NCBI GenBank assembly: GCA_020072765.1
Contig: JAIQGD010000021.1
Location: 1 to 59,179 of the forward strand
Length of the DNA: 59,179 nucleotides
Source of the DNA: Terriglobia bacterium
Lineage (GTDB): Bacteria > Acidobacteriota > Terriglobia > Acidiferrales > UBA7541
Direction: 5' to 3'
Under the pieces are notes generated by a model. The model saw only the letters and a list, made by a program, of their open reading frames with translations. It did not search any database and was not told the origin of the DNA. A program made the position numbers and the translations under genes. This document shows, piece by piece, positions 1-59,179 of this stretch; the stretch's first letter is position 1; the number at the start of each line of letters is the position of its first letter.

Positions 1-327
1 AAGATCATGCGGATGCATTCGGTCACGAGCACCATTGAGAATGGCTTTGTTGTCCTTCCTGACAAAGCTCCTTGGCTTGGCGAGTATCTACACGAACTTG
101 CTAGCTTCCCTAAGGGAAAATATGACGATCAGGCCGATTCAACTTCCCAAGCCTTAGACTGGTTCAAGCAGAAATCCAAGAATTGTGGTGGAGTGCATGA
201 GGCTTTAAGAATCCTAGAAGCAGAGTCGAAGTCGGGAAAACCGTCGCAACTTGGTCCGGGTTTTGGATTTAATCGGCGCGACGCGCTGTTAGAGTGGGAT
301 CGAAGGACACGGTTTGGGCGTTTCTGA
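1..327 (+). CDS. Phage terminase large subunit, C-terminal fragment (cut by window start)
   Basis: The reading frame is open from the first base and ends at a TGA at 325-327, so only the last 108 residues are present. The segment LASFPKGKYDDQADSTSQAL matches the C-terminal nuclease region of large terminase subunits, where a KGKxDDQxDS-type motif carries acidic metal-binding residues. In an intact protein this domain cuts concatemeric phage DNA during packaging into the prohead. No other phage gene follows on the right, so this is probably the edge of a prophage or a prophage remnant. Family recognition is by motif only. The ATG at 7 is an internal methionine, not a start. Confidence 0.7.
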   Translation, partial: KIMRMHSVTSTIENGFVVLPDKAPWLGEYLHELASFPKGKYDDQADSTSQALDWFKQKSKNCGGVHEALRILEAESKSGKPSQLGPGFGFNRRDALLEWDRRTRFGRF

Positions 328-1192
328 TCAGCGCTCTGACCTGTCTATTTCGACTGTTCATCGCCGTTCGGACCGCGCGTTTTGTCAGCTTTCATCTCCA
401 CACCTCTCTAGATCAATCGCGCGTCTCCGTTTGACGGACGCTCCTTCATCGCGGCAGTAATGCGTAGGGAACAGCGGCAGGAGTCAGTTGGGTCTTTCGA
501 CTCGATCTATATCTTCAGGCCTCGTCTTCGTCTGACGACGATTCGATTTACTTCGCGGGCTTCTGTGCGAACTTCCAAGCGACCCCCCACGCATCATCAA
601 GCTCAAAGGTGCGAATCTCGTTGACGAAGCTGCCTTCCACGGCGCGGCCGAGGAGAGCGCGTATAGGGTGGGTGACCATCAGAGTCCGCGCGGACGGCTC
701 AAGCGATTCGATGCGCTCCAAAGTGCGGGCAGACGTCGCCGCGTAGACTGGACGTCCCCCTGGTCACAGGCGGCAATGTTGCCGACCGACAAAAGTCCCT
801 AATAGCTTCCTCGGGATTCCCTGATGCCACGCCTGTTAATACCCTGTTTCGATTTCTGACCAATCCCACTTTTTTCGCTCCGAAGGCCTCTCTAAATGGG
901 CGTATCGCCTAGGTTCCCGTCGACGAGCGCCCAATTGTCCCTGTATTCTTCCCTGTTAGCAGGGAATTCGGCAGAGAAGAGTTCGCAGGAGACTGTATCC
1001 TCCGCCATCTTTTGCGGAAGCGACGGATGGCGCGCCATCCACGCGCCTCGCCTCCGCGGCAGGCTTTCGCGTGCCCAAGAAAGTGTTCGGCGCAAGACCA
1101 TTCCTCCATTGCAACGCCGCACGTTGTAAGGCCAAACACCACGGTATCGTTTCGCCAATTCCCATGGCTGTGTTAGAGTCAGGCGCAATCCC
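328..1192. other. Intergenic stretch without a clear gene
   Basis: About 860 bases between the terminase fragment and the ABC transporter. Open frames on both strands at 892-1190 look like GC-rich chance frames or antisense extensions of the ABC ATPase gene. A short open stretch on the minus strand (548-763, listed separately) has protein-like composition but no start. No tRNA, att site or convincing promoter was identified. The loss of recognisable genes next to a terminase fragment fits decayed prophage DNA, which is an inference. Confidence 0.5.
548..763 (-). pseudogene. Possible decayed gene fragment, unknown family
   Basis: On the minus strand the frame from 763 down to a TAA at 548-550 is open for 71 codons and has a balanced, protein-like composition. 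The C-terminal part reads GSFVNEIRTFELDDAWGVAW followed by KFAQKPAK and stop. An in-frame TGA lies immediately upstream (764-766) and there is no start codon before a mid-frame ATG, so it is not an intact gene. It could be the 3' end of a truncated accessory or phage gene, or a chance frame. I do not recognise the family. Confidence 0.2.
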
Positions 1193-2020
1193 ATGGACGC
1201 TCCCGCCATCTCCACCGACAACCTGACGCGCCGCTTCGGCGAACTGGTCGCCGTGGACGCCGTGAATCTTCGCGTGACGCCGGGCCAGTTTTTCGGCTTT
1301 CTCGGCCCCAATGGCGCGGGCAAATCCACAACGATCAAGATGCTCACCGGCTTGCTGGCACCGTCGGCCGGCCGCGTCGAAATCCTCGGGCTGGATCTGG
1401 CGAGCCATCCTGTCGAGGTGAAGCGCCAGATCGGCGTGGTGCCCGAGGGCATGGCGCTTTTCGGCCGGCTCACCGGCTCCGAGTATTTGAATTTCGCCGC
1501 GCGGATGTACGGCCTGGACCGCGAGACAGCGGCGCGGCGCGCCGCGGAACTGCTCGACTTCATGCAGCTGGCCGACCAGCCGAAGGCTCTGGTCACCGAC
1601 TATTCGCACGGGATGCAGAAGAAGCTCGCGCTGGCCGCCGCCGTGATTCACGGCCCGAAGATTCTCTTTCTCGACGAGCCGTTCGAAGGCGTGGACGCCA
1701 TCGCCTCCGGCACGCTCAAGGCGATGCTGCAGCGCATGATCGCGCGCGGCGCGACGATCTTCCTCACCTCGCACGTCCTCGAGATCGTCGAGCGGCTGTG
1801 CAGTCACGTCGGCATCATTCATCATGGACGGCTCGTCGCGCAGGGCTCGATCGAGGAGCTGCGCTCGGGCGTCGAGGCACAAGCGGCATCCGCGGCCGCC
1901 GGGGGCTCGCCCGATGCGCCCGCCGTGCGCGCCGGAGAAAAGCTGACACTCGAAGAGATTTTCCTCCGCACCGTCGGAGGCGCGCGCGCGGCGGACCAGG
2001 AGCTGTCGTGGCTGGGCTGA
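1193..2020 (+). CDS. ABC transporter ATP-binding protein
   Basis: A 275-residue ATPase subunit of an ABC-2 type exporter; it binds and hydrolyses ATP at the cytoplasmic face to power the membrane partner encoded next. Visible motifs are Walker A GPNGAGKST (residues 38-46), an ABC signature-like YSHGMQKK (137-144) and Walker B KILFLDEP (156-163), followed by a D-loop region and the switch histidine in LTSH. The last ~60 residues form an Ala/Gly-rich extension typical of multidrug or antibiotic ABC ATPases of the BcrA/CcmA type. The stop overlaps the start of the permease gene, so the two are translationally coupled. The substrate cannot be read from the sequence. Confidence 0.93.
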   Translation: MDAPAISTDNLTRRFGELVAVDAVNLRVTPGQFFGFLGPNGAGKSTTIKMLTGLLAPSAGRVEILGLDLASHPVEVKRQIGVVPEGMALFGRLTGSEYLNFAARMYGLDRETAARRAAELLDFMQLADQPKALVTDYSHGMQKKLALAAAVIHGPKILFLDEPFEGVDAIASGTLKAMLQRMIARGATIFLTSHVLEIVERLCSHVGIIHHGRLVAQGSIEELRSGVEAQAASAAAGGSPDAPAVRAGEKLTLEEIFLRTVGGARAADQELSWLG

Positions 2021-3690
2021 ATTCCGCGCTGGGATCGGCGCAACAGAAGGGGCAGCTCGCGGCCATCGCGTGGCTGCGCTGGCGGATTTTCGTCAACTCG
2101 CTGCGCACGGTGCGCGGCCGGCTGGAAGTGGTCTCCTGGATCCTGATGGTGCTGGGCTTCGCTCTGTTCGGACTGGGCGGGGCCTTCGGTCTGGGCGCGG
2201 CGGCGTGGTTTTTTGTTTCCCGAGGCACGGTCGAGTGGCTCACCGCTCTGCTGTGGGGTGTATTTTTGTACTGGCAGCTTTTCCCGGTGATGGCCACGGC
2301 GTTCAGCGAAACTTTCGACGCCTCGAATTTCCTCCGTTTCCCGCTCGCGTACCGGCCGTATTTCCTCATCCGCGTGATCTACGGCGCGCTCGACCCGTCC
2401 ACGATGATTGGGACGCTCTGGCTCATCGGGATCGCCGTGGGAACCGGAATCGCCGCGCCGCGACTGCTGCCGTGGGCCGCGCTGGTGCTCGCCGTGTTTG
2501 CGGCGTTCAACATCCTGCTGAATCGCCTGATCTTTGCCTGGATCGAGCGCTGGCTGGCGCAGCGGAAGACGCGCGAGATCTTCGGCATCGTTTTCTTCCT
2601 CTTCATCATCGGCTTCCAACTCACCGGGCCCACGATAAACTACTTCCGTCACCACGGTAAGAGTTCACGGCCCGAGCTGGCGGGCGTGGCGGCCCAATTG
2701 CTTCCGGCCGAGCGGCTTTTGCCGCCGGGACTTGCTTCCTCGGCGCTGGCCCGCGCGTCGCAGGGCGAACACCTGGCCGCGCTCGGAGCCTTCGTGCTTC
2801 TGTGCGCCTACGCGGGATTGTCCCTCCGGCTGCTCGGCGTGCGGATGCGCGCGCAGTACCGGGGAGAGAACCTCAGCGAGACGGCCGGGCGCACTGCTTC
2901 GCCCGGGGAGAAACAGGTTGTCCGCTCGGGCTGGCGCATCCCCGGAGTCTCCGCGCCGGTTGCGGCCATCATCGAGAAGGAATTCCGCTACCTCTCCCGC
3001 AGCGGCCCGCTGCTGTTCCTGCTAGTGATGCCCTTGGTCATACTGCTCATTTTCCGGATGGGGCCGGCGAACGCTGCGGGGCGAGGAAGCCATTTCCCGA
3101 CGCACGGAATCGATTTCATGTTTCCCGTGGGCGCCGCTTATGTGCTGCTGATGCTGAGCGGCGTCATGTACAACAATCTGGGAGTGGACGCCGGAGGCGT
3201 GCAGTTCTTCTTCATGTCGCCGCTGCGCTTCCGCGCGGTGATGCTGGCCAAAAACCTCGCGCAGGCCGCCGTGTTGACGATGGAAATGGGCTTCGTGTGG
3301 ATCGGCGCGGCGCTGATGTTCCACCCGCCGGCGATCGGCGTGACGCTGGCGACCCTAGCCGGAGTCACATTTGCGACGATCGTGAACTTCAGCGCGGGGA
3401 ATCTGCTTTCGCTGTACGCGCCGAAGAAAATTGATTTCGCCGTCTTCGGCCGGCAGCGTGCGTCCGGCATCACGGCGATCGCCAGTCTCGGCGTTCAGAT
3501 TGTGACGATCGGTCTGACGGCGCTGGCACTCGTCATGGCCACGCACTATGGCCGCCTGTGGCTCGCGACGCTGCTTCTTCTGGCGCTGGCCGCGGCGGCG
3601 GCCGCCGGCTACGCCGCCGTCCTCCACCGCATCGACCAGATCGCGCTCGACCGGCGCGAAGCCCTGTTCAGCGAGCTGTGCCGCGCGTAG
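2008..3690 (+). CDS. ABC transporter permease, large integral membrane subunit
   Basis: A protein of about 560 residues with many hydrophobic segments, including a pair near the N-terminus (LGFALFGLGGAFGLGAAAWF), several in the middle (AALVLAVFAAFNILL, IFGIVFFLFIIGF) and a cluster at the C-terminus. It is the likely membrane partner of the ATPase just upstream. I chose the GTG at 2008, which overlaps the ATPase stop by 13 bases and has an AGGAG six bases upstream; an ATG at 1798 lies deep inside the ATPase gene in another frame and is unlikely. The family looks like the large two-lobed ABC-2 type permeases of poorly known substrate. No catalytic motif is expected. Confidence 0.85.
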   Translation: MAGLNSALGSAQQKGQLAAIAWLRWRIFVNSLRTVRGRLEVVSWILMVLGFALFGLGGAFGLGAAAWFFVSRGTVEWLTALLWGVFLYWQLFPVMATAFSETFDASNFLRFPLAYRPYFLIRVIYGALDPSTMIGTLWLIGIAVGTGIAAPRLLPWAALVLAVFAAFNILLNRLIFAWIERWLAQRKTREIFGIVFFLFIIGFQLTGPTINYFRHHGKSSRPELAGVAAQLLPAERLLPPGLASSALARASQGEHLAALGAFVLLCAYAGLSLRLLGVRMRAQYRGENLSETAGRTASPGEKQVVRSGWRIPGVSAPVAAIIEKEFRYLSRSGPLLFLLVMPLVILLIFRMGPANAAGRGSHFPTHGIDFMFPVGAAYVLLMLSGVMYNNLGVDAGGVQFFFMSPLRFRAVMLAKNLAQAAVLTMEMGFVWIGAALMFHPPAIGVTLATLAGVTFATIVNFSAGNLLSLYAPKKIDFAVFGRQRASGITAIASLGVQIVTIGLTALALVMATHYGRLWLATLLLLALAAAAAAGYAAVLHRIDQIALDRREALFSELCRA

Positions 3691-3693
3691 GCC

Positions 3694-4674
3694 TCACGAC
3701 ACGGCGCTTTTCAGGAACGCATCGCAGCGCGCGTTGGCTGGGGCGCCCAGGGGCATGGGCAACAAATTGAACGCGTGCGGCGCGCCGGGATAAATCGCCA
3801 GTTCCGCTTCGTTGCCGGCCGCAATCCACCGCGCGTGCATGAAGAGCGTGTCGTCGAGCAGCGGATCGAGCGTGCCGATGGTGAACAGCGCGAGCGGCAA
3901 ACCCTTGAGGTCGGCATAGAGCGGCGACACGTCGGGATCGCGCCGCGTTTTGGGGTCGGGCGCGTAGGCGTCGGAGAATTTTTCGATGCTCGTCCGGCCC
4001 ACCAGCAATCCCTTGGGCGGAGTCCGCATCTGGCTGGGCGTCATGGACGTGTCGTAGTTGCCGTAGGAAAGAATGGCGCGCCGGAAGCCGGTGAAGCCGT
4101 GGCGGTCGCGCATGCGGACGAGCGTGGCGGCGGCCAGCGTGGCTCCGGCCGATTCGCCGCCGATGGTCAGGACGTCGGTGCCGAACTCGGCCTTGGCGTT
4201 TTTCGCCAGCCAGGCCGCGGCCGCCTCGCAATCGTCCCAAGCGGCGGGATAAGGGTTCTCCGGAGCGAGCCGGTATTCGACGCTCACGCAGGCCATGCCC
4301 GTATTCTGCACGATGCGTTCGAGCATGGGGTCCTGCTGATCGGCGGCGCCGAACACCAGGCCGCCGCCGTGCATCTGGAGGTAGACGCCGCGCGCATGTT
4401 CCGGGGCGATGACGCGCAACGCGACTTTGTGTCCGCCCTGACCGTCAATCAGAATGGTGCGCGCCTTATCGGACCTCACGATCGGCGGAAACGCCCCGCC
4501 ACCCTTCGCACGGGCATCCCGAAACACCTGCACGCCAACGTCCCACCAGTTCGGCGCGTTGTCCAGCAACTTGGCGAGCGCTTCGTTGGCGGCGCGCGTC
4601 TCGGCGGAGATGGCTGCGGGCCGGAACAGGGCCGGATCGAGGGGATTGCTCTTTGCTGCGATGGGCTGGCTCAT
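3694..4674 (-). CDS. Alpha/beta hydrolase, hormone-sensitive-lipase-type esterase
   Basis: A 326-residue carboxylesterase of the HSL (bacterial family IV) group, likely cytoplasmic, hydrolysing short-chain acyl esters. The oxyanion-hole motif HGGG is at residues 102-105, the nucleophile elbow GESAG at 173-177 (Ser175), and the acid and base follow in GTLDPLLDD and GAPHAF. I chose the ATG at 4674 because the protein from [10 protein letters not shown] has normal family length; the frame stays open another 318 bases upstream but with low-complexity composition. It converges on the ABC permease, whose stop is 3 bases away. No signal peptide is seen. The substrate is unknown. Confidence 0.9.
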
Positions 4675-4998
4675 GGTGACGCGCCTCCAAAGGCCGCCGC
4701 GCGGGATCTGGTCCGCGGGAATCGCGGCCGATCCGGGGGCGGAAGAAGTTTCATCCGCACGCTGGGTCGCGCGAGTATACCACCGCTGACGCAGAACTCG
4801 CTGAAACAGAAGCCAAGAAACGGGCTGTCGCAGGGGGCGTAAACGACGTGCGGTTCGACGCCGCATCGTAGGCTGAGGCATCGCACCCTTGCAAACCCGG
4901 GCCGGCATGGAGCGCCGACCCGCCGCTACAAAACCTGGCAGCGCCCACCGGCGCCACAAAATCCGGCAGGGGCCAAAGCTCTCGTTGGCCACGCCATG
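4675..4998. other. Intergenic region carrying a dispersed repeat
   Basis: About 320 bases between the esterase start and the YdeI-like gene stop. No gene is supported. It contains two imperfect copies of a short ACAAAAyCyGGCAG-like unit (4928-4968) and a 21-base stretch at 4913-4933 whose reverse complement matches 12177-12197 at 20 of 21 positions. The region probably also holds the esterase promoter on the minus strand, but no convincing -35/-10 pair was seen. Confidence 0.5.
4913..4933 (-). repeat. Short dispersed repeat, copy 1
   Basis: The reverse complement reads TTTTGTAGCGGCGGG then TCGGCG. The same 21-mer with one difference (C for T) occurs on the plus strand at 12177-12197, where it opens a palindromic element. 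Both copies are in intergenic DNA next to other GC-rich inverted repeats. This pattern resembles the short interspersed palindromic repeats common in large soil-bacterial genomes; the family name is not known to me. Confidence 0.5.
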
Positions 4999-5481
4999 CT
5001 ATTTCTTCTTTGGTGGATGTGCGCGGGCGAGAAAACGGCGCACGCACAGCGCGATGCGCTTTTCCCGCGTGCCGGCACGTTTCGCTGCGTTCACCCATTG
5101 CACGATCTCGCGCCGCAACGCGGGGGTCAGTCGGTGAAACACGCCGAGGGCCCGCGGCGTCCCGGCCAATGCCGCGGCGAGATCCTCCGGCACGGCGGGA
5201 TCGCGCGGCTCCGTGTCCAGCAGAAGCATCACCTCGACGGTGTCCCCCGCGTCGACGCGCAGCTTGCGCCAAATCCGGCTGTGCACGTGCAGCCGATGTT
5301 GCCCGCGGCCCCGCGGCACAAGCGTGCTTTTGAGAGCAAGCCCTTCGACCCAGCCGTCAACCGGAATATGCGCGCCGCCACCCAGCGCAGCGGAAACCTG
5401 GCGCGGCACATCCACACAGCGGTTGATGCCGATTTTGTAGATGCGCGCCTGAAAGACCTGTGGCTGGTCAGTCGCTGTCAT
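4999..5481 (-). CDS. YdeI/OmpD-associated family protein (DUF1905-like N-terminus)
   Basis: A protein of about 160 residues. The N-terminal half (QARIYKIGINRCVDVPRQVS, then GWVEGLALKSTLVPRGRGQH and a strand-rich DAGDTVEVMLLLD) fits the DUF1905 small beta-barrel domain. The C-terminal half (VPEDLAAALAGTPRALGVFHR, with TPALRREIVQWVNAAKRAGTR) fits the YdeI/OmpD-associated helical domain. I chose the internal ATG at 5481, since the frame upstream is Arg-rich and atypical. The molecular function of this family is unresolved; a stress-related, cytoplasmic role has been suggested for relatives. It stands alone, downstream of nothing co-directional within 400 bases. Confidence 0.8.
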   Translation of the reverse strand: MTATDQPQVFQARIYKIGINRCVDVPRQVSAALGGGAHIPVDGWVEGLALKSTLVPRGRGQHRLHVHSRIWRKLRVDAGDTVEVMLLLDTEPRDPAVPEDLAAALAGTPRALGVFHRLTPALRREIVQWVNAAKRAGTREKRIALCVRRFLARAHPPKKK

Positions 5482-5877
5482 GGTCCGGCCCAGCGCCTGG
5501 CGCCGGCTGGGACTCCTCGCCGTAACGGATTTGCCGCCGCGCGCACGGGCGCAGGATACCATGTCGCCACTTCCCTCTGCAGCCGCGATGGCAGGCCTTC
5601 TCCGTCACCAGTGGACCGGCATCTAAACCACGCGCGCGGTCGTGTGGGCGGCGGAACGGTCGTAACGGTGCTGCCCGGGGTGATCTTGTAGACCTGGGCG
5701 GATGTGCCGGAGATGGGAAACTGCATGCCCGGTCGAGCAGCTTACGGGTGGAAGAGGAACCTATCGCACTACCACAGCTATGGCGAAGTCACGGAGGAAA
5801 GTGTCCGGACTCGCAATCAATTCAAATCCAATACTTCGTCACCGGGCTAGTCCCATCTGTCTCGGGAGCAGACTGGT
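5482..5877. other. Intergenic region, possible NHL-type fragment
   Basis: About 400 bases between the YdeI-like gene and the pilX-type gene. No intact gene is supported. A minus-strand frame around 5640-5726 reads ISGTSAQVYKITPGSTVTTV, which resembles the repeat unit of secreted beta-propeller proteins (xVFKITPSGTxTT), but it quickly runs into Arg-rich non-protein-like sequence, so it may be a decayed scrap or chance. No transcription terminator for the pilin operon was recognised here. Confidence 0.35.
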
Positions 5878-7956
5878 TTATGGACGGCTGACCTCTCGCC
5901 ACGATGTGCGCGTCACGGTGATTCCCAGGAAGGTAGCAGGAACGGCGCTCTGCCCTGGCTGGAGTACCGCCGTGGGAAACCACGGTGGCCCAAAGCTGCC
6001 CGAAAAGCGCCGGTCGTAGTAAGTGTTTCCAGTACCGATGCTGACGCCATGAGCTTGGTCTTCGCTCCGACCACCCACGATCGTCCACGTACCGATGCTG
6101 CCGCCCGGTGTTGCGAAACCGCTGGTACCACTGCCAATCGCGGCCAGGCTGGCATCCACGGTCAGGTTGCCTTTATTGGATCCGCTTGGATTCGGATACA
6201 GGTTGATATTCCCGGTTGTATAGACGCCCAGGACCCCCGCATCGGTCGAGGAATTCAGCGTGTCCGAGGGGATGGCCACGGGCGACTGGAGATAGGTCAG
6301 GTCGCCCGTAATGCTGACATTGTTGGACGCCGCGATGGTTATGCCGGTGTCGTTCTGCACCGTCCCGCTAAGTCCCGTAATTTGACCATTGACGTAAATC
6401 AGCGCGGGATTCACGGTCTTGCCGGAGGGATCTTGCTGGGTTACAGGGGCGTTGGTGAGCGGGTCGATTTGCTCCGGGACTCCCTGCATTGCCGTGCCGT
6501 TCACCACGGTGACGCCCGCCGTCGCGTCAATCACAATCGTGGTCGTGGTGCTGCCCTGCACGATTGTATAGGTTTGTGTGGGGTCGCTGGCGCCGCAAAC
6601 AGCGCTGCAACCGGTCGTGGCGCTCAGGGTGATCGTTGTTCCGGGAGATGAGCCGGTGCTCCCCTGCACGTAGAAGCCGGCGGAATAGCCGGAGCCGCCC
6701 GCAGACGCGTCGCTGCCATAACAGGGCTTGGCGGGCGTACAGGGGACGCCGCTGGGGCTCGTTCCCGTCGTGTGATAGGGAATATACACGCCGGTGGGCG
6801 CCGCTCCCGAGCTCGGATAGGGCGTGCCGCCAATGGTTTTCAATTCCTGGTTCATCTGTGTTTGGCTTGGCGGAGGATCAGGGGAGCACGGTGCAGAAGT
6901 GCAGGGCAGGGCGCCCTTGCCATCCAGGACGGCCTGAGCCTGGTTGTAGCTGTTCGATGGCGGGGTAACCGGAGTCTGGCCGACCTGGAGCCCGGCCTGA
7001 AAATTCGGCTGTTTGAATCCATTGGGGGCCGTGGGAGAGTCGGTGCACTTGTTGCTGTTCCACCAGCTCACGTTGGCCCCGGACTGTCCCACGATATCGG
7101 TGAAGGTATAACCGGGGTTGCTGGAATTGCCGAAATTCCACTGGCCATTGGTAAAGAACGGTCCGCTCATCGTTCCTGGCACCAGCGCACCCTGGCAGTC
7201 TGCGAACTTGTTAATGAAGGCCCCCCACTTGGCGAAACTGGGTGTCATGTTGGCGCTCGCACTGCCGGAGAGACTGGCGTAGACGATCGTGCCGGTTTGC
7301 GAGATTTGCTCTGCCTCGCTTCCCGAAGATTGTCCCTGGACGGTGACCTCGTAAGGATAGGAGAACGTCCAAATGTAGTCCTTGGTGTTAGCTTTGCCAT
7401 TCGGACAGGTCGCCAGCGTGATGGGCAAGCAACTGGCGGCGTCGTTGGGGTTGGGGGTCAACTCAAACTGGGGCGTTCCCAAAATCGGCTGACCATCGGG
7501 ATTGGCCGCAAGCATCTTGAATTGACCGTTCCATGAGCCCGTGTCGCCGATCCTGTAATAAGAGCCCTGAAAAGGCGCATACGCGGTGGGCAAACCTGGG
7601 GGGAACGTTCCCGGCGCACTGACCCAAAGTTGGGCTTGCGTCGGGATCGCCACCGCGCCTGTCGGAAGAGGAGGATTGCCGGCAATGTTGGCGCCGTTTT
7701 GTATGGCGTTCTTCATCGCTTCCACGGCGACGTTGACTCCCGAATCGGCCGCGTAGAAGGAGCCGCGGTAGTTGCGATAATAGCCGTTGATCATCGTATC
7801 GGAGGAGACCAACAGGACCATGGCCAGACTGGCGGCGCCGAGCAGGGCCAGCAGGATCAGCGTGGTGACCAGCGCCATCCCTCGCGTGCGTGATCTTTGC
7901 CTGCGGGCCGGGCCGGCCAACCGCCTGCCGGAGAAATTGTTCTGGCACGATTTCAT
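5878..7956 (-). CDS. PilX-type minor pilin / pilus assembly protein, large
   Basis: A 692-residue protein and the last gene of the minor-pilin operon. The N-terminus has a basic stretch, then GMALVTTLILLALLGAASLA, a hydrophobic helix typical of PilX N-terminal domains, followed by the conserved-looking YYRNYRGSFYAADSGVNVAVEA (Tyr-rich, AADSG) segment. The rest is Gly/Ser/Thr-rich and beta-like. It lacks the Glu at +5 found in true pilins, as is common for PilX proteins, and is much larger than proteobacterial PilX (about 200 residues). A good AGGTGAG ribosome site precedes the ATG. It probably primes or caps the type IV pilus in the cell envelope. Exact role is inferred from context. Confidence 0.82.
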   Translation of the reverse strand: MKSCQNNFSGRRLAGPARRQRSRTRGMALVTTLILLALLGAASLAMVLLVSSDTMINGYYRNYRGSFYAADSGVNVAVEAMKNAIQNGANIAGNPPLPTGAVAIPTQAQLWVSAPGTFPPGLPTAYAPFQGSYYRIGDTGSWNGQFKMLAANPDGQPILGTPQFELTPNPNDAASCLPITLATCPNGKANTKDYIWTFSYPYEVTVQGQSSGSEAEQISQTGTIVYASLSGSASANMTPSFAKWGAFINKFADCQGALVPGTMSGPFFTNGQWNFGNSSNPGYTFTDIVGQSGANVSWWNSNKCTDSPTAPNGFKQPNFQAGLQVGQTPVTPPSNSYNQAQAVLDGKGALPCTSAPCSPDPPPSQTQMNQELKTIGGTPYPSSGAAPTGVYIPYHTTGTSPSGVPCTPAKPCYGSDASAGGSGYSAGFYVQGSTGSSPGTTITLSATTGCSAVCGASDPTQTYTIVQGSTTTTIVIDATAGVTVVNGTAMQGVPEQIDPLTNAPVTQQDPSGKTVNPALIYVNGQITGLSGTVQNDTGITIAASNNVSITGDLTYLQSPVAIPSDTLNSSTDAGVLGVYTTGNINLYPNPSGSNKGNLTVDASLAAIGSGTSGFATPGGSIGTWTIVGGRSEDQAHGVSIGTGNTYYDRRFSGSFGPPWFPTAVLQPGQSAVPATFLGITVTRTSWREVSRP

Positions 7957-7980
7957 CGTCTCACCTCAAACCGCTCCATT

Positions 7981-9261
7981 TCAGTTTGTGGAGTCGGCGT
8001 TACTCAAATTGCGCAGGTCCACGACGATGGCCCCCTGCTGGACCAGATAAGGGCCGCCATCAAAGCCGTTTTTGAACTTGGCCAGGGTCATGTCGGCGTT
8101 GGGCGGCGTGCGCCCGATCATGGAGATGCGTATCGAGCGGACTAACGTGTAGTTGTACGGATCATAGGCGGCCGGAGGGGTGGCGGTGCAATCCACGTAA
8201 GTTCCACTCACTTGAATTCCACCGTTGCAATACAAGGTGGCGTCGTAGAAGTAGGACGCCAGGTCCGTTGATTTGGCGTTGTCCCACAGGGCCGCGCCAA
8301 CCTTGAATCCGATCACCTGGTCGGTCAGGACCTGCCCATTTGTTCCATTGCACACGGCCCCGGTGCAACGCATCAATTGCGGGTCGCTTGGGTTGGCGGG
8401 ATTGGCCTGAACGGCGTACGTGACGGCATTGGCACCGCTGCCGAGGTCAATGATGTAGGCGCCGTTGGTAAATCCGGACGCCAGGGCGTTCTTGAAATTC
8501 AGGGTACCGGCTGGGCTATAGACGATTCCCAGCGGGTCGCTGCTTGCTCCGGTGGGGTTGTGCTGGAGCTGGATCTTGGCGCCGGATACCTGCGCGTCCT
8601 GGGTGAGCGTGACGACGGCTATGCAGTAGTTGAAGGGGCCATTGTCGCACGGGGCTTGTTGCTGCCCGTTGTTTGGAATCTGAACGACCAGAAGTTCGTC
8701 CCCGCTCTTAAAACAGGACACGTCATTCGTAAGGGTTGCGACATTATCCGGGTTGTTCGGGTCGTCGCCCCACATGATGGAGCTGGTGCTCAAGCTCTCC
8801 TGAGCATTGCCCGGGTCGTCGATGACCAACACGGGGGCGTAGGTTCCTCCGGCCAAGGTGCACGGTTTTAAATTGATGACCGTCAAGGAATCGAAGCAGG
8901 CGCTCTGGGTCGGGTAGGACCAGTTTGCCGTGTTGGGAGCACACGCCGGGGCAACACCTGGAACATTGTTGTTGATGATTACGCCCAGGGAAAAAGATTG
9001 GCCGGAAGTCACGTCGCCCGCTAGCAAGTTCTGACCGGCACCGGACAAGTCCAGTTCCAACTGCGACATCGCGTTGCGCAAGCCAATGTTCACTCCGGAA
9101 AGGGTCTGCTGGCGGGTGACCATCTGCACATGGCTATTGAACAAGGAAAATGCGGCGCCGGCCACGATCAGAAACATCGCCATCGCCACGAGGAGCTCCA
9201 CCAGCGAAAAACCCCGCGTTGCGCGGCGAGGCCCACGCAGCGGCGGTGCGCTAGCGGGCAT
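7981..9261 (-). CDS. PilW-type minor pilin with type IV prepilin leader
   Basis: About 426 residues. The leader RRATRGFSLVELLVAMAMF shows a prepilin peptidase site (Gly then Phe at +1, Glu at +5) and the hydrophobic helix that anchors pilins before assembly. The downstream QTLSGVNIGLRNAMSQLELD motif is typical of PilW-like minor pilins, where the helix continues and then enters a beta-rich head with several Cys. I preferred the ATG at 9261 (AAGGA four bases upstream) over the GTG at 9282 that overlaps the pilV-type stop but has no ribosome site. Works with its operon partners in pilus initiation. Confidence 0.85.
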   Translation of the reverse strand: MPASAPPLRGPRRATRGFSLVELLVAMAMFLIVAGAAFSLFNSHVQMVTRQQTLSGVNIGLRNAMSQLELDLSGAGQNLLAGDVTSGQSFSLGVIINNNVPGVAPACAPNTANWSYPTQSACFDSLTVINLKPCTLAGGTYAPVLVIDDPGNAQESLSTSSIMWGDDPNNPDNVATLTNDVSCFKSGDELLVVQIPNNGQQQAPCDNGPFNYCIAVVTLTQDAQVSGAKIQLQHNPTGASSDPLGIVYSPAGTLNFKNALASGFTNGAYIIDLGSGANAVTYAVQANPANPSDPQLMRCTGAVCNGTNGQVLTDQVIGFKVGAALWDNAKSTDLASYFYDATLYCNGGIQVSGTYVDCTATPPAAYDPYNYTLVRSIRISMIGRTPPNADMTLAKFKNGFDGGPYLVQQGAIVVDLRNLSNADSTN

Positions 9262-9278
9262 GGTTCCTTGGACGTTTC

Positions 9279-9893
9279 TCACGGGCGCACCATGCTCATC
9301 TGGAATGTTACCGGGGACTGTCGACTCTGGCCGTTCAGGGTCACCAGCACCGTAATTCTTCTAGCCCCGGTGGCCGTCATCGGGGCGCCGGCAGCGGAAG
9401 TGATCGTGGGATTGAGCGTAATCAGCCACCGCCGAGTGAACGTGGAGCCGGTGCCGGCGGGGATCGCCACGCCGCAGTTTGCCGGCGTGCCCACGCATCC
9501 GGCGCTGGTATGGACGATGGTGTTGGTGACGAGCGCTCCATTGGCATCAATTTGGGTTTGCGTTTCGGAATCGGCGTTTCCCGCTTCGGACACAGTGATC
9601 TGGTCGCAGTAAAGGTCCCCGGCGGCACAGACGGCAGGGCCGGCAAGGGAGCCTCCTGGCGCAACGTCAGGGCTATTGGATGGCCATTTGTTCAAATTGT
9701 CCAATTTTTCGGAGGCCAAAACATTGGCGATGTTCATGTACCTCGCACGAGTGCCCGATGCCAGCGTGCCACTGATTAAAGCCGCCACGCCCAACAGACC
9801 GATGGAGAGAACCGCCATGGACACCACCACCTCAACCAGCGTGAAGCCTTTTGCGCGCGCTTTTTCGTTACTTGATGATCGTCGTTGTGGCAT
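9279..9893 (-). CDS. PilV-type minor pilin with type IV prepilin leader
   Basis: About 204 residues. KARAKGFTLVEVVVSMAVLS gives a clean prepilin cleavage site (G|F, Glu+5), followed by IGLLGVAALISGTLASG as in PilV/type IV modification proteins. The head contains paired Cys (CAAGDLYCDQ, CVGTPANCG) that may form disulfides. The ATG at 9893 overlaps the upstream fimT-type gene by 26 bases; longer in-frame starts exist up to 10046 but lie inside that gene and add non-conserved residues. Second gene of the four-gene minor pilin operon; the product is expected in the inner membrane and then at the pilus tip or base. Confidence 0.85.
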   Translation of the reverse strand: MPQRRSSSNEKARAKGFTLVEVVVSMAVLSIGLLGVAALISGTLASGTRARYMNIANVLASEKLDNLNKWPSNSPDVAPGGSLAGPAVCAAGDLYCDQITVSEAGNADSETQTQIDANGALVTNTIVHTSAGCVGTPANCGVAIPAGTGSTFTRRWLITLNPTITSAAGAPMTATGARRITVLVTLNGQSRQSPVTFQMSMVRP

Positions 9894-10392
9894 TTCCCAC
9901 GCTCGATACAGTGACATTGATTTGCCTTCCCTGATACGCAACCGCCAGGGCGGGTGCCGTATTGTTGCCGGGGCAAACTCCGCCAGCGCCGTAGACCATG
10001 CCGTTAGGGCAGAGCGTAAAGGTATAAGTCGCGTTTCCGCCTCCATTGAGAACGACGGCCTGACTGGGCAAGGGCACGGGAGGATCGGCAGTGTTCGCGT
10101 TCGCGTTTGTCACCACATAGGTGTTGGCCGGCGTGGTGATGGCCAGGGTGTACACTTGGCTGTTATAGATGGCGCGATAACGGGCTTTCGAAATGGCTCC
10201 CGTTATGCCGCTCACGGTGGAATTCAGGCGCATGTTAATCATAGCGCGATTGAACATGGGGATCGCGATGGCAGTGAGGATCATCCCCACAACCAAGACA
10301 ATCAGGAGCTCCACGATTGAAAAGCCCTTATGCCGCAGGGCAAGCCCGCGCCACGATCGGATCGACTGGGACTGAGTGTGCTTTCGCTCCAT
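9868..10392 (-). CDS. FimT/GspH-type minor pseudopilin
   Basis: About 174 residues and the first gene of the operon. LALRHKGFSIVELLIVLVVG is a type IV prepilin leader with the G|F cleavage site and Glu+5, and the next stretch TAIAIPMFNRAMINMRLNST followed by ISKARYRAIYNSQ is characteristic of GspH/FimT proteins, in which an alpha helix leads into a small beta-sandwich. I chose the ATG at 10392 (GGAG about 13 bases upstream); an ATG at 10443 would add 17 residues. It belongs to the minor pilin set that starts pilus assembly, and relatives also bind DNA for natural transformation, though that is not shown here. Confidence 0.85.
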   Translation of the reverse strand: MERKHTQSQSIRSWRGLALRHKGFSIVELLIVLVVGMILTAIAIPMFNRAMINMRLNSTVSGITGAISKARYRAIYNSQVYTLAITTPANTYVVTNANANTADPPVPLPSQAVVLNGGGNATYTFTLCPNGMVYGAGGVCPGNNTAPALAVAYQGRQINVTVSSVGNATTTIIK

Positions 10393-10694
10393 CGTCACGC
10401 TGGCTCCGTACAACCAGGACCTAACGTCCGTACACACACGCATACTTACTTAGTTACGCTGTTAGCTTCAATGGTACGTAAGTACAGGTCGAGGACAGGT
10501 AGGTTGCACTACTAAACATGGGACTGTAGCACCAGTACCAGTCTGATACCCCACACTGATCCTACCCGGTGCAGTGGCAACTTTTCGGCACCGGCGGAGG
10601 CGCCGGAGGATTGGCGGAGAGCAGAACCAGGATGGGCGGGATATGCTTTGAACCAAAGCGGCGCAGGCGGCGCAGTTTGCTATAATCGGCGGCC
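10393..10694. promoter_or_regulatory. Divergent intergenic region between pilin operon and deoxynucleoside kinase
   Basis: About 300 bases that must hold the start signals for two divergent units. On the minus strand a TTGAAG around 10474 is followed 17 bases later by a weak TAAGTA, a poor but possible promoter for the pilin operon. On the plus strand there is an extended -10 element just before the kinase (listed separately). The stretch also has small imperfect repeats of GTAC around 10474-10484 and 10532-10540. No gene is seen. Confidence 0.4.
10678..10686 (+). promoter_or_regulatory. Extended -10 promoter directly before the kinase start
   Basis: TGCTATAAT is a perfect extended -10 element (TGn plus consensus TATAAT at 10681-10686). 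There is no -35 at normal spacing, which extended -10 promoters do not need. The ATG of the kinase starts only eight bases later, so transcription would begin about two bases before the start codon, and no Shine-Dalgarno sequence lies between. This predicts a leaderless or nearly leaderless mRNA. Confidence 0.5.
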
Positions 10695-11375
10695 ATGACG
10701 GACAGCTTATTCAACGGGCCGGTGGTTCCGGGGCCGGCGTTCAAGACGCCGCGGCACATTGTGGTCGAGGGGCCGATTCGCGTGGGGAAATCGACGCTGG
10801 CCAAGGTGCTGGCCGAGAGGCTGCACGCGCGGCGCGTCTTCGACTGCGAAGACAATCCCTTCCTCGCCGATTTCTACGACGAAAAACCCGGCGCGGCCTT
10901 CCGCGCGCAGATGTATTTTCTGTACGAGCGGCACCGGCGGCTGATCGAGGCGCGTCCCGACGACGGCCCCGCCCCCATCGTCAGCGATTTCCTGTTCGAG
11001 AAGGACAAGATTTTCGCCTACATCAACCTCGATAACGAGGAGCTCCGGCTGTACGAAAAATATTTCGACCTGCTGGCGCCCTCGGTTCCCGCGCCCGACC
11101 TGGTGATCTACCTGCAGGCCAAGCCGGAGGTGCTGCGCAAGCGCGTGTCGAAGAAGGGCGATCCGGCGGAGACGGCGGTTTCAGGGGAATATCTGGAGGC
11201 GGTGGCCAGCGCCTACGAGCACTTCTTCTTCCGCTATGCGGCGTCGAATCTGCTGGTGGTGGACACCAGCGAAATCGATTTCGTCGAGCGCAACCAGGAT
11301 TTGCAGGAGCTTTTGCGGCGCCTGCGCCAGCCCGTCAAGGGCACGCAGTATTTTCTGCCGCTGGGGCAGGGCTGA
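10695..11375 (+). CDS. Deoxynucleoside kinase family protein
   Basis: A 226-residue salvage enzyme of the dNK/dGK family that phosphorylates deoxynucleosides with ATP in the cytoplasm. The P-loop GPIRVGKST is at residues 26-34, the substrate-side segment is QMYFLYERHRRL, then a DFLFEKDKIFA motif as in DF-x-x-K/R-containing dGK/dAK enzymes, and a LID-like RKRVSKKGDPAE. Length matches the bacterial family (200-230). Which deoxynucleoside it prefers cannot be read. The start is fixed by the promoter position and by alignment of the P-loop; there is no ribosome binding site. Divergent from the pilin operon and convergent with the TPR gene. Confidence 0.88.
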   Translation: MTDSLFNGPVVPGPAFKTPRHIVVEGPIRVGKSTLAKVLAERLHARRVFDCEDNPFLADFYDEKPGAAFRAQMYFLYERHRRLIEARPDDGPAPIVSDFLFEKDKIFAYINLDNEELRLYEKYFDLLAPSVPAPDLVIYLQAKPEVLRKRVSKKGDPAETAVSGEYLEAVASAYEHFFFRYAASNLLVVDTSEIDFVERNQDLQELLRRLRQPVKGTQYFLPLGQG

Positions 11376-11463
11376 AGAAGACCGGCGAGGAATTTGCCGC
11401 TGGAGTCAGGGGATTCCCGCGAAGGGCTGCCCTACCTCAGCGTTCCGCGGATACAGGCCGAAG

Positions 11464-11492
11464 AAAAAACCGGGACGGGTTGCCCGCCCCGG
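11464..11492 (-). terminator. Rho-independent terminator of the TPR gene
   Basis: Read on the minus strand: a 10-base-pair GC stem (CCGGGGCGGG with CCCGTCCCGG, one G-U pair), a CAA loop, then TTTTTTCTT. The wobble exists only in the minus-strand RNA; on the plus strand the same position is an A-C mismatch, so the element is oriented to end the TPR gene transcript, whose stop is 36 bases upstream. It may also slow read-through from the kinase gene. Confidence 0.8.
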
Positions 11493-11527
11493 ATCCTTAA
11501 GTCTTGCAAGAAACGTTTCTGCCCCGC

Positions 11528-12013
11528 TTAGGCGGCGCGAACCGGCCCGGCCATGCGGTGGCGCAGTCTTCCCAGACTGCGGTTCAGCGGGTGGCAGCGG
11601 TGCAGGAACGCCAGCACCGGCTCGCGCCGCTTGCCGATCCTCTCCAGCGCCCGGCGCAGCCGGAAGTCGCGCCCGGACGACACCAGCCCCTTTTCCAGCG
11701 TGGCGATGGCATCATCCTTCCGCCCGCAGCGCTGATAGACCTCGGCCAGATTCAGGTAGAGCTGCGCGTGATTGCGCCGAAGGCTGAGCGCCTCCTGACA
11801 CAGCGCTTCCCCATCGGCAAAACGCTCCTCGGCCATGGCCGCCAGCAGACCGGTATAGGACATATAGAAAGGATTCTTGGGGGCCAAATTGAGGGCGCTC
11901 CGGGCATGCAGCAGGGCGTCATCCGGGTGGCCGTCGCGCAGATGCTTGAGGCATTCCTTGAACTCGTTCATGCCTGCGTCGTTCGGAGATGTTGATCCAA
12001 TCCAGTAGCTCAT
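11528..12013 (-). CDS. Tetratricopeptide-repeat protein
   Basis: A 161-residue protein made largely of TPR-like helices: FKECLKHLRDGHPDDALLHA, then ALNLAPKNPFYMSYTGLLAA, then AQLYLNLAEVYQRCGRKDDA with a classic A/Y/A pattern. The C-terminal part is basic (GKRREPVLAFLHRCHP, RSLGRLRHRMAGPVRAA). No signal peptide or membrane helix is seen, so it is probably cytoplasmic and mediates protein-protein contacts. It is a single-gene unit with its own terminator. The partner cannot be inferred from neighbours. Confidence 0.75.
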   Translation of the reverse strand: MSYWIGSTSPNDAGMNEFKECLKHLRDGHPDDALLHARSALNLAPKNPFYMSYTGLLAAMAEERFADGEALCQEALSLRRNHAQLYLNLAEVYQRCGRKDDAIATLEKGLVSSGRDFRLRRALERIGKRREPVLAFLHRCHPLNRSLGRLRHRMAGPVRAA

Positions 12014-12176
12014 GGGCTCCTTCCTTCGCCCGCATCCATGAAGGGGTGACGGGACCGTATGAGGAAGGCTAGCGCCGGAGTTCTCAAGGAGAAATAGGAC
12101 GCCGGAGCAGGTTTCGTTCCAGTCCTTGAATCTGTACTTCAGGACAGGCGAAAGAAAAGCTAACTGCAGGGTTTGC

Positions 12177-12231
12177 TTTTGTAGCGGCGGGCCGGCGTCT
12201 TCAGCCGGCCCGGCACTTCGCCGTGCGCTAC
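12177..12231 (+). repeat. Palindromic dispersed element, copy 2
   Basis: Starts with TTTTGTAGCGGCGGGCCGGCG, shared with 4913-4933. It forms nested inverted repeats: outer GTAGCG (12181-12186) with CGCTAC (12226-12231), and inner GGGCCGGC with GCCGGCCC around a seven-base loop. It sits between the TPR gene start and the 3' end of the YibQ-type gene. REP-like elements of this build can act as mRNA 3' stabilisers or weak terminators; that is inference here. The remaining bases of this gap (12014-12176) show no gene. Confidence 0.6.
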
Positions 12232-12249
12232 ATACGTCATGGGAATGCG

Positions 12250-13398
12250 CTAATGCACGAGGGCGGAGGCGAAGACCAGCTTGATGCCGCGCGCCTCGAT
12301 GCGCGGAACGCCTTCGGTGAGCGCGGCGATCGTGGCCGGACGTGGATGGCCGATGGCGATGGCCTCGCCGTTGCGTTCGGCATCGGCGGCGGCCAGTTCG
12401 AGTTGCGCGAGAATGGCCTCGCGGGCCGGCGTGTCGTCGAGAAACACTTTGCGCGAGGCGGCGCGCACGCCCTGCCTCTCGGCCATGTCGTAGGCCACGG
12501 TGGCGGCGGTCGTGCGGCTGTCGACGAAGAACAGCCCGCGCTGGCGCAGCGCCGGCATCAGGGCTTCCATCAGCGCGGGATCGGCGGTGGCGCGCGAACC
12601 CTGATGATTGTTGGCGCCGGCCGCGTGCGGCACGGTTTCCAGCATGCCGGCCAGCGCCGATTCCACCTGTGCAGCATTCATTCCCACGCGCAGTTCGACT
12701 GGCTCGGAGCCTGCCTCCTGCGATTCCGATTCCATGGGGAGGTGCAGCAGGACTTCGTCGCCGCGGCGGGACGCTTCCTCGGCCACTTCGGTGGAAAGCG
12801 GCAGATACGGCAGGACGGAAATGGTCAGCGGAAACGGCAGCGCCAGCAGAGAATCCGCGGCCGGGCGGTCGTTGCCGAGATCGTCGAGGATAATGGCGAG
12901 CCGCGGAGTTCCGCGGGCGCGGCGAACCACCGCCGGACGCGAGCGCGCGGCCAGCGGCGTGATCACGTGAATCGTGTGCGTGCGGCTTTCGTCGAACGAC
13001 AGATCGAAGCGGACCACGCCGGCCGTGGACGTCTCCGTCAGAGAAAGCTTATGGCGGCGGGCGATGGCGCCGATGGCTTGTTTCAACTGGCTGATCTGCG
13101 CGGGGTCGCTGAGCGACACGTAGATATCGTCGGCGGCAAGCCCGGCGCGGCGGCCGGCGGGCGACGCCGCAACTTCCGGGCGAATGGTGATCTCCGAGAC
13201 ATGACCCGCCACGCGGCGCGCGGCGTTGACCACTTCGATAGTGATGGCGCGGAGCTCGGCCCTAGGCAGCGATTTTTTCCCGCAGCCGGCGAGGGGAATC
13301 AGGAGCGAGGCAACGAAAACGGCGTATACCACGCGCAGGCGGAGCCTGCTGAAATGGATGGTGCGGGGCGGGGCCGGTCTCCCGCGGGGTGCTGCCAC
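12250..13398 (-). CDS. Divergent polysaccharide deacetylase (YibQ/DUF610 family), lipoprotein-like N-terminus
   Basis: A 382-residue envelope protein. Residues 21-39 form a signal sequence ending in LIPLAGC, a lipobox that suggests lipidation at Cys39. The catalytic-type domain starts at RLAIILDDLGNDRPAADSLL and runs through LTISVLPYLPLSTEVAEEA, EVLLHLPMES, HAAGANNHQGSRATAD and LFFVDSRTTA, all hallmarks of the YibQ divergent deacetylase family. The ~150 residues before it form an extra N-terminal region with no recognised domain. It lies six bases after the S41 protease homologue, the same pairing (ctpA, yibQ) seen next to cell-wall hydrolase regulators in many Gram-negatives. The substrate is unproven, probably peptidoglycan-linked. 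Confidence 0.85.
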   Translation of the reverse strand: MAAPRGRPAPPRTIHFSRLRLRVVYAVFVASLLIPLAGCGKKSLPRAELRAITIEVVNAARRVAGHVSEITIRPEVAASPAGRRAGLAADDIYVSLSDPAQISQLKQAIGAIARRHKLSLTETSTAGVVRFDLSFDESRTHTIHVITPLAARSRPAVVRRARGTPRLAIILDDLGNDRPAADSLLALPFPLTISVLPYLPLSTEVAEEASRRGDEVLLHLPMESESQEAGSEPVELRVGMNAAQVESALAGMLETVPHAAGANNHQGSRATADPALMEALMPALRQRGLFFVDSRTTAATVAYDMAERQGVRAASRKVFLDDTPAREAILAQLELAAADAERNGEAIAIGHPRPATIAALTEGVPRIEARGIKLVFASALVH

Positions 13399-13404
13399 GA
13401 TGGC

Positions 13405-14616
13405 TTAGGCGGCTTTCCGCGCGGCGCCGCCACCCTGCAAAATCTGGATGGCTTTTTTGACGACGGGGTCGTCGTGGGAGCTCGAGGGAGCGGGCGGGAA
13501 GTCCTTGCCGGAGGCCAACTCCTCGGGCGAGGGCAGGACGGCTTCGGTGGGCGCCACTCCTTCGGCCGGAATTTCCTTGCCGCCGGGGGTGTAGTAATTC
13601 GCCACGGTGAGAATCAGCGCGGCGCCGTCATCCAGGGGAATCAGCTTCTGGCGCGAGGCGGTGCCGTAGGTGCGGCTGCCGATGGTCTCGCCGCGATGAT
13701 TATCCGCGATGGCGCTGGCCACGATTTCCGCAGGCCCCGCGGTTCCCGTGTTGATCAGCACGCTGACGGGCTGCGACCACACGGCCTTGGAGGGGTCGGC
13801 CGCGGAAACCTCGGGCGTGACGCTCTGCCCCTTGAGGGTGGTGATCGTGCCGGACGCGAGAAACAGCTGCGCGGTGGAAATTCCCTCGTTAAGATCGCCC
13901 AGCGCGCAATCGCGCAAATCCAGGATCAGCTTGTGCGCGCCCTGGCGCTGGAATTGGAGGAGTTCATCGCGAATCTGTTTGGTGGCGCCGGCGTCGAATT
14001 TCGGCACGCGCAGATAGGCGATGTCGCCTTCCAGGCGGTCCTCGGCAAACTTCGGCGCCGGCAGTTTCGCCAGCGTGAGTTCCATCTCCTGGGGCTCGGT
14101 CTTGCCGCGGCGGATCACCGAAAGCTTGACCACGGCTCCCGGGTCGCCGGTGAGCAGGAGTTGCGCCTGCTCGATGGCCATCTGCCCGGTGGTGAAGCCG
14201 GCAATCTTTTCCAGGACATCGCCCAGCTGCAAGCCGGCCTTCTGCGCCGGGCTATCGGGCAGCGTGGAAATCACACTGATGTAGCCGAACCGCTTGGTCA
14301 GAGCCACGCCCGCCTCGGCCTTGGGCTTCGCCCCGTTCGCGCTGCGTTCCTTATAAGCGGAATATTCGCGGGGGCTCAGGTAGCTGGACGCTGCGTCGAG
14401 GGAATCGAACAGGCCGTGGAGCGCCCCGTTGGTCACTAGAGGGATGTTGGGCTGGTCGACGTACTCGCTCTGGATGCGGCTGAGCACTTCGCTATAGGCC
14501 GCCAGCGCGCGGAAGGATTTGTCGTCGGACGAGCGGCCGAGGACGTAGCCGGTGGTCACATAGGCGAACACCACGGCCGAAAGCACGATGACGATCTTCT
14601 TGGTGAGCGAACTCAT
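13405..14616 (-). CDS. S41 (CtpA-like) protease homologue lacking catalytic Ser and Lys
   Basis: A 403-residue protein with an N-terminal signal anchor (VIVLSAVVFAYVTTG), a PDZ domain (residues ~105-185, with SPAQKAGLQLGDVLEKI) and an S41 peptidase fold (~190-365). In active tail-specific proteases the nucleophile lies in GTASASEI and the base Lys 25 residues later in TFGKGSVQ. Here the aligned text is GTAGPAEI and TYGTASRQ, so Gly294 and Thr319 occupy the Ser and Lys positions, at exactly the right spacing and without gaps. The rest, including LILDLRD and LTVANYYTPGGKEI, is well kept. It is therefore probably a pseudoprotease with a binding or scaffold role in the periplasm, paired with the YibQ-type gene downstream. 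Confidence 0.87.
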   Translation of the reverse strand: MSSLTKKIVIVLSAVVFAYVTTGYVLGRSSDDKSFRALAAYSEVLSRIQSEYVDQPNIPLVTNGALHGLFDSLDAASSYLSPREYSAYKERSANGAKPKAEAGVALTKRFGYISVISTLPDSPAQKAGLQLGDVLEKIAGFTTGQMAIEQAQLLLTGDPGAVVKLSVIRRGKTEPQEMELTLAKLPAPKFAEDRLEGDIAYLRVPKFDAGATKQIRDELLQFQRQGAHKLILDLRDCALGDLNEGISTAQLFLASGTITTLKGQSVTPEVSAADPSKAVWSQPVSVLINTGTAGPAEIVASAIADNHRGETIGSRTYGTASRQKLIPLDDGAALILTVANYYTPGGKEIPAEGVAPTEAVLPSPEELASGKDFPPAPSSSHDDPVVKKAIQILQGGGAARKAA

Positions 14617-14736
14617 CCCCGTTACCTCTTACCCGCCCGGCACGAACTTGGATGCTTCCACGCTACCGCCCGGCGCACGTATGTTAATTGTACCACTGGC
14701 ACGCCGGGTTCGCGGAATCTCCGCCCCGGCGGGGTG

Positions 14737-16380
14737 CTAGGCGGGGGCCCAGTGGGTGCGCTCGACGATGGTGGGAGGTTCGTAGGTGACGCCCGCGGCC
14801 AGGCGCTTTTCCTCGCGGCGCGCCGACCACAGCATCACCGGGCCGAGCACGGCCGCGGCCAGGCGCGCCATGACTGGAAATTCCCGCTCGATGTTGCGGC
14901 GCAACTGCTGAATCTGCCCGCTCACGCCCCGGTTGACCTTGCGGAACTCCCGCTCCATCACCCAGAGCGCGGCGTTGTAGGCGGTGCTCACCTTCTTCAT
15001 CTCCCGCGCAAAGCGTTCGCGGACCCGCGGATCGGGATAGTCCTTGTAGCGCTGCCAGCCCAGGTAAATGGTCTGGCACATGCGATAGAGGCTCGGGCCG
15101 TTGCGCTCGAAATCGCGCCAGAAGGCCCAGTCGAGGAATTTCTTGGAATCGTCGCGGGAAATCGCCGCGTGGCGGAAGTTGAATTTGAATTGCCCGTGGA
15201 TGTCGGCCAGGTCCACATCCAGCATGCGGCCCTGCTCGGTCATCTCCTGGAAGAGCGGCGTGCCGGGCACGGGCGTGTACAGCATGAACTGGTGGAAGTC
15301 GGTCTGGTGGCCGACGGCGTGGTCGATCTCCTCGGACATATTCTCCGGCGTGTGGTGCTCCAGTCCGATGATCGTGGACCCCTGCACGCGGATGCCGTTC
15401 TCGCGCAGTTCCTGCGTGAGCTGCCGGGTATCGGCGCCCTGCAGCTTGCTGTATTTGGACCGCGGAGATTCCAGGCCCATCCACAGCCAGGAGACGCCCA
15501 GCTCCACCAGCTCCTGCATGGTGTATTTGCGGATGGCGTTGGCCGAGGCGAAAACGGAGAGTTCCCAGCTCTTGCCCGCCGCCTTCATGCGCTCGAGCAG
15601 GCGCAGGGCGCGCGCGCGATGCAGCAGGAAGTTTTCGTCCATGACGAAGAAGGACTGCACGCCGAGATCGGATTCGAACCCGCTCATCACCTCAAACAGC
15701 TCGTCGCCGGTCTCGTAGAAGTTGACGAAGTTTCCCTTGCCGCCGAAAAACGCCGAGGTAGTGCAGAAGTTGCACCCCATGGGACATCCCACCGACGGAA
15801 TGATCGTCGCCGCCGTGGCGCCCTTGCGCTCGGGCACGCGCAGCCCCATCACGCGCGTGTGCATCGCGGAAACAATGGGAGGATGGTGGACCGGCGCGTG
15901 AACGTCCTCTCCCAGAAATTGCCGCATCCAGGAGATGCCTTCGCCGCGCACGAAGTGGTCGGCGTCCATCATCGTCTCCACGCCGGGGATGGCGGCCACG
16001 TGCCCGCCCACCACGATCACCGAATCCGGCGAGAGTTCCCGCACCATCCGGCACATCTCCCGGGCCTTGCCGACGTTGGGGATGATCGAGGAAATCCCGA
16101 CGATGTCGTAGTGGTGCGCGGTCAGCTCGCGCGCGAAACCTTCGCGGGTGGGGAAATCCAGCAGCGTACAGGGCGCGGAAATATTCGCCTGAATCATCTT
16201 GATGCCCCAGGAGCGGTGGAACATGCGGATCGAAAAACTGCCCTGCGCGCGCGTCACCTGGTTGTGATACAGCTCCATCGGGTTGATCGAGCGGCTGCCG
16301 AATTCGTCGTCGCGCGCATACGGCCCGAAGACCGAGCTGAGCAGCACGCGCGCACTGCTTCCCTTGGGATGCGTTTCCAT
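14737..16380 (-). CDS. B12-binding-domain radical SAM protein
   Basis: A 547-residue enzyme. The N-terminal ~150 residues form a cobalamin-binding-like Rossmann region (HHYDIVGISSIIPNVGKARE, SVIVVGGHVAAIPGVE). The radical SAM cluster motif is CPMGCNFC with Cys199, Cys203 and Cys206, ligating a 4Fe-4S cluster that cleaves S-adenosylmethionine. Downstream are the expected barrel segments (SFFVMDENFLLHR, WLWMGLESPRSKYSKLQG, GSTIIGLEHHTPENM). A C-terminal helical tail of ~120 residues follows. I chose the ATG at 16380; the longer frame upstream is Pro/Ser/Arg-rich. The reaction is unknown: relatives carry out methylations or lipid and cofactor modifications. Stands alone, 120 bases downstream of the S41 gene start. 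Confidence 0.87.
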   Translation of the reverse strand: METHPKGSSARVLLSSVFGPYARDDEFGSRSINPMELYHNQVTRAQGSFSIRMFHRSWGIKMIQANISAPCTLLDFPTREGFARELTAHHYDIVGISSIIPNVGKAREMCRMVRELSPDSVIVVGGHVAAIPGVETMMDADHFVRGEGISWMRQFLGEDVHAPVHHPPIVSAMHTRVMGLRVPERKGATAATIIPSVGCPMGCNFCTTSAFFGGKGNFVNFYETGDELFEVMSGFESDLGVQSFFVMDENFLLHRARALRLLERMKAAGKSWELSVFASANAIRKYTMQELVELGVSWLWMGLESPRSKYSKLQGADTRQLTQELRENGIRVQGSTIIGLEHHTPENMSEEIDHAVGHQTDFHQFMLYTPVPGTPLFQEMTEQGRMLDVDLADIHGQFKFNFRHAAISRDDSKKFLDWAFWRDFERNGPSLYRMCQTIYLGWQRYKDYPDPRVRERFAREMKKVSTAYNAALWVMEREFRKVNRGVSGQIQQLRRNIEREFPVMARLAAAVLGPVMLWSARREEKRLAAGVTYEPPTIVERTHWAPA

Positions 16381-16492
16381 GGTGTCCCCCAAGGCGAATC
16401 GTAGCACCGCGCCGCATCGCGGGCGGCGGCGTGCAACGGGAAATACAAAAATATTACATGCCGTGAAGGAACGCCCCGGTGCGGAGTGGCGG

Positions 16493-17359
16493 CTACTTGT
16501 GGGCGAAGGTGTGGTGTCCGCCGGAGAGATCGAACGAGTGCGCGTCGGGCATGGGCTCGGCGGCGGTGATGTAGGTGTGCGAGATGCGGTCCTGCCAGGT
16601 GAAGCGGTCTTCATCCCACAACGCCCACAAGAAACCCAGCATCACCGTGGCCCCCGACAGCAAATATCCGAAGCTGCGCCAGAGAAGCTGCCGCGTGTCC
16701 GGCAAGCTGCCGTCCAGGCGCACGATGACCAGGCCGCGCAACTGCATCCCGGGCGTGGCCCCCGCCAGCGTGGTGAAAAGAAACAGATAGAGCGCGTAAA
16801 AAAGATAGCCCGTCACCAGGGAGACGATGGCGTCGGTCTTGGCGAACGTAATCTCACCGCCCAGCGAGTGGAACAGCCCGAGAAATCCCGCCCAGGTCAG
16901 CCCGAGGAAGAGCGCGTCGATCGCGCCCGCCCAACGCCGCTCCGCCAGGCTCGCTACCGGTACCAGAGCGGTTTGCGGATGGGCCCGGTCGTCCGGGGCA
17001 TTTGAGAAATCCAGCTCCGGCTGGATGCAGATTTCCACGCGCTCGGTGTGGCGTGGGCGCGGCACCGGTCGGGGACGCCGGGGCGCGCGCATTTCTTCGT
17101 CGAACTCGGGGACCTCGGAGGTTTCCTGAAAGGAAAATCCCGATTGGGAGTGACTCGCAGAGAGTTGCCCGCGGCGGGCGCGGTACTGCGCCAGACGCCG
17201 GGACACTTCTCGGCGCCATTCCGGCTCGCCCGAGGCGTCGGCCCCGGCGGTTACCGGCTCCTGGTTTTCGCTGGGTTCAGCGTCAGGGGCACTGCAGAAC
17301 GAGCAACCCTCGGCGTCCTCGAGCAACAAGGCGCCACACTTCGAGCATATGCGTATCAC
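16493..17359 (-). CDS. RDD-family membrane protein with N-terminal zinc ribbon
   Basis: A 288-residue protein. It opens with a zinc ribbon (CSKCGALLLEDAEGCSFC, a CxxC...CxxC pair, residues 5-22), then ~110 residues of charged, Arg/Pro-rich, probably disordered linker. The C-terminal RDD domain has Arg at AERRWAGAIDALFLGLTW (first R-D), a second helix pair (IVSLVTGYLFYALYLFLFTT, ATPGMQLRGLVIV) and a third Asp-containing segment (RFTWQDRISHTYI). RDD proteins are small inner-membrane proteins, some linked to ion transport; function here is unknown. Nothing in its neighbourhood pins the role down. Confidence 0.85.
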   Translation of the reverse strand: MIRICSKCGALLLEDAEGCSFCSAPDAEPSENQEPVTAGADASGEPEWRREVSRRLAQYRARRGQLSASHSQSGFSFQETSEVPEFDEEMRAPRRPRPVPRPRHTERVEICIQPELDFSNAPDDRAHPQTALVPVASLAERRWAGAIDALFLGLTWAGFLGLFHSLGGEITFAKTDAIVSLVTGYLFYALYLFLFTTLAGATPGMQLRGLVIVRLDGSLPDTRQLLWRSFGYLLSGATVMLGFLWALWDEDRFTWQDRISHTYITAAEPMPDAHSFDLSGGHHTFAHK

Positions 17360-17469
17360 TGGTCCGTTTTGCGCTGCGGAAGTTCCAGTGAAGGAACGGC
17401 GGCATCATACCACGCGCGCGGCACCCGCCACAGCGAGTTGCAAGCCATGTGGCCGATTCGACAACGGCC

Positions 17470-17904
17470 CTACGGCGTGCGGGGTGCGCGGGCGGGCTCG
17501 ATTTCGTGCGGGGCGATCACGGCGGGCTGGGGGGCGCGGCGCAAGGCCACGAATTTCTCCACCGCGCAGCACGCGGAGTCCAGCCGCGCCCGGTCGCGCT
17601 GCATCTCCGGACTCTGCTGGAGATGTTCGAGCGTCCCGCGCAGGATGGCGGCGGCCGCCGGATCGGCGGGAACCTCCAGCCGGTAGTGCATCCACTTGCC
17701 CTCGCGCCGCGCGGAGACCAGGCCCGCCCGCCGCAGATAGGCCAGGTGGCGGGAGATCTTGGGCTGGCTCATGCGCAGGATGCCCACAAAATAGCAGACG
17801 CAGATTTCGCGGCCGGCGATGAGGTTGAGCAGGCGCAGGCGCGTGGAATCGGCAAGGGCGCGAAACAGGCCGCCCAGCGAAACAGGCGTGGAGGCGCGGG
17901 GCAT
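17470..17904 (-). CDS. arsR: ArsR-family metalloregulator
   Basis: A 144-residue winged-helix repressor that leaves DNA when it binds arsenite. The helix-turn-helix is MSQPKISRHLAYLRRAGLVS and the inducer site is the EICVCYF motif with Cys35 and Cys37 in the helix before it, as in type I ArsR proteins. A further SACCAV near the C-terminus adds two more Cys. I chose the ATG at 17904 because a TATACT -10 lies six bases upstream, which makes longer starts impossible on that transcript. It is divergent from arsM-arsC-acr3 and probably controls both directions from the shared 106-base gap. Confidence 0.92.
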   Translation of the reverse strand: MPRASTPVSLGGLFRALADSTRLRLLNLIAGREICVCYFVGILRMSQPKISRHLAYLRRAGLVSARREGKWMHYRLEVPADPAAAAILRGTLEHLQQSPEMQRDRARLDSACCAVEKFVALRRAPQPAVIAPHEIEPARAPRTP

Positions 17905-18010
17905 GCCGGGAGTATACAACATATTCGGCTTGACATATATGCGCACGCGGGATAGCCTGCCGATATATGCGCGCATCCAGATATGATCGGGGAGGCGCCC
18001 GGAGGATACC
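17905..18010. promoter_or_regulatory. Divergent ars promoter region with candidate ArsR operator
   Basis: On the minus strand TATACT (17916-17911) sits six bases from the arsR ATG. On the plus strand TTGACA (17930-17935) could pair with TAGCCT (17953-17958, 17-base spacer); a better -10, TATGAT (17982-17987), lies further down, followed by a strong GGAGGAT ribosome site (18001) before arsM. Between them are two direct copies of ATATATGCGC (17936-17945 and 17963-17972) and a perfect palindrome ATGCGCGCAT (17967-17976), well placed for a repressor. ArsR binding is an inference. Confidence 0.55.
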
Positions 18011-18904
18011 ATGGCCACCAACGACATCAAACAGATCGTCCAGAGCCGCTACGGAGAAGCCGCCCGGCGCGTATCCGCCGGCGAAGCCGCCGGCTGCGGC
18101 TGCCAGAGCAACGCCGTCCCCTGCTGCGATCCCATTTCCTCAAACCTCTATGCGGCGAATGAAACCGCCGCCCTGCCCCAGGAAGCCGTCGCCGCATCGC
18201 TGGGCTGCGGCAATCCCACGGCTCTGGCGCAACTCCATCCCGGGGAGCAAGTGCTGGATTTGGGCTCGGGCGGGGGCATCGACGTGCTGCTTTCCGCCAA
18301 ACGAGTCGGTCCCGCGGGTAAAGCCTACGGCCTGGACATGACCGACGACATGTTGGCGCTGGCCCGCGCCAACCAGCGCAAGGCGGGCGTCGAGAACGTG
18401 GAATTCCTCAAGGGCGAGATCGAGAACATTCCCCTGCCGGAAGCCTCGGTGGACGTGGTGATCTCGAATTGCGTGATCAATCTTTCCTCCGACAAGCAGC
18501 GCGTCTTGCGCGAAGCCTTCCGGGTGCTGCGGCCGGGCGGGCGATTCGCCGTTTCCGACGTGGTGGTGTGCGGTCCCGTGCCCGCGGAAATTCGCCGGAA
18601 TGTGGAGTTGTGGGTGGGCTGCGTCGCCGGAGCGATGGAGGAGTCGGAATACCGGAGCAAGCTGGCCGCCGCCGGATTCGCGGAGATCGAAATCGAGCGC
18701 ACGCGCGTGTACAGCGTCGAGGACGCGCGGCAATTTCTCACCGCGCAGGGCGTCGACGTGGACGCCATCGCGCCCCAGGTGAACGGCAAATTCGCCAGCG
18801 CGTTCATTCGCGCCCGCAAACCCGCGTTGGCCGCGCGCGCGAACGGAAGGTCCTGCTGTGGTGCGACGGCCTGCTGCGATTCCACCGAAGCCGCCAAGGC
18901 ATGA
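18011..18904 (+). CDS. arsM: Arsenite S-adenosylmethionine methyltransferase
   Basis: A 297-residue cytoplasmic enzyme that methylates arsenite using SAM. The SAM-binding motif is VLDLGSGGGIDVLLSAKRVG, followed by GLDMTDDML and NVEFLKGEIENIPLP. Arsenite-binding Cys are expected at the N-terminal cluster (CGCQSNAVPCCDP), in VISNCVINLS and in LWVGCVAGAM, all present. The C-terminus ends in a second Cys-rich tail (SCCGATACCDS), seen in many ArsM proteins. The N-terminal NDIKQIVQSRYGEAARRV is the usual ArsM start. First gene of the operon; its TGA overlaps the arsC ATG (ATGA), coupling translation. Confidence 0.95.
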   Translation: MATNDIKQIVQSRYGEAARRVSAGEAAGCGCQSNAVPCCDPISSNLYAANETAALPQEAVAASLGCGNPTALAQLHPGEQVLDLGSGGGIDVLLSAKRVGPAGKAYGLDMTDDMLALARANQRKAGVENVEFLKGEIENIPLPEASVDVVISNCVINLSSDKQRVLREAFRVLRPGGRFAVSDVVVCGPVPAEIRRNVELWVGCVAGAMEESEYRSKLAAAGFAEIEIERTRVYSVEDARQFLTAQGVDVDAIAPQVNGKFASAFIRARKPALAARANGRSCCGATACCDSTEAAKA

Positions 18905-19404
18905 CCATCGCGCCGGCGCGCTACAACGTGCTGTTTCTGTGTACCGGCAATTCCGCCCGGTCGATCATGGCCGAGGCCATTTTGAATTACCGGGGCGGGC
19001 CGAATTTCACGGCCTATAGCGCCGGGAGCCATCCGGTGGGGCAGGTGCGTCCCGAGGCGCTGCATCAGATCAAGCTCGCCGGTCTTTCCGCGGCCGGCCT
19101 GCGCAGCAAATCCTGGGATGAATTCGCCCAGCCGGGCGCGCCGCACATGAATTTCGTCTTCACTGTGTGCGACAACGCCGCCCACGAAGTCTGCCCCATC
19201 TGGCCGGGGCAGCCGATGACTGCACACTGGGGCATTCCCGACCCGGCGGTGGTGCAAGGAACGCCCGCGGAGATCGAGCGCGCGTTTCGCGACGCCTTCA
19301 CCCTGCTCGACCGGAGAATCGGATTGTTCCTCAGCCTGCCGCTGGCCAGCATCAATGAACTCTCCCTGCTGGGGGAACTCCGCCGCATCGGCCAAACATC
19401 ATGA
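18901..19404 (+). CDS. arsC: Arsenate reductase, low-molecular-weight phosphatase (thioredoxin-linked) type
   Basis: A 167-residue enzyme that reduces arsenate to arsenite for export. NVLFLCTGNSARSIMAEAIL holds the phosphatase-like P-loop with nucleophile Cys14 and the general RS. Two further Cys in VFTVCDNAAHEVCPIWPG can shuttle the disulfide to thioredoxin, as in the Bacillus-type enzyme; the spacing between them is eight residues, one more than in B. subtilis ArsC. The general acid is in WGIPDPA. I used the ATG at 18901 that overlaps the arsM stop; the frame is open far upstream inside arsM but that is antisense-free overlap only. Confidence 0.9.
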   Translation: MTIAPARYNVLFLCTGNSARSIMAEAILNYRGGPNFTAYSAGSHPVGQVRPEALHQIKLAGLSAAGLRSKSWDEFAQPGAPHMNFVFTVCDNAAHEVCPIWPGQPMTAHWGIPDPAVVQGTPAEIERAFRDAFTLLDRRIGLFLSLPLASINELSLLGELRRIGQTS

Positions 19405-20501
19405 CGCCACCCCGCGCCGCGAAAGGACCCGACGTGCAGGCCCCGCCGAAGAGGCTGAATTTTTTCGAGCGCTATCTGAGCGCGTGGGTGGCCGCGTGCA
19501 TGGCCGCGGGCCTCCTGCTGGGCAAGTTTCTGCCCGGATGGACGCGGGCGTTCCGGGAACTGGAATTTGGAAAAGGCAGCCAAATCAACCTGCCGATCGC
19601 CGTGCTCATCTGGCTGATGATCGTCCCCATGATGATGAAGGTGGATTTCACCGCCATTCTGAAAGTGGGCCAGAAGCCGCGGGGCGTGCTGATCACGCTC
19701 TTCGTCAATTGGATGGTGAAACCCTTTTCGATGGCCTTGATCTCCTGGATCTTCTTCCGCCACGTCTTCGCCGCGTGGATTTCCCCCGCCGAGGCCGGCC
19801 AGTACATCGCCGGGACCATCATCCTGGCCGCGGCGCCGTGCACGGCCATGGTGTTCGTCTGGAGCCATCTGACCGGCGGCGACCCAGGGTATACGCTGGT
19901 CCAGGTGTCGCTGAACGATCTGATCATGCTGTTTCTGTTCGCGCCGATTGTGCGGTATCTGGTGAGCGGCGCCTCTTCGCTGTCCGTGCCCTTCATGGTG
20001 CTGCTCTATTCCGTCGTTGCGTTCATCGTGATCCCTCTGGGCGCGGGTGTGGCGCTCCGGGTATGGCTCGTCGGGCGCCACGGCAAGGAGTGGTTTGAGA
20101 CGGCCCTGCTGCCCCGGCTTGCTCCCGTGACCATCCTGGCGCTGCTCGCGACGCTGGTGCTGATCTTTGCCTTCCAGGCGGACAACATCACCGGAAAATC
20201 GTTCCACGTGCTGCTGATCGCCGTGCCCATTCTGCTCCAGGTCTATTTCAATTCCTCGCTGGCCTATGGCCTCATGCGGTTGTTCCGCGTGGAGCACGCG
20301 GTGGCCGCGCCGGGCGCCCTGATCGGCGCCAGCAACTTCTTCGAGCTGGCCGTGGCCACGGCCATCGTTCTGTTCGGCCCGGGTTCCGGGGCGGCGCTGG
20401 CCACCGTGGTGGGAGTCCTGATCGAAGTGCCGGTCATGCTCTCGGTCTGCGCGGTGTGCAATCGCACGCGCCATTGGTTCCCTCGACCCGCGTCGGGATA
20501 G
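19401..20501 (+). CDS. acr3: ACR3-family arsenite efflux permease
   Basis: A 366-residue inner-membrane protein with about ten hydrophobic helices. The LIWLMIVPMMMKVDF segment and the AGTIILAAAPCTAMVFVWSHLTGG segment with its conserved Cys, which is needed for arsenite transport in ACR3, are both present, as is QVYFNSSLAYGLMRLF and APGALIGASNFFELAVATAI. It exports arsenite using the proton motive force. The ATG overlaps the arsC stop (ATGA), so the operon arsM-arsC-acr3 is fully coupled. The following ~97 bases before the his promoter contain no clear terminator. Confidence 0.95.
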   Translation: MTPPRAAKGPDVQAPPKRLNFFERYLSAWVAACMAAGLLLGKFLPGWTRAFRELEFGKGSQINLPIAVLIWLMIVPMMMKVDFTAILKVGQKPRGVLITLFVNWMVKPFSMALISWIFFRHVFAAWISPAEAGQYIAGTIILAAAPCTAMVFVWSHLTGGDPGYTLVQVSLNDLIMLFLFAPIVRYLVSGASSLSVPFMVLLYSVVAFIVIPLGAGVALRVWLVGRHGKEWFETALLPRLAPVTILALLATLVLIFAFQADNITGKSFHVLLIAVPILLQVYFNSSLAYGLMRLFRVEHAVAAPGALIGASNFFELAVATAIVLFGPGSGAALATVVGVLIEVPVMLSVCAVCNRTRHWFPRPASG

Positions 20502-20598
20502 CGCGGGCCATAGTAGGGATCGCCCTGCGCTGGTGGAGCCGCGCTGCTGTGGTAAAATCCTGGTGTTACGACAGGGGCCAAGATCTGTAAAATCGCGC

Positions 20599-20627
20599 TT
20601 GACAATCAGGACATATTGGTCTAGATT
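20599..20627 (+). promoter_or_regulatory. Promoter of the histidine operon leader
   Basis: TTGACA (20599-20604) is a perfect -35; a 17-base spacer leads to TAGATT (20622-20627), a four-of-six match to the -10. The expected start site is about 20634, only three bases before the leader-peptide ATG at 20637, and no Shine-Dalgarno sequence fits in between. The transcript should therefore begin almost at the leader peptide and run through the attenuator into hisI. Confidence 0.75.
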
Positions 20628-20636
20628 TGCCCCAAT

Positions 20637-20702
20637 ATGAAGCTGCAGGCGCACCACCTCCATCATCACCACGCGAACCCGTGCCTGCGGCGGTGTGGCT
20701 AG
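20637..20702 (+). CDS. hisL: His operon leader peptide
   Basis: A 21-codon open frame reading [15 protein letters not shown] and then CLRRCG, stop TAG. Six of seven consecutive codons (20652-20672) are His codons, the signature of an attenuation leader peptide whose translation speed reports charged tRNA-His. It lies 10 bases after a promoter and just upstream of mutually exclusive RNA pairings and a terminator, then hisI. It is too short for ordinary gene callers. The sequence is unlike the enterobacterial leader outside the His run, so it is probably an independent or strongly diverged case. Confidence 0.85.
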
Positions 20703-20766
20703 CTCGAACTACGAAGCTGGACTCATTTAACCCGCTGGCGCGGCAAGCGCCAGCGGGTTTTTTATT
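20642..20766 (+). promoter_or_regulatory. His operon transcription attenuator (RNA segments 1-4)
   Basis: Four segments can be read. Segment 1 GCTGCAGGC (20642-20650) pairs with segment 2 GCCTGCGGC (20683-20691), nine pairs with one G-U. Segment 2 shifted by two, GTGCCTGCGG (20681-20690), pairs instead with segment 3 CCGCTGGCGC (20732-20741), ten positions with one G-U and one U-U mismatch. Segment 3 (20729-20741) pairs with segment 4 (20747-20759) to form the terminator. A ribosome stalled on the His codons (20652-20672) would cover segment 1, freeing 2 to pair with 3 and so block the terminator. Smooth translation would allow 1:2 and 3:4. This is the classic logic. Confidence 0.8.
20729..20766 (+). 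terminator. Attenuator terminator before hisI
   Basis: A perfect 13-base-pair stem, AACCCGCTGGCGC with GCGCCAGCGGGTT, around the loop GGCAA, followed by a T-rich run (TTTTTATTTT). It lies 27 bases after the leader-peptide stop and 36 bases before the hisI ATG. Its 5' arm is also the 3' arm of the antiterminator pairing. Confidence 0.93.
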
Positions 20767-20794
20767 TTCCGGAGGCTTTTTTTTGGGAGAGACC

Positions 20795-21184
20795 ATGGAA
20801 CTGGATTTCGAAAAGGAAAACGGACTGATCCCCGCCATCGTGCAGGATCACGCGAGCGGCGAAGTCTTGATGCTCGGCTTCATGAACCGGGAGGCCTACG
20901 CCAAGACGCGGGAGACCGGCTTCGTCACGTTCTACAGCCGGTCGCGGCAGAAGCTCTGGACCAAGGGCGAGACCAGCGGCCAGAAGCTCCTGCTGCGCGA
21001 CTTGCGCGTCGATTGCGACCTCGATGCCCTGCTCGTGCGCGCCGAACTCGAAGGCGGCGCCGTCTGCCACGAGGGCTACCGCAGCTGCTTCTTCCGCCAG
21101 ATCGCGCCCGACGGCTCGGCGCGGGTGGTCGGAGAGCGCGTCTTTACGCCCGAGGAACTCTATGGAAAGGGATCGAAACAATGA
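20795..21184 (+). CDS. hisI: Phosphoribosyl-AMP cyclohydrolase
   Basis: A 129-residue zinc enzyme that opens the purine ring of phosphoribosyl-AMP, the third step of histidine synthesis. Family motifs are visible: [37 protein letters not shown], the metal-binding [10 protein letters not shown] and [12 protein letters not shown]. It is the PRA-CH domain alone; the PRA-PH (HisE) activity is not fused and no hisE is seen in the window. The ATG at 20795 is preceded by GGGAGA. Longer in-frame starts would run through the attenuator and are rejected. The stop overlaps the hisG start (ATGA). Confidence 0.95.
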
Positions 21185-22053
21185 GCCGTCTGAAACTCGG
21201 CATCCCCAAGGGAAGCCTGCAGGATTCGACCGTGGAACTGTTCGCCAAGGCCGGCTGGCGCATTTCGGTGAGTTCGCGCAGCTACTATCCGGGTGTGGAC
21301 GATCCCGAGATCGAATGCATGATGGTGCGCGCGCAGGAAATGGCGCGCTACGTCGAAAGCGGCGCGCTCGACGCCGGGCTGACCGGCAAGGACTGGATCC
21401 AGGAAACCGGCTCGGACGTGGTCGAGGTGGCCGAGCTGATCTATTCGAAGACCAGCCTGGGGCGCGTGCGCTGGGTGCTCGCCGTGGCCGAGGATTCGCC
21501 GATCCAGAGCGTGCGCGATCTCGAAGGGAAAGTGATCGCCACCGAGGCCGTGCGCATGACCGAGAAATACCTCGAGCGCAACGGCGTGAAGGCGCGCGTG
21601 GAATTTTCCTGGGGCGCGACGGAAGTGAAAGTTCCCGACCTGGCCGACGGGATCGTCGAAGTGACGGAAACGGGCTCCTCGCTGCGCGCCAATCACCTGC
21701 GCGTGGTCGATACGCTGCTGGAATCCGCCCCGTGGTTCATCGCCAATCGCAAGGCCTGGCAGGACGCCTGGAAGCGCGAAAAGATCGAGAACATCGTGCT
21801 GCTGCTCGAGGGCGCCATCAAGGCCTACAACCGCGTGGGACTCATGCTCAACGTGCGCCGCATGGACCTGGAAAAAGTGCTGGGGACGCTGCCCGCGCTG
21901 CGCAATCCCACCATCGCGCAGCTGAGCGATCCGGGATGGGTGGCCATCAACACCATTGTGGAGGAAAAGACGGTCCGGCAACTGATTCCCAAGCTGAAGT
22001 CGGCCGGGGCGGAAGGGATTGTTGAGTATCCGCTCAACAAGATCGTGTACTGA
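21181..22053 (+). CDS. hisG: ATP phosphoribosyltransferase, long form
   Basis: A 290-residue enzyme that joins ATP and PRPP, the committed and feedback-inhibited step of histidine synthesis. The N-terminus [22 protein letters not shown], the [10 protein letters not shown] loop and the PRPP-type [14 protein letters not shown] are typical. The C-terminal ~75 residues ([40 protein letters not shown]) form the ACT-like regulatory domain of long-form HisG, so no HisZ partner is needed. The start overlaps hisI and the stop overlaps hisD (TGATG). Confidence 0.96.
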
Positions 22054-23306
22054 TGCGCGTCCTTCGGCTCACGAACGCTACGGAGGATCAGGTGCTGGCC
22101 TCGCGCCGGGCCAGCAGCCGCGACGCCGAACGCGTGGCTGCGGGCATCGTCGAGGACGTGCGGCGCCGCGGCGATGCGGCGCTGTTTTCGTGGACCAAGC
22201 GCCTGGATCGCCTGGCGCTGGGCCCGCGCACCGTCTGGGCCACGCGCGCCGAGATGGCGCGGGCCGCCCGCAAAGTGCCAAAGCCGTTTCTCTCCGCCAT
22301 CGACCACGCCGCCCGCAACATCCGCGCCGTGGCGCGCCGCCAGAAACCGCAGGAATGGACCATCCAGGTCGAGCCGGGCGTGCGCGCCGGACAACTCGTT
22401 CGTCCCATCGAGTCCATCGGGTGCTATCTGCCGGGCGGCCGCTTCTCGCTGGTTTCCACGCTGCTGATGACCGTGATTCCCGCGCAGGAAGCGGGCGTGC
22501 GCAACATCGTCGTGGTGAGCCCGCAGCCGGGCCCCGCGCTGCTGGCGGCTGCCGCGCGGCTCGGCGTGGCGTCGGTGGCCCGCGTGGGCGGGGCGCAGGC
22601 TATCGCCGCCCTGGCCTACGGGACGCGCTCGATTCCGCGCGTGGACAAAATTTTCGGGCCGGGCAACCGCTTCGTCACCGCCGCCAAGAAGCTCGTCAGC
22701 GCCGACTGCGCCATTGATCTCCTGGCCGGGCCGACCGAAGCCATCGTCTTTGCCACGCGCGGCAACCCGCGCTTTATGGCCGCGGATTTGATCGCGCAGG
22801 CCGAGCACGATCCCGACGCCATCGCGCTGTTCGTGACCACGTCGTCGCGCCTGGCGCGCGAGGTGGCTCAGGAAACCGAGCGCCAGCTGTTCGACCTGCC
22901 CAAGACGAATCTGGCGCGGCGCGCGCTGGAGAAAAACGGCGCGGCGCTGGTGGCCCGCAACCTCGCCGACGCGGCGCGCTTCGTCAACCGCTTTGCCCCG
23001 GAACATCTGAGCCTACCCGGCAAAGGGGATGGCCTGCTCGCGCGCATTGATTCCGCCGGAAGCATTTTCCTGGGCGATTGGAGCGCGCAGACGTTCGGCG
23101 ACTACGCCAGCGGCACCAACCACGTCCTGCCGACGGGCGGCGTGGCGCGGACGCGCGGCGGCCTTTCGGTCGCCGATTTCGTGAAATGCATCAGCGTGCA
23201 GGAGGTGTCGCGCGCCGGATGTGCGCGGCTGGCTCCGGTGGCCGAGGAGTTCGCGCGCGCCGAAGGTTTACAGGCGCACGCGCGGGCCGTCGAGGTGCGC
23301 CGGTGA
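22053..23306 (+). CDS. hisD: Histidinol dehydrogenase
   Basis: A 417-residue zinc enzyme that oxidises histidinol to histidine in two NAD-dependent steps, the last of the pathway. Key stretches are IGCYLPGGRFSLVSTLLMT, VDKIFGPGNRFVTAAKKLV, LAGPTEAIVFA, the QAEHDPDAIALF motif, FAPEHLSL and NHVLPTGGVARTRGGLSVAD, which include the usual zinc- and substrate-binding residues. Length is normal for the family (about 425). It overlaps hisG by one base and hisC by four (GTGA). Confidence 0.96.
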   Translation: MRVLRLTNATEDQVLASRRASSRDAERVAAGIVEDVRRRGDAALFSWTKRLDRLALGPRTVWATRAEMARAARKVPKPFLSAIDHAARNIRAVARRQKPQEWTIQVEPGVRAGQLVRPIESIGCYLPGGRFSLVSTLLMTVIPAQEAGVRNIVVVSPQPGPALLAAAARLGVASVARVGGAQAIAALAYGTRSIPRVDKIFGPGNRFVTAAKKLVSADCAIDLLAGPTEAIVFATRGNPRFMAADLIAQAEHDPDAIALFVTTSSRLAREVAQETERQLFDLPKTNLARRALEKNGAALVARNLADAARFVNRFAPEHLSLPGKGDGLLARIDSAGSIFLGDWSAQTFGDYASGTNHVLPTGGVARTRGGLSVADFVKCISVQEVSRAGCARLAPVAEEFARAEGLQAHARAVEVRR

Positions 23307-24358
23307 AGACCTCGCTTCCCGTGCGGCGCGCCGTCGAGCGCATGCGCGCCTATCATCCTCCCCTCGAGGGACGCACGGAAAAGCTGCGCCTCGATTTCAA
23401 CGAGAACCCCATCGGCTGCTCGCCCGCCGTGCGCCGCGCTCTGGCGCAACTCAGCGCCGCGTCCATCGCCTCCTATCCCGAGCAGGAGACGGTGCGCCGC
23501 AAGGCCGCGCGCTTCTTCGGCGTCGCGCCGGAGGAACTGCTGCTGACCAACGGCACGGACGAGGCGCTCAGCCTGGTCGTGCACACCTTCGTCGAACCCG
23601 GCGACACCGTGCTGTTCGTCGAGCCGACCTACGCGATGTACCGCTTCTACGCGGAACTGGCCGGGGCGCGCATCGTGGCGCCGCGCTACGACGCCGCCAT
23701 GTGTTTCCCGTGGAACAATGTGATCGAGGCGCTCCGGGCCGGCCCGCGCGTCTTCTTCTTGCCCAACCCCAATAGTCCCACGGGCAACCTGCTCTCCTTG
23801 CGCGAGTTGCGGCGCATCCTCACCGCCGCGCGGCGGACCATGGTCGTGATCGACGAAGCCTATTTCGAATTTTCCGGCGTGACGGTGATCCCCTGGATCC
23901 GGCGGCACAAAAATCTGATCGTCACGCGCACGTTTTCGAAGACGGCGGGGCTGGCCGGCCTGCGCCTGGGCTGCCTGTTCGTCCATCGCGAACTCGCGGC
24001 CAGCATGAGGAAGGCGCAATCGCCCTATCCCGTGAACGCGGCGGCGCTGGTGGCCGCCGAAGCGGCCATGCGCGACCGCGTCTTCATTGCCCGCACGCTG
24101 CGCGAGGTGCGCCGCGGGCGGCGCGAACTCGAACGCGGGCTCGACCGCCTGGGCATCCGCTACTTTCCCAGCGCGGGAAATTTCCTGCTCGTGCATCTGG
24201 GCGCGAAGGCCAAACAAATCGTCGCGGCCCTGGCCCGCCAGGGCACGCTGGTCCGCGACCGCTCCAGCGATTTCGGCGGCGAAGGCTACGTGCGCATCAC
24301 TCTCGGGACGCCCGGCCAGATGCGGCGCCTGCTGCGCGAACTGAAAGAACACTCATGA
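23303..24358 (+). CDS. hisC: Histidinol-phosphate aminotransferase
   Basis: A 351-residue PLP enzyme (fold type I) that transaminates imidazole acetol phosphate. It shows LDFNENPIGCSP near the N-terminus, TNGTDEALSLVV, the PNPNSPTGN loop, VVIDEAYFEF, and the PLP lysine in TRTFSKTAGLAGLRLG, followed by VRDRSSDFGGEGYVRITLGT with the phosphate-binding Arg. I chose the GTG at 23303, which overlaps the hisD stop; the frame continues upstream inside hisD but gives non-homologous residues. It overlaps hisB by ATGA. Confidence 0.95.
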   Translation: MKTSLPVRRAVERMRAYHPPLEGRTEKLRLDFNENPIGCSPAVRRALAQLSAASIASYPEQETVRRKAARFFGVAPEELLLTNGTDEALSLVVHTFVEPGDTVLFVEPTYAMYRFYAELAGARIVAPRYDAAMCFPWNNVIEALRAGPRVFFLPNPNSPTGNLLSLRELRRILTAARRTMVVIDEAYFEFSGVTVIPWIRRHKNLIVTRTFSKTAGLAGLRLGCLFVHRELAASMRKAQSPYPVNAAALVAAEAAMRDRVFIARTLREVRRGRRELERGLDRLGIRYFPSAGNFLLVHLGAKAKQIVAALARQGTLVRDRSSDFGGEGYVRITLGTPGQMRRLLRELKEHS

Positions 24359-24942
24359 GAAAAGCGAAATCACAGCGCACCACCAAGGAAACCGACATCC
24401 GCCTGCGGCTCAATCTCGACGGCCGCGGAAAATCGCGAATCAGCACGGGCATTCGCTTCTTCGACCACATGCTCGAGCAGGTGGCGCGCCACGGCGGCCT
24501 GGATCTGGAGCTCGCGGCGCGCGGCGATCTCGACGTGGACCAGCACCACACCGTCGAGGACGTGGGCATCGCGCTGGGAGAAGCGGTGAAGCAGGCGCTG
24601 GGATCGAAGCGCGGAATTCTGCGCGCGGGTTATTTCCTGATGCCCATGGACGATTGCCTGGCGGCCGCCGCGCTGGATTTTTCCGGCCGGGCCTACTGCG
24701 TCTGCACCTGGAAACTTTCCGCGGCGCGCGTGGGCGATTTCCAGACCGAGCTGATGGAGGATTTCTTCCGGGCGTTCGCGCAGGGAGCGGCGGCCAACGT
24801 GCACCTGAAGCTGGTCTACGGGCGGTCTTCGCACCATCAGGTGGAGGCGATCTTCAAGGCGTTTGCCAAGGCGCTGCGTTTCGCCGTCACGCGCGACCGC
24901 CAATTGCGCCGCGTGCTGCCCTCAACCAAGGGGCTGCTGTGA
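24355..24942 (+). CDS. hisB: Imidazoleglycerol-phosphate dehydratase
   Basis: A 195-residue monofunctional IGPD, without the N-terminal histidinol-phosphatase domain found in enterobacteria. Metal-ligand motifs are intact: FFDHMLEQVARHGG, DVDQHHTVEDVGIALGEAV and SSHHQVEAIFKAFAKAL. It removes water from imidazoleglycerol phosphate with two Mn ions. Overlaps hisC and hisH by four bases each. The separate histidinol-phosphate phosphatase is not encoded in the window. Confidence 0.96.
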   Translation: MRKAKSQRTTKETDIRLRLNLDGRGKSRISTGIRFFDHMLEQVARHGGLDLELAARGDLDVDQHHTVEDVGIALGEAVKQALGSKRGILRAGYFLMPMDDCLAAAALDFSGRAYCVCTWKLSAARVGDFQTELMEDFFRAFAQGAAANVHLKLVYGRSSHHQVEAIFKAFAKALRFAVTRDRQLRRVLPSTKGLL

Positions 24943-25544
24943 AGCTAACCATCGTTGATTACGGCGCGGGGAATCTTCCGTCGGTCGAGCGCGCGTTCGA
25001 AGGCTTGGGCGCCCAGACCGAGCGGGCCGTCGCGCCGCAACAGCTCGCTGCGGCCCGGGCCATCGTGCTTCCCGGCGTGGGACATTTTTCCGCCTTCGTG
25101 GCCGGGCTGCGCGAACGCAACCTCACCGGTGCGCTGCGCGCCGCATGGCAGGCCGGCGTGCCCATCCTCGGAATCTGCCTCGGCCTGCAGGCGATGTTCG
25201 CATCCAGCGAAGAGGCCCCCGGCGAAGCGGGTCTGGGCTTTTTCCCGGAAAACGTCTGCGCGCTGCCGACCAACGTGAAATCGCCGCACATCGGCTGGAA
25301 CCAGTTGCGACGCATGCGGGAAAGCCGTCTGTTGCAAGGCATCCCCGAAGACGCTTATTTTTATTTCGCGCATTCCTACGCCGCGCCGGCCACCGCGCCC
25401 GCCACCGTGGCGGCGTGCGATCACGGCATTTCGTTCGCCGCGGTGATCGAGCAGGGCCGTCTGGCCGCCGTGCAGTTTCACCCGGAAAAATCGGGCGAGA
25501 CGGGCGCGCGTGTCCTGCGCAATTTTCTGGAGTCCCTGTCATGA
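24939..25544 (+). CDS. hisH: Imidazole glycerol phosphate synthase, glutaminase subunit
   Basis: A 201-residue class I glutamine amidotransferase that feeds ammonia to HisF. The start GTG at 24939 overlaps the hisB stop (GTGA) and gives the family N-terminus LTIVDYGAGNLPSVERAFE. The oxyanion strand is VLPGVGHFSAF, the nucleophile is the Cys in GICLGLQAMF, and the His-Glu pair is in AVQFHPEKSG. It ends four bases into hisF. Together with HisF it converts PRFAR to imidazoleglycerol phosphate and AICAR. Confidence 0.96.
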   Translation: MKLTIVDYGAGNLPSVERAFEGLGAQTERAVAPQQLAAARAIVLPGVGHFSAFVAGLRERNLTGALRAAWQAGVPILGICLGLQAMFASSEEAPGEAGLGFFPENVCALPTNVKSPHIGWNQLRRMRESRLLQGIPEDAYFYFAHSYAAPATAPATVAACDHGISFAAVIEQGRLAAVQFHPEKSGETGARVLRNFLESLS

Positions 25545-26305
25545 CGCTCGCGCGAAGAATTATTCCCTGCCTGGACGTGGACGCCGGGCGCGTCGTCAAA
25601 GGAATCGAATTCGAGGGCCTGCGCGACATGGGCGATCCGGCCGAACTCGCGGCGCGCTACAACCTCGAGGGCGCCGACGAACTGGTCGTGCTCGATATCA
25701 GCGCCTCGGTCGAGGGACGCGCCACCTTCCTGGACACCATTCGCCGCGTGGCCGAACAACTGAACATCCCGCTGACGGCCGGCGGCGGAATTCGCAAGAT
25801 GGAAGACGGCCGCGCGGTGCTGCGCGCGGGAGCCGACAAGGTCACGGTCAACACCGCGGCGGTCGAGCGGCCGCAATTAATTTCCGAGCTGGCGCAGCAA
25901 TTCGGGTCGCAGGCCGTGGTGCTCTCGCTCGACGTGAAGCGCACCAACAGTTCGTGGGAAGCCTACGTGCGCGGCGGGCGCGACGCGACCGGGCTCGACG
26001 CCGCCGAATGGGCCGCCGAAGCCGTCCTGCGCGGCGCGGGAGAAATCCTGCTCACCTCGATCGACCGCGACGGCACATGCAGCGGGTTCGATTGCGCGCT
26101 GACCGCGAAAATCGCCGCCACCGTCCCGGTGCCGGTGATCGCCTCGGGCGGCGCCAGCACCTTCGAGGATTTTCTGGCCGTCTTTACCGAAGGAAAGGCG
26201 GACGCGGCGCTCGCCGCATCCATCTTCCACACCGAGACGCATTCCATCGCCGCGCTCAAGAAATTCCTGGCCAGGCACGGCGTGCCGGTGCGCCTGTCGA
26301 AATGA
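25541..26305 (+). CDS. hisF: Imidazole glycerol phosphate synthase, cyclase subunit
   Basis: A 254-residue TIM barrel. The two catalytic Asp lie in [14 protein letters not shown] (first) and [20 protein letters not shown] (second); phosphate-binding glycines are in [10 protein letters not shown] and [11 protein letters not shown]. It receives ammonia from HisH through the barrel. The ATG at 25541 overlaps the hisH stop. After hisF the tight spacing of the operon is broken: 193 bases with a short palindromic element separate it from hisA. Confidence 0.96.
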
Positions 26306-26351
26306 CCGCGCCTGCGCGCTTTACGAACTTGCAAAACAAAAAACGTTTGCG

Positions 26352-26452
26352 TGTCATCCCGAGCGGAGCGAGGGATCTGCTTTTGGCATCTACCTCAAGA
26401 ACAAAGCAGATTCCTCACCCCGGTCAAACTGCGACCGGGGTTCGGAATGACA
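26352..26452. repeat. 101-bp palindromic element between hisF and hisA
   Basis: The ends are inverted TGTCAT (26352) and ATGACA (26452). Inside are the purine-rich GAGCGGAGCGAGGGATCT run and a perfect eight-pair hairpin CCCCGGTC/GACCGGGG (26418-26440). It has no coding capacity. It resembles the non-autonomous palindromic elements scattered through acidobacterial and other soil-bacterial genomes, whose consensus contains GTCATCC..GAGCG..GCGA..GGATCT; that comparison is from memory. Its place inside a co-directional operon may reduce or stabilise hisA transcription. Confidence 0.7.
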
Positions 26453-26498
26453 GGATGGTGCTTTTTTCCGCAAGCCCTTCACCCAAAGAGATGACCCG

Positions 26499-27146
26499 AT
26501 GATTATTCCCTGTATCGACCTGCAAGACGGAAAAGCCGTGCAGCTGGTGCGCGGCCGGCGGCGCGCTCTCGCCGTGGACGACATCCTCGGCCTGCTCGAC
26601 CGCTTCCGCGCCTATCCCATCCTGCACGTGATCGACCTCGACGCCGCCATGCGCAAAGGGTCGAACGCCCGCTGGATCAAGCGGCTCTGCCGCGAAGCCC
26701 ATCGAAAAGTGCGCGTCGGCGGCGGCATCCGCACCGTCGCCCAGGCCGCGCGGATTCTCTCCTGGGGCGCCGAGAAAATCATCGTGGGCAGCGCGGCCTT
26801 CCGGAGCATCATCGTCGCGCTGGACACCGAAGGCGGCCGCATCGTCGTGCGCGGATGGCGGGAACGCCTGAAGCTGCGCCCCGCTGACGTCATTCCCGCG
26901 CTCGAACCCTACTGCTCCGAGTTCCTTTCCACGTTTGTGGACAATGAAGGCACGATGAAGGGCACCGACCTCGCCTGGTTCCGCCAGTTGCGCCGCGTGA
27001 CCAAGCTGCCCGTCACCGCCGCCGGCGGAATTCGCAGCCTCCGCGAAGTGCGCGCCCTGGAAAAAATCGGCATGCACGCCGCCGTAGGCATGGCCATCTA
27101 CACCGGCAAACTCGCCGCCGATCAGACTGGCCTGGGCAAGAAGTAG
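26499..27146 (+). CDS. hisA: HisA-type isomerase, internally shortened
   Basis: The last his gene, 215 residues, about 25-30 shorter than usual for phosphoribosylformimino-AICAR ribotide isomerase. It keeps the N-terminal catalytic IIPCIDLQDGKAVQLVRG, VGGGIRTVAQAARIL, the second Asp in IIVALDTEGGRIVVRGW, and the phosphate site TAAGGIRSLREVRAL. The gap is between IIVGSAAFRS and IIVALD, where normal enzymes have a helix of about 20 residues (usually NPELVKEA-like). Everything else is in frame, so this may be an in-frame deletion. Whether the enzyme still works is open. Its 3' end is duplicated at 28562-28638. Confidence 0.88.
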   Translation: MIIPCIDLQDGKAVQLVRGRRRALAVDDILGLLDRFRAYPILHVIDLDAAMRKGSNARWIKRLCREAHRKVRVGGGIRTVAQAARILSWGAEKIIVGSAAFRSIIVALDTEGGRIVVRGWRERLKLRPADVIPALEPYCSEFLSTFVDNEGTMKGTDLAWFRQLRRVTKLPVTAAGGIRSLREVRALEKIGMHAAVGMAIYTGKLAADQTGLGKK

Positions 27147-27303
27147 CCACCCTCGGCCCTGGGTCCTGCGTCAGTTTCCGATAACCGCCGCGTTTATCAG
27201 GCAAGTGCTCCGTTGCCTGGAAACCCCGTTTTAGACAGCTATCTGGAAGCTCCTTCTTTCTAAAGTGCTTCCTTTTTCGAATATTCTTGTTACGCGCGGA
27301 GAG

Positions 27304-28347
27304 CTATTTTGACTTCAACAGCTGGGTGTGCGGATGGGATAGGAAATCAGCGACGGCGGCAAGGAAGAGGCCGGGCTGATCCACAAAGGTCATGTGGCCG
27401 CTTTTGGGCAGAATGACGAGTTGCGAGCCGGAAATCTTCTCATGCATTTCGCGGGAAAGCGAAGGATCGCATTCGTCATGATCGCCTGCAATGATGAGGG
27501 TGGGAATTTTGATCGCCGGAAGGCGGTCGAGGTATTCGGCCGACTTTAAATTTCCGTCGATAACGAATTCGCCGTTCGAACCCCACATCTCGCGATATAA
27601 ATCCCAAGAACTCACGCCACTCTGCAGCGGATCGTAGTTTGGATCGGGATGATTCTGATACAAGTACGGAAAGTAGCCTTCGCCCCAGGCGGCAATCATG
27701 TATTCATCGGTGTAGCGGCCTTTGCGGTAGTCCGGGGCATGGCCGAAGAGACCTTCTTTTTCCATCCGGTTGATGCGGTCGCGCAACTCAGGCGCCATCT
27801 TTTCCTTCATGCGCACGAAGACTTCGTTCATCTCGCGTGTGCTGGCAAACGTGCTGCACAGGAGCAGGTGCGTGAGGTTTTGCTGATACTTGAGCGCATA
27901 GGCTTGTGCGAGAACGCCGCCGTAGGAATGGCCGAGGAGGGAGATTTTTCCGAGGTTCAGTCCCTGGCGGACGGCCTCGATATCTTCCGCCATGTTCTCG
28001 ACGGTGTAGCCCCTGGGGTCTTCCAGCTTTTCCGATTTTCCGGAGCCGCGCTCGTCAATGAAGATGAGCCGGTTGTGGCGCGCGAGCGGCAGCAGGTACG
28101 GCAGAAAATAATCGTGCGAAGCGCCCGGGCCGCCATGGACGATCACGAGCGGTGCGCCACGGCCAATGGTCCAGTAGTAAATCAGGACCCCGTGAGCGTC
28201 CACGAATCCCTCTTGCGCCTGATAATTCGCGGGAATCATCGCCGAAGGCGCCGGGTGGGCCGCCGCTGGAGTCTGGGATCCCAGAAGGGGAGACTGCAAA
28301 CCCATCAGTGCCAGCACAGCAGTGCGCAAGAACGTTTTAGAGTTCAT
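27304..28347 (-). CDS. Secreted alpha/beta hydrolase, proline-iminopeptidase-like
   Basis: A 347-residue exported hydrolase. Residues 1-24 form a signal peptide (RTAVLALMGLQSPLLGSQ). The oxyanion-type motif is HGGPGASHDY (71-80), then FIDERGSGKS, the nucleophile Ser141 in GHSYGG, the acid in IIAGDHDECDPS and the base in LPKSGHMTF. This HGGPG/DxRGxGxS pattern is that of the S33 proline iminopeptidase and related hydrolases. It lies on the opposite strand to the his operon, bracketed by the hisA 3' end and a duplicate of it, so it may be a later arrival. Substrate unknown. Confidence 0.9.
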   Translation of the reverse strand: MNSKTFLRTAVLALMGLQSPLLGSQTPAAAHPAPSAMIPANYQAQEGFVDAHGVLIYYWTIGRGAPLVIVHGGPGASHDYFLPYLLPLARHNRLIFIDERGSGKSEKLEDPRGYTVENMAEDIEAVRQGLNLGKISLLGHSYGGVLAQAYALKYQQNLTHLLLCSTFASTREMNEVFVRMKEKMAPELRDRINRMEKEGLFGHAPDYRKGRYTDEYMIAAWGEGYFPYLYQNHPDPNYDPLQSGVSSWDLYREMWGSNGEFVIDGNLKSAEYLDRLPAIKIPTLIIAGDHDECDPSLSREMHEKISGSQLVILPKSGHMTFVDQPGLFLAAVADFLSHPHTQLLKSK

Positions 28348-28500
28348 GGAAGGCGCCTCCTCAGCCGGGATTTATGATCTAAACCTCCAGCTTGCGCATC
28401 GTATGCTTCTGTCATCTGAGAAACAATCCTTCTCGCTCGCCGCAGGGATATCGGAGACTGACGCGCTACCGCATCCGGCCCCTGCTTTTCGGGCGGCGCG

Positions 28501-28573
28501 CTCCCCCTGGAAGCTGATGCTTCCGTGAAGTTGCCTACCGCGCCCGATGTCCCGCTCTGGAGCATGCCCGCCG
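28501..28573 (+). repeat. 73-base direct repeat, copy A
   Basis: Aligns without gaps to 30235-30307, with about 60 of 73 positions identical. Both copies start CTCCCCCTG and end GCCCGCCG. The differences are not concentrated at every third base, so it is not a conserved coding segment. The two copies bracket the PIN-domain gene in direct orientation. In copy A the last 12 bases run straight into the duplicated hisA tail. Confidence 0.65.
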
Positions 28574-28638
28574 TGGGCATGGCCATCTACACCGGCAAAC
28601 TCGCCGCCGATAAGACCGGTCTGGGCAAAAACAAATAA
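28562..28638 (+). pseudogene. Duplicate of the hisA 3' end
   Basis: From GCATGC at 28562 the sequence follows hisA from 27070 with a three-base gap, then 36 bases are identical (28576-28611 against 27087-27122), and the frame ends AADKTGLGKNK before TAA at 28636. hisA itself ends AADQTGLGKK. Homology continues past the stop: CGCGTT-A/T-ATCAGGCA occurs after both. The copy has no upstream hisA sequence, so it cannot encode a working protein. The two tails flank the alpha/beta hydrolase gene as direct repeats. Confidence 0.85.
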
Positions 28639-28808
28639 GCACCCCGCGTTAATCAGGCACTAGGCGGCTAACTGGTTGTCGATTCGAGATAACTTCCGTG
28701 TAGGCGACCATACCTCAATTGAAGCAACAACCCTGGGCAAGAGATTCGTTGACAGTCCGTGATCCGTTTGGTGACTTGGTGGCCATTCACGGGGGTTCAG
28801 ACCCTCGC

Positions 28809-30098
28809 TTAGCCTTTGCCCATGATTTTCACGTTGAGTGTTCCCTCAATAGCCTGCGGGATGTTCGAGGCGACCATCTTGTACGTGAACTGAAAAGACT
28901 TAAATCGCTCAACCGAGGGGAAGTGGTAATTCACAGCCGGCAGATGTTCCGTGAATGTGTGCCTTAGACGAGAAACAAGAATTTCAGCTTCAAAGCAACC
29001 GAGCGACTTTCTTATTTTCGTGATGACTGCACTTGGTCCTTCCGAAGTCTTTCGAAGCGACTCCATCATGGTCTCGTCGCGAGAAATATTCGGACCGCCA
29101 TGAACCACGCCTTCTCCAGGAAAATCGGGAGGCGTCGGCGGCTTGGGAATTGCCTTGAAATCCGAATCCGCAATAATTTCTATCCCCGGGGGGAAACTCA
29201 AATGTATGCTTATGTCCTCCGCTGGCACGCCGCCGTTATTTTCGAGGGTTAGACAAAGAGACCGGGTCCGGGCCTGCCAATTTGTCACCTCTATGTAGGT
29301 TCGTAGGAACCGCTCATACCGCAAAAAGTATTCGTGTAATTCTTTGTTGTATTCCTGTCGCTCAGCTTCGCCAGCTCTGCTAAACATCCAACCCCGTGGA
29401 GGACAGGGGTGGTCCGCTAGATACGGATGCTCAACTCGGAGGGCCTTCATCGTCTCTGCTATCTCGTGCTCATCGATAGGTCGGATGGTTCTGTTCAGAG
29501 TCCGCTCTTCGAAAGTGGCCCCATGCACAAATGTCAAATTGAGTTTAGGCAGGCGGCTCGAAAGCTGCTGCACACGTTCTTCAAGTTCCTTCACACGCTT
29601 GTCCTCTGAATCTGGCTCATCCGGCAGGCGCAAGGAATTGGGCATTAAGAGCATTCTGATCGCTTCTTGGGACTGTCCTTTGAGTTGCAATCCAAGATCT
29701 GCAGAGCTGACTAGGACCGACTCTGGACCGAGCTGCCTCTCGGCTGCAAACTCAATCGCGGAGGCCAAAAACTCGTCATCAGCAACGTCGTGACGAAGAT
29801 GGAAGGCAGCAAAATCGATCAATGGTTCCTGGTGTCTAAATACAAGTTCAACAGAAGGTCGAACGGTAACGGGCGATGGGGCCTGCGCCCACTCGAACAG
29901 TTTCCGCAACGCGGCAGCAGCGCGCCTCTTCTGCCGTGGTTTCTGCGAGGTATCTTTATGCCTGTTCAACTCCCGGATCGTAACTTGAGGAATTACGAGC
30001 GTCACAGAACTGCAGTCAACCAATCCTGCCCAATCCACGTCGGTCAGCGGAGGGAAATGCTCGAAGATATTGGTATCAACGAAGACGAATTTACGCAT
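28809..30098 (-). CDS. Large PIN-domain protein, probable ribonuclease with unknown C-terminal domain
   Basis: A 429-residue protein. The N-terminal ~150 residues form a PIN domain with the metal-binding acids in order: Asp8 in FVFVDTNIFEHF, Glu in QVTIRELNRHKD, Asp in HDVADDEFLASAIEFA and Asp in VLVSSADLGL. A Lys/Arg-rich stretch follows the first motif. A helical linker (EDKRVKELEERVQQLSSRLP) leads to a C-terminal region with a strand-rich part (CLTLENNGGVPAEDISIHLS, then FPPGIEII) that resembles an Ig-like or C2-like fold. The ATG at 30098 precedes MRKFVFVDTN. Base composition is clearly AT-richer than the neighbours. No antitoxin gene is adjacent. Similar large PIN proteins occur among defence and accessory genes; that role is only a guess here. 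Confidence 0.75.
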   Translation of the reverse strand: MRKFVFVDTNIFEHFPPLTDVDWAGLVDCSSVTLVIPQVTIRELNRHKDTSQKPRQKRRAAAALRKLFEWAQAPSPVTVRPSVELVFRHQEPLIDFAAFHLRHDVADDEFLASAIEFAAERQLGPESVLVSSADLGLQLKGQSQEAIRMLLMPNSLRLPDEPDSEDKRVKELEERVQQLSSRLPKLNLTFVHGATFEERTLNRTIRPIDEHEIAETMKALRVEHPYLADHPCPPRGWMFSRAGEAERQEYNKELHEYFLRYERFLRTYIEVTNWQARTRSLCLTLENNGGVPAEDISIHLSFPPGIEIIADSDFKAIPKPPTPPDFPGEGVVHGGPNISRDETMMESLRKTSEGPSAVITKIRKSLGCFEAEILVSRLRHTFTEHLPAVNYHFPSVERFKSFQFTYKMVASNIPQAIEGTLNVKIMGKG

Positions 30099-30439
30099 CG
30101 CGCAGATCGACCTCAACGACCTCGGCTCATTCGGCGACTTCGGTCGTGTGGGCTTCGGGACGGTGCCGCACCGCGTCGTGCCGCCAGTTAGTCACCAATG
30201 ATAACAAAGGAGACTAGCGAAAGTATGCGCCACCCTCCCCCTGCAAGCTGTTGCTCCCGTAATGCTGCCTGCCCCACCCGATGTGCCGCTGTGGGGCACG
30301 CCCGCCGGACGAACCTTCGTACTAGCGGATTGAGAACCCCGCTCCATAGCCGCGCGACTGCCCGCCCGGTAACCTCGCCTTGGTTCAAAGATTCGATGAC
30401 ATGCCCCTGGGCAAGGGGCAGCTACACAGGGGGCTCCAA
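30099..30439. other. Intergenic region with repeat copy B, upstream of S53 peptidase
   Basis: 340 bases between the divergent PIN and peptidase genes. It contains repeat copy B (30235-30307). No antitoxin-like small frame in front of the PIN gene was found. A good AGGGGG ribosome site (30427-30432) precedes the peptidase ATG. No clear promoter was seen for either gene. Confidence 0.45.
30235..30307 (+). repeat. 73-base direct repeat, copy B
   Basis: Partner of 28501-28573 (about 60 of 73 identical, no gaps). Here the repeat is not fused to hisA sequence; it continues as GACGAACCTTCG. This copy is therefore closer to the undisturbed form. It marks the right side of the AT-richer PIN segment. 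Confidence 0.65.
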
Positions 30440-31708
30440 ATGCAAAACAAGCGATTCACCCATTTCCTAGCGAACGGGACAGCAAAGTGGGCGCTGCTGA
30501 TCGCGGCGCTGCTGATCGCGGCTCTGTTGTTGTGCCGGCCGGTGGCCGCCCAGCACGTGCTGACGATATTGCCGCACTCCGGCATTGACGGAGACACGAA
30601 TCCGATCACCTTCATGCGGACCCATTATCTGCTCCACCCCATTGAAACAGCGGGGGTTTCCGGTCCGCCGACGTCCGCCTTCGCGCCCGCGCAGGTGCGC
30701 CACGCCTACGGGTTTGACCAGGTCACCAATCAGGGCAAGGGCCAGAAGATCGCCATCGTGGACGCCTACGACGATCCCAACGCCGAAGCGGATCTGGGCG
30801 TGTTCAGCGCGCAGTTCGGGCTGCCGGCGTGCACCACCGCCAACGGCTGTTTCCGGAAAATCTATGCGAACGGGTCGAAGCCTGCCGGGAACGCCAATTG
30901 GGCCGTGGAAATCTCGCTCGACGTGCAATGGGCGCACGCCATCGCGCCGCAGGCCACCATCCTGCTGGTCGAGGCTCCGTCGAATAGCCTGAGCGCCTTG
31001 CTCGCCGCCGTGGACGTGGCCGTGCGCAATGGTGCTTCGGCCGTATCCATGAGCTGGACCGTGGGAGAATTTTCCGGCGAAGCGATCTACGACACCCATT
31101 TCGTTTCCAGCGGCGTGACCTTCCTGGCAGCTTCCGGCGACCACGGGACCGGCGTGGCCTACCCGGCGGCTTCCCCCGATGTGGTGGGCGTCGGAGGCAC
31201 GACGCTTTCTCTCAGCCCCAGCGGCGCCTACCAGAGCGAAACCGCCTGGAGCGGCAGCGGCGGCGGGGTGAGCACCAAGGAGTACGAGCCGTCGTTTCAA
31301 GCGCAGTTCGGAATTCCCAACGATGCAGCGGGCCGCCGGGGCGCCCCCGACGTCTCCTACAACGCGAACCCCGGCACCGGCTATGCGATTTACGATTCCG
31401 TGGGCATCAGCGGTTACGCCGGATGGTTCCAGGTGGGCGGGACCAGCGCCGGGACGCCGCAGTGGTCGGCGCTGGTGGCCATCGCCAACTCGCTGCGCGT
31501 GGCGGCGCGCAAAGCCACGCTGACCAACGCGAACGTTGCGCTCTACTCCGTGGCCAAGGCCGCGCTTAGCACCAATTTCAACGCGGTTACGCAAGGCACC
31601 AACGGCACGTGCGGCACGCTGTGCACCGCTTCGGCCGGGTACGACTACGTCACCGGCCTGGGCACGCCACACGCGAGCGTCTTGATCGGCGCGCTGGCCG
31701 CCAAGTAA
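30440..31708 (+). CDS. Secreted S53 (sedolisin) family peptidase, short form
   Basis: A 422-residue secreted serine-carboxyl peptidase. Residues 1-37 form a signal peptide (WALLIAALLIAALLLC, cleavage near VAAQ). The catalytic set of sedolisins is present: Glu157 and Asp161 in WAVEISLDVQWAHA (ExxxD), the oxyanion Asp234 in AASGDHG and nucleophile Ser336 in VGGTSAGTP. A C-terminal Asp in GYDYVTGLGTP fits the calcium site. Unlike classical sedolisins there is no ~150-residue activation prodomain: only about 45 residues separate the signal from the catalytic core. The ATG at 30440 has an AGGGGG seven bases upstream. Such enzymes act at acid pH outside the cell. Confidence 0.88.
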   Translation: MQNKRFTHFLANGTAKWALLIAALLIAALLLCRPVAAQHVLTILPHSGIDGDTNPITFMRTHYLLHPIETAGVSGPPTSAFAPAQVRHAYGFDQVTNQGKGQKIAIVDAYDDPNAEADLGVFSAQFGLPACTTANGCFRKIYANGSKPAGNANWAVEISLDVQWAHAIAPQATILLVEAPSNSLSALLAAVDVAVRNGASAVSMSWTVGEFSGEAIYDTHFVSSGVTFLAASGDHGTGVAYPAASPDVVGVGGTTLSLSPSGAYQSETAWSGSGGGVSTKEYEPSFQAQFGIPNDAAGRRGAPDVSYNANPGTGYAIYDSVGISGYAGWFQVGGTSAGTPQWSALVAIANSLRVAARKATLTNANVALYSVAKAALSTNFNAVTQGTNGTCGTLCTASAGYDYVTGLGTPHASVLIGALAAK

Positions 31709-31771
31709 GCAGCGCGAACAGCCCGCCGCCCGTGGCCACGGCGGCTTGCGAACGGCAAACCCCTCTCAGCC

Positions 31772-31798
31772 CCGGCGGCGCCCCCCAGGCGCCGCCGG
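31772..31798 (+). terminator. GC hairpin after the S53 peptidase gene
   Basis: A perfect 11-pair stem, CCGGCGGCGCC with GGCGCCGCCGG, around CCCCA, 63 bases after the stop codon and followed by TCCCCTTTCC. It lacks a true U-run, so it may be a weak terminator or 3' stabiliser. Beyond it, TATAGT at 31856-31861 is a possible -10 for the lysC operon. No Thr- or Ile-rich leader peptide was found before lysC. Confidence 0.55.
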
Positions 31799-31945
31799 TC
31801 CCCTTTCCGCTACCATCGCCCGCCGCGGCGGTCGCGCAAATTCGGTCCGATAGTGTATAGTTTTTGAAGGCGCGGCCATCGTGAATGCCGGGTTGCTTTT
31901 CGCTCCAGGCTACTTCCAATCGCTGTGCGCCGGACCCTTTACAAC

Positions 31946-33391
31946 ATGAATAAGCCATTGCGAGTGATGAAATTTGGCGGCACGTCCGTGGGCGATGCCG
32001 CGTGCATTGCGCGCGTCGCGCAGATCGTACGGGATGCGTCGCGCCAGGACGCCGTCGTCGCCGTCGTTTCGGCGATGAGCGGCGTCACCAACCGCCTGAT
32101 CGAGGCCGCCACGTGCTCCGAAGCCGGCGACCGCGGGCAGGTGGACGTCATTTTTGCCGCCCTGCGCCAGCAGCACGAAACCGCGCTCAACGCCCTGATT
32201 CACGACGGCGAGCGGCGCAAGCAGGTGGCCGCCCGCCTGGAGAAGATATTCAGCGAGGGCGAGCGGCTCTACCAGGGAACCGCGCTGCTGCGCGAGGTGA
32301 CTCCGCGCGCCCTGGATGCCATCTCCAGCCTGGGCGAGCGGCTTTCGGCGCCGCTGGTTGCCGGCGCGCTCAGCGAAATCGGCGCGCGCAGCGAAGCCGT
32401 CGAAGCCACCGAGCTCATCGTGACCGACTCCTACCACGGCGGCGCCGATCCGCTGATGAACCGCACGCGCGAACGCTCCGAAGCGCGCCTGCTTCCGCTG
32501 TTGGAGCAGGGCGTGGTTCCCGTGGTCACCGGTTTTATCGGCGCGACCGAGGACGGGGTGCTGACCACGCTGGGGCGCGGCGGATCGGACTATTCCGCGA
32601 CGATTCTGGGCGCGGCTCTCAGCGCCGACGAGATCATCATCTGGACCGACGTGGACGGCGTGCTCACCGCCGACCCGCGGCTGGTGCCGGACGCGCAAAC
32701 CATCCCCGAAATTTCCTACCGGGAGGCGACCGAGCTCGCCTATTTCGGCGCGAAAGTGCTGCACCCGAAAACGCTGCGCGCCGTCGAGCAGGCCGGCATC
32801 CCCGTGTGGATCCGCAACAGCTTCGCGCCGGAGCGCACCGGAACAAAAATCACGCCCCGGGGCCGCAGCAACGGCGGCGGCGTGAAGGCGCTCACGGCCA
32901 TTCGCGACGTGGCGCTCATCACGGTGGGCGGGCCGGGAATTGTCGGCGTGCCGGACGTCGTGGGGCGCACGTTTTCGACCACCGCGCAGGTGCGCGCCAA
33001 CGTGCTGCTGATCTCGCAATCGTCCTCGCAGAACGATATCTGCTTCATCGTGGCGGCATCGGACGCCAAGCGCACGGTCGAGGCCCTGCGCAACGAGTTC
33101 GCGCAGGACGTGGCGCACGAAAAGGTCGAGCACATCACGCTCGATCCCAACATCGCCATCGTGGCCGTGGTGGGAGAAAACATGCGCGGCACGCCGGGCG
33201 TCGCCGGGCGCACGTTCAACGCGCTGGGCCGCGAGAATGTGAACATCATCGCCATCGCGCAGGGGTCGTCGGAGAGCAATATCTCCTTCGTGGTGGCGGA
33301 AAAAGACATGAAGGTGGCGCTGGCGGCCACGCATCGCGAGTTCGGCCTGAGCGCGCGGAAACCCGCCGAAACCGTGGTTACACGCTCCTAA
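31946..33391 (+). CDS. lysC: Aspartate kinase
   Basis: A 481-residue kinase that phosphorylates aspartate, the entry to threonine, methionine and lysine synthesis. VMKFGGTSVGDA is the N-terminal nucleotide-binding motif; FIGATEDGVLTTLGRGGSDY and WTDVDGVLTADPR follow. The C-terminal ~170 residues hold two ACT domains (VGGPGIVGVPDVVGRTFSTT; GENMRGTPGVAGRTFNALGR) for feedback control. The type resembles the kinase half of ThrA rather than the short LysC of Gram-positives. I chose the ATG at 31946. It is followed after one base by thrC, so feedback is likely by threonine, an inference from context. Confidence 0.94.
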   Translation: MNKPLRVMKFGGTSVGDAACIARVAQIVRDASRQDAVVAVVSAMSGVTNRLIEAATCSEAGDRGQVDVIFAALRQQHETALNALIHDGERRKQVAARLEKIFSEGERLYQGTALLREVTPRALDAISSLGERLSAPLVAGALSEIGARSEAVEATELIVTDSYHGGADPLMNRTRERSEARLLPLLEQGVVPVVTGFIGATEDGVLTTLGRGGSDYSATILGAALSADEIIIWTDVDGVLTADPRLVPDAQTIPEISYREATELAYFGAKVLHPKTLRAVEQAGIPVWIRNSFAPERTGTKITPRGRSNGGGVKALTAIRDVALITVGGPGIVGVPDVVGRTFSTTAQVRANVLLISQSSSQNDICFIVAASDAKRTVEALRNEFAQDVAHEKVEHITLDPNIAIVAVVGENMRGTPGVAGRTFNALGRENVNIIAIAQGSSESNISFVVAEKDMKVALAATHREFGLSARKPAETVVTRS

Positions 33392-33392
33392 A

Positions 33393-34793
33393 ATGACAGA
33401 AAAGGGCACAAAAACGACAGAAAAGGCGGCGGAAAGAGCCGTCCAGCGCTGCATCGAGCCGGCCTGCGCCGGAACGTTCGGCCTGCGCGAGCGCATCTAC
33501 GTCTGCCCGCGCTGCGGCGGCTCCATCGAAATCGATTGCCGCCTTCCCGCGCGCGAGGAAGCCGGGCAACTGCGCGAGCGCTGGCGGATGCGCCTGGCTT
33601 CGCCCGAGGCGCGCGACCGCAGCGGCGTGTGGCGCTTCCGCGAAATGCTGCCCTTTGCCGAAGACACTGCGTTCGTGACGCTGCGCGAAGGCAACACCCC
33701 GCTCTACGACGCTCCGCGCTCAGCGCACTATTGCGGCCTAGCCGGCCTGCGCCTCAAGCACCAGGGGATGAATCCGACCGGCTCGTTCAAGGACACCGGG
33801 ATGTCCGCGGCAGTGACGCAGGCCATGGTGCTCGGCGCGCGCACGGTGGTTTGCGCCAGCACGGGAAACACGTCGGCCAGCCTGGCGGCCTATGCCGCGC
33901 GCGCGGGAGTGACGGCCGCGATTCTTCTGCCGCGCGGGCAGATTTCCGCGGCCAAACTCGCGCAGAGCATGGACTACGGCGCGCTGGTCTGCGAGATTGA
34001 CGGAAATTTCGACGACGGCATGCGCCTCATTCAGGAACTGGGCGAAGATCCCGCGATCTACGTCGCCAACTCGATCAATCCATTTCGCATCGAGGGGCAG
34101 AAGACGGTCGCCTTTGAACTCATGGAGCAGTGCGGGTGGGAAGTGCCCGACCACGTCGTGGTGCCGGGCGGAAACATGGGCAACAGCACGGCCCTGGGCA
34201 AAGGTTTTCAGGAGCTGCTCGATCTGGGGCTGATCTCGCGGCTGCCCAAGCTGACCGTGGTTCAGGCGGAAGGCTCGGCGCCCGTGGCGCGCCTGTTTGC
34301 GAGCCTCGATTCCCGCCGGCCGGCCGGCGACAATTCTCTGCCCGCGACCATGGCACCCGTCGAGAATCCGCGCACTCTGGCGACGGCCATCAAGATCGGC
34401 GCGCCTGTCTCGTGGAAGAAGGCGCTGCGCGCCGTGCTGCGTTCGGGCGGGAGGGTGATCGCCGTAAGCGAGCAGGAAATCGCCGACGCCAAGGCCATGA
34501 TCGGCCGCGACGGAATCGGCTGCGAGCCGGCTTCGGCCACCACGGTGGCCGGGATGAAACGACTGGTCGCCAGCGGCCACATCGGGCGCGAGGAATCCGT
34601 GATCGGCGTGCTGACGGGGCACGTGCTGAAGGACCCGGATTACATCAGCCAATATCACCGGGGAACGCTCTCGCTGGACGCCGGCGCGAAGGACGGCGCG
34701 GCGCAGCCCATCGCCGGAACGTTCCGGAACGCGCCGGAGCGCGTGGCGGCCACCCGCGCGGCCATCCTCGAGATTTTGGAGCGACGAAGATAA
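33393..34793 (+). CDS. thrC: Threonine synthase
   Basis: A 466-residue PLP enzyme (fold type II) that makes threonine from O-phosphohomoserine. It begins with a zinc-ribbon-like part (RCIEPACAGTFGLRER then YVCPRCGG) typical of the long form of the ThrC family. The PLP lysine is in MNPTGSFKDTGMS, the phosphate-binding loop in VPGGNMGNSTALGKG, and the ACASTGNTSAS-type segment reads VCASTGNTSASLAAYAARAG. It starts one base after the lysC stop and lies 70 bases before thrB. Confidence 0.94.
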   Translation: MTEKGTKTTEKAAERAVQRCIEPACAGTFGLRERIYVCPRCGGSIEIDCRLPAREEAGQLRERWRMRLASPEARDRSGVWRFREMLPFAEDTAFVTLREGNTPLYDAPRSAHYCGLAGLRLKHQGMNPTGSFKDTGMSAAVTQAMVLGARTVVCASTGNTSASLAAYAARAGVTAAILLPRGQISAAKLAQSMDYGALVCEIDGNFDDGMRLIQELGEDPAIYVANSINPFRIEGQKTVAFELMEQCGWEVPDHVVVPGGNMGNSTALGKGFQELLDLGLISRLPKLTVVQAEGSAPVARLFASLDSRRPAGDNSLPATMAPVENPRTLATAIKIGAPVSWKKALRAVLRSGGRVIAVSEQEIADAKAMIGRDGIGCEPASATTVAGMKRLVASGHIGREESVIGVLTGHVLKDPDYISQYHRGTLSLDAGAKDGAAQPIAGTFRNAPERVAATRAAILEILERRR

Positions 34794-34863
34794 GGAACCC
34801 GCGGCGGGTCCCCGCGCGCCGTCACATGCGCCGGACAATCCGCTCCGCGAATCCAACACACCC

Positions 34864-35817
34864 ATGAGCCCCTCGCGCCTGACTTCGTTTGAAGTGCGTG
34901 TTCCCGCATCGACCGCCAATCTTGGCGCGGGTTTCGATTGCCTGGGCCTCGCGCTGGAGATGTACCTGAGCGTGCGGGCCACGGTGCTGGCCGCGACTGG
35001 GGCGCGCACGATGGCGCGCAGCCGCGGCGTGAGCGGCACTTCGGCTCTGCCCAGCGATCCGGACCAGAACCTGATCTTTCGCGCCATGCGCCACACCGCC
35101 GAACGCGAGGGTTTTGCGCTGCCGCGCACGCGGCTGGCCGTGCAAAACGAAATCCCCGTGGCGGGCGGCCTGGGGAGCAGCGCGGCGGCCACCGTGGCGG
35201 GCATCGCGCTGGGTTTTACGGTCGCGGGCCGGCCGATTCCCAAGGACACGGTGTTGCGCTACGCCACCGAGATGGAGGGCCATCCCGACAACGTAGCCGC
35301 CGCGCTGCTGGGCGGGCTGGTGGTCACGCTGACGCGCGCCGACGGCAGCGTGGTGGCCATCCGCAAGCGCTGGCCGAAAGTGATCCGCGCGATCGTGGTG
35401 ACGCCGAACGTGACGCTGGAGACCAAGAAGTCGCGCGGCGTGCTGCCGCAGACAGTCTCGCGCGCCGACGCGGTCCACAATTTGCAGCGCTCGGCGCTGT
35501 TCGTCGCCGCCCTGGAGGATCGCCGCTACGACCTGCTCTGGGACGCCATGCAGGACCGCCTCCATCAGGCGGCGCGGCAATCGCTCATCCCCGGCCTCGC
35601 GGACGTGCTGGCCCTGCCGCGCATGCCCGGCCTGCTGGGAATCGCGCTGAGCGGCGCCGGCCCGAGCGTGGTGGCGCTGGCCACCGAGCGGTTCGACGAA
35701 ATCGGGAAGACCGTCGCGCGCTGCTTCGAGCGGCACGGCCTGGTCCCCACCATCCGCAATCTGGAAGCCGCGCAGGAAGGCATCACGTCCAGCCAGAAGT
35801 ACGTCTCCCAGAAGTAG
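34864..35817 (+). CDS. thrB: Homoserine kinase
   Basis: A 317-residue GHMP kinase that phosphorylates homoserine. The family signatures are VRVPASTANLGAGFDCLGLA near the N-terminus, the ATP-binding PVAGGLGSSAAATVAG and the C-terminal GIALSGAGPSVVALA. Length is normal. Last of lysC-thrC-thrB; homoserine dehydrogenase, the missing step between them, is not in the window. A perfect hairpin (35853-35878) follows. Confidence 0.94.
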   Translation: MSPSRLTSFEVRVPASTANLGAGFDCLGLALEMYLSVRATVLAATGARTMARSRGVSGTSALPSDPDQNLIFRAMRHTAEREGFALPRTRLAVQNEIPVAGGLGSSAAATVAGIALGFTVAGRPIPKDTVLRYATEMEGHPDNVAAALLGGLVVTLTRADGSVVAIRKRWPKVIRAIVVTPNVTLETKKSRGVLPQTVSRADAVHNLQRSALFVAALEDRRYDLLWDAMQDRLHQAARQSLIPGLADVLALPRMPGLLGIALSGAGPSVVALATERFDEIGKTVARCFERHGLVPTIRNLEAAQEGITSSQKYVSQK

Positions 35818-35852
35818 CCGCACCACTCCTGAAGGAAACCGGTCTTTCTCGC

Positions 35853-35878
35853 GGCCGCGGAGAATGCTCTCCGCGGCC
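35853..35878. terminator. Bidirectional hairpin between thrB and a small minus-strand gene
   Basis: A perfect 11-pair stem, GGCCGCGGAGA with TCTCCGCGGCC, and loop ATGC. It lies between two convergent stops (thrB at 35817 and the small membrane protein at 35890), the expected place of a shared terminator. Neither side has a strong U-run, so efficiency is uncertain. Confidence 0.6.
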
Positions 35879-35889
35879 TGGCGGGAGCG

Positions 35890-36057
35890 TCACCGGATCT
35901 GCGTGGTTCTGGCCTGGCGCACGCGGGCGAGTTCGCCCAGTTCCTTGTGCCAGTTCCAGAACATCACTCCCATCACTGTTACGGGACCGAAGATGCCAAC
36001 GATTATGGCCGAGATGAGGGCAACGACGAGAAGGACACTGGCCATCGTTTGGGCCAT
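35890..36057 (-). CDS. Small single-pass membrane protein, 55 residues
   Basis: Minus-strand gene reading MAQTMASVLLVVALISAIIV, then GIFGPVTVMGVMFWNWHKEL and a basic tail ending RQARTTQIR. A near-perfect AAGGAGG ribosome site lies six bases before the ATG, and a terminator hairpin lies just past the stop, so it is very likely expressed. It has one long hydrophobic helix (residues ~7-35) and a charged C-terminus that should face the cytoplasm. I know no family. It is divergent from the RND operon with about 140 bases between unit starts, so shared regulation is possible. Below the length usually called. Confidence 0.7.
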   Translation of the reverse strand: MAQTMASVLLVVALISAIIVGIFGPVTVMGVMFWNWHKELGELARVRQARTTQIR

Positions 36058-36199
36058 GAGGACCTCCTTGGAGGATACGTGGCCGCTGCTGCGTTAGCCG
36101 ATGGTGGCCCGCCGGAACGAGACTGTCAACAGAACTAAAGTCCTATTCGGAATCGGACGGACGCGAACGTCCGGCGGCTCTGTACTACGCACCGGGATT

Positions 36200-36226
36200 T
36201 TGATTTGCAACGGCGCGTGCGATAAT
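36200..36226 (+). promoter_or_regulatory. Candidate promoter of the RND efflux operon
   Basis: TTGATT (36200-36205) and GATAAT (36221-36226) are separated by 15 bases, a short but usable spacing, about 80 bases before the permease start. Upstream, CGGACG-CGAA-CGTCCG (36158-36173) is a perfect six-pair inverted repeat, which could be a regulator site or a small hairpin. The permease has an AGGAG eleven bases before its ATG. Confidence 0.4.
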
Positions 36227-36306
36227 CTCCGTTGGCGCGGTGTCCGTGGAGGGCACGGGCAGGCCGCGCGGGGTTTCCCTCGAGGGATTGCAGGAGCGCC
36301 GACCCG

Positions 36307-39300
36307 ATGTGGCTAGTCCGACTCGCCTTACGCCGTCCTTATACATTCGTGGTGGCCGCCATTCTGATCCTGATCCTGGGCGTGCTGGCCATTGTCCGCA
36401 CGCCCACGGACATTTTCCCGAACATCGACATTCCGGTGGTGAGCGTGGTGTGGGGCTATGGGGGGCTGCCGCCGGAGGAGATGTCCACGCGGGTGATTTC
36501 CAACTTCGAGCGGACGCTGACCACCACGGTCGACAACATCGAGCACATCGAGTCGCAATCGCTGGCCGGCATCGGCGTCATCAAGGTCTACTTTCATCCG
36601 GGAACGCAGATTTCCACGGCCATCGCGCAGATCACGGCTATCGGGCAGAGCGCCGTGCGGTCCATGCCCCCGGGCACCAATCCGCCGTTCATCATCACGT
36701 ATAACGCCTCGACCGTGCCGGTGCTGCAGCTGGGGCTTTCGGGCGAGCACGTCAGCGAGCAGCAGATTTCCGACATGGGCTCGAATTTCATTCGCACCGC
36801 GCTGATCACCATCCCCGGCGCATCGGTGCCCTACCCGTACGGCGGGAGGCAGCGCTCCGTGATGGTGGACCTGAACCCGGCGGCGCTGCAAGCCAAGGGG
36901 CTCTCCGCGCTCGACGTAGTGGAAACGATCAGCGCGCAAAACCTGATTTTGCCCGCGGGCACGGCCAAGATCGGCCACTTCGACTACCAGGTGGATATGA
37001 ACGGCTCGCCGCTGGCGGTGGGCGAGCTGAACAATTTGCCCATCAAGACGGTGGGCGGGTCGACAATCTACATCCGCGACGTGGGCTACGTGCGGGACGG
37101 CTACACGCCGCAGACCAACATCGTGCGTGTGGACGGATCGCGGTCGGCGCTAATTTCGATTCTGCGGTCGGGCGGCGCCTCGACGCTCGACATCATTTCC
37201 GACATCCGCAGACATATTCCGGCGATCGAGGCGTCTCTGCCCGTGCCGGTCAAGATTCATCTGCTGTCGGACCAGTCCCTGTTTGTGAAGGCCTCGATCA
37301 ACGGCGTGGTGCGCGAGGGAGCGGTGGCCGCCTGCCTGACGGCGCTGATGATTTTGCTGTTCCTGGGGAGCTGGCGCAGCACGCTCATCATCGCCGTGTC
37401 CATCCCCCTTTCCGTCCTGACCTCCCTAGTGGTCCTGAGCGCGCTGGGCCAGACGATCAACATCATGACGCTGGGCGGCCTGGCGCTGGCGGTGGGCATT
37501 CTGGTGGACGATGCCACCGTGGAGGTCGAGAACATCAACCGCAATCTCGACCAGGGCAAGGAAATCGTGCAGGCCATTCTGGACGGCGCTTCGCAAATCG
37601 CCGTGCCCGCGCTGGTTTCCGCGCTGTCCATTTGCATTGTCTTCGTGCCGATGTTTTTTCTTTCGGGCGTGGCGCGCTACCTGTTTGTGCCGCTGGCCGA
37701 GGCCGTGGTGTTCGCCATGCTGGCCTCCTACTTGCTGTCGCGCACGCTGGTGCCGACCATGGCGCGGTATCTGCTGATCGAGCGGACCGAAGAGGAGCGC
37801 CGGGAAAAGACCGAACAGTCGCGGAATCCCTTCGTGCGCCTGCAGGCCCGGTTTGAAACGGGGTTCGAAGGCTTCCGGGCGGGGTACCACCGCCTCCTGG
37901 AAGCCTGCATCCGCCACCAGAAACTCTTCGTCACCGGCTTTCTGGCGGCCTGCGTCCTGTCGGCGGCGCTGCTTCCCTGGGTGGGCCAGGACTTTTTCCC
38001 CAGCGTGGACAGCGGCGAATTCAAAATCCATCTCCGCGCGCCCACCGGGACGCGCATCGAGGACGTCGCGGCGCTGTGCGACGACGTGGAGAAAGAGATT
38101 CGCCGGGAGATTCCGCCCGCGGAAGTGGCCACGATCATCGACAACATCGGCGTGCCGTACAGCGGCCTGAATCTCTCCTACAGCACGTCGGCGCCGATCG
38201 GCCCGGTGGACGCGGACATCCAGGTGGGGCTGGCGGCGCAGCATCACCCGACGGCGGGGTACGTCCGCGCGCTGCGCGCGAAGCTGTCGCGGGATTTTCC
38301 GGGCGTGATGTTTTACGCACTGCCGGTGGACATCGTCACGCAGATTCTGAATTTCGGTTTGCCGGCTCCCATCGACGTTCAGATTATCGGGCGCAACGTC
38401 TCCGCCAACCGCGATTTTGCGAACCATTTGCTGAACGATCTGAAATCCGTGCCGGGAACGGTGGACCTGCGCATCCAGCAGCCGTTCGATTACCCGAAGC
38501 TGCACATCGAGGTGGACCGCACGCGGACCAGCCAGGTGGGCTTCACGCAGCGGGACGTGGCGCAAAACCTGCTGATCGCGCTCAGCGGGAGCTTTCAAAC
38601 TTCGCCCACCTTCTGGCTCGATCCCCGCACCGGCGTCAGCTACAACATCTCCACGCGCATGCCCGAGTACCGCATCGCGAACTTTCAGGACCTGCAGAAC
38701 ATCCCCATCACCAATGGCGGCAGCACCCCGCCGCAGATTCTCGGGGGGCTGGCTTCGTTCACGCGCGGCGCGGAAATGGGAGTGGTCTCGCATTACGACC
38801 TGCAACCCACCATCGACATCTATGGCGGGGTGGAAGGGCGCGACCTGGGCGGCGTGGCGCGCGAGATGATGCCGCTGATCGACCAAAGCCGGAAGAATCT
38901 GCCCAAGGGATCGCAACTCATCGTGCGCGGCCAGATCCAGACCATGAACTCCTCGTTCCTCGGGCTGCTGGCGGGGCTGGGATTTTCGATCGTGCTCGTC
39001 TACCTGCTGATCGTGGTGAATTTTCAATCCTGGCTCGACCCGTTTATCATTCTGATGGCCTTGCCGGCGGCGCTGGCGGGAATCATCTGGTTTTTGTTCG
39101 TCACGGGAACGACCATCAGCGTGCCGGCCCTGACGGGCGCGATCATGTGCATGGGCGTGGCCACGGCCAACAGCATTCTCGTGGTGAGTTTTTCGAAGGA
39201 GCGGCTCCAGGCGGGCAAGACGCCGGCCGAAGCGGCGCTCGAGGCCGGGTTCACGCGCTTCCGGCCCGTGCTGATGACGGCGCTGGCCATGATCATCGGC

Positions 39301-39477
39301 ATGCTGCCCATCTCGCTGGGGCTCGGCCAGGGCGGCGAACAGAACGCGCCGCTGGGCCGCGCGGTGATCGGCGGGCTGCTGTTTGCCACCGTGGCCACGC
39401 TGTTTTTCGTGCCGGTGGTTTTCACGGTTCTGCACGGCCGGAGCCGGGAACGTTCGGCGGAACCGGGTTCGCTGTGA
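36307..39477 (+). CDS. RND efflux transporter, inner-membrane permease
   Basis: A 1056-residue proton-driven pump. It has the two-lobe RND build: a first helix (YTFVVAAILILILGVLAIV), a large periplasmic loop, then six helices, and the same again. The proton-relay Asp pair is in GILVDDATVEVENINR. RNDs with VDD here belong to the HAE-like group, so drugs or other amphiphiles are more likely than metals. The second half is opened by DFFPSVDSGEFKIHLRAPTG. I chose the ATG at 36307 for its AGGAG; the frame upstream is Arg-rich. It forms a tripartite system with the adaptor and channel in the same operon. Confidence 0.94.
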   Translation: MWLVRLALRRPYTFVVAAILILILGVLAIVRTPTDIFPNIDIPVVSVVWGYGGLPPEEMSTRVISNFERTLTTTVDNIEHIESQSLAGIGVIKVYFHPGTQISTAIAQITAIGQSAVRSMPPGTNPPFIITYNASTVPVLQLGLSGEHVSEQQISDMGSNFIRTALITIPGASVPYPYGGRQRSVMVDLNPAALQAKGLSALDVVETISAQNLILPAGTAKIGHFDYQVDMNGSPLAVGELNNLPIKTVGGSTIYIRDVGYVRDGYTPQTNIVRVDGSRSALISILRSGGASTLDIISDIRRHIPAIEASLPVPVKIHLLSDQSLFVKASINGVVREGAVAACLTALMILLFLGSWRSTLIIAVSIPLSVLTSLVVLSALGQTINIMTLGGLALAVGILVDDATVEVENINRNLDQGKEIVQAILDGASQIAVPALVSALSICIVFVPMFFLSGVARYLFVPLAEAVVFAMLASYLLSRTLVPTMARYLLIERTEEERREKTEQSRNPFVRLQARFETGFEGFRAGYHRLLEACIRHQKLFVTGFLAACVLSAALLPWVGQDFFPSVDSGEFKIHLRAPTGTRIEDVAALCDDVEKEIRREIPPAEVATIIDNIGVPYSGLNLSYSTSAPIGPVDADIQVGLAAQHHPTAGYVRALRAKLSRDFPGVMFYALPVDIVTQILNFGLPAPIDVQIIGRNVSANRDFANHLLNDLKSVPGTVDLRIQQPFDYPKLHIEVDRTRTSQVGFTQRDVAQNLLIALSGSFQTSPTFWLDPRTGVSYNISTRMPEYRIANFQDLQNIPITNGGSTPPQILGGLASFTRGAEMGVVSHYDLQPTIDIYGGVEGRDLGGVAREMMPLIDQSRKNLPKGSQLIVRGQIQTMNSSFLGLLAGLGFSIVLVYLLIVVNFQSWLDPFIILMALPAALAGIIWFLFVTGTTISVPALTGAIMCMGVATANSILVVSFSKERLQAGKTPAEAALEAGFTRFRPVLMTALAMIIGMLPISLGLGQGGEQNAPLGRAVIGGLLFATVATLFFVPVVFTVLHGRSRERSAEPGSL

Positions 39478-39536
39478 AACGAAGGGGCGGCAAGCGCCGT
39501 CTATATAGGTACTCATAAAAGTGGGAACAAGAAGCC

Positions 39537-40751
39537 ATGATTGATTCGGGAGAGAGCCGCCCGCCATCGCGCAGCGGCGAATACCGGGATTCGGGAGGGC
39601 ACCCCAGGCAAGGTGTGCTCGCCGGGGTCGTCGTGCTGGGTGTCGCCGCCACTCTGGTAGTGGCCGGAATCGTGCCCAGGCTGAAGGCCAAGGCGGCTCT
39701 GTTGAAGGAGACGCGCGACCTCGCCATCCCGACCGTTTCCGTCATCCATCCCAAGCTAGGGGCGCTGCAGACCGAGATCGTGCTGCCGGGAAACATCCAG
39801 GCCTTCAGCAACTCGCCCATCTACGCCCGCACCAACGGATATCTGAAGAAATGGTACGTGGACATCGGGGCGCGCGTGAAAGCGGGCCAATTGCTGGCCG
39901 AAATCGAGACGCCGGAAGTGGACCAGCAGCTCGATCAGGCCCGCGCCGACCTGAAGACGGCGCAAGCAAACTATCGCCTCGCCGGAATCACGGCCGAACG
40001 ATATCAGGGACTGCTGAAAAGCGATTCCGTGTCGAAGCAGGATGTCGACAACGCCAGCGGCGATCTGGATGCGCGCAAGGCCATGGTGGCATCCGCCGAA
40101 TCGAACGTGAAGCGCCTGGAGCAGTTGCAGTCCTTCGAGAAAATCTACGCGCCGTTCGACGGCGTGATCACCGCCCGCAACACCGACATCGGGCACCTGA
40201 TCGATTCCGGCGCAGCCGGGGGCGCGGCCACGGAGCTGTTTCACATGGCGGCGATTCACAAGCTGCGCGTGTACGTCAACGTGCCGCAGCAGTATTCGCA
40301 GTTCGCCCGGCCGGGCCTGACCGCCGATGTGACGCTGCTGGAATTTCCGGGGCGGCGGTTCAAGGGCACGCTGGTGCGGACGGCCAACTCGATAGACGTC
40401 GCCACGCGGACGCTCCTGACGGAAGTCGATGTCGACAATGCGCGGGGCGAACTGCTCCCCGGCGCGTACGCCGAAGTGCGTCTCCAGGCGCCGGCGGGCA
40501 TCCCGGCTTTGATTCTTCCGGTCAGCACGCTGATTTTCCGCTCGGAGGGTTTGCAGGTCGGGACGGTGCAGAAGGGCAATCGCGCCGCACTCAACAGCAT
40601 CACCGTGGGCCGAGATCTGGGCACCGAGGTCGAAGTGCTTTCCGGGCTCACGCCGGACGCCGTCGTGATCGTCAATCCCCCGGACTCCCTGATTTCGGGT
40701 GAGACGGTGCGCGTGGCCACGGACCAGGGAACCCCGGGCGCGGCGCAGTGA
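39537..40751 (+). CDS. RND periplasmic adaptor (membrane fusion protein)
   Basis: A 404-residue adaptor anchored by one N-terminal helix (GVLAGVVVLGVAATLVVAGI). It carries the lipoyl half-motifs (NSPIYARTNGYLKKWYVDIG and FEKIYAPFDGVITARNTDIG) around a coiled-coil hairpin (DQQLDQARADLKTAQANYRL), then beta-barrel and membrane-proximal domains. It bridges the permease just upstream and the outer-membrane channel encoded at 42194. Sixty bases separate it from the permease stop. Confidence 0.93.
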   Translation: MIDSGESRPPSRSGEYRDSGGHPRQGVLAGVVVLGVAATLVVAGIVPRLKAKAALLKETRDLAIPTVSVIHPKLGALQTEIVLPGNIQAFSNSPIYARTNGYLKKWYVDIGARVKAGQLLAEIETPEVDQQLDQARADLKTAQANYRLAGITAERYQGLLKSDSVSKQDVDNASGDLDARKAMVASAESNVKRLEQLQSFEKIYAPFDGVITARNTDIGHLIDSGAAGGAATELFHMAAIHKLRVYVNVPQQYSQFARPGLTADVTLLEFPGRRFKGTLVRTANSIDVATRTLLTEVDVDNARGELLPGAYAEVRLQAPAGIPALILPVSTLIFRSEGLQVGTVQKGNRAALNSITVGRDLGTEVEVLSGLTPDAVVIVNPPDSLISGETVRVATDQGTPGAAQ

Positions 40752-40810
40752 GTCTCCGGCGCCCGCCGCAGATTTTTTAAACCATGAACGAATCACAGGA
40801 GGAAGCGCCG

Positions 40811-42166
40811 ATGAACGGGTTGAGCAATCGCTCCACGATGGGTTGGTGGCAAGGCATGGCAATCGCCGTTGGCTTCATGCTGTTTCTTTCCGTGGCGTCC
40901 GCCCAGGATGCCTCCCAAGCAGGCGCGGCCAGCACGGGGCCGTTCACCGACTTTCACGGCCAGCAGCCCGGCAAGGTTCACAAGATCACTCCCGCGGATC
41001 TGCCGGCGCCGTTTGCCACAAAATCCGCCGCCATTTTCTCGCCGGCCGTGCCCATGCCCGAGGGCGCGTGGCCGCAGGCGCCCGCCGGATTCAAGGTGGA
41101 GCGCTACGCCGAAAAACTGCAGGCTCCCCGGCTGATTCGCACGGCGCCCAATGGAGACCTGTTCGTCGCCGAAACCTTTCCCGGCAAGATTCTGGTATTC
41201 CGGGGCATGACGAAGGACGGCAAGTTCGAGCAGACGGAAACCTTTGCCACCGACCTCCGGCTGCCCTTCGGCATTGCCTTCTATCCGCCGGGCCCGAACC
41301 CGAAGTACGTCTACGTGGGCAACACGAACTCCGTGGTGCGCTTTCCGTATGAAAACGGGGACCTGAAGGCCCGGGGGCCGGCGGAAGCGATTATCCCCGA
41401 ACTTCTTCCGGGCGCCGTGATGAGTTCGGCGGCCAGCCCCTTCGCGGGCGGGCACTTTACGCGCGACGTGGCCTTCTCGCGCGACGGGAAGCAGATGTTC
41501 GTCTCGGTCGGCTCCCATGGCAACATCGCCGACCTCGATACGGACGCCAGCGAAGTGCACCGCGCCAACATCCTGGTGGCCAATCCCGACGGCAGCAACT
41601 TGCGCGTCTACGCCTCGGGCATTCGCAACCCGGTGGGAATCGCGGTGGACCCGCAAACCGGCCTGCTGTGGACCTCGGTGAATGAACGCGACGAATTGGG
41701 TGACAATCTGCCTCCCGACTACATCACCCACGTCGAGGACGGCGGCTTCTACGGCTGGCCGTGGTATTACACGGGCGGCAACCCCGACCCGCGCCTCAAG
41801 GGCAAGCATCCCGAGTTGAAGGACAAGGTGATCGTGCCCGACGTGCTTCTGGAACCGCACAACGCCTCGCTCGAATTGACGTTCTATACCGGGAAGCAAT
41901 TCCCCAAGGAATACCAGGGGCAGATTTTTGCCGCCGAGCACGGCTCGTGGAACCGTTCGGTCCGCACGGGCTACGAAGTAATTTTCGTCCCGCTCAAGAA
42001 GGGCCGCGCCACCGGTGAATACCAGGATTTTCTCACCGGCTTTGTCACGCCGGAAGGGAAGGTCTGGGGGCGTCCGGTGGGTGTGGCCGTCGCCCCGGAT
42101 GGTTCCTTGCTGGTGACCGATGACGCTTCCAACTCCATCTGGCGCGTCAGCTATACGGGGAAATAG
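40811..42166 (+). CDS. Secreted PQQ-type sugar/sorbosone dehydrogenase-like beta-propeller
   Basis: A 451-residue exported protein with a signal peptide (GMAIAVGFMLFLSVASAQ). The core repeats (LIRTAPNGDLFVAETFPGKI, GIAFYPPGPNPKYVYVG, GIRNPVGIAVDPQTGLLWTS, NERDELGDNLPPDYITHVED) match soluble glucose/sorbosone dehydrogenases that use PQQ in a six-bladed propeller. The His in GGHFTRDVAF and the Arg in ASGIRNPVG fit PQQ and substrate contacts. I chose the ATG at 40811, which has an AGGAGG; another ATG at 40784 is weaker. It lies between the adaptor and outer-membrane channel genes of the pump, an unusual place for an oxidoreductase. Confidence 0.85.
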   Translation: MNGLSNRSTMGWWQGMAIAVGFMLFLSVASAQDASQAGAASTGPFTDFHGQQPGKVHKITPADLPAPFATKSAAIFSPAVPMPEGAWPQAPAGFKVERYAEKLQAPRLIRTAPNGDLFVAETFPGKILVFRGMTKDGKFEQTETFATDLRLPFGIAFYPPGPNPKYVYVGNTNSVVRFPYENGDLKARGPAEAIIPELLPGAVMSSAASPFAGGHFTRDVAFSRDGKQMFVSVGSHGNIADLDTDASEVHRANILVANPDGSNLRVYASGIRNPVGIAVDPQTGLLWTSVNERDELGDNLPPDYITHVEDGGFYGWPWYYTGGNPDPRLKGKHPELKDKVIVPDVLLEPHNASLELTFYTGKQFPKEYQGQIFAAEHGSWNRSVRTGYEVIFVPLKKGRATGEYQDFLTGFVTPEGKVWGRPVGVAVAPDGSLLVTDDASNSIWRVSYTGK

Positions 42167-42193
42167 GCCCGCGGGGCTTCCGCGGCTCAAACG

Positions 42194-43627
42194 ATGAATC
42201 CGATTCGGTGCAGTGGCCGGGCAGGAGTGTGGAGCGCTATCGCGCTTCTGCTCGGCGGCTGCACGGCCGGACCCAAGTATGTCCGGCCCGCCGCCGATCC
42301 CCCCGCGAATTACAAGGAAACCGGCGAATGGAAGCCGGCGCAGCCGGGCGACCAATTGGCCCGGGGCAAGTGGTGGGAGATTTACGGCGATCCGCAGCTC
42401 AACTCCTTCGAAGAACAGATCAGCATCTCGAACCAGACGTTGAAAGCGGCGCAGGCGAGGTTCGCCGAGGCGCGCGCCGGGGTTCGTGTTTCTCGCGCCG
42501 GTTTCTTTCCGTCGGCCACCGCGGGCCTTTCGGTCTCGCGCACCCGCCCGTCGCAGAACCGGCCGCCGGCTCCCTCGAACACCCCTACGTACAATGATTT
42601 TCTTTTGCCCGTGGATGTTTCCTACGAGCCCGACGTGTGGGGCCGGGTGCGACGCACCGTGGAGGCCGCGCGCGCCGAAGCGCAGGCGAGCGCCGCCGAT
42701 CTGGCCAGCGTCGAACTGAGCCTTCGCGCCGAACTCGCGCTGGACTACTTCCAGTTGCGCGGCATCGATTCGCACAAGCAACTGCTCGCTTCGACCGTTG
42801 CGGCCTACGAAAAAGCCCTGGAATTGACGCAGAGCCGCTATCGCGGCGGCCTGGCCTCCGCCGTGGACGTGGCCCAAGCACAGACGCAACTGGAAACGAC
42901 GCGCGCCGAAGCGGCTGGCCTCGACGTCCAGCGCGCCGCGCTCGAGCACGCCATGGCCGTGCTGACGGGCCACGCGCCCTACCAGTTCGCCGTGCCGCCT
43001 CTGCCGCTCGCCGCGCCGCCACCGCTGATTCCGCCGGGGCTGCCGTCCGACCTGCTGGAGCGCCGCCCGGACATTGCCGCGGCCGAACGGCGCGTCCAGG
43101 AAGCCAACGCGCGGATTGGCGTGGCCCGCGCGGCATGGTTCCCGCAGATCATGCTTTCGGGCGCGGGAGGATTTGAGAGCGCGAAGATCGGCACGCTGCT
43201 GCAAGGCCCCGGAGGATTTTGGTCGCTGGCAGGCTCAGCCGCCGAACTGGTTTTCGAGGGAGGGCAGCGCCGCGGCCTGTCGCAAGCCGCGCGCGCCGCC
43301 TACGATCAGTCGGTGGACACCTACCGGCAAACGACGCTCGCGGCGTTCGAGGAGGTCGAGGACAACCTCGCGGCCCTGAGCATCCTCCAGGACGTGGCCA
43401 AGACGCAGGATGCCGCGGTCGCCGCGGCGCAGCATTCGCTGGCTCTTTCGACCACGCGCTACCAGGGCGGCGTCACCAGCTATCTGGAGGTGGTCACCGC
43501 GCAGAGCGCGGCGCTTTCCGACGAGCGCGCCGCCGTGGACATCCTCACGCGCCGCATGGTCGCCAGCGTTCTCCTGATCAAAGCGCTGGGCGGCGGCTGG
43601 AACGCCTCGCAGATTCCTTCGCTCTAG
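42194..43627 (+). CDS. Outer-membrane efflux lipoprotein (TolC/NodT type)
   Basis: A 477-residue channel subunit. The lipobox LLLGGCTAGP predicts lipidation at Cys23, followed by the typical KYVRPAADPPANY. Two long helical repeats are seen, each with the outer-membrane-factor pattern (RYRGGLASAVDVAQAQTQLE; RYQGGVTSYLEVVTAQSAAL). It should trimerise as the exit duct of the RND pump. Twenty-seven bases after the dehydrogenase; 88 bases before the MscS gene. Confidence 0.93.
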   Translation: MNPIRCSGRAGVWSAIALLLGGCTAGPKYVRPAADPPANYKETGEWKPAQPGDQLARGKWWEIYGDPQLNSFEEQISISNQTLKAAQARFAEARAGVRVSRAGFFPSATAGLSVSRTRPSQNRPPAPSNTPTYNDFLLPVDVSYEPDVWGRVRRTVEAARAEAQASAADLASVELSLRAELALDYFQLRGIDSHKQLLASTVAAYEKALELTQSRYRGGLASAVDVAQAQTQLETTRAEAAGLDVQRAALEHAMAVLTGHAPYQFAVPPLPLAAPPPLIPPGLPSDLLERRPDIAAAERRVQEANARIGVARAAWFPQIMLSGAGGFESAKIGTLLQGPGGFWSLAGSAAELVFEGGQRRGLSQAARAAYDQSVDTYRQTTLAAFEEVEDNLAALSILQDVAKTQDAAVAAAQHSLALSTTRYQGGVTSYLEVVTAQSAALSDERAAVDILTRRMVASVLLIKALGGGWNASQIPSL

Positions 43628-43715
43628 GCGGGCTGCGCCCTGTTTCAGCCGGGACGATTTCCTTTCTTGCCATCGGGAGTGCCATAATTCGGGTCACGGC
43701 CGTGAGCCGGCGCTC

Positions 43716-45590
43716 ATGAAGAGTCACGAAAAGAAGATCTTATCTGGTTTGCTCGTGCTCCTGGCACTCGCCCTGGTCGCGGTGATTTTCACTCGCGACT
43801 GGGCCAACGATCGCGAACGGCTGCGCGCCGCGCGCTCGGCCTCCCGACACACCGCCAATCCGGTCGACATGCGGCCGCTCGACACGGCACAGCAGCTCGC
43901 ACAGCTCGCGGTCACACACGCCGAGCAGGACTACGCCCAGCAGGCCCTGCGTCTCGCCGATCACTCGGTCGATCTCGCGTTTGCCGCGGCGATTCAGGAC
44001 GCGGTGGAAAATCCCGCGCCGCTCACTCCGGAGACCCGCGAACTCTTGGCGCGGATCAAGGAAGGAGAGGCGGCGATCGCCGCGGACCAGAGCCGCATCA
44101 CGCAATTCACCCAGGTGCTCGCCCAGGCGGAAGGCAGCGCCCGGGAGGATCTCCAGCAGCTCATCGCCATTGCGCAAGGCCAGCTCGCGCTCGATCAGGA
44201 CGACCTCGAGGACGCCCACCAAGACCTGATTCGAGCCGGAGGTGACCGGCAGGCAACGATCCAGCATCTGCTCGATCAACACAAAGCCTCCTCCGCGCAG
44301 AGCGCCAGCGCTCTTGTGGGTGCTTCCGCCGGAGCGCCCTCGTCGGTCGAGCTGACCCAATCAAGAAACATCTCCGACGAGGTGCGGGCGTGGATGTCGC
44401 TGCGTTCGAAGCAATCGCTTCTGATGCAGGCTCAGCAGGAGGCGCTCGCGCGCGCGGCGAAGCTTTCCGAGGAGCACGGGGCGCTCGAAAAACAACTCGA
44501 GGAAGGAATACCCACGGGCCAGAACGCGCCCGGCCCGGCATCGAACACGCCACCGGCAGCAGGTTCACCAAACGCGGAGGCCGAGCCCGGCGGGAACCCC
44601 GCACTCGCGCGTTTGCATCACCTGACGGAGGAAAAGAAGAAGCTTTCCGATTTCGACAAGCGCATCGAGACCGAGCAGCAACTTGCCGGCGTCCACGCCA
44701 ACTGGATTACGCTGGTCAACGTGCGCGAGAAGGCTTTCCTGCAGCGCATTTCCGTGTCCGTGTTCTCCATCTTGCTGATCGCCATGGTCGCGCTGCTTGC
44801 GAATTCCTGGATTCAGCGGGTTTTCGCGGCTCTGGCTCTCGATCAGCGCCCGATGCACACCTTGCGCGCACTAATCCTATTCGGCGTGCAGGCTCTGGGC
44901 CTCGTGTTGATCTTGCTTGTGATCTTCGGCATGCCGGGTAATTTCGCGACGGTTCTCGCGCTGGCTGGCGCCGGCCTGACCGTGGCGATGAAGGATTTCA
45001 TCGTGGGGTTCTTCGGCTGGTTCGTTCTTTTGGGCAAGGACGGAATCCGCGCGGGCGATTGGGTGGAGATCAACGGAGTCAGTGGAGAGGTGCTGAGGGT
45101 CGGCCCGCTGCACACCGTCATCCTCGAGACAGGCAACTGGACCGACGCGGGTCACCCGACCGGGCGCAAAGTCTCGTTCGTGAACAGCTTCGCCATCGAA
45201 GGGCACTACTTCAATTTTTCAACGAAGGGCCAGTGGCTCTGGGACGAAATCCAGGTGCTGATTCCCGACACCGCCGAGCCGTACGCGGCCGCCGAGGCGA
45301 TGCAGAAGATCGCAGCGGATGAAACGGCTGCAAACGCGCAGCTTGCCGAGGAGGAGTGGAACCGCGCCACACCTTCCGATGTGCGACGCTCGTTTTCGGC
45401 CGCTCCTTCCTTGAGCATCCGGCCAACGGGTTCGGGCATCAACGTCGTGCTGCGGTACATCACCCGCGCGAGCGAGCGCTACGCGGTCCGCACGCGTCTC
45501 TATCGCGCCGTCGTTGAACTCCTGCACGGGAAGAAGGGACGCGCATCGGCCGAAGGGCCGGCTCCTCCCCGCGTCGCCGGCCGCGACTGA
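43716..45590 (+). CDS. MscS-family mechanosensitive channel with long N-terminal coiled coil
   Basis: A 624-residue membrane protein. It begins with a signal anchor (ILSGLLVLLALALVAVIFTR), then ~330 residues of periplasmic coiled-coil and Ala/Gln-rich sequence (QQLAQLAVTHAEQDYAQQAL, EQQLAGVHANWITLVNVREK). Three or four membrane helices follow, ending in the pore helix with Gly/Ala spacing (ATVLALAGAGLTVAMKDFIV) and the MscS beta domain (VEINGVSGEVLRVGPLHTVI). It should open on membrane tension to release solutes. The long N-terminus is like MscK-type channels. A CATAAT box lies 30 bases before the ATG. Confidence 0.88.
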   Translation: MKSHEKKILSGLLVLLALALVAVIFTRDWANDRERLRAARSASRHTANPVDMRPLDTAQQLAQLAVTHAEQDYAQQALRLADHSVDLAFAAAIQDAVENPAPLTPETRELLARIKEGEAAIAADQSRITQFTQVLAQAEGSAREDLQQLIAIAQGQLALDQDDLEDAHQDLIRAGGDRQATIQHLLDQHKASSAQSASALVGASAGAPSSVELTQSRNISDEVRAWMSLRSKQSLLMQAQQEALARAAKLSEEHGALEKQLEEGIPTGQNAPGPASNTPPAAGSPNAEAEPGGNPALARLHHLTEEKKKLSDFDKRIETEQQLAGVHANWITLVNVREKAFLQRISVSVFSILLIAMVALLANSWIQRVFAALALDQRPMHTLRALILFGVQALGLVLILLVIFGMPGNFATVLALAGAGLTVAMKDFIVGFFGWFVLLGKDGIRAGDWVEINGVSGEVLRVGPLHTVILETGNWTDAGHPTGRKVSFVNSFAIEGHYFNFSTKGQWLWDEIQVLIPDTAEPYAAAEAMQKIAADETAANAQLAEEEWNRATPSDVRRSFSAAPSLSIRPTGSGINVVLRYITRASERYAVRTRLYRAVVELLHGKKGRASAEGPAPPRVAGRD

Positions 45591-45729
45591 CCCGCCCCTT
45601 GGCCCCTTACAGAAGCGCGAAAGCGTGAAAGCTCGCGAAACCGAGCGCAGCGCCGAAACTCGACCTCGCCGCTAGCCTGTGGCAACATACAGCAAGCCGG
45701 ATGGAGCAAAATCAAAGGAGTGTCAGGCT

Positions 45730-46203
45730 ATGGCGAAGGCAACTTTTGCGGCGGGGTGTTTCTGGGGCGTGGAAGACGTGTTCCGGCAGGTGAAGGGCGT
45801 CACGGCGACGGCGGTCGGTTACACCGGCGGGACGATGAAGGACCCTTCCTACGAGGACGTCTGCACCGGGACGACCGGGCACGCCGAGGCCGTGGAAATC
45901 GAATTTGACCCGCAGCAGGTTTCCTATCGCGAACTGCTCGCCGTCCTGTTCCAGAGCCACAATCCCACCACGCTCAACCGGCAAGGGCCGGACACCGGCA
46001 CGCAATACCGCTCGGCGATTTTTTTTCACGACGCGGAACAGGAAGCGGCGGCCCGCGACGCCAAAGATGCGCTGGACAAGGCGGGCATCTTCCCGCATCC
46101 CATCGTGACCGAGATCACCCCGGCGTCCGCGTTCTATCGCGCCGAGGAATACCACCAGAAATACTTCGAGAAGAAGGGCATCAAGTCCTGCCACCTGCCG
46201 TAG
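45730..46203 (+). CDS. msrA: Peptide-methionine (S)-S-oxide reductase
   Basis: A 157-residue repair enzyme that reduces methionine-S-sulfoxide. The nucleophile Cys10 sits in the family motif AAGCFWGVEDVF; GYTGGTMKDPSYEDVCTGTT, HAEAVEIEFD and the FQSHNPTTLNRQGPDTGTQYRS stretch are typical. A resolving Cys may be the one in GIKSCHLP at the very end. I chose the ATG at 45730 (AAAGGAG nine bases upstream) over the GTG-like start at 45679, whose extra residues are not conserved. Confidence 0.94.
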   Translation: MAKATFAAGCFWGVEDVFRQVKGVTATAVGYTGGTMKDPSYEDVCTGTTGHAEAVEIEFDPQQVSYRELLAVLFQSHNPTTLNRQGPDTGTQYRSAIFFHDAEQEAAARDAKDALDKAGIFPHPIVTEITPASAFYRAEEYHQKYFEKKGIKSCHLP

Positions 46204-46450
46204 CAAAATGCCGGAAGAGAAGCCTCAGGGAGCTTCAGGGGCTAAAGCCCCATTGTTGTTACGGTGCTTATGTCGCGGTCCCGACTGCTGTCCGGGACGC
46301 ACACGGCGCGCTAAAGCCGCGACCCACAAGGCGGGTATTTCGGCATTCTCTTGGGGTGCTTGCGACCAGAGCGAGCTGTTGGGATCGCGGATTGCGGGCG
46401 CGCGGGGCGCGTGTTAGGCTCGCTTTCTTCGTTTTGGACTTGATGACTCG
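46204..46450. other. Intergenic region with terminator-like repeats
   Basis: About 250 bases between msrA and lptD. It holds two short inverted repeats: GGGGCT-AA-AGCCCC (46238-46251) followed by ATTGTTGTT, a good terminator for msrA, and GTCCCG..CGGGAC (46286-46306). The phrases GGCTAAAGCC occur twice, a common dispersed-repeat flavour. No gene is seen. Confidence 0.55.
46238..46260 (+). terminator. Terminator after msrA
   Basis: A perfect six-pair stem GGGGCT/AGCCCC around AA, followed by ATTGTTGTT. Its position 35 bases after the msrA stop fits. Confidence 0.55.
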
Positions 46451-48757
46451 ATGCTGAACGCGACGCGCGCGCAATCCGTCCGCACTCTCGCCCTTCTGGC
46501 AGCGCTGTTGGTGATGGCGCCGGCGGCGCGCGCCATGCCGGCGCAAGCCCCCGCCCCGGCGCCCCTGGTGCCGCTCACCACCGGCGGTGAAGCCACGCTC
46601 GAAGCGGACCAGCAGCGGCAGGCCGGGCGGATTTTCTACGCCGACGGCCACGTGGACGTGCGCTACCAGAACGCGCGGCTGCGCGCCGACCACGTCGAAT
46701 ACAACAGCGAAACGCAGGTGCTCGTCGCCACCGGCCACGTGCAGCTGGATTACATGACCCAGCACGTCGACGCCGACGACGCGCGCTACGAGTTGCGCAC
46801 CGGGCGCGGCACCTTCCATCACGTCCGGGGAACCTTCGTGCTCCAGCGCCGCCCCTCGCCGACGCTGCTCATCAGTCCCAATCCCGTCTATTTCGAGGCC
46901 GAGGAGGCCGAGCGGCTGGACCCCAACACCTACCGCATCCGCAAAGCCTGGCTCACCGTCTGCGATCCCGGCCGCCCGGTCTGGAAATTCTATGCGCCCG
47001 GCGCGACCATCCGTCTGCAGAAATCGGTGCATCTGGAGCACGGCAACTTCCGCGTGTTCTCGGTACCCGTGCTGTATCTGCCCTACGCCACCTTTCCGGC
47101 GGAAAAGCGGCGGGACTCCGGCTTCCTGATTCCCGAGCCCGGCCACACGTCGCAGAAAGGATTCGTGCTGAGCGACGCGGTCTATTGGGCGCCGCGGGAC
47201 TGGCTGGATACCACGCTCGGCGCGTCGTACTTCAGCCGGCGCGGCTGGAGCCAAAAGGGCGAACTTCGCATGCGGCCGTGGGAACATGCGCAGCTCGATG
47301 CCAGCTACTACGGCGTGATCGACCGGGGTCTCGCTCAGGAAACTGGGCCCGCGATCAAGCAGGGCGGGCATGAGGCGAAACTCCTGTTTACCTCGTTGCT
47401 GCCCGGCGGCTGGCGCGCCGTCGCGGATCTCGATCAGCTCACCTCGCTGACGTTCCGCCTGGCCTGGTCCGAGACGTTCACGCAGGCGGTCAACTCCGAA
47501 GTGCGCAACACCGCGTTCCTTTCCAACAATTTCCGCGGCTTCAGCCTCAACGTGGCCGCGCTGAGCTACAAGAATTATCTGAGCGCCGCGCCGCAGACCT
47601 CCGTCACCCTGCGCGCCGCCCCCGAGGTGCGCTTCAGCTCCGTGGACCAGGCGTTCTTCAGGCGCCTGCCGGTCTATTTCTCCTTCGCGGCCTTCACCGG
47701 CGCCGAGCACCGCGACGACAGCGTCACGCCGTTTCAGACGCCGGATTTCGTCACGCGCAGCGAATTCGCGCCCACCGCCACGCTGCCGCTGCACTTCGGA
47801 GACTGGTTCGACCTGACGCCGAGCTTCACGTTCCGCTCGACCTATTACGGCGGGCAGATCCAGAGCGGCGCCTTCACGGGCCGGGGGCTGTACCGCAACA
47901 CCGAGGAATTCTCCCTGGATGCGCGCTTGCCGGTGCTCGAGCGCGTGTGGGGCGGCGACACCAAGTGGAAGCACGTCGTCGAACCGGACGCCGTCTACCG
48001 CTACGTCTCCGGCGTGAACCAGTTCGGGCGGCTGGTGCGCTTCGACGAGGATGAAACGCTCACCGATACCAGCGAGATCGAGTACGGCATCACCCAGCGC
48101 CTCTACCGCCGCACGGCCGCCGGCGGAACCGAGGAATTCCTCACCTGGCGCGTCGCGCAGAAGTATTTCTTCGATCCCACATTCGGAGGCGCGCTGGCGC
48201 CCGGCCAGCCCAACGTCTTCCAAACCCTCAGCGCGCTGACGCCGTTCGCCTTTGCCGACCTCCCGCGGCGCTTTTCGCCCATCGTGAGCGATCTGCGCAT
48301 CGAGCCGGGCAAGCATTTCGACACGCAGTTCATCCTCAACTACGATCCCGTGCGCGCCCGCATGACGGCGATCGGCACGCTGCTGAAGATCAAGCCCTGG
48401 AAGGAATCGTTCCTCACTCTGGCGCACTTTTCCGTGCTGAATCTTCCGCTCGATCCCCCGGTGCGTCCGGCGAATTTCGAGCAGCGCTCCAATCAGATCC
48501 GCCTGCTCGCGGGCTACGGCGAGCCGAACCGCCGGGGCTGGAATATCGAGGGCGGAGTTAGCTATGACTTCACGCAGCAGGTCTATCAGAACCAGATCGT
48601 GCAAGTCTCCTACAACGGCTCGTGCTGCGGGATCGGCTTCGAATACCGCAGATTCTCATTCGGCACGATCCGCAACGAAAACCAGTACAGCATCGTGATT
48701 CGCATCGCCAACCTCGGCTCCTTCGGAAGTCTGCGGCGCCGGGAAAAAGTATTCTGA
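46451..48757 (+). CDS. lptD: LPS-assembly protein LptD
   Basis: A 768-residue outer-membrane protein that inserts lipopolysaccharide. It has a signal peptide (TLALLAALLVMAPAARA), an LptA/OstA-like beta-jellyroll (residues ~45-160: AGRIFYADGHVDVRYQNARL, HVEYNSETQVLVATGHVQLD) and a large beta-barrel. The typical FPAEKRRDSGFLIPEPG appears at the jellyroll-barrel border. A Cys in LTVCDPGRPVWKFYAPG and an adjacent Cys pair near the end (NGSCCGIGFEYRRF) fit the disulfides between the two domains that LptD needs. Its thiol-redox machinery may include the ccdA-tlpA operon downstream. Confidence 0.93.
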   Translation: MLNATRAQSVRTLALLAALLVMAPAARAMPAQAPAPAPLVPLTTGGEATLEADQQRQAGRIFYADGHVDVRYQNARLRADHVEYNSETQVLVATGHVQLDYMTQHVDADDARYELRTGRGTFHHVRGTFVLQRRPSPTLLISPNPVYFEAEEAERLDPNTYRIRKAWLTVCDPGRPVWKFYAPGATIRLQKSVHLEHGNFRVFSVPVLYLPYATFPAEKRRDSGFLIPEPGHTSQKGFVLSDAVYWAPRDWLDTTLGASYFSRRGWSQKGELRMRPWEHAQLDASYYGVIDRGLAQETGPAIKQGGHEAKLLFTSLLPGGWRAVADLDQLTSLTFRLAWSETFTQAVNSEVRNTAFLSNNFRGFSLNVAALSYKNYLSAAPQTSVTLRAAPEVRFSSVDQAFFRRLPVYFSFAAFTGAEHRDDSVTPFQTPDFVTRSEFAPTATLPLHFGDWFDLTPSFTFRSTYYGGQIQSGAFTGRGLYRNTEEFSLDARLPVLERVWGGDTKWKHVVEPDAVYRYVSGVNQFGRLVRFDEDETLTDTSEIEYGITQRLYRRTAAGGTEEFLTWRVAQKYFFDPTFGGALAPGQPNVFQTLSALTPFAFADLPRRFSPIVSDLRIEPGKHFDTQFILNYDPVRARMTAIGTLLKIKPWKESFLTLAHFSVLNLPLDPPVRPANFEQRSNQIRLLAGYGEPNRRGWNIEGGVSYDFTQQVYQNQIVQVSYNGSCCGIGFEYRRFSFGTIRNENQYSIVIRIANLGSFGSLRRREKVF

Positions 48758-49014
48758 GGAACACCCTGGCCTACGAGGAGGCCACCGGTTGGCGCCAGCG
48801 TCATCCAGCGCTTCACGGACAGCCGTTTTGGCACCCGCGCCCTGCCGCAAGCTGTTGAAGACACGACTGTTATGCTAGCCCCGGGCACGTGGAAAAAACT
48901 GCGCCAAAATCCTTTTGCCGTGCGTCTAACGGATGTGGGAAAATGAAGGTTTGATTGCAAGCTGGCGTCCCAGTTGAGTGACCAATGTGGACGCCCAAGG
49001 CTGAAAGGAGCCTG
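48758..49014. other. Intergenic region between lptD and ccdA
   Basis: 257 bases. It begins with GGCCTACGAGGAGGCC, a small imperfect inverted repeat, and ends in a strong AAAGGAG ribosome site for ccdA. TATGCT (48872) could be a -10. No gene is supported. Confidence 0.4.
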
Positions 49015-49875
49015 ATGGACGTTTCGATTTTTGGGGTCTTTTTCGCGGGCGTCGTGTCGTTTCTTTCCCCGTGCGTTTTGCCGCTGGTGCCGGGTTACAT
49101 TTCCATGCTCTCGGGGATCGGCGTCGAGCAGCTCAAGGAGGGCGAGGGATCCAGCGGCCGGCTGTTCAGCTCGGCCTTCGCTTTTGTCATCGGATTTTCG
49201 GCGGTCTTCATCACCTTTGGCGCCTCGGCGAGCGCGGTCAGTTCGTTCTTGCTGCGGAATAAGAATTTGCTGGCGCCGGTCGCCGGCGCATTGATTGTGC
49301 TGTTCGGACTGCACCTGGTCGGCTGGCTGGTGAAGATCTCGGTCCGTGTGGGATTGCTCGTGGGAGCCGTGCTGGTGGCGATTGGCGTGGCGCTGAACCT
49401 GCGGGTCCTGGGCCATTTCGCCACGCCCATACAGTTCTACGCCGCCGCTCTGATTTTTCTTCTCGGCCCCTCCATGACGCGCTGGCTCAACCGCGACATC
49501 CATCTGCGCAATGTGGGCGGCAACAAACCGGGCATCGTCAGCGGATTCCTGATGGGCTTCGCGTTCGCCTTCGGCTGGACGCCCTGCATTGGACCGATCT
49601 TGGGCAGCGTGCTTCTGGTGGCCTCGACCAAGGAGACGGTCGGCCAGGGCGTGCTTCTGCTGGCGTGTTATTCGGCGGGGCTGGCGATTCCCTTCCTGCT
49701 GACGGCCCTGGCCATTGGCCGGTTTTTGAAGTTTTACCAGCGCTTCCGCCGGCACCTGCACCGGGTGGAAGTTTTCAGCGGCTTTCTGCTGCTGCTGATC
49801 GGAGCGCTGATCTTCGTCAATCGGCTGGCCTGGCTTTCGGGCAAGCTGTCATTCTTGAACCGGTTCGCGCAATGA
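49015..49875 (+). CDS. ccdA: CcdA/DsbD-type membrane thiol electron carrier, enlarged
   Basis: A 286-residue inner-membrane protein. It carries the two redox Cys of the family in SFLSPCVLPLVPGY and FAFGWTPCIGPILGSVL. It moves electrons from cytoplasmic thioredoxin to periplasmic thiols. Between the two halves there are about 60 extra residues with two more hydrophobic segments (VGLLVGAVLVAIGVALNL and IQFYAAALIFLLG), so it should have eight helices, not six. The ATG at 49015 has AAAGGAG; a start at 48985 is weaker. First gene of a coupled three-gene redox operon. Confidence 0.88.
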   Translation: MDVSIFGVFFAGVVSFLSPCVLPLVPGYISMLSGIGVEQLKEGEGSSGRLFSSAFAFVIGFSAVFITFGASASAVSSFLLRNKNLLAPVAGALIVLFGLHLVGWLVKISVRVGLLVGAVLVAIGVALNLRVLGHFATPIQFYAAALIFLLGPSMTRWLNRDIHLRNVGGNKPGIVSGFLMGFAFAFGWTPCIGPILGSVLLVASTKETVGQGVLLLACYSAGLAIPFLLTALAIGRFLKFYQRFRRHLHRVEVFSGFLLLLIGALIFVNRLAWLSGKLSFLNRFAQ

Positions 49876-49889
49876 TGGGAGCATCGGGC

Positions 49890-50441
49890 ATGAAGAGAGT
49901 TGCCAACACGCTGTTGCTGGCGGTCTTGTTGTATGTGATTGCGGCGAATGTCTCGGGCTGCAAGATCGGGGCGCCCGCGGGCGGTTCCGGCAAGCCGGCG
50001 GCGATGGCCAACGAACCCGAGGTCACGTTCAAGGACCTGCAAGGGAGCAGCGTGCCGCTCGCCAGCATGAAAGGCAAGGTCGTCCTGCTGAATTTCTGGG
50101 CGACGTGGTGCGAACCGTGCCGCGGCGAAATCCCCATCCTGATCCAGATGCAGCAGAAATATAGCAGCAAGGGTTTCACGCTGCTGGGCGCCGCCATGGA
50201 CGACGACGGCGCGAAGGTCGTGGCACCCTTCGTCAAGGAAACGCACTTCAACGTCGGCGGCCAGTCCCTGACCATGAATTACCCCATCGTGCTCGGCAGC
50301 GACGATATCGCCTCGCAGTTCGGGGGATTGCTCGGCATGCCCACGAGTTTCCTGATTTCGCGTGACGGCAAGGTCGTAAAGAAGTATATGGGGGCCTTGA
50401 ACGAAGCTCAGGTCATCAAGGACGTGGAGAGCCAACTATGA
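49890..50441 (+). CDS. TlpA/ResA-like thioredoxin lipoprotein
   Basis: A 183-residue periplasmic protein. NTLLLAVLLYVIAANVSGC is a lipoprotein signal (lipidated Cys24). The thioredoxin domain has VVLLNFWATWCEPCRGEIP with redox Cys74 and Cys77, and the cis-Pro in LLGMPTSFLISRDGKV. It should take electrons from CcdA and reduce periplasmic partners. The ATG at 49890 has GGGAG; an ATG at 49872 overlapping the ccdA stop is also possible. It overlaps the next gene by ATGA. Confidence 0.9.
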   Translation: MKRVANTLLLAVLLYVIAANVSGCKIGAPAGGSGKPAAMANEPEVTFKDLQGSSVPLASMKGKVVLLNFWATWCEPCRGEIPILIQMQQKYSSKGFTLLGAAMDDDGAKVVAPFVKETHFNVGGQSLTMNYPIVLGSDDIASQFGGLLGMPTSFLISRDGKVVKKYMGALNEAQVIKDVESQL

Positions 50442-51031
50442 ACCGACTCGGATCGTTCCGGCATCTCGTCGCGCTGTGCGCCCTCCTGCTGCTGGCGGGC
50501 GTAGGCAACCGGGCCATCTTGCCCGCCCAGGAATCTGCCGCTCCGGTGACGGGAGCGTCGGTGGTGAAAACGCACACCTACGTCTCGCTCGACCCGGTGC
50601 CGCGCGGGAAAGATTTTCAGATCGCCGTCGTGGTGGATATCAACGAGGGCTATCACATGAATTCGCACAAGCCCCGCGACCCCTACCTGATCCCCACGAC
50701 AGTCACGCCTCAGCTTCCCGCGGGATTCACACTAGCCGATACAGTCTACCCCAACGGCCAGCTCAAGAAATTTCCGTTCTCGCCGGACAAGGCGCTCGAT
50801 GTGTATTCGAGCAGGGTGACCTTCCGCCTCCGGCTGGCCGCCGGGGCCACCGCGCCGATCGGCGCGGCCAAAATTCCCATCACGCTCCGCTTTCAGGCCT
50901 GCAACAACTCCGCCTGTCTGCCGCCCGTGAAAGTGGCCTTGAGCGTCCCACTGGAAGTCGCGGGCGCCGACGCCAAGACCCGCGCCTTGCACCCGGAAAT
51001 TTTCTCCGCGGCTCGTCCCGAGCCGAAGTAA
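50438..51031 (+). CDS. DsbD alpha-domain-like periplasmic protein
   Basis: A 197-residue exported protein: signal peptide (VALCALLLLAGVGNRAILPA), then a domain with VVVDINEGYHMNSHKP and ITLRFQACNNSACLPPVKVA, the N-terminal (alpha) immunoglobulin-like domain of DsbD with its Cys pair. In DsbD this domain accepts electrons from the gamma domain and passes them on to DsbC or CcmG-like partners. Here it is a separate protein in one operon with the CcdA and TlpA-like proteins, which correspond to the other two DsbD domains. Confidence 0.85.
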   Translation: MNRLGSFRHLVALCALLLLAGVGNRAILPAQESAAPVTGASVVKTHTYVSLDPVPRGKDFQIAVVVDINEGYHMNSHKPRDPYLIPTTVTPQLPAGFTLADTVYPNGQLKKFPFSPDKALDVYSSRVTFRLRLAAGATAPIGAAKIPITLRFQACNNSACLPPVKVALSVPLEVAGADAKTRALHPEIFSAARPEPK

Positions 51032-51115
51032 CCGCAGCCGTCCGGCGGGCGGGTCGCACGATCCGCTCCCGGACTTTCAGTTCTCTCCTTAAAATAAAGG
51101 GAAAAGTTCGCGCGT

Positions 51116-52600
51116 TCAGGCAGACGTGAGCGCGGCCACGGCGCGGCGAAGGCGCGCCAGCACGCGGTCGCGGCCGAGCACGACCATGGTGTCGAACAGC
51201 GGAGGAGCCACGGCGCGGCCCACGATGGCGACGCGCGTGGCATTGATCAGCAGGCCGGCCTTGACGCCTTCGGCCCCCGCCAGACCTCGCAGCGCGGCAT
51301 CGCAGGCATCGTGATTGAACTCCGGCAGCGCTTCGAGCGCGCCGGCCAGTTTGTGCAGCATGCCGCCCACGCGCTCGTCCTTCCAGAATTTTTCGCGCGC
51401 TTCGGCTTCGTAGTCGAAATCCTCGGCGAAAAATGCGCGGGCCCAGCCGGTGAAATCCCCGAGCAGCCGCGTCCGCGGGCGAATCAAATCCACCGCGCGG
51501 GCAAACCATGCGCGGTCCCCGCTGGCCTGGGAACCCTCCCAGAGCCCGGCGCGCTTCAGTTCGGCTTCGACGTACGGCAGCAACTCCTCGACCGCCGGCT
51601 TCTGCAGATACTGGGTGTTGTACCACTCCAGCTTGGCGCGATCGAAGACGGCATTGGTGCGGCTCACGCCGCCCAGCGAGAAGCGCTCGATCAATTCGCC
51701 GGTGCGGAGAAACTCGGAGTCGTCTCCCGGCGACCATCCCAGCAGGGCCAGGAAATTCCGGAAGGCCTCGGGCAAAAACCCTTCGTCTGCATAGGAACCG
51801 ACGCTGGTGGCGCCGTGGCGTTTGGAAAGGCGCGTGCGGTCGGCCCCCAGGATCAGCGGCACGTGCGCAAACACCGGCGCCGCCGCGCCCAGCGCCTGAT
51901 AGATCAGCACCTGCTTCGGCGTGTTCGACAAATGGTCGGCGCCGCGGATCACGTGGCTGATACGCATGTCGATATCGTCCACCACCACGCTGAGCTGGTA
52001 GGTCGGCAGGCCGTTGGAGCGCAGCAAGACGAAATCCTCGATCTCGGCGTTCTGCACTTCGCGCGCGCCAAACACGAGATCCTCAAAATGGGTCACGCCG
52101 GTGCGCGGCACGCGGAAGCGAATCGCGCGGGGAATCCCCTGGCTGTGCCGCGCGGCGCGCTCGGCGTCGTTCAAATCGCGGCAAGGACACGGGGCGGCTT
52201 TCAGCGCCTTCCCTTCGTCATCGCCTTCGCCCGCGTGCTCTTCTCCCGTGCCGGGAGCCGCATCGCCACCCGCATACGCCGCCGGCTTGCAATAGCACCC
52301 AAACGCGGCCCCGCCGGCCAGCAGACGCTCGGCCGCGGCGCGGTACATCTCCAGCCGCTGCGACTGAAAAAACGGGCCTTCGTCCCATTCGATGCCCAGC
52401 CACTTCAGCCCGTCGAGAATTCCTTGCACCAGTTCCGGGCGATTGCGCTCGACGTCGGTGTCTTCGATCCGCAGCAGCAGCGTGCCCTTCTCGTGCCGGG
52501 CGAACAGCCAGTTGAACAGCGCCGTGCGCGCGCCGCCGACGTGCAAGTAACCGGTGGGCGACGGGGCAAAGCGAACCCGCAGATGTTGAGTCGTAGCCAT
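51116..52600 (-). CDS. gltX: Glutamate--tRNA ligase
   Basis: A 494-residue class I aminoacyl-tRNA synthetase that charges tRNA-Glu. The ATP signature is FAPSPTGYLHVGGARTALFN (HIGH-type) and the KMSKS-type loop is TRLSKRHGATSV. A CYC...CPC pair, 33 residues apart with an acidic Gly/Glu-rich insert, matches the zinc site of GluRS and is longer than in E. coli. The C-terminal helical anticodon domain is complete. It converges on the DsbD-alpha gene with 84 bases between them. Confidence 0.95.
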   Translation of the reverse strand: MATTQHLRVRFAPSPTGYLHVGGARTALFNWLFARHEKGTLLLRIEDTDVERNRPELVQGILDGLKWLGIEWDEGPFFQSQRLEMYRAAAERLLAGGAAFGCYCKPAAYAGGDAAPGTGEEHAGEGDDEGKALKAAPCPCRDLNDAERAARHSQGIPRAIRFRVPRTGVTHFEDLVFGAREVQNAEIEDFVLLRSNGLPTYQLSVVVDDIDMRISHVIRGADHLSNTPKQVLIYQALGAAAPVFAHVPLILGADRTRLSKRHGATSVGSYADEGFLPEAFRNFLALLGWSPGDDSEFLRTGELIERFSLGGVSRTNAVFDRAKLEWYNTQYLQKPAVEELLPYVEAELKRAGLWEGSQASGDRAWFARAVDLIRPRTRLLGDFTGWARAFFAEDFDYEAEAREKFWKDERVGGMLHKLAGALEALPEFNHDACDAALRGLAGAEGVKAGLLINATRVAIVGRAVAPPLFDTMVVLGRDRVLARLRRAVAALTSA

Positions 52601-52683
52601 GCGATTTTTTTCCTCGCTCCGAAACCATTCATCTTAACGGAACGATGGAACAAAATCGAGCCGCAGGCCCGCCCCGGGCGAAT

Positions 52684-52697
52684 GGTACCCGGGTACC
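52684..52697. promoter_or_regulatory. 14-bp perfect palindrome, candidate operator
   Basis: GGTACCCGGGTACC, extended to a 20-base near-palindrome (52681-52700) with AAT on one side and GTT on the other. It lies in the 280-base gap between the divergent gltX and the GAF-GGDEF-HD gene. The perfect symmetry is what dimeric regulators bind, but no regulator gene is adjacent, so the role is open. Confidence 0.35.
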
Positions 52698-52880
52698 GTT
52701 GACCCGGTCCGATGCGCGCGCCATAGTTTGAGCAGGCCCAACCGGTCCCGTCAGGCAGCTTCCCCAGGATGGCCCAGAGGTTAACCTCCACGAAACTTGG
52801 CCTGGCATGCCGCTGGGGAGTCTTCTGATTTCTGGTATTCTCGGACGAGCACGGGGGCACTGGGAGGGCGGAGGGGTACG

Positions 52881-55800
52881 TTGGTAAGCCACGTTGACAC
52901 TATGGGGTTTGTGCTGCTGGCCAGCACGTTGCTGCTCGCAGCCTTTTTCCATTTCCTCCATCGTCTGAAACGCCAGTCCTACCTGCTGGCGTGGTCCGCC
53001 GCCTGGTTTCTATTCCTGCTGCACCTCGCCGCTCGATCCGCGGCCGCATGGACTCCATCCGGCTGGTGGACTCCCTGGCTGCGCGGCGCCAACGACTGGT
53101 TTCTGGCCCTGGCTAGCCTGACGTTTTATTGCACCGCGCGCCTCTACGCCCGCCTGCGGATTCCGGTGGCGGGCTTGGTCGCCGCCGCGGTGGTCGGAGG
53201 GGCCTGGGCCATTGCGCAGACCCGCGGCTCGGTGCATGTCCCGGTCTTGCTGGGGGCCGGCTTGGCCTACCTGGCGATCGGCTGGACCTTCTGGCACGAG
53301 GGGCGCAAGCAGGAAGCGCGCGCCGACGTCCTGCTCGGCATTACCTTTGCCGCCTGGGGGGTGCTGTGCATGATCGTCGTGTTTCAGTCTCGCCTGTCCT
53401 GGCTCGCGGGAAGAGACCTGCTGCCCCTGATCCTGCTCCCGGAATTATTCACCTGCGTGCTGATGGTGACCACGGTGTACGAGGAGGAGCGGCGGCGCGT
53501 CGAGCGCAACATGCTAGCGCTTTCCAACCTCAACCTCGCCGCCTCGGGTTTCGCCGGCGGCGAGACCCAGAAGATGATGGCCCAGGCGCTCGATCGCGTG
53601 CTCAACGTCGTGCGCATGCCGGTCGGCGCGCTCTGCGTGCGCTATGGCGATGCCAACGGCCCCAGCACGGCCATCGTATCCGGCCTGGACAAATCCTTCT
53701 GTTGCACCTTGCAGGAAAGCCACCTCGACGAATACCTGGTGACGCTGGTGGCCCGCCTGGGAGGGCTGGTCGTCCTGCGGGACCTGGCTTCGGACACCAA
53801 CTGGAAGTCTCTGGACAAGGAAGACTCCTTCCATCAAGCGCGCCAGTTGATGCTGGGGCAAGGCCTGCGCACCGCGGTGGGCATCAGCCTGCAGGCCAAA
53901 GACCGTGTGTTCGGACTCCTGCTGCTGGGGACGCCGGACAACAGTAACTTCACTCCCGCCGAGCTCCGCCTGCTGCTCTCGCTGGGCCACCAAATCGGCA
54001 TGGCCGTCGAGAACAGCTACCTGATGCACCAGACCGCGCGCCGCAGCGAAGAGCTGCACATGCTGAACGAAATCGGCCGCGCCTTGAACTCCACGCTCGA
54101 GCTGGACGCTCTGCTCGAACGCATTCATTCGGAAATGCGGCGCGTCGTCGAAGCCGAAAACTTCTACATCGCCGTCTACGACGCGAAAAAAGGAGAAGTC
54201 CGCTTCGATGTCGAGGTTGTGGATGGCCAGCGGCGCCCCAAGCGCTGCCGCCCCGCGGGCAACCACATGGTGGAATACATCGTGCGCACCGGCCAGCCCC
54301 TGCTGATTCGCGATCATTACAAGGAAGAAACCGAGCGCCTGGGCTTCGTGGCCATGCGCGAGGCCGGGTCCATTTGCGCCGTGCCCTTGATTCTCAACGA
54401 CCAGCCCTTTGGCGTGATGGTGGCGCACAGCTCCCACGAGCGGACCTTTGACGAGGGCCACGTGACCCTGATGGGCCTGCTGGCCAGCGAGGCCGGCATC
54501 GCCATGGAAAAGGCCCGGCTCTTCTCCGAAGAACAAAAGAAATCGCGCCAGCTCACCCTGATCAACAATGTTTCCGGCCAAGCCATCACCACGCTGGATC
54601 CCGACGAGATGCTGGCCAAGATCGCCGCCGAGATGGAAAACCATGTTCCCTATGACCACATCGGGATCGCCGTTCTCGACCTGACTGCCAAGGAACTGGT
54701 CGTCCGGGCCGAAGCGGGCGCGCGGCGCGATGCCCTGGGACGCCACATCGCCGTCGGGGAAGGCCTGGTCGGGCAAGTCGCGCGCAGCAGCCATGCGGCC
54801 ATGGTCCGCGAGGTGAACTCCTCGTCGCCCCGGCTGGTCCTGCCCTCCTCGGCCGCCTCGCTGGCGTTGCCGATCATCTACGGCGATCAGTTCCTGGGCG
54901 TGCTCTACGTGGAATCGTCCGAGCCCTGCGAATTTCCCGACGAGGATTTCGCACTGCTCCGCACGCTGGCCGACCTGTTTGCCGGCGCCTTGCACAACGC
55001 CCTGACCTTCCAAACCACCCAGGAGCAGGCCATCACCGACGGCCTGACCGGCGTGAAGACCCACCGCTTCCTGATGGAGGCGCTCTCGTCGGAATGGAAG
55101 CGCTCGACCCGCGCCAATCGCCCCTTCTCGCTGGTCCTGATGGACCTCGACCGCTTCAAGTTCGTCAACGATTTTTATGGCCATCTCGAGGGCGACGTGG
55201 TTCTCCAGCGCGTCGGCCACATCCTCGAGGAAAACTGCCGCCGCTCCGACGTCGTCGCGCGTTACGGCGGCGATGAGTTCGTGATCCTTATGCCGGAAAC
55301 CACGGTCGACCAGGCCCAGCAGCTCGCCAGCAAGCTCCGCGCCTGGATCGCCGCCGATCCCCTGCTCCACGACAAGAACATCACCGCCAGCTTCGGCATT
55401 GCCTCGTATCCGCTGCATGGCGCCACTCCCCAGGAACTCATCCAGGTGGCGGATTCCTCCATGTACCTTTCCAAGCATCAGGGCGGAAACTCCGTGACCA
55501 GCGCCGAGGAAGGTGCGCCGGCGAACCACAAAACGTGGAAAAAGGATGTGCTCGAAGCCTATCTCGGCGTCACGCTCAAACGCCAGTTTTCCACCGGCCC
55601 CGAGGCCTTCGAGGAAATTTACGCCCGCCTGGAGCAGTTCACTCGCTCGCTCGCCACAAAATCCGGGGAGACCCCCAACGGAAGCCTGCCGCTCGCCGTC
55701 GTCGACACCGTTACCTCGCTCGCCTTCGCCGTCGACGCCAAGGACCAGTACACCCAGGGCCATTCCCAGAAGGTTTCCGCCTACGCCGTGATCATCGCCC

Positions 55801-56315
55801 AGGAACTCAACCTGCGCCCCGCCGAGGTCGAGGAGATTCGGCTCGCCGCGCTGCTGCACGACGTCGGCAAGGTCGGAATCCCCGAGGTTATCATCAATAA
55901 ATCCGGGCCCCTCGATGCCACCGAGTGGGAGACGATGAAAACCCACCCCGATCTGGGCGCCCGCATTCTCGACCCGCTCCGGACCCTGGGCGCGATTCAA
56001 CAGATGATTCGCCACCATCACGAGTTCTACGATGGTACGGGCTATCCGGCGCGCCTCGATGGGGAGAGCATCCCGCACGGCGCGCGCGTGATCGCGGTCG
56101 CCGACGCCTATGACACCATCACCTCCCCGCGCACCTACAAGAAAGCGCGTTCGGCTCAGGACGCCCTGGCCGAACTCGAGCGCTGCGCCGCCAGCCAGTT
56201 CGACCCGGAGATTGTCCGCGCCTTTGTCGAGGCCATGCGCCGCGCCCCGCGCCTCACCCCCGAACTCGGTGTGGGCCTGCTCTCCCAGGCCGGCACCCCC
56301 TTCTCACCATCCTGA
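52881..56315 (+). CDS. Membrane-bound GAF-GGDEF-HD-GYP c-di-GMP turnover protein
   Basis: A protein of about 1144 residues. The N-terminal ~200 residues form about seven hydrophobic segments. Three GAF-like sensor domains follow (~203-370, 396-546, 566-710). The diguanylate cyclase domain has the RYGGDEF active site at ~795 and an RxxD inhibitory site just upstream (RRSD). The HD-GYP phosphodiesterase has HDVGK (~992) and HHHEFYDGTGYP (~1043). So it can both make and break c-di-GMP. The start is likely the TTG at 52881 (GGAGGGG nine bases upstream); ATGs at 52797 and 52902 are alternatives. It probably controls pili, exopolysaccharide or stress, target unknown. Confidence 0.88.
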   Translation: MVSHVDTMGFVLLASTLLLAAFFHFLHRLKRQSYLLAWSAAWFLFLLHLAARSAAAWTPSGWWTPWLRGANDWFLALASLTFYCTARLYARLRIPVAGLVAAAVVGGAWAIAQTRGSVHVPVLLGAGLAYLAIGWTFWHEGRKQEARADVLLGITFAAWGVLCMIVVFQSRLSWLAGRDLLPLILLPELFTCVLMVTTVYEEERRRVERNMLALSNLNLAASGFAGGETQKMMAQALDRVLNVVRMPVGALCVRYGDANGPSTAIVSGLDKSFCCTLQESHLDEYLVTLVARLGGLVVLRDLASDTNWKSLDKEDSFHQARQLMLGQGLRTAVGISLQAKDRVFGLLLLGTPDNSNFTPAELRLLLSLGHQIGMAVENSYLMHQTARRSEELHMLNEIGRALNSTLELDALLERIHSEMRRVVEAENFYIAVYDAKKGEVRFDVEVVDGQRRPKRCRPAGNHMVEYIVRTGQPLLIRDHYKEETERLGFVAMREAGSICAVPLILNDQPFGVMVAHSSHERTFDEGHVTLMGLLASEAGIAMEKARLFSEEQKKSRQLTLINNVSGQAITTLDPDEMLAKIAAEMENHVPYDHIGIAVLDLTAKELVVRAEAGARRDALGRHIAVGEGLVGQVARSSHAAMVREVNSSSPRLVLPSSAASLALPIIYGDQFLGVLYVESSEPCEFPDEDFALLRTLADLFAGALHNALTFQTTQEQAITDGLTGVKTHRFLMEALSSEWKRSTRANRPFSLVLMDLDRFKFVNDFYGHLEGDVVLQRVGHILEENCRRSDVVARYGGDEFVILMPETTVDQAQQLASKLRAWIAADPLLHDKNITASFGIASYPLHGATPQELIQVADSSMYLSKHQGGNSVTSAEEGAPANHKTWKKDVLEAYLGVTLKRQFSTGPEAFEEIYARLEQFTRSLATKSGETPNGSLPLAVVDTVTSLAFAVDAKDQYTQGHSQKVSAYAVIIAQELNLRPAEVEEIRLAALLHDVGKVGIPEVIINKSGPLDATEWETMKTHPDLGARILDPLRTLGAIQQMIRHHHEFYDGTGYPARLDGESIPHGARVIAVADAYDTITSPRTYKKARSAQDALAELERCAASQFDPEIVRAFVEAMRRAPRLTPELGVGLLSQAGTPFSPS

Positions 56316-56392
56316 TCCCCGCCGCAGCTGCGACTTGACCTTTCCCCACGCTCCGGCCACTATAAAAGCCTGTTTTTTGGGGACAGGTTGGC

Positions 56393-56929
56393 ATGCCGGA
56401 AGGCAAGGGACTCCTGATCGTGTACACCGGCCCGGGCAAGGGCAAGACGACCTGCGCCCTGGGCACCGCCTTTCGCGCCGTCGGGCAGGGACTGCGCGTG
56501 CTGATGGTGCAATTCATCAAGGGTTCCTGGCACTATGGCGAGCTCGACGCCGCGCAGATGCTCGGCGAGGACAAGTTCGAAATCCGCCCCATGGGCCGCG
56601 GCTTCGTGAAGGTGGGCGGCACCGAGGCGGACCCGGAAGATATTCGCCTGTGCGAGCAGGCCTGGGAGTACGGCCGCCAGCAAATTTACAGCGAGACCTA
56701 CGACCTGGTGGTCCTCGATGAGATCAATTACGTGATCAGCTATCAGATGCTGGACGCCGAGCGCGTCATCGACTCGCTCACCCGGCGCCCCGAGCGCGTG
56801 CATGTCATCTGCACGGGGCGGAGCGCGCATCCCCGGCTGGTCGAGGCCGCCGACCTGGTCACCGAGATGCGCGACGTCAAACATCCGTACACCAAGGGCA
56901 TCCTCGCGCAGCGGGGCATCGACTATTAG
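56393..56929 (+). CDS. cobO: Cob(I)yrinic acid a,c-diamide adenosyltransferase (CobA/CobO/BtuR type)
   Basis: A 178-residue enzyme that puts the adenosyl group on corrinoids, making coenzyme B12. The P-loop is YTGPGKGKTTCALGTAFRAV, followed by MVQFIKGSWHYGE, the DLVVLDEINYVI Walker B and VHVICTGRSAHPRLVEAADL. This is the ATP:Co(I)rrinoid adenosyltransferase form, distinct from PduO. A TATAAA is 26 bases upstream. It suits a cell with B12-dependent enzymes such as the radical SAM protein at 14737, though no direct link is shown. Confidence 0.93.
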   Translation: MPEGKGLLIVYTGPGKGKTTCALGTAFRAVGQGLRVLMVQFIKGSWHYGELDAAQMLGEDKFEIRPMGRGFVKVGGTEADPEDIRLCEQAWEYGRQQIYSETYDLVVLDEINYVISYQMLDAERVIDSLTRRPERVHVICTGRSAHPRLVEAADLVTEMRDVKHPYTKGILAQRGIDY

Positions 56930-57009
56930 GTTTCACGTGACGCGCTTGGAAAGCTGGTTTTTGCTGTTAGCTGTCAACTGTTAACTCTAAACGGTGAACT
57001 CGACCTTCT

Positions 57010-57867
57010 ATGACTTGGTTTAAACGAGAAAAGAAATCCATCGAGAATCCGACGCCCGTCGACGAGCGCCGCGTCCGCACCGAAGGCCTGTGGATCAAGT
57101 GCGGGGCCTGCCGGGCTATCATCTGGAAAAAAGATCTCGAAGCCAATTGGGAAGTCTGCCCCAAGTGCGACCATCATTTCCGGCTGGGCGCCCGCCGCCG
57201 GTTGGAGCTGCTGTTCGATGACGAGTTCTGGACCGAGTTCGACGCCGGCCTGGCCTCCAGCGACCCCCTCCTGTTTTCCGATACCCGGCCCTACGCCCAG
57301 CGCCTGCGCGACGCCCAGCGCAAGTTGGGCATGAAGGACGCCATCCTCACCGCCGAAGGCAAGCTCCGCGGACGCCAGGTGACCTGCTGCTCGATGGAGT
57401 TCGGCTTCATCGGCGGATCCATGGGCGCGGTGGTGGGCGAAAAAGTGGCCCGCGCGGTCGAGCGCTCCCTGGCCCAGAAGCAGCCCCTGGTCATCATCTC
57501 CTGCTCCGGCGGCGCCCGCATGATGGAGGGAACCGTCAGCCTAATGCAACTCGCCAAAGTCGCGGCGGCGCTGGGCCGCCTGGACGACGCGCGCGTGCCC
57601 TTTATTTCCGTGCTCACCGATCCGACCACCGGCGGCGTGACCGCCAGTTACGCCATGCTCGGCGATCTCAACATCGCCGAACCCGGCGCGCTCATCGGCT
57701 TCGCCGGCCCCCGCGTCATCGAGCAGACCATCCGCCAGAAGCTCCCGGAAGGCTTTCAGACCGCCGAATTTCTCCTCGAGCACGGCTTCCTCGACGCCGT
57801 CGTTTCCCGCAAGGAATTGAAGAACTACATCGCCCAGGCGTTCGAGTTCTTCCTCGGTCCCGCATGA
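57010..57867 (+). CDS. accD: Acetyl-CoA carboxylase carboxyltransferase, beta subunit
   Basis: A 285-residue subunit that moves carboxyl from biotin to acetyl-CoA, the first step of fatty-acid synthesis. The N-terminal zinc ribbon is complete (KCGACRAIIWKK then CPKCDHHF). The carboxyltransferase core shows GFIGGSMGAVVGEKVARA, SCSGGARMMEGTVSLMQ, VLTDPTTGGVTASYAMLGD and the PRVIEQTIRQKLPEGFQ helix. It overlaps folC by ATGA, a common pair. Confidence 0.96.
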   Translation: MTWFKREKKSIENPTPVDERRVRTEGLWIKCGACRAIIWKKDLEANWEVCPKCDHHFRLGARRRLELLFDDEFWTEFDAGLASSDPLLFSDTRPYAQRLRDAQRKLGMKDAILTAEGKLRGRQVTCCSMEFGFIGGSMGAVVGEKVARAVERSLAQKQPLVIISCSGGARMMEGTVSLMQLAKVAAALGRLDDARVPFISVLTDPTTGGVTASYAMLGDLNIAEPGALIGFAGPRVIEQTIRQKLPEGFQTAEFLLEHGFLDAVVSRKELKNYIAQAFEFFLGPA

Positions 57868-59179
57868 ACTACGACGAATCCGTCCGCGCGCTGCTGGCGC
57901 TGGGACGCGAGCTCGCGGCGCCCCAGCAGGCCCGCGTGCAGAAGTTTGGCCTGGAAAACGTCACCACTCTAGCCGCAGCTCTGGGGAACCCCCACCGCGC
58001 CGCGCCCTGCGCGCACATTGCCGGAACCAACGGCAAGGGCTCGACGGCCGCCATGCTCGATTCCATTCTCCGCGCCGCCGGCCTGCGCACCGGCCTGTAC
58101 ACGTCCCCGCACCTCGAACGCATCAACGAGCGCATGCGCATTGACGGCCGCGATATCTCGGACGAGGCCTTCGCCGCGGCCTGGACGCGCGTGCAAGCCG
58201 CCATCGAATCGCTCCTCGCCGCCGGCCAGCTGGCCGCGCATCCCACCTACTTCGAGTGCATCACCGCCATGGCCTTTGTCGCCTTCGCGGCCCCGGAAAA
58301 CCAGCGCGTGGACTTCGCCGTCTACGAAACGGGTCTGGGAGGGCGGCTCGACGCCACCAATATCGTCGTCCCCGAAGTGGCCATTATCACGTCCATCGAT
58401 TTCGACCACGAAAATTTCCTGGGCTATTCGATCGAAGAGATCGCCGGGGAAAAGGCGGGGATCATCAAGCCCGGCTCATGGGTCGTCAGTTCGGCGGAAC
58501 GCCCCGAAGCGCGCGCCGTGATCGCCCAGCGCTGCCGGGATCTCGACGCGCGGCTGGTCGAGGTGGACACCGCCTGGCAAATCGAAAAGGTGCAAGCCTC
58601 CGACGGATGCTATCGCGCCGTCGCGGCAGGACCCCATTCGCAGAAGAAACTCGCGGTCGAACCACCGCTGCCCGGCCGCTTCCAGATCCGCAACGCGCTC
58701 GCCGCCGCCACCGCCGCGCGCCTGCTCGCCGAGCGCGGATTTCCCCTGGACGATGCCGCGATTGAGCGCGGCATCCGCAGCGTCCGCTGGCCCGGCCGGC
58801 TCGAACGCCTCGGCCAACGCCCAGCCGTCTATCTCGACGGCACGCACAATCCCTCCGGCGCCCGCGAACTGCTGAAATTCTGGGAAGAAAATTTTCAGGG
58901 CCGCCGCATCCTGCTCGTGTACGGCGCCATGCGCGATAAGGCCGTGGACGAAATCGCCGGCCTTCTCTTCCCGCACGCCGACCTCGTCCTTCTCACCGAG
59001 CCGCGCCAGCCCCGGGCAATTTCCGCTCCCTTGCTGGCCGAAATGACCGCTCACCTGGCCAAGCATTCCGCCATCGTCCCGGATCCCGCCGAAGCGCTCG
59101 AACGCGCCATCGCCGCGGCCTCCCCGGACGACGCCGTCTTCGCCACCGGATCGCTCTACCTCGTCGGCGACCTGCGCGG
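57864..59179 (+). CDS. folC: Folylpolyglutamate/dihydrofolate synthase (cut by window end)
   Basis: 438 codons are open from the ATG at 57864, which overlaps the accD stop, to the last base, so the 3' end is missing, probably by only a few residues. The ATP-binding AGTNGKGSTAAMLDSIL, YTSPHLERINERMRIDG, ETGLGGRLDATNIV, GEKAGIIKPG and DGTHNPSGARELLKFW are all Mur-ligase-like FolC motifs. The enzyme adds glutamate to folates and, in bifunctional members, to dihydropteroate. Confidence 0.95.
   Translation, partial: MNYDESVRALLALGRELAAPQQARVQKFGLENVTTLAAALGNPHRAAPCAHIAGTNGKGSTAAMLDSILRAAGLRTGLYTSPHLERINERMRIDGRDISDEAFAAAWTRVQAAIESLLAAGQLAAHPTYFECITAMAFVAFAAPENQRVDFAVYETGLGGRLDATNIVVPEVAIITSIDFDHENFLGYSIEEIAGEKAGIIKPGSWVVSSAERPEARAVIAQRCRDLDARLVEVDTAWQIEKVQASDGCYRAVAAGPHSQKKLAVEPPLPGRFQIRNALAAATAARLLAERGFPLDDAAIERGIRSVRWPGRLERLGQRPAVYLDGTHNPSGARELLKFWEENFQGRRILLVYGAMRDKAVDEIAGLLFPHADLVLLTEPRQPRAISAPLLAEMTAHLAKHSAIVPDPAEALERAIAAASPDDAVFATGSLYLVGDLR

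Follow-up and report, generated by a model that had tools for sequence, protein, structure and literature searches.

A putative attenuator of the histidine operon in Acidobacteriota, predicted to act on a leaderless leader mRNA

The his operon leader and its surroundings

The DNA analysed here, a 59,179-nucleotide stretch from a Terriglobia bacterium that we refer to as the window, carries a histidine biosynthesis operon in the order hisIGDCBHF(A) downstream of a short leader region at positions 20599-20794; operon and leader lie on the plus strand. The first gene is hisI, encoding phosphoribosyl-AMP cyclohydrolase (20795-21184; PF01502, and NF000768 above cut-off). It is followed by hisG, hisD, a hisC-like aminotransferase gene, hisB, a hisH-like amidotransferase gene and hisF, all recognised by Pfam matches (21181-26305), and by a hisA-like gene (26499-27146; PF00977). 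An earlier sequence-only reading of this region took the host to be acidobacterial, which agrees with the best named hisI matches: these are Bryobacteraceae and Terriglobia MAGs, in a collection that may omit the records nearest to the window. The gene upstream of the leader, 136 bp away on the same strand, encodes an SBF/ACR3-type transporter (Pfam); among relatives the upstream genes vary, and some are oriented divergently. In the window, an apparent arsenic cluster (17470-20501) precedes the his operon and comprises an ArsR-like regulator on the minus strand, an ArsM-like methyltransferase, an arsenate-reductase-like protein and the SBF/ACR3-type transporter, with the regulator and the reductase-like protein named from sequence reading only.

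The leader begins with a promoter (20599-20627) made up of a -35 element, TTGACA (20599-20604), a 17 nt spacer and a -10 element, TAGATT (20622-20627). From the -10 spacing and the lack of an SD sequence, transcription is predicted to start at 20634-20637, at most about 4 nt from the leader AUG. The leader peptide ORF (20637-20702) runs over 21 codons from its ATG to a TAG stop codon (20700-20702) and contains six His codons within seven (20652-20657 and 20661-20672). It is the sole short ORF in the window with at least four His in seven codons; ten simulated windows (first-order Markov) yielded a mean of 0.5 such ORFs, none of them with at least five.

Around this ORF, four RNA segments can pair in mutually exclusive ways. 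Segment 1 (20642-20652) forms an 11-pair helix with positions 20681-20691 of segment 2 (20679-20691). Alternatively, segment 2 pairs through 20679-20690 with 20732-20743 of segment 3 (20729-20743), in a helix of 11 pairs plus one U.U mismatch. Positions 20729-20741 of segment 3 are also the 5' arm of an intrinsic terminator of 13 pairs, whose 3' arm (20747-20759) is segment 4; this is followed by a U-tract, TTTTTT (segment 4 and U-tract together, 20747-20764), before hisI. Pairing 2:3 needs segment 2, which 1:2 also uses, and segment 3, which 3:4 also uses, and hence excludes both. A further mid-hairpin (20692-20727) surrounds the leader stop codon inside the 2:3 enclosure. Segment 1 reaches one base into the first His codon (to 20652), and from the likely ribosome footprint we infer that a ribosome stalled on the His codons would mask this segment, the protector arm. 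A CACTCAT-like block just 5' of the terminator (20699-20728) is conserved in the window's family and seems to belong to the mid-hairpin.

The sequence-only reading had described a consensus promoter, a 21-codon frame with six His codons in a run of seven, a 13-pair terminator with a U-tract and a segment 1 that abuts the His codons, all of which we recovered at the positions given above. The exclusive pairings 1:2 and 2:3 that it proposed exist as well, but it had assigned them too few pairs, both helices extending to 11.

Covariation, folding and conservation of the leader

To assess the helices, we used a swap test on 38 nonredundant leaders, in which the pairing of a segment with its own partner is compared to its pairing with swapped partners, row and column effects being subtracted, with 20000 permutations. 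All three helices covary, with z -5.7 for 1:2, z -5.4 for 2:3 and z -13.2 for 3:4 (0 of 20000 permutations in each case). Small, non-zero values were also obtained for two control pairings, 1:3 (z -2.0) and 1:4 (z -2.8), indicating that relatedness adds somewhat to the covariation statistics. In the more divergent half of the leaders the signal for 1:2 is weak (z -1.9) and that for 2:3 still reaches z -4.0. The mid-hairpin that surrounds the stop codon shows covariation between its halves too (z -3.7). Pair changes were counted in a 29-sequence MAFFT alignment, where both sides have changed in 13 of the 21 pairs of 1:2 and 3:4 taken together and in 5 of the 11 pairs of 2:3; 88.5% of the alignment cells pair, versus 32-52% with the partners slid. 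Compensatory changes, the absence of which the sequence-only reading had named as evidence against its proposal, are thus present in 1:2, 2:3 and 3:4. Segments 1 and 2 read GCAGGCGC/GTGCCTGC in the window, GCGAGCAC/GTGCTCGC in relative L021 and ACTGACAC/GTGTCAGT in relative L022.

When folded in full, the leader RNA of the window adopts 1:2 together with the terminator and the mid-hairpin (-62.3 kcal/mol, z -4.0). If segment 1 is left out and the transcript ends before segment 4, the minimum-energy fold becomes 2:3 (-32.2 to -32.6 kcal/mol), and with a ribosome placed, by assumption, on the leader stop codon, the terminator alone is left in the fold. An Rfam search of the window at the gathering score returned no match to His_leader (RF00514), a T-box or a riboswitch, and neither did a search of 20550-20850 up to E 10; the best leader-type match is Trp_leader, at 18.6 bits versus a cut-off of 41.

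We surveyed conservation in a first set of 61 genomes from the same genus, family, order and class, and read 30 hisI loci in them. Upstream of hisI, 29 of these 30 loci have a His-rich ORF some 20-24 aa in length, and the leaders share the promoter geometry (TTGAC/TANNNT, at a fixed distance to the ATG) and the terminator. A wider sample of 297 genomes of the phylum showed the His-rich leader at 24 of 28 further best hisI loci; the leader adjoins hisI in 12 of 40 additional phylum loci. The run of His codons is therefore kept in relatives (29/30 and 24/28), contrary to the loss that the sequence-only reading had named as a refutation, and few parts of the leader, variable elsewhere, are as constant. 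The 266 kb concerned were also examined on the opposite strand as a control, which has two His-rich short ORFs, one of them with a terminator. The segment 2 sequence pattern matched only 3 of 396 phylum genomes, which suggests that the logic is conserved rather than the sequence. A leader next to hisI was found in 17 families, by the family codes of the sampled genomes, and, of the named records, MAGs labelled Terriglobia, Bryobacteraceae and Vicinamibacterales carry it. Many families of the phylum in which hisI is fused or comes late showed no leader in the stretches read. In other gene orders, a leader with terminator stands before hisG (locus L151, near 60-120) or hisD (locus L176, near 1634-1720), about 6 kb upstream of hisI; both are on the reverse complement, and hisG and hisD were named from sequence. 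These cases indicate that the leader goes with the operon rather than with any single gene. By these sequence criteria, the predicted device precedes the his operon across much of the phylum Acidobacteriota.

Several variants were seen. Three loci of one family in the same class (L022, L024 and L026) have only three to four scattered His codons, with helices 1:2 and 2:3 intact. In four others (L006, L016, L017 and L020) hisI lies an extra 60-150 bp beyond the terminator, so the leader can stand at some distance from this gene. GTG-start His-rich short ORFs with a terminator also precede hisI in two records whose labels point to other phyla, titled Armatimonadetes and Ferrithrix thermotolerans (L040 and L041).

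Proposed mechanism and rival explanations

The leader thus combines a short ORF and its His codons with a promoter of fixed geometry and with three covarying helices; 1:2 and 3:4 are both incompatible with 2:3. Such an arrangement very probably attenuates transcription of the his operon in the classical, ribosome-mediated way, with a leader mRNA that is itself leaderless. Its start site, the stalling of the ribosome, termination in vivo and the response to histidine would then fit together as follows. Transcription would start at or a few bases from the leader AUG, and the ribosome would bind the 5' end directly. When His-tRNA is ample, the ribosome would pass the His codons and reach the stop codon (20700-20702), covering segment 2, and the 3:4 terminator would end the transcript ahead of hisI. 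Under a shortage of His-tRNA, the ribosome would stall on the early His codons and cover segment 1; segment 2 would then pair with segment 3, no terminator would form, and hisIGDCBHF would be transcribed. If the leader were not translated at all, 1:2 would form and the terminator would win again.

Attenuation could be right and the leaderless start wrong, if a promoter farther upstream gave the leader mRNA a normal 5' UTR and its translation were conventional, with the AUG-proximal promoter playing a minor part. The leader start site is a prediction, and the same-strand transporter gene 136 bp upstream could read through. We nevertheless consider this unlikely. Of 72 leaders, 57 have a TANNNT hexamer beginning 14-16 nt ahead of the ATG, a fixed spacing at which the start site is expected within about 4 nt of the ATG, and an SD-like 4-mer occurs in 1 of the 72 leaders versus 24 of 30 hisI starts, leaving 71 of 72 leaders with no SD-like sequence; moreover, the genes upstream differ or diverge in relatives. 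The bases directly before the leader ATG are most commonly T and C. Promoter spacing and the absent SD together suggest that the his leader mRNA is probably leaderless, in a phylum where leaderless genes have been predicted to make up about 13% of genes in three genomes (PMC3160421).

Far less probable is that the short ORF works on hisI by translational coupling or reinitiation instead of a transcription terminator. Acidobacterial short leader genes are enriched near the next gene, and reinitiation has been proposed for them (PMC4833913), but here the leader stop is 92 nt from the hisI start (up to about 240 nt in relatives) with a strong, conserved terminator between the two, hisI mostly has an SD-like sequence of its own (in the 24 of 30 starts mentioned above), and all three attenuator helices covary. 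Direct sensing of tRNA or histidine by the RNA, as a T-box or riboswitch to which the peptide would be incidental, has precedent in the T-box control of his genes known from Firmicutes and Actinobacteria (PMC9413887); that Rfam searches up to E 10 returned neither a T-box nor a riboswitch, and that the His run is so constant, make it highly implausible. Equally hard to credit is a chance His-rich frame beside the terminator of the upstream gene, even though a 3' terminator of the transporter gene would also fall in this interval: we rejected it given some two such ORFs in 266 kb and phylum-wide conservation with differing upstream genes. A plain upstream terminator was also rejected, since 1:2 and 2:3 covary, which a plain terminator does not need.

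Known attenuators and Cys-rich leaders of the same genome

Ribosome-mediated attenuation is a known kind of regulation, and what is new in the device predicted here is its apparently leaderless form, in Acidobacteriota. The leader resembles the hisL of E. coli and other gammaproteobacteria (RF00514) in its run of His codons, its mutually exclusive antiterminator and terminator and its position directly upstream of the his operon. It differs from hisL in having no Rfam match, another peptide and RNA, a hisI-first operon and a predicted leaderless start, whereas enterobacterial hisL is SD-led. The sequence-only reading, which saw hisL logic in a different peptide and RNA, is borne out in this respect. 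In Firmicutes, his attenuators have been predicted in the Bacillus cereus group, Peptostreptococcaceae and Erysipelotrichales (PMC9413887), and hisS/hisZ leader peptides in bacilli (PMC2965389). These likewise have a His-rich leader peptide with a predicted terminator and antiterminator outside Proteobacteria; they are confined to a few lineages, whereas the acidobacterial ones occur across much of the phylum. A leaderless attenuator transcript is known from Sinorhizobium meliloti trpL (rnTrpL), which begins at the ATG of the leader ORF (PMC7298713); that single documented case concerns tryptophan, whereas the present one concerns histidine and a geometry predicted phylum-wide. Leader-peptide attenuation has been described in Proteobacteria, Actinobacteria and Firmicutes, and almost none of the predicted attenuators of Acidobacteria have an assigned function (PMC2965389; PMC9413887). 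The earlier reading knew of no acidobacterial case, and in our search of openly accessible literature we found no description of an acidobacterial his attenuator, though an earlier mention may exist elsewhere.

Predicted attenuation of the his operon is now placed across much of the phylum, with covariation evidence, and the probable leaderless start, this spread and the Cys-rich counterparts in the same genome go beyond what the sequence-only reading had noticed. For annotators, the locus offers a small peptide and an RNA element absent from Rfam. With its apparently leaderless start, attenuation would lend itself naturally to tests of leaderless translation. A broader reading, to which we commit ourselves only tentatively although it has a real chance of being true, is that Acidobacteriota possess an old, phylum-wide system of leaderless attenuators based on leader peptides, serving His and, within this genus, Cys and sulfur assimilation as well; direct loading at the 5' AUG, rather than an SD sequence, would supply the sensing ribosome. 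Were this so, segment 1 would lie within roughly the first 20 nt of the transcript, under the ribosome from initiation onwards, and the switch would also be a readout of how well the cell can translate leaderless messages.

Other leaders were sought in the same genome by a pattern of the promoter-to-ATG geometry, which occurs at 24 places. Besides the his leader, two of the 24 carry amino-acid runs and terminators, and both are Cys-rich. No comparable leader was seen in the regions upstream of trpE, ilvB and leuA. One of the two, MLWLPNACCLCCRKTHMCASGAPGFLS, stands before cysD-cysN (minus strand of contig C81, near 44332-44374; L196/L204), and the other, MEFHTQFAACTPCCCSATAGAGVRSE, before a sulfite/nitrite reductase-type gene (minus strand of contig C77, near 3509-3548; L193/L233); each is predicted to be leaderless and is followed by a terminator. 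They parallel the leaderless Cys-rich uORFs of mycobacteria, found upstream of cysA2 and others (PMC4633059), in that a run of the pathway amino acid precedes the matching genes. For the mycobacterial cys leaders, no conserved terminator hairpin was found (PMC1262725), whereas the window's leader combines histidine with a terminator. In relatives, a Cys-rich leader with a terminator precedes cysD at 11 of the 12 closest loci, own locus included, and the reductase gene at 6 of the 11 loci read.
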